A stretch of DNA of 35,430 nucleotides. Source: an uncultured Veillonellaceae bacterium (lineage in GTDB: Bacteria > Bacillota > Negativicutes > Veillonellales > Negativicoccaceae). Below the pieces are notes generated by a model. The model saw only the letters and a list, made by a program, of their open reading frames with translations. It was not told the DNA's origin and made no database searches. A program made the translations under genes and the position numbers. Positions 1 to 35,430 of this stretch are shown here, one piece after another (positions within the stretch are counted from its first letter, which is position 1; every line of letters begins with the position of its first letter). Where the stretch lies: NCBI GenBank assembly GCA_945876385.1, contig CAMCNU010000013.1:1-35430 (forward strand), written 5' to 3'.

Positions 1-42
1 CGAGAAAAAAGCCCGTAGATTAGGGATTGATAGCCTCTATAC
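1..42. other. Window edge, sequence not matching HsdR
   Basis: These bases follow the stop codon of the shortened hsdR (minus strand reading). Translated in the hsdR frame they do not give the continuation expected of type I restriction subunits, in which the SLY motif is normally followed by a Y-V-Q-L-F-type strand. I see no recognisable gene, inverted repeat or RNA in so few bases. They could be the edge of an inserted element, a rearrangement junction or an assembly end. Confidence 0.4.
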
Positions 43-645
43 TTAGTTGTACAGCGAATTCGGCAAATTGAAACTCTCGCGACTGTAACGATGAATCTGA
101 TAAAACGCCTCACGGATATTCACCCCGCGTTTTTTGAGCTCCACATGCACCAGCGGCAGACCGTTGACCAGTATCGTCACATCATAACGATTATGATACT
201 GCCCGTGCTGCGATACCTGGCTCGTCACCTGCAGGCGGTTGTTGTTGATATGCTTCTTGTCCAAGATGCGGATATTCTGTACATGCCCGTCATCAAACGT
301 AAAATCATAGACATGGTCATCCTGCACCTTGCGCGTCTTTTCGACGATACCGTCATTCGGCGCATCCAAGTACTCCGCCAACAGCCGCCGCCACTCCGCC
401 GGTGAAAATACCACCCCGTTCAACCGTTCCAGCTGTATCTTGAGATTGGCATACAAATCCTCCATGCCGTGTATCGTCAGCCGCTCATACCCCTGCTGCT
501 CGAGCTGTGCGATGAGACGTGCCTCCAGCTGTGCCTCCGACTGGTATTCATCGGCGACCGCCGCCGTCCGCTTGAAATTCGCCAGGATAATCCCGCCCGT
601 CATCTCCGCAATCGGTGCCCTGTCATACCTTGCTTGCGACTCCAT
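43..645 (-). pseudogene. hsdR: Type I restriction endonuclease subunit R, N-terminal fragment
   Basis: This encodes the N-terminal 200 residues of the HsdR (R) subunit, which cleaves DNA after ATP-driven translocation in type I restriction complexes. The PD-(D/E)xK nuclease core is visible: D155 in the RYDVTILV strand, then E169 and K171 in VELKK. HsdR proteins are usually around 1000 residues, and the whole SF2 helicase/translocase part is missing here. The frame ends at a TAA directly after the motif NSLYN, and the next 42 bases to the window edge do not restore homology. I chose the ATG at 645 because AGGAGG lies at 653-659; the longer open frame upstream runs into hsdS. It starts 16 bases after hsdS ends, so it is the last gene of the hsdM-hsdS-hsdR operon. 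As it stands the product cannot translocate DNA. Whether the rest lies elsewhere cannot be told from this window. Confidence 0.8.
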
Positions 646-661
646 TTCCCGACCTCCTCTG

Positions 662-1939
662 TCAATCCGCCCGTGCAAATGTGAGCAATCGCTCCCGATA
701 ATAGGCATACTGCCGCTCACGCAACGCCATCTCGCGCGGCAATCCCGCCGTCACATCACGGCAAAGCATCTCCAACTTGTCGAGTATCCCGACCACCTGC
801 CGCTGTACGCCAAGCGGCGGCACGGGGATACGATATGCCTTCAATTCTTGCATTTTGACACTGGCAAAACTCGACGCATTTACATTCCGTTTTGCCCAGT
901 CGTCAATCAAATAAAAATAATGATAAATATACTTCATATCCACCGTATCTGCGTATTCCGACTTGAGCGCAAAATTCGTAAAACGCTGATTCGCCAAGTA
1001 GTCCACCTGCACCAACGCATGTACGCCGATGGTCGCCGTCGTCGCCATAATAATCGAACCGGCAGGAAACAGCGCGCCTTTGACCCCGTCGGGATGTACT
1101 TTTTGCATCGCGTCATCGAGAATATTCCCGTGCGCGCGGATATCCTCCATACGAAACCACGGCACTGTCCCGTCTTGCCAATACGATTTCACCCGTTTAC
1201 TCGGCGTATAGCCGTTTCTGATATGAAACAGTTCGCACAGCGAATAACTTTCCACAGGTAAACCACGAGTTTGCCGCTCCGCATTACGTGTAGCAGACAA
1301 CTTTGTCAGGTACGTTTCCGAGAGCAACATGTCCCGATAGTATTCGTACTGGCGGAGACGTTGCGCCCGTTCTGTTTGTAATTCGGTCGTGAGTGCGGTG
1401 AGGGTATCGAGGATGCGCACGATTTCGCGTTGGATTTCAAGCGGCGGCACGGGGATTACGATTTTCTTCATCAAATCTTTGGATACATTGAACCGTGTCA
1501 CGCCCGATGCCGTTTTGCAAATCGCCTTGCGCATAGCAGACGTACGAAACAGATGCTTCATAAAGTCGGGCAACAAGATGCCTTTGTCATGCAGTCGCCA
1601 AAAAAAGCAGAAACTGTTCAGGTATATCTCCCGCTCAGGGACACACACCACCACAGAGCTCATGCCGGACTCGTCGCTGATTTCCGATGAGCCGGTAAAA
1701 ATCACATCGCCCACCTGCAATGCATGCTGCTTTTCTTCCGCTCCGACAGATACACGTTCCAAGTCATTCATATCCGTTGCCGCATTGGCAAATACGTTTC
1801 GATACGGAACAAAGCGAGCGTTTCCGCCGCCAAAATCCGTTTTTGTTTTCCCTTTGAGACCACTGTAAAATGTCCCCAATTCCCCCAATGTCCGCCACGC
1901 GACGGGGGCGGCGGCGAGGCGTTCCCACAGGTCAGGCAT
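662..1939 (-). CDS. hsdS: Type I restriction-modification specificity subunit S
   Basis: HsdS chooses the DNA target of a type I restriction-modification complex and bridges two HsdM subunits. The 425-residue product has the family's two-fold layout. Target recognition domain 1 covers about residues 14-160, followed by the conserved helix region [17 protein letters not shown] (162-178) and [10 protein letters not shown] (197-206). Target recognition domain 2 covers about 230-370, followed by a second copy, [17 protein letters not shown] (371-387) and [10 protein letters not shown] (410-419). The two recognition domains differ in sequence, so an asymmetric bipartite target is expected; the target itself cannot be read from the sequence. 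The ATG at 1939 overlaps the end of hsdM (stop 1932-1934) by 8 bases, which argues for translational coupling and against the longer upstream frame. The gene looks intact. Confidence 0.93.
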
Positions 1940-3518
1940 GGTCGAGCTCCTTGACGATGGTGTCGATTTCGGCGCGCAGGGTGTCGATGCGGGCGACGGT
2001 CGCGGCGATGTCGGCATTGAGCGCATCGATGTCGATCGGCTCGCGGGTGTCTTTCTTGTCGATGTAGGTCGATACGGAGAGGTTGTAATCGTTGTCGGCG
2101 ACGGTCGCGACGTCGACATAGCGGGCAAAATAGTCCTCGTCCTCACGCGTGCGGAACGCTGTCAGGATGCGGTCGATATTCGCGTCGGAGAGGATGTTGT
2201 TGTTCGTTTCTTTTCGGTATTCCGCGCTCGCGTCGATAAAGAGGATTTTGTTGTCGGTCTTGTTCTTGGCCATGACGAGGACGCAGGTCGCGATTGACGT
2301 CCCGAAGAAGAGATTTTCCGGGAGTTGGATGATGCAATCGACGAAGTTGTTGTCTACGAGGTATTGGCGGATGGTCTTTTCCGCGCCTTTGCGATAGAAG
2401 ATGCCCGGGAAGCAGACAATGGCGGCGCGGCCCTTGCCGGAGAGGTAGCTCAGCGCATGCAGGATAAAGGCATAGTCCGCCTTGGACTTGGGGGCGAGCT
2501 TGCCCGCGGGAGCAAAGCGTTCGTCATTGATGAGGGTGGGGTCGTCGTCGCCGATCCATTTGATCGAGTACGGCGGATTGGAGACGATGGCGTCAAACGG
2601 TTTTTCGTCCTGATGAAGCGGTTGGAGCAGGGTATCGCCCCGCCGGATGGAAAAATCGTTGTAGTCGATATTGTGCAGGAACATATTCATGCGGGCGAGG
2701 TTGTAATTCGTCATATTGATTTCCTGCCCGAAAAAGCCGTCTTCGATGATGTGTTCGTCAAACTGTTTTTTCATCTGGAGCAGCAGCGAGCCGCTGCCGC
2801 AGGTGGGGTCGTAGACTTTATTGATACGGGTCTTGCCGTCGATGACGAGGCGCGCGAGGAGTTTGGATACGGTCTGCGGCGTGAAAAATTCGCCGCCGGA
2901 TTTGCCCGCATTGCTTGCATAGTTGGAGATGAGGTATTCATAGGCGTCGCCGAAGGCGTCGATTTCATTGTCTTGGAAGGCACCGAAATCGATTTGCGCG
3001 ATGCCTTGCAGGATGGCGGTGAGGCGTTTGTTTTTGTCGGCGACGGTCGAGCCGAGGCGGTTGCTCGTCATATCGACGTCTTCAAAGAGGCCTTTGATGT
3101 CGTCTTCGGAGGCGTAGCCGAGGGCGCTTGCTTCAATCTCGCGGAATATCGCCGCCAGCTCCGTATTGAGATTTTCATTGTGCGGTGCCTGACGGGCGAC
3201 ATTGACAAAGAGCTGACTCGGCAGGATGAAGAAGCCTTTGTCCTGCACCGTGCCGGGGCGAAATTCCCGGTCCGCTTCTTCGTCGCTGATGGCCGCATAG
3301 TCAAAATCCGGAAAGCCGGCGTCCCATTCGGCACGGTTGAAGTAGTCGGCCATGTTTTCCGAGATAAATCGGTAAAACAATATGCCCAGTATGTATTGTT
3401 TGAAGTCCCAGCCGTCGACCGCGCCGCGGACGTCGTCGGCAATCGCCCAGATGCGGCGGTGCAGTTCGGCGCGTTGGGCGCCGGCGTTTTTCTTGGAATG
3501 CTCTGTCGTAGTGGTCAT
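1932..3518 (-). CDS. hsdM: Type I restriction-modification DNA methyltransferase subunit M
   Basis: HsdM is the N6-adenine methyltransferase of a type I system. It methylates the target set by HsdS and is also needed for restriction. In the 528-residue product the N-terminal helical domain is recognisable ([20 protein letters not shown], about residues 37-56). The linker EFFTP is at 210-214, the S-adenosylmethionine motif DPTCGSG at 237-243 and the catalytic NPPY at 314-317. Length and motifs are typical, so methylation should be functional. I chose the ATG at 3518, with GAGGTG at 3525-3530 as ribosome binding site, because the much longer open frame upstream reads through a non-coding stretch full of small repeats. 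It is the first gene of the operon, with a candidate extended -10 element about 90 bases upstream. With hsdR truncated, the locus may act as an orphan methylase. Confidence 0.95.
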
Positions 3519-3608
3519 GATGGTCACCTCGTGATGGTCTCGCCCCGCGTGGCGGGCGGCGGATGCCGCGCCGTGACGGGGACGGTGATGGATTGCGTTA
3601 CTATCTCG

Positions 3609-3617
3609 ATTGTAGCA
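3609..3617 (-). promoter_or_regulatory. Candidate extended -10 promoter of hsdM
   Basis: Read on the minus strand, the element is TGCTACAAT, a TG-n extended -10 hexamer about 90 bases upstream of the hsdM start. No good -35 box lies 17 bases further upstream. The identical string TGCTACAAT serves as the -10 region of the glycosyltransferase gene at 9489. Confidence 0.4.
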
Positions 3618-3755
3618 CAGTTTGGCGTGCGATGCGACGACGGCGGGGCGCGGCGGGTGATAATCGGTACACGAATGCGTGCCCCCGCACACACATGCAA
3701 ATGACGATGTCGCGGTCTGTCGGGGCGGCCGCGGTGCGCCCGCGCACACGCATAC

Positions 3756-3784
3756 AAAAACAGCGGATACGAGGTATCCGCTGT
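3756..3784 (-). terminator. Rho-independent terminator after the TonB receptor gene
   Basis: Two perfect 11-base arms (3760-3770 and 3774-3784) enclose the 3-base loop GAG. On the minus strand the hairpin is followed by a run of five T (3756-3760). The orientation fits the end of the leftward receptor transcript, although it lies about 270 bases past the receptor stop codon. Confidence 0.75.
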
Positions 3785-3873
3785 GTGTCGGTATGCCGAC
3801 GATGTGCCCCCGCGTGACGGGTATCGTCCGCACATATGCCGCCGATAATGACGACGTGCCGTCGGGTGATGCG

Positions 3874-3927
3874 CCGCCGCATGCGGTCGTCGTTGTACGT
3901 AGCGATATCCGCCGCATGCGGTCGTCG
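3874..3927. repeat. 19-base direct repeat
   Basis: The string CCGCCGCATGCGGTCGTCG occurs at 3874-3892 and again at 3909-3927, 35 bases apart. Each copy contains the 10-base palindrome CCGCATGCGG. Function is unknown; it could be a protein-binding site pair or a small duplication. Confidence 0.6.
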
Positions 3928-4057
3928 CTATCCGCCACAGTGCGTCGCCGTGCGTGCCGTGCGTGTCCCGTGCGTTGCCCGTTCATCGCGTGTGCGGTAA
4001 ATCTCCCGCCCGCATGGCGGGGCGGCCCAAGCAGGCGACGGTGTCGTCACAACCGTA

Positions 4058-6412
4058 TCAGAAGCGCAGGCGCGCGCCGACGCGGTAGACGCGCCCGCGA
4101 ATGCCGAGGCTCGGCGCTTCATAGTGGAAGAGATTGTTCACGCCGGCATAGAGCGATGTCCCCTCGCCGAATGTGCGCTCGAGGAGGATATTCCAGATGC
4201 CGTAGTTTTTCGCGATGCCTTCTTCGGGGGCAATCATCTTCACGTGCTTGCGGTCAAAGATGTCGATGTAGTCGGTGCTGTACTCGCCCCAAAACGCCCC
4301 GCGCCAGCCGCGGTCATGGTAGTTCACGGAGAGCAGGTATTTCCATTTCGGTTTCATGGTGAGACGCTTGCCGGTCTTGTCGTTGACGGCGTGGAGATAG
4401 GTCGCCGAGGCGGTCACGTCCCACGCGTCGGACAGGGTATGACGGTACTCGAGTTCCGCGCCGGAGATTTTGACGCGTTCGAGGTTTTCGTAGCTGTAAA
4501 TCCGATAAATCGCCTCATCTGTTCCCTGCATGTTCGCCGGATGGTCTTTCGGCAACTGCCGGTTCGTGTAGTAGAAATTCATGTAGTCACGGATGTCGTT
4601 CCAGAATACGGTGAATTTTCCCGATCCGTCCGCGTAGTCTTTTTCGAGCGAGAAATCTGCGCCGAAGGCTTTTTCCGGCTTGAGGTGCGGATTGCCTTCC
4701 CAGTACCAGCCGGGATAATAATAAACAGCATTGGGCGGTGTACCTTCATAGAAATCTGTTTTGACATCCGGCTCAAAAATTATCGCGAGCGGCATCATCA
4801 GAAATTGATGGTACATCTCGAGAATGCCCGGCGTGGCAAATCCCGTGCCGAGATTCATTTTAACGCGGGTCGCGTCGTCCTTGGTGTATTTGACACCGAG
4901 ATTGCCCGTCCAGCGCGTGCCCGTGGTATGGTTCGTATAGCGCACGGTCGGGATGACCGTGAGTTTGTCGTTCACCCGCCATTCGTCGCTCAGTGCGACA
5001 TTGCGCTCGGTCAAGTCCGCTCGATACATCGGTGAGGACTCCGTATAATGGTCATTTTTCGAAAAATAGTCCGTCAATGTTTCCGATGTCCATTTTTCAA
5101 AGGTAAAGTCCTGCACCCGATGCGGTGTGTTGATTCGTGTACCGAGGGCATAGGAATCTTTGTACTGCAGAGACAGCGTCACGTCATGGGCGCGGTTCGG
5201 CCGTACATGGTAAAAGAGCTCATAGTTGCGGTCGTTGCTTTTTACGTAGTCCCAGGTGATGGTGTTCACCATCACCGTACGGTTGAAAATCTCATAATAT
5301 TTGTCAAATGTCGAGTCCGCAAAACGCAGCCGTACATCGCTGTGGTCGCCCGTATACGCCAATGTCGCCGTATGCGTGTCACGCTGGATATGGTTTTGCC
5401 CTTCCAGATACTGTGTAAAGAAGAAGTCTTTGTTCTTATCTGTAACCAATTCCGGGGTTTCCCACAAAGATTCCAGGAAGTAACGCAAATTCACGCGACC
5501 GATAAAGTTGGCGGTCTTGGTTTCATCATTCATCCGGTCATAGCCGTAGGTAAATTCAACACGATGACTCGGTTGGTAATACACTTTCACGCCCCGCATT
5601 GAGCGGTCGCCGTAGTGATTATCGACAATCGGCGCTTGGATGGTCTGGTTTTTATCAACGATGTACTCGCGGTCGAAAATATCCTTCTGCTCTTTTTCCG
5701 CATATCGGCCTTCCGGCATCGCGAGATTGCGATATTCCCAGTAGTCATGATTAAAGAACGGTGCGGTCTTGCTCTCCGTCCAATAGAGTTTCGTCTGCAC
5801 CTTGGGACTGTACAGGTCCATGCGGATATTGTAGGTGTATTCGGAGTTGCTGTCGTGCTGGACTTGCCGCCATTCGTAATCCGCACTGACGGCGGTCTTT
5901 GTCGGGCGCTTGGTGATGATATTGACCACGCCGCCGATGGCGTCGGCACCGTAGCGACCGCCCGCGACGCCGCGCGTGATTTCGACGCGCTCGATGTCAT
6001 TCGTCGAGAAGCGTTCCATCTCGTTCGCCGCGCCCATGAGTTTGGCGTATTCCCCTGCCTGACGCATGCCGTCCACCATAATCAGGCTGTGGCGACTCTC
6101 GGTACCGCGGATGGAGAATTTCGTCCGGTTCATCGCGTCCACGCCGAACGAAACCCCCGGGACGTTTTCCAAGACGTCGCGCAGGTTTTGCATTTTTTTG
6201 TTTTGGATGTCTTCTTTGGTGACCACTGTGACGGTCTCCGGCCATGCCAATGCGACTTCGGTCGCGCGATCCGCCGTGACCAGCACCGTATCGAGTACGA
6301 CCGGTGCGGCTGTTGCCGTTGCGGCAGGTATGGTCATCGCCCCGCAACAGAGTAAACTCAGGCAACATTGTTGTAGACGCGTCATGCGCCTACGTGTCAA
6401 TTGTGTGTGCAA
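4058..6412 (-). CDS. TonB-dependent outer-membrane receptor
   Basis: This is a beta-barrel outer-membrane transporter that takes up a scarce ligand (iron-siderophore, haem or vitamin) using TonB-ExbB-ExbD energy. The 784-residue product begins with a basic N-region (TRRR) and a hydrophobic stretch (about 14-30) with an Ala-rich cleavage region near residue 36. A TonB-box-like DTVLVTA follows (41-47). The plug domain contains VPGVSFG, FSIRGTESRH, LIMVDGM, IERVEITRG and GGVVNIITKRP (about 85-170). A roughly 600-residue barrel ends in a terminal F (RVGARLRF). I place the start at a TTG (6412) because GGAGG at 6422-6426 is well spaced from it; the ATG at 6385 has no ribosome binding site and would shorten the signal peptide's N-region. 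No TonB, ExbB/D or ABC transporter gene is nearby. The substrate cannot be assigned; the plug resembles siderophore/haem receptors of the FepA/CirA type. Confidence 0.93.
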   Translation of the reverse strand: MHTQLTRRRMTRLQQCCLSLLCCGAMTIPAATATAAPVVLDTVLVTADRATEVALAWPETVTVVTKEDIQNKKMQNLRDVLENVPGVSFGVDAMNRTKFSIRGTESRHSLIMVDGMRQAGEYAKLMGAANEMERFSTNDIERVEITRGVAGGRYGADAIGGVVNIITKRPTKTAVSADYEWRQVQHDSNSEYTYNIRMDLYSPKVQTKLYWTESKTAPFFNHDYWEYRNLAMPEGRYAEKEQKDIFDREYIVDKNQTIQAPIVDNHYGDRSMRGVKVYYQPSHRVEFTYGYDRMNDETKTANFIGRVNLRYFLESLWETPELVTDKNKDFFFTQYLEGQNHIQRDTHTATLAYTGDHSDVRLRFADSTFDKYYEIFNRTVMVNTITWDYVKSNDRNYELFYHVRPNRAHDVTLSLQYKDSYALGTRINTPHRVQDFTFEKWTSETLTDYFSKNDHYTESSPMYRADLTERNVALSDEWRVNDKLTVIPTVRYTNHTTGTRWTGNLGVKYTKDDATRVKMNLGTGFATPGILEMYHQFLMMPLAIIFEPDVKTDFYEGTPPNAVYYYPGWYWEGNPHLKPEKAFGADFSLEKDYADGSGKFTVFWNDIRDYMNFYYTNRQLPKDHPANMQGTDEAIYRIYSYENLERVKISGAELEYRHTLSDAWDVTASATYLHAVNDKTGKRLTMKPKWKYLLSVNYHDRGWRGAFWGEYSTDYIDIFDRKHVKMIAPEEGIAKNYGIWNILLERTFGEGTSLYAGVNNLFHYEAPSLGIRGRVYRVGARLRF

Positions 6413-6464
6413 GTTGTTTCGCCTCCATGTAATTAATCCCTCCCTTTTTTGTTTTTCATCATCC

Positions 6465-6495
6465 ATTGTATCATAGCGGATGCCCCGTCTTACAA
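6465..6495 (-). promoter_or_regulatory. Weak promoter candidate for the TonB receptor
   Basis: On the minus strand, TTGTAA (6490-6495) and TACAAT (6465-6470) are separated by 19 bases, longer than the ideal 17. An overlapping TATGAT could be the -10 instead. The leader to the TTG start would be about 45-50 bases. Confidence 0.3.
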
Positions 6496-6672
6496 TACTT
6501 TTATCGCATAGTGAGCGGGATGCCATGCGGGCGATGTCGATAAAAAATCGAACAAATTAGAAAACTCGATGCACCCGCCGCTCGTTTTCCGTCCGCATGC
6601 GTCGGTGCGATGCGCCCGCTACACGCACGATGCGGATGTCGCCTGCGCCGTGCCGAAGACAGTCCCCGCCGC

Positions 6673-6701
6673 TTGCGTCGGCACGGGCAATCGGGTATCA
6701 T
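6673..6701 (+). promoter_or_regulatory. Promoter candidate for the GIY-YIG gene
   Basis: TTGCGT (6673-6678) and TATCAT (6696-6701) are separated by exactly 17 bases, about 40 bases upstream of the start codon. Each hexamer matches the sigma-70 consensus at four of six positions. Confidence 0.45.
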
Positions 6702-6740
6702 GACACTGTAACGATAATGCACGGGAAACGGAGCAGAGGC

Positions 6741-7661
6741 ATGACGACAGGTAAAAATTTCAATCTCTTTTTGATGGACGGCACGGTCACCGGCCGCATC
6801 AAGTGCACGCTGGCGAACTGGACGGGGTTGGCGTACAAAATCCCCCGCACTCATTTGGCACAGAGCAAGGAGCGGGCGGATTTGAAACAATGCGGAATAT
6901 ATTTTCTCTTTGGCAAGAATAATGCGAACGAGGAAGAAATTTATATCGGACAAGCAAGAATTCGTAAAAACGGTGAAGGTTTGCTCTTTCGCGTAGGAGA
7001 GCATTTGAGAGAAAAAGAACGGTATTTTTCCGAGGCTATACTGCTGACAACGCAAAACAATTCGTTCGGGCCGACGGAGATTTCCTACTTGGAGCACCGT
7101 TTTACCAATTTGGCGATTGCGACCGCACGCTATCGGGTGCGCAATGCGAATGACCCCAATCCCGGCTATGTAACCGAGGAAAAAAAGATTGAACTGGAAG
7201 AGTTTATTGCATATTCCAAGATGGTACTGTACGTACTGGGTCACAAGGCATTTGTGCAGTCGGTCGAGCGACACGTACCCGCCTCCGTCCTCGCTCCCGC
7301 CGCACCGGCTGAGATGATGCTGTACATCTCACGCAAGAGCAGAAAACCGGGACGGGTCATTGCGGCGCAATGCCGACGCACGAGCGAGGGATTTGTCGTA
7401 CTGGCGGGCAGTATGATTGCCACCACGGATTCTCTCAGCAACGATGAAACAATCAAAAACTTGCGCCTAAAAGGCATAGCCAACGGGGACATCGTCGACG
7501 GCTGCCTGCAAAAGGAATACTTCTTCAAAAAATCGTCAGCAGCAGCATCTTTCGTCCTGGGTTCAAGTTCCAGCGGTCCAAGGGAGTGGAAGACGGCGGA
7601 CGGCACAACCCTCAAAGCATGGGATGAAGCGGAAGCCGCAGGCAGCGCCGACCGCGGATGA
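6741..7661 (+). CDS. GIY-YIG nuclease family protein with DUF4357-like C-terminus
   Basis: A 306-residue protein whose middle is a GIY-YIG nuclease fold: GIY at 52-54 (CGIYFLFGKN), YIG at 68-70 (EIYIGQA), a conserved-type Arg84 in LLFRVGEHL and Glu118 in EISYLEHRF. These are the residues expected of an active metal-dependent endonuclease. The C-terminal 45 residues (AAASFVLGSSSSGPREWK near 267-284) match the DUF4357 style that often follows such domains. In this family the role is poorly known; members have been noted near restriction and other defence genes, and the hsd locus lies 3 kb away. I chose the ATG at 6741 for the GGAG at 6730-6733; the open frame extends upstream without another ribosome binding site. 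It is one of only two rightward genes, 58 bases before the next one and probably cotranscribed with it. Confidence 0.85.
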   Translation: MTTGKNFNLFLMDGTVTGRIKCTLANWTGLAYKIPRTHLAQSKERADLKQCGIYFLFGKNNANEEEIYIGQARIRKNGEGLLFRVGEHLREKERYFSEAILLTTQNNSFGPTEISYLEHRFTNLAIATARYRVRNANDPNPGYVTEEKKIELEEFIAYSKMVLYVLGHKAFVQSVERHVPASVLAPAAPAEMMLYISRKSRKPGRVIAAQCRRTSEGFVVLAGSMIATTDSLSNDETIKNLRLKGIANGDIVDGCLQKEYFFKKSSAAASFVLGSSSSGPREWKTADGTTLKAWDEAEAAGSADRG

Positions 7662-7719
7662 ACGCACAGACACGTGCGGCGGCGACACCGCACACAGTAA
7701 CCGATAGGACAGAATACGA

Positions 7720-8331
7720 ATGAAACGAATACGACACAGGACATTTTGGTACGGGGTACTCGCGGCGATACTGCTGCTGCTCGCGGCGGCGGTCGGCTAT
7801 ACGCTGTACATCCGCTCGCCGCTGTACGCGGTGAAGGACGCCGCGGACGCATTCCGCACGCATGATTTGCCGCGGTTTGAACAGCGGGTGGATATCCCGC
7901 AGGTCGTGGACGGCGCCTTTGAAGATATCTTCGCCCCGACGGCGGAGTCGGGACTGGCGGAGCGATTTCTCTATGCGCTCAAGCCCGTCTTGACGAGCGG
8001 CATGGAGATGCTGCTGCGTGAGCAGGTCGCGCCGACGTCGCTTGCGCCGCGTATCGCGCTGCCGTCACTCCTCACCCCGTCGACGACGGAGTCGCCGTCC
8101 GACTACGAGATGACGGACATCTCATCGGACACGGCAGCGGACGGCGAGGCGACGGTCACGGTGACGCTCCGGCATCGCTTGCGTGACGTCTATATCCCGC
8201 TCCGGCTCGCGCTCCGCAAGGACAGCACCGGCTACTGGCGCATCGTACGGCTGACGAATGCGGCCGAAGTCTATCGCCTCATGGAGCCCTTTGCCGTCGC
8301 ACCGCCGAATGCGACGCCGCCGACGGCATAA
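7720..8331 (+). CDS. Membrane-anchored DUF2939-like protein
   Basis: A 203-residue protein with a basic N-terminus (MKRIRHR) and one strong transmembrane segment (about 9-31), then a roughly 170-residue exported or periplasm-facing domain. The sequence just after the membrane segment (SPLYAVKDAADAFRTHDLPRFEQRVDIPQV has this layout at 34-63) and the late strand-rich part resemble the DUF2939 family, whose function is not known. The C-terminus is Pro/Ala-rich and disordered-looking. The weak ribosome binding site AGGA (7706-7709) is 10 bases before the ATG. The gene ends directly at the strong terminator at 8335. It likely shares a transcript with the GIY-YIG gene, but a functional link is not evident. 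Confidence 0.7.
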   Translation: MKRIRHRTFWYGVLAAILLLLAAAVGYTLYIRSPLYAVKDAADAFRTHDLPRFEQRVDIPQVVDGAFEDIFAPTAESGLAERFLYALKPVLTSGMEMLLREQVAPTSLAPRIALPSLLTPSTTESPSDYEMTDISSDTAADGEATVTVTLRHRLRDVYIPLRLALRKDSTGYWRIVRLTNAAEVYRLMEPFAVAPPNATPPTA

Positions 8332-8334
8332 CGC

Positions 8335-8370
8335 AAAACGGATACGATATTGATATCGTATCCGTTTTTT
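8335..8370. terminator. Bidirectional Rho-independent terminator
   Basis: Perfect 16-base arms (8335-8350 and 8353-8368) enclose a 2-base centre. The left arm begins with AAAA and the right arm runs into TTTTTT, so the hairpin has a U-tract in both directions. It starts 4 bases after the rightward gene ends (8331) and 34 bases before the leftward glycosyltransferase stop (8404), serving both convergent genes. Confidence 0.9.
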
Positions 8371-8403
8371 GATGGCGTATCTGTACTTGTATCCTCTATT
8401 GCG

Positions 8404-9489
8404 TCAGCGGGCGGTGACGAGACCGTCCAGGATGCCCGCAATCTGCATCGCACTATGCTGTACGGGAGGGGCGGGCGGCAGGTCGGGCGGTACGGAGAAA
8501 AACCGCGTCACCGTATCGACGAGTTCATCACGCGTAATCCAGCGTGCCCGCCCGATGCGGGTGAGGTATTCGGCGTTGGCCTCTTCCTGTCCGGGGATGG
8601 CGTCGACCAGCAGGAGCGGCAGTCGCATGCTCATCGCCTCGGTGCAGGTCAGCGCGCCCGGTTTGGTAATCAAGAGCGACGCGCGCGCCATGAGTGCGGG
8701 GATGTTGTCCGTATAGCCGTAGAGCTCGACGGGGACGGGTATCTCCGCACGCATGTCGGCGATGTCGTCATAGAGGGTGACATTGTGCCCCGTGACGACG
8801 ATGAAACGCCGAATCCCGCGCACGTGTGCCAGCCGCCGCAAGGCGTCTTTGACCGCGCCGAAACCGAGCCCCCCGCCCATGATGAGGACGGTGCCGTCTT
8901 CGCGGGCGGGCAGGTTGCCGGCGTAAAACCGCGCCATGATGGGGATCCCCGTGACGTGAATCCGCGCGGCGGGAATATGCCGGTGGAGCAAGACGTCGGC
9001 CTCACGCTCGGTCGGCACGCAATACGCGTCCATACGGTCGGTAATCCACAGTCCGTGCACGTCGAAATCGGTGACGACGCTCACCATCGGGATGTCGAGT
9101 TCCCCTTTGCCCTTCAGCCCGACGGCCGCCACCATCGGAAACGGATGGGTAAACACCAGCGCGTCGGGATGCAGGACCCGCATCAGATGGCGCATGCGAC
9201 TGCGGAGCGCATGCGACAGGAGTGAGCGTATCTGCCCCGCACTGCGGCCGCGCTGTGACTGCTGGTACAGGAGCTCGTAAAACAGCGGGAAGATGTCAAT
9301 CATCTTGATATAGGTCTCGCGTACCCAGTAATCGACGGAGATGACATCGCGCGACAAAAAGTCGAGCGTCTGCGCCCGATAGCCGTGCGGGTGTGCCTTC
9401 ACCGCTTCCGCGACCGCCCGTGCCGCCTGAATGTGGCCGTTGCCGATGGAGGCGGACAATATACAAATCAGCGGGGGTTTTGTCGACAT
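8404..9489 (-). CDS. MGDG-synthase-type glycolipid glycosyltransferase
   Basis: A GT-B glycosyltransferase of the MGDG synthase / UgtP / MurG-like group, which transfers sugars from a nucleotide donor to diacylglycerol or a similar lipid at the inner face of the cytoplasmic membrane. The 361-residue product has the N-terminal glycine loop SASIGNGH (12-19), the central PTEREADVLL and VTGIPI, the donor-domain loop IMGGGLGFG, and the sugar-nucleotide site KPGALTCTEAM with the later PGQEEANAEYL. Length is normal. The ATG at 9489 has AAGGAAGG just upstream, and a promoter (9525-9553) precedes it. It is a single-gene unit that ends at the shared terminator 8335-8370. The acceptor (diacylglycerol or another lipid) cannot be told from the sequence. 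Confidence 0.85.
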   Translation of the reverse strand: MSTKPPLICILSASIGNGHIQAARAVAEAVKAHPHGYRAQTLDFLSRDVISVDYWVRETYIKMIDIFPLFYELLYQQSQRGRSAGQIRSLLSHALRSRMRHLMRVLHPDALVFTHPFPMVAAVGLKGKGELDIPMVSVVTDFDVHGLWITDRMDAYCVPTEREADVLLHRHIPAARIHVTGIPIMARFYAGNLPAREDGTVLIMGGGLGFGAVKDALRRLAHVRGIRRFIVVTGHNVTLYDDIADMRAEIPVPVELYGYTDNIPALMARASLLITKPGALTCTEAMSMRLPLLLVDAIPGQEEANAEYLTRIGRARWITRDELVDTVTRFFSVPPDLPPAPPVQHSAMQIAGILDGLVTAR

Positions 9490-9524
9490 GCGTTCCTTCC
9501 TTTCCCTGTGTGCATTCTCTCGTT

Positions 9525-9553
9525 ATTGTAGCATACCGCCCGCACGAAACCAA
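9525..9553 (-). promoter_or_regulatory. Promoter of the glycosyltransferase gene
   Basis: On the minus strand TTGGTT (9548-9553), a 17-base spacer, then TACAAT (9525-9530) preceded by TGC, so it is also an extended -10. The predicted transcript would begin about 30 bases before the ATG at 9489. It sits just downstream of the yebC terminator. Confidence 0.6.
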
Positions 9554-9568
9554 TCGGGCGGCACACGC

Positions 9569-9595
9569 AAAAAGGTCGCAGCCGTAGCCGCGACC
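9569..9595 (-). terminator. Terminator after yebC
   Basis: The six-base arms GGTCGC (9574-9579) and GCGACC (9590-9595) are extended inward by two further pairs. On the minus strand they are followed by five T (9569-9573). The position, just past the yebC stop at 9602, marks the end of the ylxM-ffh-...-yebC transcript. Confidence 0.75.
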
Positions 9596-9601
9596 TCGCC
9601 G

Positions 9602-10336
9602 TTATTCGTCGTCGTCGGGAAGTTCCCCGTTCGTGTAGACGTCTTTGACGTCGTCCAAGTCGTCGAGTGCGTCGAGCAGGTTTTGCATTTTGCGGGCGTC
9701 GTCACCGTCGAGTGCCAAGGTCGTATCCGGCACCATGGTGATTTTGCTGACGAGCGGCTCGATGCCGGCGGCCGCCAGCGCGCTTTCCACGCCGTCGTAG
9801 GCGTCCGGCGTCGTCAGGATTTCATAGTCGCCGTCATCTTCGGAAAAGTCATCCGCCCCCGCGTCGAGTGCCGTCATCATGAGGGCGTCTTCGTCCTGTC
9901 CCTCACCTGCGACGACAAAGACACCTTTGCGGTTAAACATCCAGCCGACACAACCGGATTCGCCGAGGTTGCCGCCGTGCTTGCTGAAGGCATGGCGCAC
10001 GTCCGCCGCCGCGCGGTTGCGGTTGTCGGTCATGACTTCGACGATGACCGCCACCCCGCCCGGACCGTAGCCTTCGTAGGTGATTTCTTCATAGTTGCCG
10101 CCGTCGGTCGCGCCGATGCCTTTTTGGATGGCGCGCTGGATATTTTCCTTGGGGACGTTGTTCTCACGGGCTTTCTGGAGCGCCAATTTCAGGCGCATAT
10201 TGCCCGTCGGGTCGGCGCCGCCGAGACGAGCCGCCACGGTGATTTCCTTCCCGATTTTGGTGGTGATTTTCGCACGAATGGCGTCGTTTTTACCTTTTTT
10301 ATGTTTAATGTTGGACCATTTGGAATGTCCTGACAT
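9602..10336 (-). CDS. yebC: YebC/PmpR family protein
   Basis: A 244-residue member of the YebC/PmpR (TACO1-like) family. Family members have been described as DNA-binding regulators and, more recently, as ribosome-associated factors that help translation of proline-rich stretches. The diagnostic N-terminus MSGHSKWSNIKHKKG is present, as are the conserved NRNRAAADVRHAFSKHGGNLG and the strongly acidic C-terminus. Length is typical. The ATG at 10336 has GGAGG upstream. It is the last gene of the ffh-trmD operon, 12 bases after the RNA methyltransferase. A ribosome-related job fits these neighbours better than transcription control. Confidence 0.95.
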   Translation of the reverse strand: MSGHSKWSNIKHKKGKNDAIRAKITTKIGKEITVAARLGGADPTGNMRLKLALQKARENNVPKENIQRAIQKGIGATDGGNYEEITYEGYGPGGVAVIVEVMTDNRNRAAADVRHAFSKHGGNLGESGCVGWMFNRKGVFVVAGEGQDEDALMMTALDAGADDFSEDDGDYEILTTPDAYDGVESALAAAGIEPLVSKITMVPDTTLALDGDDARKMQNLLDALDDLDDVKDVYTNGELPDDDE

Positions 10337-10348
10337 GCGTATTCCTCC

Positions 10349-10921
10349 TTAGCTCTGCCACCACGCTTCGCCGAGCAGTCGATCGAGAATAATCGCCGCC
10401 GCCGCGCGCACGCACAGATGATTGTATGTACCGGCTCCGTATATCGGTTCCAGAATGTAGTCAAAGTCTTGCATCATGTCTTTGGTCATGCCGTAGCCCG
10501 TGCCGAAGAGCAAGAGCCACGACGCATCACCGGTCGCAATCTCCTCGCGCAAGCGGCGATAGCTGACGGTATGCGGGTAGACGCGGGCATCGGTCGTGAT
10601 GATTTTCGGACGTCGGCCCGTTTCTTCTTCAATGGCGGCCACGGCTTCGCCAAGTGCGGACACGAGTGCGACGTCGCCGAACGCGGTTTTGCGGTCGGGA
10701 TTATAGGTCGCGCCGAATCCGGTCTGCCAGTGCGCCATGATGTCGCGCGCCAATGCTCTCTGGGCGGGCACCGGATGAATGATAAAGTAGCGGCGTACGT
10801 CGTAGGTCGTCGCCGAGCGGGCGATATCGTGCAGGTCGTAATTCGTCAATGCCGTCGTCACGATTTCGCCGTGTTTGTTGTAAATCGGATAATGCACCAG
10901 TCCGATGTAAAACGATGTCAT
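10349..10921 (-). CDS. SPOUT-like RNA methyltransferase (DUF2168/SAM_MT_RNA type)
   Basis: A 190-residue protein matching the small family of predicted SAM-dependent RNA methyltransferases commonly found next to trmD in Firmicutes. Visible hallmarks are the N-terminal strand [13 protein letters not shown], the central [27 protein letters not shown], and the C-terminal [14 protein letters not shown] with [19 protein letters not shown]. The C-terminal glycine loop is where a trefoil-knot SAM site is expected; this is inference from family resemblance. The ATG at 10921 overlaps the trmD stop as ATGA, implying coupled translation. Its RNA substrate is unknown; the link to trmD suggests tRNA or rRNA. 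Confidence 0.85.
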
Positions 10922-11655
10922 GCTTCGCCGTCCTCCCATGCCGCCAGCAGGCGGCGTTCGTCTTCGGTCAGCGGCGCCCGTGCCAAGAGTTCCGGGCGGC
11001 GCTCCCACGTCCGCCGGAGCGATTCGCGGCGGCGCCAGGCGGCGATGTTCGCATGGTGTCCCGAGAGCAGTACCTCGGGGACAGCCATCCCGCGAAATAC
11101 GGCGGGTTTGGTGTATTGGGGATACTCCAAGAGCCCCGTATAAAACGAATCCTCGCCCGCGGAGTCCGCCGCCCCGAGTACACCCGGTATCATCCGCGCC
11201 ACCGCGTCGGTAATCACCATCGCGGGGAGTTCGCCGCCGGTCAGGACATAGTCGCCGACGGATATCGTTTCGTCCGCCAGTCCGTCCTCGACCCGCTGGT
11301 CGATGCCTTCATAATGCCCGCAAACGAGGACCAAGTGCTCGTAGGTCGCCAGCCGTTTCGCCGTGTCCTGGGTAAAGGGCACGCCCGTCGGCGCGGTCAG
11401 GATGACGCGCGTGTGCGGCGTGCGCACGGGCAGGATGTGCTCGACGGCGGCATAGACGGGGGCGGCCTGCATCAGCATGCCGCTGCCGCCGCCGTAGGGT
11501 GTATCGTCCACGTGGTGATGCTTGTCCGTCGAAAAGTCGCGCGGATTTGTCACCGCAAGGTCCAGTATCCCCGCCGCCCGCGCGCGACCGATGATGCTGT
11601 GCGCAAAAAACGCCTCCGCGAGTTCCGGAAAGAGTGATACGATATCGATACGCAT
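10918..11655 (-). CDS. trmD: tRNA (guanine-N1)-methyltransferase TrmD
   Basis: TrmD methylates G37 next to the anticodon and prevents frameshifting. The 245-residue product shows the family start [11 protein letters not shown], the substrate loop [13 protein letters not shown], the knot-forming [30 protein letters not shown] and the C-terminal [10 protein letters not shown]. The ATG at 11655 shares one base with the rimM stop (TGATG). It is normal in length. The order rimM-trmD is conserved in bacteria, and both act on RNA maturation. Confidence 0.97.
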
Positions 11656-12155
11656 CAGTCTGCCCGCCATTCTTCGACGCGGGTGGTGACGACCTTGCCC
11701 GCCGCGATATCGACCGCGGTCACGTAGCGTTTGAGCGCGGGCAGCAGCAAGTCGCCCTCGTCCGTCGCCACGACAAAGACGTCGTTCGCACCGGGCGAGA
11801 GGACTTCGCGGATCGTACCGAGAAATGCGCCCGTATCGGTTTCCACCGTCAAGCCGATGAGATCGACGACGTAGTATTGTCCGTCCGGTCGGGGCGGCAG
11901 GAGGTCACGCTCGAGCTCGACCCACGAGCCGACCAGCGCCTGTGCCGCATCGCGCGTATCCACGCCGCCCAGCGTCGCAATCAGCATCCCCTTGTGCAAG
12001 TAGCCGCGGACGAGGGCATAGCGGCGGCCGCCGATGACCAGCTCCGCCAGCTCCGGCAGCATCTCGGGGCGGTCGGTTTCCGGCTTGATACGAAGTTCAC
12101 CCCGCACACCGTGCGGGGCTACTATTCGGCCGAGAACCAGCAGTTGCTCTTGCAT
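11655..12155 (-). CDS. rimM: Ribosome maturation factor RimM
   Basis: RimM assists late assembly of the 30S head and binds S19. The 166-residue product has the N-terminal barrel ([21 protein letters not shown]) and the PRC-barrel C-terminal part with [16 protein letters not shown] and GANDVFVV. It starts 6 bases after ylqD ends and overlaps trmD by one base. A GC-rich hairpin (CCCCGCAC...GTGCGGGG, near 12100-12118) lies early in the coding sequence and may affect ribosome passage, but it also codes ordinary residues. Confidence 0.96.
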
Positions 12156-12161
12156 CTGCCG

Positions 12162-12569
12162 TCAGTTCCGGAAGGCAATAATTTTGCCGTCTTCCAGCAA
12201 AATTTCCGCCCCCATGTACTTGTTCAAATCGTCGCCGACTTTGACGGTAACGGTCTGTTCCATCTGTGCCCGTGCGATTTCCTGCCCCATTTCCAGTTCC
12301 TGAACATGTTTTTGTTCGGCGGTCAACTGGGCCTTCATTTGCATGAGCTTTTCTTTATTTTCTTCAATCTGCGCCCGCAGACTGATCAACCCCTGTGCAT
12401 CGATTCGCGCCTGTTCGCTGAGTAAGCGTTTGGCTTGGAATTCGATTTGCTGCAGTTCCTGATCGACTTGATCGAGCCGCATCTGCACTTCTTTTTGCAT
12501 GCGGTCTTTCAAGTCCGGCGTCACTTTGGACTTAATCAGAACCGGACAGCGCAGGACCATTTCCTCCAT
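12162..12569 (-). CDS. ylqD: YlqD family protein
   Basis: A 135-residue member of the YlqD family, of unknown function. It is dominated by a long charged coiled coil (about residues 20-95, with heptad-like Leu and Gln/Glu) and ends in a small beta region (TVTVKVGDDLNKYMGAEILLEDGKIIAFRN lies at 105-134). It sits between khpA and rimM, the same place as in Bacillus, which supports the name. The ATG at 12569 follows a GGAGG. A role with ribosome or RNA maturation is only suggested by context. Confidence 0.85.
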   Translation of the reverse strand: MEEMVLRCPVLIKSKVTPDLKDRMQKEVQMRLDQVDQELQQIEFQAKRLLSEQARIDAQGLISLRAQIEENKEKLMQMKAQLTAEQKHVQELEMGQEIARAQMEQTVTVKVGDDLNKYMGAEILLEDGKIIAFRN

Positions 12570-12580
12570 GGCGATTCCTC

Positions 12581-12808
12581 CTAGACAATATCTACCGTTA
12601 CTTTTCTGTTGTCACGCAGTGCCCCGGCCTTGACGACCGTCCGCAATGCGCGCGCAATCCGACCTTGGCGGCCGATGACTTTCCCCATGTCTTCCGGTGC
12701 GACGTGTAAGCGATACACGTCCAAATCGCCCTTGCGGACAAATTCGACATGCACCGCCTCCGGATGACGCACCAATGCTTTGGCTATGACTTCTACCAGT
12801 TCCTGCAT
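12581..12808 (-). CDS. khpA: KH-domain RNA-binding protein KhpA (YlqC)
   Basis: A 75-residue single KH-domain protein. The GxxG loop is present as GKVIGRQGRIARALR (about 42-56), the part that holds single-stranded RNA. In other Firmicutes KhpA pairs with KhpB/Jag and affects cell division and RNA stability. It lies between rpsP and ylqD, the standard order. Confidence 0.93.
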   Translation of the reverse strand: MQELVEVIAKALVRHPEAVHVEFVRKGDLDVYRLHVAPEDMGKVIGRQGRIARALRTVVKAGALRDNRKVTVDIV

Positions 12809-12827
12809 CGTTATCGCCTCACTTTGC

Positions 12828-13091
12828 TCACTTCTTCAGATCGGCAAACTTGGCCATAATGCCTTTTTGACGGAACAGCGAACGAACCGTATCGGTCGGT
12901 TGTGCGCCTTTCGCCAACCACGCCAATGCTTTTTCTTCATCGATTTGCAATTCGGCCGGTTGCTTGACGGAATCGTAGAAACCGATCGTGTCGGCCGGAC
13001 GCCCGCCGCGCGGCAAGCTCGATTCCATGACGACAATACGATAGAACGGTACTTTCTTCGCTCCGCGACGAGTCAAACGAATTTTCAACAT
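12828..13091 (-). CDS. rpsP: 30S ribosomal protein S16
   Basis: S16 stabilises the 5' domain of 16S rRNA during 30S assembly. The 87-residue product begins [20 protein letters not shown] and contains DTIGFYDSV, both diagnostic. A ribosome binding site (GGGGG-type) precedes the ATG at 13091. It is 24 bases downstream of ffh in the same operon. Confidence 0.97.
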
Positions 13092-13115
13092 GTTGTCACC
13101 CCCTTGTGTATGTCC

Positions 13116-14465
<1,350 letters not shown>

Positions 14466-14480
14466 ATGTTCTCCTGTATC

Positions 14481-14807
14481 TTACTCCGCCAACGCACGAA
14501 TCGCCTGCGCATAGCGCAACCGTTCGTCGGGCGACATGACGGCGAGCAGTGCGTCCGCCGCCCGGGCGCGTTCGTCGCGGCGCCGCAAGAGTCCGAGCAC
14601 CTGCTCAAATTGTTCGAGCTGGTCACCGCCGCGTTGCAGGTGGTCATGTACCGCCTGCCGTGAAATGCCGAGTTCTTCGGCGATTTCCGCCAGCGTCCAG
14701 TCTTCGTGGTAATAGCGCACGGCGCAAATCCGCGTCCGCTCCGACAGCAAGCCGCCGTATCGTTCCAGCAAATCACCGATGCGCACTACATTTTCCAAAT
14801 TCATCAT
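14481..14807 (-). CDS. ylxM: Putative helix-turn-helix protein YlxM
   Basis: A 108-residue protein of the YlxM/p13 family, which accompanies ffh and is thought to modulate SRP. The sigma-70 region-4-like helix-turn-helix is visible in YYHEDWTLAEIAEELG and ISRQAVHDHLQR (about 32-60). Two consecutive ATG codons (14807 and 14804) could start it; GGTG lies 5-8 bases before the first. It is the first gene of the operon, and its start lies only about 9 bases from the predicted transcription start. Confidence 0.88.
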   Translation of the reverse strand: MMNLENVVRIGDLLERYGGLLSERTRICAVRYYHEDWTLAEIAEELGISRQAVHDHLQRGGDQLEQFEQVLGLLRRRDERARAADALLAVMSPDERLRYAQAIRALAE

Positions 14808-14822
14808 GTGTCACCGTGATTT

Positions 14823-14851
14823 AGTATACCAAAGGAAAGAGGCGGTGTCAA
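14823..14851 (-). promoter_or_regulatory. Near-consensus promoter of the ylxM-ffh-trmD-yebC operon
   Basis: On the minus strand TTGACA (14846-14851), a 17-base spacer, then TATACT (14823-14828). The -35 box is a perfect match and lies inside one arm of the pyc terminator hairpin (14840-14872). The predicted start is near 14816, leaving a leader of only about 9 bases before the ylxM ATG. Confidence 0.8.
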
Positions 14852-14872
14852 TGATTTGACTTGACACCGCCT
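14840..14872 (-). terminator. Terminator after pyc, overlapping the next promoter
   Basis: The 12-base arms 14840-14851 and 14861-14872 are perfectly complementary around a 9-base loop. On the minus strand the hairpin is followed by a broken U-tract (CTTTCCTTT). It starts 12 bases after the pyc stop. The weak U-tract may make it leaky. Confidence 0.75.
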
Positions 14873-14883
14873 GCCCTATTTCG

Positions 14884-17800
14884 TTATTCCAAGACAATCA
14901 GCAAATCGCCCGACTCGATGCGCGCACCCGCGCTGACGAGGATATCGCTGACATTGCCGGAGACCGGCGCGGTAATCGTCGTCTCCATCTTCATCGCTTC
15001 CGTGATGACGAGCGGGTCGCCTTTTTCGACGGCGTCGCCCAGGTTGACCAGTACTTTGACGATGGAGCCGGAGAGCGTCGCGCCGACTTCGCCCGGATTT
15101 TGCTTGTCGGCTTTCGGACCGCCGCCGCCGACAATCGTCAGATTGCGGTCGTGGACGACGACTTCACGCGGCATGCCGTTGATTTCAAATTGGACGACGC
15201 GGTCGCCGTTTTCATCGGGCTGGTGGATACTCGTCAGGCGAATGACGAGCGTCTTGCCCTGCTCGATGGTGACGCGAATCTCTTCACTGCGGTTCATCCC
15301 GAAGAAAAACGTCGGCGTATCGAGTACGGACAGGTCGCCGTATTCTTCAAAACGCTGCGCATAGGTCGCAAATACGTCGGGATAAATATTGTACGAAGTC
15401 ACGTCTTCCGGCCGGACGGGGAGCTGTTTTTCCCGCATCGTCTCCGCCACCTGTGCCAAGTCGACGGGGGCGGGAACGGGCACGCCTTCCGGCACGCGGC
15501 CTTTGAGGATAATATCGCGCAATTTCTCGGGAAATCCGCCGTACGGGATACCGAGTTTGCCGGCGAAAAATTCGACAACGGACTGCGGGAAGCTCATCGT
15601 GCGGCCGCGTTCGTAGATGTCCTGCTCATGCAGGTCGTTTTGCACCATGAAGAGTGCCATGTCGCCGACGACTTTGGACGACGGCGTGACCTTGATGATG
15701 TCGCCGAACATGAGGTTGACTTCCGCGTAGCGCTGGCAGACTTCTTCCCAGCGATCGCCCAGACCGACGCCCTTGGCCTGCTGTTGCAGGTTGGAGAACT
15801 GGCCGCCGGGCATTTCATGCCGATAGACGGTGGTATTGGGATAGTTGCTCGCGTGGTCGATACCGCGATAATACGGGCGGACTTTTTCCCAGTAGTGATT
15901 GATGTCTTCCATCGCCTCGATATCGAGTTTCGGCTGTCGCGGATGGTTGCTGAGCGCATACCACATCGAGGACATCGCCGGTTGCGACGTCCCGCCCGCA
16001 AAGGCCGCCGCCGCGACGTCGATGATATCGACTCCCGCCTCGACCGCACGGGCATAGGTGTAAATCGTATTGCCCGCGCCCTCGTGCGAGTGCAGGTGCA
16101 ACGGTAAATCGACCGCGTCTTTGATGGCCGCCGTCAGGGCATAGGCGGCCTCCGGCTTGAGCAGCCCCGCCATGTCTTTAATCGCGATGATATGGGCTCC
16201 TGCCGCGGCGCACTCTTTGGCCATGCGCACATAGTAGGCCAGGTCATATTTTTGCCGTTTCGGGTCGAGTATGTCCCCCGTATAGCAAAGCGCGACTTCC
16301 GCGATTTTGTTTTGCCGGCGGACTTCGTCGATGGTGACCCGCATCTGGTCGAGATTGTTCAGGCAGTCGAATATCCGGAACACGTCGATACCGCACTCCG
16401 CCGAGCGCGCGATAAAGTCACGGATGACCGTTTCGTGGTAGTTCGTATAGCCGACGGTATTGGCGCCGCGCGTCAGCATCTGAAAGAGGATATTCGGCGC
16501 GGCCTTACGCATGCGGCGCAGGCGATCCCACGGACTTTCGTCAAGGAAGCGATACGCCACGTCAAAGGTCGCACCGCCCCAGTTTTCAAAGGAAAAGAGT
16601 TGCGGAAGCCGCCGTGCCGTCGCGCCGATTGCACCGAGAATATCGTACGTCCGCAAGCGCGTCGCCATCAGCGACTGGTGGGCGTCCCGATAGGTCGTGT
16701 CGGTGAAAAAGACTTCCTTCTGCTCTTTGACCCACTGCGCAAACCGCTCCGGCCCCAGTTCGTCGAGCAGCTGTTTCGTCCCGCGCGGCGCGTCGCCCGT
16801 ATACGTGAGCGGCTCGCAGGCGTCAAATTCCGGTTTGGGCTGCGGGCCGACACCGGCATAGCCGTTCACCGTCGTCGTCGCGATATAGCGCAACAGCTTC
16901 GTACCGCGGTCTTTCGGCGGCTCCCAACGGAACAGCTCCGGATGCGTATCAATGAAATTGACATCATAGTGGCCCGACAGGAAATCGGGATGCTGCATGA
17001 CATTGATTAAAAAATAAATATTCGTCTTGACACCGCGCACGCGAAACTCCTTGAGCGCGCGCTCCATCTTGCGCGCCGCCTGCCGGTGGCTCGTGCCGTG
17101 TGTCGTCGCCTTGACCAAGAGCGAATCATAGTACGGCGTGATGACCGCGCCCGTATACGCCGTCCCCGCATCGAGACGAATCCCGAACCCGCCGCCGCTC
17201 CGATAGGCGATGATTTTACCCGTATCGGGCATGAAGTGATTTTCCGGATTTTCCGTCGTAATCCGACACTGGATGGCATTGCCGTGCAGGTGAATCTCCT
17301 CCTGCACCCCGATACCGACCTCCGGCGACGTCAGTATGTAGCCCGCCGCCAACAAAATCTGCGCCTGCACGATATCGATATCCGTCACCATTTCCGTGAC
17401 CGTATGCTCGACCTGAATCCGCGGATTGACTTCGATAAAATAAAATTCGCCGCCTTCGTCGACCAAAAACTCGACCGTCCCCGCATTCAGGTAACCGACA
17501 TTGCGCATCAAGCGCACCGCCGCCGCACAAATCTCCTGCCGAAGCGAAAGCGGGAGCGCAAACGCCGGCGCGATTTCCACGACTTTCTGATGGCGCCGCT
17601 GAATGGAACAGTCCCGCTCAAAGAGATGCACCACCTCGCCGCGACAATCCCCCATGATTTGCACTTCGATATGCTTCGGCGAAGGGATGTATTTTTCAAT
17701 ATAGACATCCCCGTTGCCGAAACTGTACAACGCCTCCGAGCACGCCCGCTCAAACGCTTCCGCAATCTCTTCTTCGCGCTCGACGACCCGCATCCCGCGA

Positions 17801-18312
17801 CCGCCGCCGCCGTGCACCGCCTTGATAATGAGCGGCAACCCGTACTGCGCGGCAAACGCGCGGACATCCTCGACCGACTGCACCGGCCCGTCCGACCCCG
17901 GAATCATCCGGATACCTGCCTTTTCCGCTTGGCGGCGGGCATTAATCTTATCCCCGAACATCTCCAAATGCTCCGGCCGCGGACCGATGAAAATGATCCC
18001 CGCTTCTTCGCAGCGCCGCGCAAACTCGGCGTTTTCCGCTAAAAAGCCGTAGCCCGGATGAATCGCGTCGGCGTTTTGCTCACGCGCCACGCGCAAAATG
18101 TCATCCATATCCAGGTAGGCATCAATCGCCGACTTGTCTTTGCCGATGAGATAGGCTTCATCCGCCCGATTGCGGTGCAGTGACAACGCATCTTCCTTGG
18201 CATATACGGCAATCGTATGTATGCCCAACTCGTTGCACGCCCGCAACACGCGAATCGCAATCTCTCCGCGGTTGGCCACCAATACCCGTTTGATTGTTCG
18301 TAATTGCTCCAT
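14884..18312 (-). CDS. pyc: Pyruvate carboxylase
   Basis: This biotin enzyme makes oxaloacetate from pyruvate, bicarbonate and ATP, refilling the TCA arm and feeding the succinate/propionate route used by many Negativicutes. The 1142-residue single chain contains all domains in order. The biotin carboxylase is at about 5-450 (LVANRGEIAIRV, AIHPGYGFLAEN, HGGGGRGM at 167-174). The carboxyltransferase begins near 530 (FFTDTTYRDAHQSLMATR) with IAIKDMAGLLKP. The tetramerisation region follows, and the C-terminal biotinyl domain carries ITEAMKMET with the biotin lysine K1108. The ATG at 18312 has AAGGAGGAG upstream, and a good promoter is at 18352-18380. It stands alone between two terminators. It is not split into separate subunits as in some anaerobes. 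Confidence 0.98.
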   Translation of the reverse strand: MEQLRTIKRVLVANRGEIAIRVLRACNELGIHTIAVYAKEDALSLHRNRADEAYLIGKDKSAIDAYLDMDDILRVAREQNADAIHPGYGFLAENAEFARRCEEAGIIFIGPRPEHLEMFGDKINARRQAEKAGIRMIPGSDGPVQSVEDVRAFAAQYGLPLIIKAVHGGGGRGMRVVEREEEIAEAFERACSEALYSFGNGDVYIEKYIPSPKHIEVQIMGDCRGEVVHLFERDCSIQRRHQKVVEIAPAFALPLSLRQEICAAAVRLMRNVGYLNAGTVEFLVDEGGEFYFIEVNPRIQVEHTVTEMVTDIDIVQAQILLAAGYILTSPEVGIGVQEEIHLHGNAIQCRITTENPENHFMPDTGKIIAYRSGGGFGIRLDAGTAYTGAVITPYYDSLLVKATTHGTSHRQAARKMERALKEFRVRGVKTNIYFLINVMQHPDFLSGHYDVNFIDTHPELFRWEPPKDRGTKLLRYIATTTVNGYAGVGPQPKPEFDACEPLTYTGDAPRGTKQLLDELGPERFAQWVKEQKEVFFTDTTYRDAHQSLMATRLRTYDILGAIGATARRLPQLFSFENWGGATFDVAYRFLDESPWDRLRRMRKAAPNILFQMLTRGANTVGYTNYHETVIRDFIARSAECGIDVFRIFDCLNNLDQMRVTIDEVRRQNKIAEVALCYTGDILDPKRQKYDLAYYVRMAKECAAAGAHIIAIKDMAGLLKPEAAYALTAAIKDAVDLPLHLHSHEGAGNTIYTYARAVEAGVDIIDVAAAAFAGGTSQPAMSSMWYALSNHPRQPKLDIEAMEDINHYWEKVRPYYRGIDHASNYPNTTVYRHEMPGGQFSNLQQQAKGVGLGDRWEEVCQRYAEVNLMFGDIIKVTPSSKVVGDMALFMVQNDLHEQDIYERGRTMSFPQSVVEFFAGKLGIPYGGFPEKLRDIILKGRVPEGVPVPAPVDLAQVAETMREKQLPVRPEDVTSYNIYPDVFATYAQRFEEYGDLSVLDTPTFFFGMNRSEEIRVTIEQGKTLVIRLTSIHQPDENGDRVVQFEINGMPREVVVHDRNLTIVGGGGPKADKQNPGEVGATLSGSIVKVLVNLGDAVEKGDPLVITEAMKMETTITAPVSGNVSDILVSAGARIESGDLLIVLE

Positions 18313-18351
18313 GTCCGTCTCCTCCTTGCGGCTGACCGCCGATGTACCTTT

Positions 18352-18380
18352 ATTGTAATGAATCTATCCCGAAAAGACAA
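18352..18380 (-). promoter_or_regulatory. Promoter of pyc
   Basis: On the minus strand TTGTCT (18375-18380), a 17-base spacer, then TACAAT (18352-18357). The predicted leader is about 30 bases and contains the strong ribosome binding site. Confidence 0.7.
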
Positions 18381-19355
18381 CTGTTCTCGCCGCTTTCCTT
18401 TCGTGTATACACGATACATCCCCACCGCCACACGTATCGCGAGCATCACGCCCATCGATTGCCGAATCCGGTGATTGCTCACACTCACCGCCACAACATC
18501 CTGCCCCGTCTGCCGCCTGCCGCCATCACGCCACACCCACCCGCCGCACTCACCCCATCACGCCCGACACACCGACCGATTGACAAACACACCGACCCCA
18601 CGGTACGCGAACCGCTCACCATCACCACCGCATCGCCACTCGAGCGTCAGCGTACATCCCCTCCCGCCACGTCAATCACGCACACTCACCGCCACATCAC
18701 CACGCAACCGCCACCGTATATCATCCTCACGTCACGTCAATCACGCACACTCACCGCCGCATCGCCACTCGGGCGTCACCGTACATCCCCTCACGCCATG
18801 TCGATTACACACACTCACCGCCACGCCACCACTCACTCACCACGCAACCGTACACCGATTACACACAAGACACGCTACCGTGCCCACACGCTGCCCGCGT
18901 AAACACCGACCGCCGGACGAATACATCACCCGCGCGCCACTCCACCCGCTCGCCAGCCCGCGTGCCGCACGTCATCATACACCGACCACACGCCCATTCT
19001 CCCCGGCTCAATGAGCCGACTTCGTACGGCGGTCGCCTTACGCGCCGACCGATTTCCCACTACACCGACCGCTCACTATCATCACCGCACCGCCACTCAC
19101 TCAACACTCACCCGCTATTACACATCGACTGCATGCACCTTCACACCACTCGACCGTAATTGGCGGATACCGCCTGACGCTCACCACTTATCTGACAGCG
19201 TTCGCTCCGTTCTCCGCCGCCGCATAGTCATGCATGATAGCCGGCGCATCGCCCGCCGTTTCATGCATCCGCTCCCCACTCCGCGTGCCGCCTTTGTTTC
19301 TCACGCCCCGAACCGTCTGTACACGACGGCATTCGATTCCCGAAAATCCGCACAC
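18381..19355. other. Gene-free, C-rich and G-poor repeat tract
   Basis: Nearly 1 kb between the pyc promoter and the rplQ terminator with no credible gene. The plus strand is strongly C- and A-rich and poor in G: I count 33 C to 8 G in 18481-18540 and 31 C to 8 G in 18541-18600. Short strings such as CACTCACCGCCA recur in varied form. Three plus-strand frames stay open through parts of it, giving His/Thr/Pro/Arg-rich translations; this follows from the scarcity of stop codons in such sequence, and none has a ribosome binding site. The minus strand has no open frame of note. A short hairpin CGGCTC-AAT-GAGCCG lies at 19004-19018. I see no tRNA or known RNA here. Confidence 0.65.
18651..18843. 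repeat. Degenerate tandem repeat, unit about 64-65 bp
   Basis: Three units begin at about 18651, 18715 and 18780, each opening CGTA(C/T)ATC. A 26-base core is identical at 18668-18693 and 18733-18758, and recurs with changes at 18797-18822. Over a longer span, 18623-18703 and 18752-18832 align without gaps at 71 of 81 positions. Further weaker copies appear at about 18849 and around 19065-19100. Confidence 0.75.
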
Positions 19356-19380
19356 AAAAACAGACCGCCGTAGCGGTCTG
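19356..19380 (-). terminator. Terminator after rplQ, end of the ribosomal operon
   Basis: The eight-base arms CAGACCGC (19361-19368) and GCGGTCTG (19373-19380) enclose the loop CGTA, with five T following on the minus strand (19356-19360). It lies 11 bases past the rplQ stop. Confidence 0.9.
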
Positions 19381-19391
19381 CTTTGATTGTC

Positions 19392-19730
19392 TTATACCAA
19401 TTCGATGATGACCATCGGGGCTGCGTCACCTTTGCGCGGTCCCAGTTTCATAATGCGGGTATAACCGCCGTTGCGGTCCGCATATTTTTCTGCGATTTCG
19501 CTGAAGAGTTTCGCAACCACGCCTTCGTCCGTGACAAACGCCAACGCCTGACGACGGGCATGCAAATCACCGCGTTTACCGAGCGTAATCATTTGCTCGG
19601 CGACACGCCGCAATTCTTTCGCCTTGGTTTCCGTCGTTTCGATGCGTTCATGACGGAGCAAAGAGGTCACCATGCTGCGCAACAGGGCTTTACGTGCCGA
19701 GCTGTCGCGTCCGATTTTACTTTGGGCCAT
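19392..19730 (-). CDS. rplQ: 50S ribosomal protein L17
   Basis: L17 lies near the exit tunnel side of the 50S subunit. The 112-residue product has the expected start, [17 protein letters not shown], and the motifs [15 protein letters not shown] and [24 protein letters not shown] precedes the ATG. It is the last gene of the alpha cluster, 11 bases after rpoA, and is followed by a clear terminator; the ecfA/ecfT/truA genes often found next in Clostridia are absent here. Confidence 0.97.
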
Positions 19731-19741
19731 TCTCTTTCCTC

Positions 19742-20722
19742 CTATTCGTCCTTGCTTTTCAACATCAGATTTCGGCCTTCATACGCGGCCAACCGTTCTT
19801 TGATTTCGTCAATCGACTTTTTGCCCAAATTCCGTACTTTGGACAAATCATCTTCCGTCTTTTCGACAAGTTCCGCCAATGTATTGATATTGGCACGTTT
19901 CAGACAATTGAATGCCCGCACGGAAAGTTCCAAGTCGTCAATTTTGATTTCTTCCAAATTGAGTTCTTTTTCCGCCGGTTCATGTCCTTGTCCCCGACCG
20001 CAGTCACCGATGTCAATCAGCGTCGGGTCGCTCGCCAAATGGGTAAATTCACACAGGTAGCTCATCAGTACCGCAGCCGATTTGGCTACCGCATCCGCGG
20101 CATCAATCGAACCGTCAGTCGTCACTTCCAGTGTCATTTTGTCATGGTCGAGTTCATTGCCGACACGCGTATCGGTGACGGTGTAGTTGGCACGTAACAC
20201 CGGGGAAAATATCGAATCGATCGGGATGACACCGATGGCATCATCTTCCCGTTTGTTTTTCGTTGCCGGTACATATCCGTGCCCTTTGTCGACGGTCAGC
20301 GTCATGACAATGTGGGCATCGTTATCCAATGTCGCAATATGCAAATCTTTGTTCAGGATTTCCAATTCCGAAGGAACCGTAATATCGCCGGCGGTAAATT
20401 CGCCTTCACCGTGGATATCGACAACGATATCCAGCGGCAGGTCCGCTTCGGAATACGATTTGAAGCAGACTTTTTTGAGGCTCAAAATGATATCCGTCAC
20501 GTCTTCCCGCACACCGGGAATCGTCGAGAATTCATGTAACACGCCGTCAATTTTGATGGAGGTAATAGCGACTCCGTCAAGCGAAGACAGGAGTACGCGC
20601 CGCAAGCTATTGCCCAGAGTGATGCCGTAACCGCGATCGAGCGGCTCGCAGACAAATTTCCCGTAGCGTCCGTCATCTGACAGTTCCACCGTTTCGATCG
20701 TAAAATTCTTTTCTTCAATCAT
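19742..20722 (-). CDS. rpoA: DNA-directed RNA polymerase subunit alpha
   Basis: The alpha subunit dimerises to nucleate RNA polymerase and contacts UP elements and activators through its C-terminal domain. The 326-residue product contains the N-terminal assembly domain ([33 protein letters not shown]) and the helical C-terminal domain ([35 protein letters not shown]). AGGAGG precedes the ATG. It follows rpsK after only 41 bases, with no rpsD in between. Confidence 0.98.
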
Positions 20723-20763
20723 GCGGGAATCCTCCTCCTATACAACCAGTTACCATCCGTAGA

Positions 20764-21147
20764 TTATACGCGACGTCGTTTCGGAGGACGGCAGCCGTTG
20801 TGCGGAATCGGTGTCACGTCTTTAATCATGTTGACATCGAGTCCTGCCGCCTGCAAGGCGCGGATTGCCGCTTCGCGACCTGCCCCCGGACCTTTGACAT
20901 ATACTTCTACTTCCCGAAGTCCCTGTTCCATCGCCGCTTTGGCTGCCTGTTCCGCCGCCATCTGTGCCGCAAACGGCGTGCTCTTACGCGAACCGCGGAA
21001 GCCCAATCCGCCTGCCGAAGCCCAGGAAAGGGTGTTACCGTTGGTATCCGTAATGGTCACGATGGTGTTGTTGAATGTCGAACGGATATGTGCCGCGCCC
21101 GACTCTACATGTTTCTTTTCTTTTTTTCTCGTACGTTGTTTTGCCAT
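20764..21147 (-). CDS. rpsK: 30S ribosomal protein S11
   Basis: S11 forms part of the 30S platform and the mRNA exit channel. The 127-residue product has a basic N-terminal tail ([12 protein letters not shown]), then [15 protein letters not shown], the central [14 protein letters not shown], and the C-terminal [16 protein letters not shown]. It lies in the alpha cluster, 21 bases after rpsM. Confidence 0.97.
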
Positions 21148-21168
21148 TTAGTTCCCCTCCTTTACTTC

Positions 21169-21534
21169 TTATTTCTTCTTCCCGGCAATGGTCTTCTTCG
21201 GACCTTTGCGGGTACGTGCATTCGTTTTTGTGCGTTGTCCGCGTACGGGAAGTCCCGCACGATGACGACGGCCGCGATAGGAATTGATTTCCACTAAGCG
21301 CTTGATGTTCAGGGATTCTTCGCGACGAAGATCGCCTTCTACCTTATAATGATCGATTGTTTCACGCAACTTGGCGACTTCATCTTCTGTCAGGTCGCGA
21401 ACTCGTGTATCCGGATTCACACCGGACACCTCCAAAATTTTCTTGGAAAGGGTCAGGCCAATACCATAAATATAGGTCAAGCCAATCTCAACGCGCTTAT
21501 CACGGGGTAAGTCTACACCGGCTATACGTGCCAT
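21169..21534 (-). CDS. rpsM: 30S ribosomal protein S13
   Basis: S13 sits in the head of the 30S subunit and bridges to the 50S subunit and P-site tRNA. The 121-residue product starts [20 protein letters not shown] and ends in the usual basic tail ([20 protein letters not shown]). GGAGGTGG precedes the ATG at 21534. Confidence 0.97.
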
Positions 21535-21549
21535 CTACTCTCCACCTCC

Positions 21550-21663
21550 TTATCCTTGTCTTTGTTTATGTTTCGGATTATCGCAAATGACCATGACACG
21601 GCCTTTGCGTTTAATCACTTTGCACTTGTCGCAAATTTTCTTTACGGACGGTCTTACTTTCAT
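21550..21663 (-). CDS. rpmJ: 50S ribosomal protein L36, zinc-binding form
   Basis: A 37-residue gene found by reading the gap between infA and rpsM. The product starts [16 protein letters not shown] and keeps all four zinc ligands of the C+ form, Cys11, Cys14, Cys27 and His32. An AGGAGG-type site precedes the ATG at 21663. The order infA-rpmJ-rpsM is standard. Confidence 0.95.
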
Positions 21664-21686
21664 GTTGAACCTCCTTTTAAAAGGGC

Positions 21687-21905
21687 TTACTTAAAGCGAT
21701 AGGTTATCCGGCCGCGGTTCAAGTCATATGGCGTCAATTCCATTGTCACTCTGTCGCCCGGCAAAATCCGGATAAAGTTCATGCGCATCTTTCCCGATAC
21801 GTGGGCCGTGACGATATGACCGTTTTCGAGTTTCACTTTGAACATCGCATTCGGCAATGCTTCCACTACCTTGCCCTCTACTTCAATGACGTCTTCCTTG
21901 CTCAT
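21687..21905 (-). CDS. infA: Translation initiation factor IF-1
   Basis: IF-1 blocks the A site during initiation. The 72-residue product has the classic OB-fold start [20 protein letters not shown] and [17 protein letters not shown]. The correct ATG is at 21905, preceded by AGGAGG. A longer in-frame upstream ATG would add a non-conserved tail and is rejected. The start lies inside the last codons of the KOW gene (stop at 21883), so the two are probably translationally coupled. Confidence 0.97.
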
Positions 21906-22166
21906 CGGAGCCTCCTTTTGCTTGTGCGTCGGCAATTGCCGCTCGGATTTCTTCATCGCGCCATTCCCCTGTGACGGTCATCGCTTCGCCTTGCGGCGAG
22001 ACCGCTTGGAGATGACGGATGTTTTTACGTTTCGGGTGAGCGACGGTACGCTTCCGGCCGTCAGCCACGTACACGTATTGCTCCGATTCCGTACCGATAA
22101 TCACACAGTAGCATCCCCGTTCCCTGCCGGCCGTCACTTTGACCACCCGACCGATATGCATCCGTG

Positions 22167-22173
<7 letters not shown>
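21883..22173 (-). CDS. KOW-domain (L14e-like) RNA-binding protein
   Basis: A 96-residue protein with an N-terminal KOW-type barrel: [21 protein letters not shown], then [19 protein letters not shown]. It resembles the small KOW proteins found between map and infA in many Clostridia and relatives, of unknown function but expected to bind rRNA. Its ATG overlaps the map stop (ATGCTGA), and its 3' end overlaps infA by 23 bases. An internal ATG (MHIGRV) is a possible alternative start. Confidence 0.85.
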
Positions 22174-23584
<1,411 letters not shown>

Positions 23585-24847
23585 TTACTTCATAAATCCT
23601 TCATAATGACGGGTAATCATCATTGATTCGATTTGTTTCATCGTATCGATGGCGACCCCGACAACAATCAGCAGTGCCGTACCGCCGAAGTAAACGCCCT
23701 GGATGCCGGTCACATTGCCGAGAATATTCGGCAAAATCGCCACAAACGCCAGGAAGAACGCCCCGGCCAATGTGATGCGCGTCAAGACGCGATCCAGATA
23801 GTCGGCCGTCGGCTGACCCGGACGAATCCCGGGCACAAAGCCGCCGTATTTTTTCATGTTGTCGGCAATATCGGCGATATTGACGGAAATCGCGGTATAG
23901 AAGTAGGTGAAGAATACAATCAGAATCGCATACAATACCGTATTCAATACCGTCCCCCAGGTAAAGAGGTTGGCGATTTCTTTCAGCCACGCTACGTCAA
24001 TAAACTGGACCAACGTTACCGGCAGCATCAAAATCGACGACGCAAAGATAATCGGAATGACCCCCGCTTGGTTGACCTTGAGCGGCAAATGGGTCGAATG
24101 CCCGCCGTACATTTTGCGTCCGACGACGCGTTTGGAGTACTGGACGGGGATTTTGCGCGCGCCCTGTGTCACCGCGACGACGATGACCGTCATGGCGACC
24201 GCAATCAGCAGGAACAGCCCGGCCTGAAACAGATTGACCGTTCCGGTCCGCAAGTATTCGGCGATGACGCGAAGTCCGTCCGGAAAGCGGGCGACAATCC
24301 CGGCAAAGATGATGAGGGAGATTCCGTTCCCTACCCCTTTTTCCGTAATCTGTTCACCGACCCACATCAGGAAACAAGTCCCCGCCGTGAGGGTAATCGC
24401 AATCATCAAGACCGAGAAGATACTGTTGTCCACCAGTGCCTGGTTGACACGCAAGGCCCACGCCATCCCGAACGCTTGGATAAACCCGAGCAATACGGTA
24501 CCGTAACGGGTGACCTTTTGTATCTTCTTGTAACCGTCCTGGCCGTCTTTTTTCCATTCTTCAAAAATCGGTACGACCGCCGTCAACAGCTGCATGATAA
24601 TCGATGCATTGATGTACGGGGTAATACTCATGGCAAAGACGGAAAACTTGCTCAGTGCGCCACCGGCAAATAAATCCAAAAATCCGAAGAGGTTGCCGCT
24701 GGAAAACAGATGCTCGATCACACTGGCGTCGACTCCCGGTACCGGAATATGAATCCCGGCCCGAAAGACAATGAACATGACGAACGTATAGATTAAGCGG
24801 TTGCGAAGCTCCGTAATCTGAAATATGTTCGAAAGTTTCTCGAGCAT
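23585..24847 (-). CDS. secY: Protein translocase subunit SecY
   Basis: SecY is the channel of the Sec translocon in the cytoplasmic membrane. The 420-residue product has ten hydrophobic segments, the plug region after TM1 (FRAGIHIPVPGVD), GIGNGIS-type GVGNGISLIIFAGI, and the basic cytosolic loop QGARKIPVQYSKR that contacts the ribosome. Its ATG shares one base with the rplO stop. Confidence 0.97.
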   Translation of the reverse strand: MLEKLSNIFQITELRNRLIYTFVMFIVFRAGIHIPVPGVDASVIEHLFSSGNLFGFLDLFAGGALSKFSVFAMSITPYINASIIMQLLTAVVPIFEEWKKDGQDGYKKIQKVTRYGTVLLGFIQAFGMAWALRVNQALVDNSIFSVLMIAITLTAGTCFLMWVGEQITEKGVGNGISLIIFAGIVARFPDGLRVIAEYLRTGTVNLFQAGLFLLIAVAMTVIVVAVTQGARKIPVQYSKRVVGRKMYGGHSTHLPLKVNQAGVIPIIFASSILMLPVTLVQFIDVAWLKEIANLFTWGTVLNTVLYAILIVFFTYFYTAISVNIADIADNMKKYGGFVPGIRPGQPTADYLDRVLTRITLAGAFFLAFVAILPNILGNVTGIQGVYFGGTALLIVVGVAIDTMKQIESMMITRHYEGFMK

Positions 24848-25287
24848 CAGATCACCTCTACTTTACCACCGGCCGCTTCAATTTTTTCCCGTGCGGTCTG
24901 TGTAAATCCGTGTGCTTTGACCGTCACGGATTTCGACAATTCACCGTTTCCGAGGATACGAATCCCGTCACGGACATTTTTCAAAATCCCTTTTTCAATC
25001 AAGCTGACCGGATCCACCACATCACCGTTTTCAAAACGGTTCAGCTGTTCAACATTGACTTGCGCATAGTCCGCCGCAAAAATGTTGGTAAATCCGCGCT
25101 TCGGCAAGCGCCGGTACAACGGCATCTGCCCGCCTTCAAATCCCGGCCGGCTCGAACCGCCCGAACGCGCGTACAAGCCTTTGGTACCCCGACCGGAGGT
25201 TTTACCCAAGCCGCTGCCGAGGCCGCGACCGACGCGGCGACGTGCTCTTTTCGATCCTTTTTGAGGACTGAGTTCATGAAGTTTCAT
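24847..25287 (-). CDS. rplO: 50S ribosomal protein L15
   Basis: L15 stabilises the core of the 50S subunit. The 146-residue product has the long Gly/Arg extension [20 protein letters not shown], then [20 protein letters not shown] and a globular C-terminal part. The overlap with secY and its position after rpmD are standard. Confidence 0.97.
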
Positions 25288-25304
25288 GCTTCCACCTCCT
25301 TCGG

Positions 25305-25484
25305 TTATGCTTCGGTTACTTCCACCAAATGGCGAACGCGGAAAATCATGCCTTCAATCTGCGGCGTGAGTTCCTGTTCGACCGTGGAATTGGTTTTCTT
25401 CAAGCCCAACGCTTTGACCGTCGCGCGCTGACGTTCCGTGCTGCCGATCAAGCTTTTCTTCAAACGAATGGTTACTTTTGCCAT
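25305..25484 (-). CDS. rpmD: 50S ribosomal protein L30
   Basis: A 59-residue gene found in the gap between rpsE and rplO. The product begins [20 protein letters not shown] and continues [16 protein letters not shown], the L30 signature. AGGCGG/GGAGG-like bases precede the ATG at 25484. Confidence 0.95.
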
Positions 25485-25496
25485 GGTTCCGCCTCC

Positions 25497-25997
25497 TTAG
25501 GTATACAACTCGTCGACGGTTTTTCCACGCAATGCGGCGATATCTTCCGCACGCCGTAACTGTGTCAGGCCGGCAATCGTCGCCTTGACCATGTTCATCG
25601 GATTGGCCGAGCCGATCGATTTGGTGAGAATATTGCGTACCCCCGCCAGTTCCAATACCGCACGGACCGGGCCGCCGGCGATAACGCCGCAACCTTCCGC
25701 AGCCGGTTTCAGGAATACCTTGCCGGCTCCCCAAATCCCTGTCACTGCATACGGTACCGTACCGTTTTTAATATTCACCCGGACCATATTCTTCTTGGCA
25801 TCTTCGACACCCTTGCGAATCGCTTCCGGTACTTCTTTAGCTTTGCCCATTCCTGCGCCGACATTGCCCTTGCCGTCGCCGACAACAACCAATGCGCTGA
25901 AGGAGAACCGGGTCCCGCCTTTGACTACTTTCGCTACGCGATTAATAAAGACGACCTTTTCCTGCAGATCGGATTCTTTATTTTCAAATCTTGCCAT
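25497..25997 (-). CDS. rpsE: 30S ribosomal protein S5
   Basis: S5 lies at the mRNA entrance and supports decoding fidelity. The 166-residue product has [21 protein letters not shown], the double-stranded-RNA-binding part, and [19 protein letters not shown]. It lies 20 bases after rplR. Confidence 0.97.
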
Positions 25998-26017
25998 CTA
26001 CCGTGTTCCTCCTTTGC

Positions 26018-26383
26018 TCAGAATGTTAAGCCGCCTTCGCGTGCGCCGTCTGCCAGCGCTGCGACACGACCGTGATAAATATACCCGCCGCGGTCAAAGA
26101 CAACCGTATCGATGCCTTTTTCCAACGCGCGTTTGGCGACCAGTTCACCGACGGCTTTCGCCGCTTCCTTGTTGCCGCCGTACGGATGCGCCGCTTTTAC
26201 ATCCGCATCCAACGAGCAAGCCGCTGCCAATGTACGGCCGCTGGCGTCATCAATGACTTGTGCATAGATATTCGCCAGACTGCGGTATACATTCAAACGC
26301 GGACGTTCGGCCGTGCCGGCAATATGCCGACGCAAACGGGCATGACGGCGTTGACGTGCTTCACTTCGTTTATTCTTACGCAA
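26018..26383 (-). CDS. rplR: 50S ribosomal protein L18
   Basis: L18 binds 5S rRNA and joins it to the 50S subunit. The motifs [38 protein letters not shown] and [14 protein letters not shown] are diagnostic. No ATG is available. A GTG at 26392 is only two bases from the AAGGGAG-type ribosome binding site, whereas a TTG at 26383 is eight bases away, so I place the start there (121 residues). The GTG start (124 residues) remains possible. Confidence 0.93.
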
Positions 26384-26404
26384 CTTGTCCACTCCCTTCC
26401 GAAC

Positions 26405-26944
26405 TTACTTCGCACCGGTCTTGCCGGCTTTACGACGTACATGCTCGCCTTCATAGCGAATCCCTTTGCCTTTGTACGGCTCCGGACGACGCCAATTGCG
26501 AATTTCCGCGGCCACTTGGCCGACTACTTCTTTGTCAATCCCGCTGACGACGATTTTCGTCGCGGCCGGCGTTTCAAAGCTGATCCCCGCCGGCGGTTCG
26601 ATTTCAACCGGATGCGAGAACCCGAGCGTCAAGTTCAGATTCTTGCCTTTCATCGCGGCACGATAGCCGACACCGACGATTTCCAGCGTCTTGGTGTAGC
26701 CTTCCGTCACGCCGACGACCATGTTGTGAATCAGCGAGCGTGTCAGTCCGTGCAACGAACGATGTTCGATGTCGTCGGACGGACGGCTGACCAGTATTTC
26801 ATTATTTTCCAGTTTTACCTGAATATCTTGGGGCAAACGATGCGCCAGTGTACCTTTCGGTCCTTTGACCGTCACTTCGGCATCGCCGATCGTCACGTCC
26901 ACGCCCTGCGGAACGGCAATCGGTTTATTCCCTATACGAGACAT
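26405..26944 (-). CDS. rplF: 50S ribosomal protein L6
   Basis: L6 lies at the base of the L7/L12 stalk near the factor-binding site. The 179-residue product starts [19 protein letters not shown] and ends with the signature [20 protein letters not shown]. Normal length. Confidence 0.97.
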
Positions 26945-26960
26945 ATGATACCTCCTCCGC

Positions 26961-27362
26961 TTACCAGACGTAGGCGATTACTTCGCCGCCGAGACCTTCG
27001 CGACGTGCGTCGCGGTCGCTCATCATCCCTTTGGATGTCGATACGATAGCAATCCCCAAGCCACCGAGTACACGGGGCAATTCGTCTTTTTTCGCATAGA
27101 CTCTCAAGCCGGGTTTGGAAATCTTTTTCAAGCCCGAAATGACTTTTTCTTTATTCGCACCGTACTTGAGCGTAACGCGCAATACGGGGTGGCCGCCTTC
27201 TTCCTGTACTTCTTCATAGCCGCGGATAAACCCTTCCGCCGCTAAGATATCAAGCATCGCGACTTTGACTTTCGACGCCGGCATATCCACTGTGTCGTGA
27301 TTGGCAGCGTTTGCGTTGCGAATACGAGTGAGCATATCCGCAATCGGATCGGTCATTACCAT
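26961..27362 (-). CDS. rpsH: 30S ribosomal protein S8
   Basis: S8 binds the central domain of 16S rRNA and in E. coli represses the spc operon. The 133-residue product contains [15 protein letters not shown] and, at its end, [20 protein letters not shown]. Of two candidate ATG codons, 27362 is best placed after AGGAGG; the second, 27356, is the family's more usual start. Confidence 0.96.
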
Positions 27363-27389
27363 ATCTTATACCTCCTCCCACTCTTCGGG

Positions 27390-27659
27390 TTACCAGCTGG
27401 CCTTTTTGACGCCGGGAATCTGTCCTTCATATGCCAAGTCGCGGAATGCGACACGCGCAATACCGAACTTACGCATATACGCATGCGGACGTCCCGTCAG
27501 CTGACAACGATTATGTAACCGGGTGGGGGAAGCATTACGGGGCAGCTTACTCAGTGCGGCATAGTCGCCTTTGGCTTTCAGCTCGGCACGAAGCGCAGCG
27601 TATTTTTCCACCATTTTACGGCGTTTCTTTTCACGTTCAATCATTGATTTCTTTGCCAT
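27390..27659 (-). CDS. rpsN: 30S ribosomal protein S14, long zinc-free form
   Basis: S14 lies in the 30S head. The 89-residue product is the C- type: it has the N-terminal extension [19 protein letters not shown] and only one cysteine ([17 protein letters not shown]), so no zinc can be bound by the usual CxxC pairs. Many Firmicutes carry the 61-residue zinc form at this operon position, so the long form here is noteworthy. Confidence 0.96.
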
Positions 27660-27677
27660 TGTACTTCCTCCTTTTCC

Positions 27678-28217
27678 TTATTTTTTGAACGGCATGCCGA
27701 ACGCATCCAGCAATGCCCGTGCTTCTTCATCCGTCTTGGCCGTGGTGACGATGATGATATCCATCCCGCGGACTTTGTCGATTTTATCGTAATCGATTTC
27801 CGGGAAAATCAGCTGTTCTTTAATCCCCATGCTGTAGTTCCCGCGGCCGTCAAACGACGTCGCGCTCACCCCACGAAAGTCGCGGACGCGCGGAATAGCG
27901 ATATTGATCAGCTTATCCAGAAATTCATACATTTTTTCGCCGCGCAGCGTGACTTTGCAGCCCAGCGCCATGTTTTCACGAATTTTGAAGTTCGCAATCG
28001 ATTTTTTGGCATGCGTGACAATCGGCTGTTGACCGGTAATCGTCGCCAAATCGGACACCGCGGCATCGAGTGCTTTGGAGTTCTGGACGGCTTCACCGAC
28101 ACCGATGTTGATGACGATTTTTTCCAATTTCGGAATTTCCATCACGTTGCCGTAGTTGAATTTATCATGCAGATTCTGCTTAATCTGCTCGTTGTACAAA
28201 TCTTTTAAACGAGACAC
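27678..28217 (-). CDS. rplE: 50S ribosomal protein L5
   Basis: L5 binds 5S rRNA and contacts P-site tRNA. The 179-residue product has [38 protein letters not shown] and the end [19 protein letters not shown]. It starts at a GTG (28217) with AGGAGG ten bases upstream. Confidence 0.97.
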
Positions 28218-28237
28218 CTTTTCGTCCTCCTTTCGTG

Positions 28238-28573
28238 TTATTTAACGGTATCGATAATCGTACCGCTCTTGACGGTCGCGCGTACATAGCTGCCGTCTTT
28301 TTGCTGCACCTTTTTGATGCGGCTCGGCTGTTTGGTCTTGGCATCGACAATCATGACATTGGAGACATGAATCGGTGCTTCTTTGGTAATAATCCCGCCT
28401 TGCGGATTTTTTTGGCTCGGTTTCGTGTGGCGTTTTACCTGGTTGATACCTTCTACGACCACGCGATCTTTGCTCGGCATCGCGGCAATAATCTTGCCCG
28501 TTTTGCCTTTGTCCTTGCCGGAGATTACCTGGACCGTATCACCGGTACGTACGTGTAATTTCTTTTTACTCAT
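28238..28573 (-). CDS. rplX: 50S ribosomal protein L24
   Basis: L24 starts 50S assembly. The 111-residue product carries the KOW motif [20 protein letters not shown] and then [20 protein letters not shown]. It lies 12 bases after rplN. Confidence 0.97.
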
Positions 28574-28585
28574 TCCGGCACCTCC

Positions 28586-28954
28586 TTAGAGCACTTCCGG
28601 TGCGAGCGAGATAATTTTCATGAAATCGTTTTCACGCAATTCCCGGGCAACCGGTCCGAATATACGAGTCCCGCGAGGACTCTTGTCGTCTTTGATAATG
28701 ACGGCCGCGTTTTCGTCAAAGCGGATAAACGAACCGTCTTTGCGCTGCAGTCCTTTGACCGAACGGACGACAACGGCTTTTACCACATCACCTTTTTTAA
28801 CAACGCCCCCGGGTGATGCATCTTTTACGGAAGCGACGATTACGTCACCGATATTGGCATATTTGCGGAACGAACCGCCCAGCACTTTGATGCACAAAAT
28901 GCTTTTGGCGCCCGTGTTATCCGCCACGTTTAATCGGGTTTCTTGCTGTATCAT
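28586..28954 (-). CDS. rplN: 50S ribosomal protein L14
   Basis: L14 forms an intersubunit bridge with 16S rRNA. The 122-residue product starts [19 protein letters not shown] and includes [20 protein letters not shown] and the end [14 protein letters not shown]. Normal length. Confidence 0.97.
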
Positions 28955-28969
28955 CGTAGTTCCCCCTTC

Positions 28970-29233
28970 TTAGACCTGTTCAGCACGGGCAACAATTTTT
29001 TCAACGCGCCAACATTTGTCTTTCGAGAGCGGCCGTGTTTCCACGATGCGTACTGTATCTCCCGGTTGGCATTCGTTATGTTCATCATGCGCCTTGAAAT
29101 GCTTCGTCGATTTCATCGGCTTTTTGTATAATTTGTGCGGTACTTTACGTTCAACGGCAACCACAACGGTTTTATCCATTTTATTGCTGATGACGACGCC
29201 GACACGTGCCTTGCGTACATTTCTTTCTTCCAC
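28970..29233 (-). CDS. rpsQ: 30S ribosomal protein S17
   Basis: S17 binds the 5' domain of 16S rRNA. The 87-residue product has [20 protein letters not shown] and [20 protein letters not shown]. The start is a GTG at 29233 with AGGAGG eight bases upstream. Confidence 0.96.
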
Positions 29234-29265
29234 TCGACTGACCTCCTTTACCGTTAGTATGCGAC

Positions 29266-29469
29266 TTACGCCTGTTGCGCTTTCAGTTCCGCTTCACGTT
29301 GCACCGTTTTGATGCGGGCAATCGTCTTTTTGACTTCACGGATACGCATCGGATTTTCCAATTGGCCGGTCGCATGTTGGAAACGGAGGTTAAACAGTTC
29401 TTCTTTCAGGCCGGCGATTTTTTCATTCATTTCGGCGGCACTCAAATCGCGAATCTCTTTTACCTTCAT
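29266..29469 (-). CDS. rpmC: 50S ribosomal protein L29
   Basis: L29 lies at the tunnel exit, next to L23. The 67-residue helical hairpin product starts [20 protein letters not shown] and has the signature [19 protein letters not shown]. The ATG overlaps the rplP stop as ATGA. Confidence 0.96.
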
Positions 29470-29897
29470 TTGTTGTCACCTGCCAGTTCTTCGCCTTTGA
29501 TAACGAACTTCGTCTTAATCGGCAACTTGTGTGACGCCAGACGCATTGCTTCTTTAGCGACTTCCGGCGAAACGCCTGCCATTTCAAACATTACACGTCC
29601 CGGTTTGACTACCGCAACCCAGTACTCCGGAGCCCCTTTACCTTTACCCATACGGGTTTCCGCCGGTTTTTTGGAGACCGGTTTATCCGGGAAGATTTTA
29701 ATCCAGACCTGGCCGCCACGTTTGATATACCGCGTCATCGCGATACGGGCCGCTTCAATCTGCCGGTTGGTAATCCAGGACGGTTCCATGGCTACCAAAC
29801 CGTATTGGCCGTGCGATACGGTGTTGCCGCGCTGGGCTCTGCCCTTCATACGGCCGCGAAATTGTTTGCGATATTTCACGCGCTTCGGGATTAACAT
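29466..29897 (-). CDS. rplP: 50S ribosomal protein L16
   Basis: L16 helps shape the A site of the 50S subunit. The 143-residue product starts [20 protein letters not shown] and includes [19 protein letters not shown]. It overlaps rpsC by one base and rpmC by four. Confidence 0.97.
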
Positions 29898-30682
29898 TAC
29901 GCGTCGCTCCTTTCTGCGTTTTTCGGCTGCCGACGTGCGTCGTTACGATCCCGGCGTTCACCGCGATCCCGACGATTGCCGCGGCGTGCGCCGCCCTGAC
30001 GACGATCGTTGCCGCCGCGGTTTTCACGAACGTTTTCGTCCTTGTCCACCACATTGCCCGGCATGATTTCGCCTTTATAAATCCATACTTTGACGCCGAT
30101 AGCGCCGTATGTCGTCCGTGCCGTTGCGACGCCGTAATCAATGTTGGCGCGCAATGTGTGCAGCGGAATCGAACCTTCATGGTAGCCTTCCGTACGCGCG
30201 ATTTCCGCGCCGCCCAAACGGCCGCCCAACAAAATCTTGATTCCTTTCGCACCGAACCGCATCGTCCGGCCGACAGCTTGTTTCATCGCCCGACGGAAGC
30301 CGATACGGCGTTCCAGCTGCGAGGCGATATTTTCCGCGACCAAGGTCGCATCGAGTTCCGCACTCTTGACTTCTTTGATGTTGACGTCAATTTCCTGTTC
30401 GGTGAACCGACGCAACGCTTTTTTGATATCTTCGATACCGACGCCGCCGCGACCGATAACCATACCCGGCTTGGCCGTGTAAATCGTCAGTTTAATCCGT
30501 TTGAGCGTACGTTCGATTTCAATGCGAGAAATCCCTGCCAAGTACAGGTGTTTTTTCAGGAATCGACGAATCTTTGTATCTTCTACCAACAGTTTTGCGT
30601 AGTCTTTTTCCGCAAACCATTTGGTATCCCAATCTTTAATAATGCCGACACGCATTCCATGGGGATTTACCTTCTGACCCAC
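29897..30682 (-). CDS. rpsC: 30S ribosomal protein S3 with basic C-terminal tail
   Basis: S3 lines the mRNA entry channel and has helicase-like activity there. The 261-residue product has the start [17 protein letters not shown], the KH loop [16 protein letters not shown], and [19 protein letters not shown]. Residues 217-261 form a strongly charged, Arg/Asn/Gly/Asp-rich low-complexity tail (for instance [20 protein letters not shown]) beyond the conserved fold. The start is a GTG (30682) after AGGAGG. Confidence 0.97.
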
Positions 30683-30697
30683 TACATTTCCCTCCTT

Positions 30698-31033
30698 TTA
30701 TTCTCTTTCGGATACTTTCACGGTTAACTTGCTCGTGCGTTTGAAAATGCTGAATGCCTGTCCGCGGCTCCGCGGGTGAATCCGTTTCAACGTCGGACCC
30801 GCATCGACGAAGATTGTCGATACATACAGTTGATTTACATTCATATCATGGTTGTTTTCCGCATTTGCCATGGCACTGCGCAATGTCTTTTCGACAACAC
30901 GCGAAGCATGTTTCGGCGTATGCCGCAAAATGGCAAGCGCGTCACCTACGTTTTTACCGCGAACCAAGTTGGCAACGATACGAACTTTGCGAGGCGAAAT
31001 GCGGATGTTGTTAGCGAATGCTTTTGCTTCCAT
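30698..31033 (-). CDS. rplV: 50S ribosomal protein L22
   Basis: L22 extends a hairpin into the exit tunnel. The 111-residue product has [20 protein letters not shown] and the hairpin/C-terminal motif [19 protein letters not shown]. The ATG is at 31033. Confidence 0.97.
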
Positions 31034-31050
31034 ATTGATTTCTCCTCTCC

Positions 31051-31332
31051 TTATTTCACGCCGGCCGACTTGTCGCTCCGGCTGTGTCCCCGGAATGTAC
31101 GGGTGGGAGCGAATTCGCCGAGCTTATGACCGACCATGTCTTCGGTAATGTATACCGGCACATGTTTACGGCCGTCATGGACCGCGATGGTATGACCGAC
31201 AAATTCCGGCAAAATAGTGGATGCACGGGACCATGTTTTTACGACTTTTTTGTCATTGGTTGCGTTCAGTGCGGCAATCTTGGATTCCAAGTGATGCGCA
31301 ACGAACGGTCCTTTTTTAATTGATCTGGACAC
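31051..31332 (-). CDS. rpsS: 30S ribosomal protein S19
   Basis: S19 lies in the 30S head and binds S13. The 93-residue product starts [18 protein letters not shown] and has [20 protein letters not shown]. It starts at a GTG (31332) eight bases after AAGGGAG. Confidence 0.97.
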
Positions 31333-31354
31333 TGTCTATTCTCCCTTCTCTCAA

Positions 31355-32182
31355 CTATTTGCGGCGCGATACGATCAAGCGGCTGGACGCCTTCTTCGGA
31401 TCGCGTGTCTTGACACCGTATGCCGGTTTGCCCCACGGCGTTACCGGACGCTTACGTCCGACCGGAGATTTACCTTCACCGCCGCCATGCGGATGGTCGT
31501 TCGGGTTCATAACAACCCCGCGGTTTGCCGGGCGTTTGCCCAACCAGCGGTTACGACCCGCTTTACCGATGGTGATGTTTTCGTGGTCGCTGTTACCGAC
31601 AGCGCCGACCGTGGCGCGGCAGTTGACGAGGATGCGGCGGACTTCACCGCTCGGCATACGCAAGAGTGCGTACTTGCCTTCTTTCGCCATCAGCTGTGCC
31701 GATGCACCGGCGCTGCGTACCAACTGGCCGCCTTTGCCGATTTTCATTTCGATATTGTGCACTTGCGTACCGAGCGGAATATTGGCCAGCGGCAATGCGT
31801 TGCCGACCTTGATATCCGCATCCGGACCGCTTTCGACCATATCGCCGACTTTCAAGCCTTGCGGCGCGATGATATAGCTTTTGGCACCGTCCAGATAGTG
31901 CAAGAGTGCGATGCGGCTGGTGCGGTTCGGATCGTATTCGATGGCCGCTACCCGTGCCGGTACATTATCTTTTGTCCGTTTGAAGTCAATCAAACGATAT
32001 TGGCGTTTGTGTCCGCCGCCTTGATGGCGAACGGTTGTTTTCCCCGTATGATTACGGCCGCCTTTACGAGTCACAGGAGTGAGCAAGGATTTCTCCGGCT
32101 GCGATTTCGTGACTTCGCTGAAGGCCGATACGGTCATAAACCGACGCCCGGGGGTGTACGGTTTGAATGATTTATAAGCCAT
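31355..32182 (-). CDS. rplB: 50S ribosomal protein L2
   Basis: L2 is a core peptidyl-transferase-centre protein. The 275-residue product has the N-terminal [15 protein letters not shown] and the invariant region [19 protein letters not shown] with the conserved histidine. Normal length. Confidence 0.98.
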
Positions 32183-32199
32183 GTTTCTGCCTCCTTACC

Positions 32200-32484
32200 T
32201 TATACACCTTCGAACAATTCGATGGTTTCGCCTTCTTTGAGCGTCACGATAGCTTTTTTCCAGTCACTGCGCTTGCCTTCGTAACGTCCCATGCGTTTTT
32301 TCTTGCCTTCCATCCGCATGGTATTGACCGCTTCCACTTTGACGTTGAAGATTTCTTCAACGGCGTCGCGGATTTGGTACTTATTGGCTTTGAGCGGTAC
32401 GCGGAACGTGTACTTTCCTTCGCTCATCATATCGGTCGATTTTTCCGTGATAATCGGTTTGATTAAAATGTCGCGTGCGTCCAT
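32200..32484 (-). CDS. rplW: 50S ribosomal protein L23
   Basis: L23 is the docking site for SRP and trigger factor at the tunnel exit. The 94-residue product has [20 protein letters not shown] and [18 protein letters not shown]. Its ATG shares one base with the rplD stop. Confidence 0.97.
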
Positions 32485-33107
32485 TAGCCGAGCACCTCCT
32501 CAATCCGTGCTACCGCGCCCTTGGTCACGAACAGTTTCGTGTAATGCACGATATCATAGATATTCAGTGCGGTTACCGGCATCGCCTTGATTCCTTGGAT
32601 GTTGCGTGCGCAACGTTCGAGGACGGCATCGCCTTCGGTAACAATGAGCGCCTTGTCATTACCGATTTCAAAATTATTCAACAAATTGAGCACTTCTTTG
32701 GTCTTGGCATTGGCCAATTTGATTTCGTCGACCACGAAGATATCGTTTTCGCGCACCTTGGTGCTCAATGCGGATTTGACCGCCAAACGACGCGCCTTGC
32801 GCGGCATCGCTTTCGTGTATTTGCGCGGTTGCGGTCCGAATACCGTACCCCCGCCTACCCACAACGGCGAACGGATGCTGCCGACACGTGCCCGGCCGGT
32901 TCCTTTTTGGCGCCACGGCTTTTTGCCGCCGCCGCGCACCATACCGCGGGTCTTCGTCGCATGCGTTCCGAGACGTTCATTGGCCAGTTGACGAACAACC
33001 GCTTGGTGAATCACCGCTTCGTTGTAGTCAACGCCGAACACGCCGTCGCTTAATTCTATCTCTCCGGCACTGGCGCCGTTCATATTATACAATGTAACTT
33101 TCGGCAT
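32484..33107 (-). CDS. rplD: 50S ribosomal protein L4
   Basis: L4 extends a loop into the exit tunnel and in E. coli represses the S10 operon. The 207-residue product contains that loop ([35 protein letters not shown]) and the C-terminal globular part. Whether L4 regulates this operon cannot be told from the sequence. Confidence 0.97.
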
Positions 33108-33127
33108 GAAATATTCCTCCCTTCAGA

Positions 33128-33769
33128 TTATTTGGTCGGTTTGACCGTGCTGCGTACCATTACCAGGCTTCCTTTGGCTCCGGGGATGCCGCCTTTGATC
33201 AACAAGACGTTGCGATCGACATCCACACGGACGACTTCCAGGCGTTGCACTGTCGTTCTGTAACCGCCCATTTGTCCCGGGAGTTTTTTACCCTTAAATA
33301 CGCCACCGCCGCCACCGGATGTCATGGCTCCCATCGAGCCCGGTTCCCGGTGCGATTTCGAACCGTGTGATTCCGGTCCGCGTGAGAAGTTGTGACGTTT
33401 GATACCGCCGGCAAAACCTTTGCCTTTGCTCGTACCGACAACGTCCACCAAATCTCCTGCTGCGAAGATATCAGCAGCCAGAGTTTGGCCTACCGTATAT
33501 TCAGGAGCATCCTGCAAGCGCAGTTCGCGTAAATACTTCACCGGAGCTACGCCGGACTTTTCGAACTGACCCGCCATCGGTTTGGTCAAATGCTTTTCTT
33601 TGATCGCGCCGTAGCCGATCTGAATCGCATTGTACCCGTCGCTGTCATCGGTTTTGACACGGACAACAACGCTCGGTGTAGTTTCTACTACGGTAACCGG
33701 AACCAACTGTCCCTGTTCGGTAAAAACTTGCGTCATTCCCACTTTTTTACCCAAAATAGCTTTCGACAT
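33128..33769 (-). CDS. rplC: 50S ribosomal protein L3
   Basis: L3 starts 50S assembly and reaches toward the peptidyl-transferase centre. The 213-residue product starts [20 protein letters not shown] and includes [20 protein letters not shown]. The central loop reads [20 protein letters not shown], with five glycines (152-156) just before VFKGKK; the glutamine in GQMG is the one methylated in E. coli L3. Confidence 0.97.
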
Positions 33770-33783
33770 GTTCGCACCTCCTC

Positions 33784-34098
33784 TTATAATAATTTCAATT
33801 CAATATTCACGCCCGCCGGCAATTCCAGACGCGTCAAGGCATCGGCCGTTTTCGGCGACGGATCGAGAATATCGATCATGCGCTTATGGGTGCGCATTTC
33901 AAACTGTTCACGGCTGTCTTTGTTGACATGCGGCGAACGCAAAATCGTGTAAATCGCCTTTTCCGTCGGCAAGGGAATCGGACCCGATACCGATGCACCG
34001 GTTCTGTGCGCCGCTTCGACAATCTTGGCCGCACTTTGATCCAATGCTTTGTGATCATACGCCTTCAGGCGAATTCTGATTTTCTGCTGTTTCGACAT
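33784..34098 (-). CDS. rpsJ: 30S ribosomal protein S10
   Basis: S10 is in the 30S head and also serves transcription antitermination as NusE. The 104-residue product has [20 protein letters not shown] and the C-terminal [29 protein letters not shown] precedes the ATG. It is the first gene of the S10 cluster proper, following a structured 144-base leader after tuf. Confidence 0.97.
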
Positions 34099-34242
34099 CT
34101 ATTGTTCCTCCTCGTTCATTTCTCGAATGAACTCACTCCACGGGAATTTCCTCGCATGCGAGCCACCTCCCGCTTCTTTGCTGAACACAGAGGTGGAGCG
34201 GTGTGGTACCGCTCCACATAATGTGTTTTTCAGAGCAAGTAA
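34099..34242 (-). promoter_or_regulatory. Structured tuf-rpsJ spacer (possible S10 leader)
   Basis: This 144-base gap is the longest within the ribosomal run. It holds a long hairpin (34184-34227), the 12-base palindrome CTCGCATGCGAG (34151-34162) and, on the minus strand, a small hairpin GTTCAT...ATGAAC just before the rpsJ ribosome binding site. I see no -35/-10 pair. It could be an attenuator, a processing site or an autoregulatory leader; this is inference from structure only. Confidence 0.45.
34184..34230. terminator. Long hairpin between tuf and rpsJ, U-tract on the plus strand
   Basis: The 10-base inner arms (34193-34202 and 34208-34217) are perfect, and six-base outer arms (34184-34189 and 34222-34227) extend the stem. 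The run of T follows on the plus strand (34226-34230). Leftward, the direction of all genes here, the hairpin is followed by CTCTGTGTTCAGC, without a U-tract. It is therefore a doubtful terminator for tuf. Confidence 0.45.

Positions 34243-35430
<1,188 letters not shown>

Follow-up and report, generated by a model that had tools for sequence, protein, structure and literature searches.

A C-rich spacer with diverged tandem repeats between rplQ and pyc in an uncultured Veillonellaceae bacterium

How does a compact ribosomal neighbourhood come to contain nearly 1 kb of C-rich, G-poor DNA without a gene? We addressed this question for the spacer between rplQ and pyc in a window of 35,430 nucleotides (the whole stretch analysed). 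The window is contig C13 of a Veillonellaceae genome of 1,516,237 bases in 24 contigs, and its minus strand carries 43 of the 45 called genes. The gap between rplQ and pyc comprises 1,079 bases without a called gene (between 18312 and 19392). The tract and its surroundings are as follows.

18381 to 19355, no strand: gene-free spacer, C-rich on the plus strand and G-rich on the minus strand (composition, no codon phase, no Pfam match, unique among the 61 genomes of the order)
14884 to 18312, minus strand: pyc, pyruvate carboxylase, first gene of the pyc-ylxM-ffh-rpsP block (80-81% identity over 1141 amino acids, one locus in each of three relatives)
19392 to 19730, minus strand: rplQ, ribosomal protein L17, last gene of the ribosomal block (83-90% identity in three family relatives)
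18352 to 18380, minus strand: predicted pyc promoter TTGTCT-17-TACAAT, abutting the tract directly (by consensus match only, 9 of 12 positions)
19351 to 19380, minus strand: rplQ operon terminator hairpin (hairpin 19361-19380, minus-strand T-run 19351-19360)

The genes of the pyc block are presumably those named here; the names were taken from the earlier note on this DNA, from general knowledge and from the block order. Two promoter-like sites were found in the region, compared with 0.7 expected in shuffles. The hairpin was listed by the search for the plus strand only, and its minus-strand T tail was read directly from the sequence. Since the predicted promoter reaches 18380 and the rplQ hairpin lies at 19361-19380, the tract probably occupies an untranscribed interval. 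It is thus probably a non-coding spacer, untranscribed in the sense direction, between the rplQ terminator and the predicted pyc promoter.

The base composition of the tract was determined on the plus strand. Over 18381-19355 we counted 436 C, 210 A, 166 G and 163 T, and on the leading strand T exceeds A (.215/.167). The earlier note had described C as about four times as frequent as G. This does not apply to the tract as a whole, where the C:G ratio is 2.6, but it does apply to the core at 18657-18856 (98:25, near 4). Within the tract, skew at the 200-bp scale is strongest in the repeat array described below. The GC skew of the tract reaches 0.46 over 900 bp. It is the highest in the window and, for windows of 300, 500 and 900 bp, the highest among 743,021 sampled bases of the genome. 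With 200-bp windows, one other place (on contig C3) was more skewed.

Tandem repeats were analysed by TRF and by ungapped self-comparison. TRF reported a period of 64 with 3.3 copies (18622-18834, 78% match) and a period of 129 with 1.8 copies, with scores of 270 and 300. As a control for the self-comparison, 200 dinucleotide shuffles of the tract were used, and their maximum score was 18.5. The best self-match had a lag of 129 and 95 of 119 identical positions (18596-18714 with 18725-18843); its score of 59 shows that adjacent related copies exceed chance. Further matches were obtained at lags of 65 (53 of 63, score 38), 64 (score 23.5) and 457 (28 of 31, score 23.5). The 81-base segment that had been noticed before, repeated at 71 of 81 positions at a lag of 129, was reproduced exactly as described, with its start at 18623, and the imperfect units of 64-65 bp were confirmed by both methods, far above shuffles. 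We then built a repeat profile from four units, with 100 Markov samples as a control. The repeat features, all given on the plus strand, are listed here.

18613 to 18676: repeat unit 1, 64 bp (unit alignment and profile, TRF)
18677 to 18741: repeat unit 2, 65 bp (unit alignment and profile; lag 65 match above)
18742 to 18805: repeat unit 3, 64 bp (unit alignment and profile; inside the lag 129 match)
18806 to 18870: repeat unit 4, about 65 bp, second half diverged (unit alignment and profile)
19070 to 19101: first half of the unit standing alone (the lag 457 match; profile score 25.1, control maximum 15.7)
18476 to 18507: possible further half-unit, borderline (profile score 15.2; control 95% value 13.1, maximum 15.7)

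The position of the tract was compared with that in related genomes. Three of three other genomes of the family retain both the pyc-ylxM-ffh-rpsP block and the ribosomal block, but at separate places. Among 135 loci, most of them rplQ neighbourhoods with 1.5 to 5 kb of flank, pyc adjoins rplQ in only two, and both come from the genome of the window. The tract therefore marks the junction of two blocks, and we infer that this junction was made in this lineage. In genome G001 the gap upstream of pyc is about 1.1 kb; its composition is unlike that of the tract, and the open frames in it are different ones. At the corresponding place in G002 and G003 there are different neighbours again. At E 0.001 none of the 60 remaining genomes of the order gave a match to the tract DNA, and a limited literature search found no report on the tract.

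The strand bias of the chromosome was then examined, with the leading strand inferred from gene direction as the locally dominant gene strand. All 13 windows of 300 bp with an absolute GC skew of at least 0.42 in the sampled bases have G on this inferred leading strand. At four-fold sites in a larger sample of 862,376 bases, leading genes have G.475 and C.300, and lagging genes have C.488 and G.344. Thus the bias flips with the gene strand and follows the chromosome strand. The sign of the skew was surveyed in 199 spacers of at least 100 bases that remained after removal of regions of mixed gene direction. It was kept in 96% of 151 spacers between two leading genes, in 15 of 17 convergent spacers and in 25 of 28 divergent spacers. 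Since convergent and divergent spacers keep the sign, the bias is not only an effect of transcription. Between two lagging genes the sign was kept in one of three spacers (mean -0.02). The extreme windows, the four-fold flip and the convergent and divergent spacers together support the earlier proposal that strand-biased mutation acted on unconstrained DNA.

The strength of the skew was compared among long spacers. Pooled spacers contain G.29 and C.22 only. From 52 spacers of at least 300 bp, 29 with long leading-strand open frames were dropped and 23 were kept; the gene caller behind these tables still misses some genes. The 22 spacers other than the tract have a mean GC skew of 0.20 (SD 0.10) and A over T; in the tract the skew is 0.46 and T exceeds A. 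The tract ranks first of the 23 (z 2.46), and a few other stretches of the genome come close. In these 23 spacers the GC skew was not correlated with T-A skew, GC content or length, so a simple gradient from constrained to dead spacers finds no support. According to passages of PMC3174206, an excess of G and T on the leading strand is usual and low-GC Firmicutes show an excess of A; whether selection contributes to the A over T of intergenic DNA is left undecided in them. The tract resembles replication-strand skew of the usual kind in that G over C has the same sign at four-fold sites, in spacers and in the tract, and in that the tract also has T over A. It differs in the size of its skew, and the ordinary spacers of this genome differ in having A over T.

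Tract-like texture was also found elsewhere. A first-order Markov model derived from three other C-rich stretches placed the tract first of 12 segments, with 157.6 bits over 919 bases. On the lagging strand AG and GG are depleted and CG is enriched, in the tract and in four pooled other stretches alike. The AG value was 0.25 in the tract, 0.27 in the pooled stretches and 0.63 in coding DNA. The context pattern of C at four-fold sites agrees with the tract only partly. The earlier note had held that its reading would fall if other intergenic regions were as skewed without repeats, or if the tract were a translated gene. The gene-free stretches C9:59244-59512, C4:37388-37793 and C4:55230-55403 do have the texture of the tract but no repeats, and no coding signal was seen in the tract. 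Skew and repeats are therefore separable. One of the 12 segments, C2:65015-65162, belongs to a GAG-rich 18-bp coding repeat (C2:65014-65165) and is the only one with the opposite strand sense; the gene that holds it resembles a trimeric adhesin by eye.

Local duplication was searched for in other spacers as well. A self-match score of at least 22 was reached by 8 of 110 spacers of at least 200 bases, compared with 3 of 193 coding blocks. Two of the eight were discounted, one on C18 that is a tRNA gene pair by eye and one on C3 that looks like short-period low complexity. Besides the tract, the spacers at C2:73070 (93 bp), C14:31739 (255 bp) and C2:26892 (170 bp) carry local duplications, and all three are skewed in the same way as the tract. 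At C2:73070 and C14:31739 the duplicated sequence in the spacer derives from the 3' end of the gene before it. The 93-bp tandem duplication at C2:73070-73240 carries the stop codon of the gene into the spacer behind it. The spacer at the end of C1 has a duplication of 186 bp and is not C-rich. The tract was also compared with its own neighbours (10 kb on each side, both strands). The best ungapped scores were 12 to 14.5, against 15 in one shuffled control, and no trace of pyc, rplQ or other neighbours was detected.

Based on these observations, we regard it as probable that the tract is a junction spacer enlarged by local tandem duplication and then eroded by mutation with a replication-strand bias, with no function needed. 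The spacer would have arisen at the point where this lineage joined two gene blocks. Part of it would then have grown, presumably by tandem duplication, of about 65 bp and later of about 129 bp, and the copies would have diverged by point substitution. With little constraint, the composition may have drifted toward the strand bias of the chromosome, with G over C on the inferred leading strand. Given the local duplications in other skewed spacers, the likeliest history of the tract is tandem duplication, whether by slippage or by unequal recombination, and subsequent decay. The suggestion that the repeats arose by local expansion thus holds, given also that they exceed the shuffles. Drift alone would predict that other long dead spacers look like the tract, but only a handful do. 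A different account of the composition is satellite-like amplification, in which a chance C-rich founder was amplified to about ten units and mutation bias did not set the base content. Repeats occur from 18476 to 19101, their lags (64, 65, 129, 201, 264, 330 and 457) lie close to multiples of 65, and it is the array itself that is the most skewed part of the tract. However, lags 201, 264 and 330 score below the shuffle maximum, the unrepeated flanks of the tract are skewed too (136 C and 50 G in 18852-19151), and unrepeated stretches elsewhere share the texture. We therefore consider this account unlikely.

A function in DNA or RNA would make the tract a protein-binding array or a structural spacer keeping the ribosomal operon insulated from pyc. 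In favour of this are the length of the tract in so compact a neighbourhood, the persistence of five copies of the unit's first half (a sixth is borderline), and a minus-strand RNA fold slightly better than that of shuffles (z -1.39, with 1 of 20 shuffles as good). On the other hand, the plus-strand fold is not unusual (z 0.37), no Rfam family matched in the window, and no similar DNA occurs in the 60 other genomes of the order. The minus strand has no strict G-quadruplex motif, for which at least three G in each of four closely spaced runs are needed, and a strict G-quadruplex element was rejected as an identity; 11 two-tetrad motifs were counted. The lag 129 copies differ by 24 changes, 15 of them transitions, and these are spread over the three phases (10, 7 and 7). 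A function of this kind appears quite unlikely, and the protein-binding array guessed at before gained nothing from the Rfam, codon-phase and Pfam searches. That the tract is a decayed repetitive gene is very improbable. Open frames of 179-191 amino acids do exist on the plus strand, and the period of 129 bp corresponds to 43 codons. But such frames are long because T and G are scarce, and the basic unit of 64/65 bp is not a multiple of 3. The plus-strand open frames showed no codon phase (chi2 7.1, p 0.31; minimum of 46 in 27 coding windows of the same length), and seven open frames of the tract had no Pfam match above cut-off. The earlier note was right that 18381-19355 holds no gene, and its idea of a gene remnant was not sustained. 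We give practically no credence to a Rho-utilisation zone, in which C-rich, G-poor plus-strand RNA would let Rho stop antisense transcription. The plus strand does have the C-rich, G-poor single strand of rut sites and is weakly structured compared with the minus strand. However, rut sites are about ten times shorter than the tract, and no Rho was found in this genome or its order.

The search for Rho used the model TIGR00767 (transcription terminator Rho). None of the 61 genomes of the order (G000-G060), the window's own included, passed the cut-off of 509. The best match in the order scored 39.7 bits, and the best in the genome of the window 31.1 bits. In a control, 8 of 14 genomes passed. 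The best scores (about 28-40 bits) fell on open frames of about 475-550 amino acids, which were taken as ATP synthase subunits. Judging from these profile searches, Rho seems to have been lost in the whole order; no report of such a loss was found in a limited literature search. Loss of mismatch repair was also considered as a cause of the skew, since repair-deficient cells have a strand-specific mutation spectrum. This was rejected, as mutS and mutL are present in the genome of the window without stops and over cut-off. Both exceeded the cut-off in 20 of 20 genomes searched.

The tract belongs to known kinds, the strand-skewed neutral spacer and the decayed tandem repeat. It resembles bacterial intergenic tandem repeats (minisatellites or VNTRs) in that diverged copies of a single unit lie side by side (3.3 copies by TRF), but its copies are strongly decayed (78% match). 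If the duplication and decay history is true, the tract illustrates on a small scale how spacer DNA is gained in compact bacterial genomes by copying of nearby sequence, and in two other spacers the copied source is the 3' end of the neighbouring gene. It would also illustrate the fate of sequence without constraint under the strand bias of replication. The single observation with broader bearing is T over A in the tract compared with A over T in ordinary spacers, as expected if the tract is nearer to mutational equilibrium. On this evidence, which comes mainly from one tract, it may lie closer to equilibrium than ordinary spacers. The tract would then be of greater age or under less constraint than other spacers; alternatively, its founder unit was already C-rich. 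A broader idea, which we consider doubtful, is that old dead spacers here reach a mutational end state hidden by ordinary spacers and codons. This state would be GC-rich and strongly biased to G and T on the leading strand, with leading-strand C kept mainly before G (CT and CC depleted).

Two cautions follow for annotation and assembly. The long open frames of C-rich spacers result from a lack of T and G, and repeats of this kind may break assemblies. When 32 contig ends of this genome were examined, 15 carried strong self-repeats, some of them in genes, and the 24-contig assembly probably breaks at tandem repeats. Within the window, short repeats of 9-11 bp lie at 3940-3979, near the predicted start of a 684-amino-acid open frame (1932-3986). 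The period of about 65 bp in the tract recalls CRISPR arrays. This identity was rejected, as whole units repeat (lag 65 over 63 bp, lag 129 over 119 bp) and no pattern of constant repeats and unrelated spacers was seen. An array with the CRISPR pattern and a period of 66 bp in the relative G002 looks quite unlike the tract. It lies at about 164487-165115 of contig C1 of G002 and has 36-base repeats and, by eye, cas-like genes beside it. In this array one spacer is present as four consecutive copies, with a single change in one of them.
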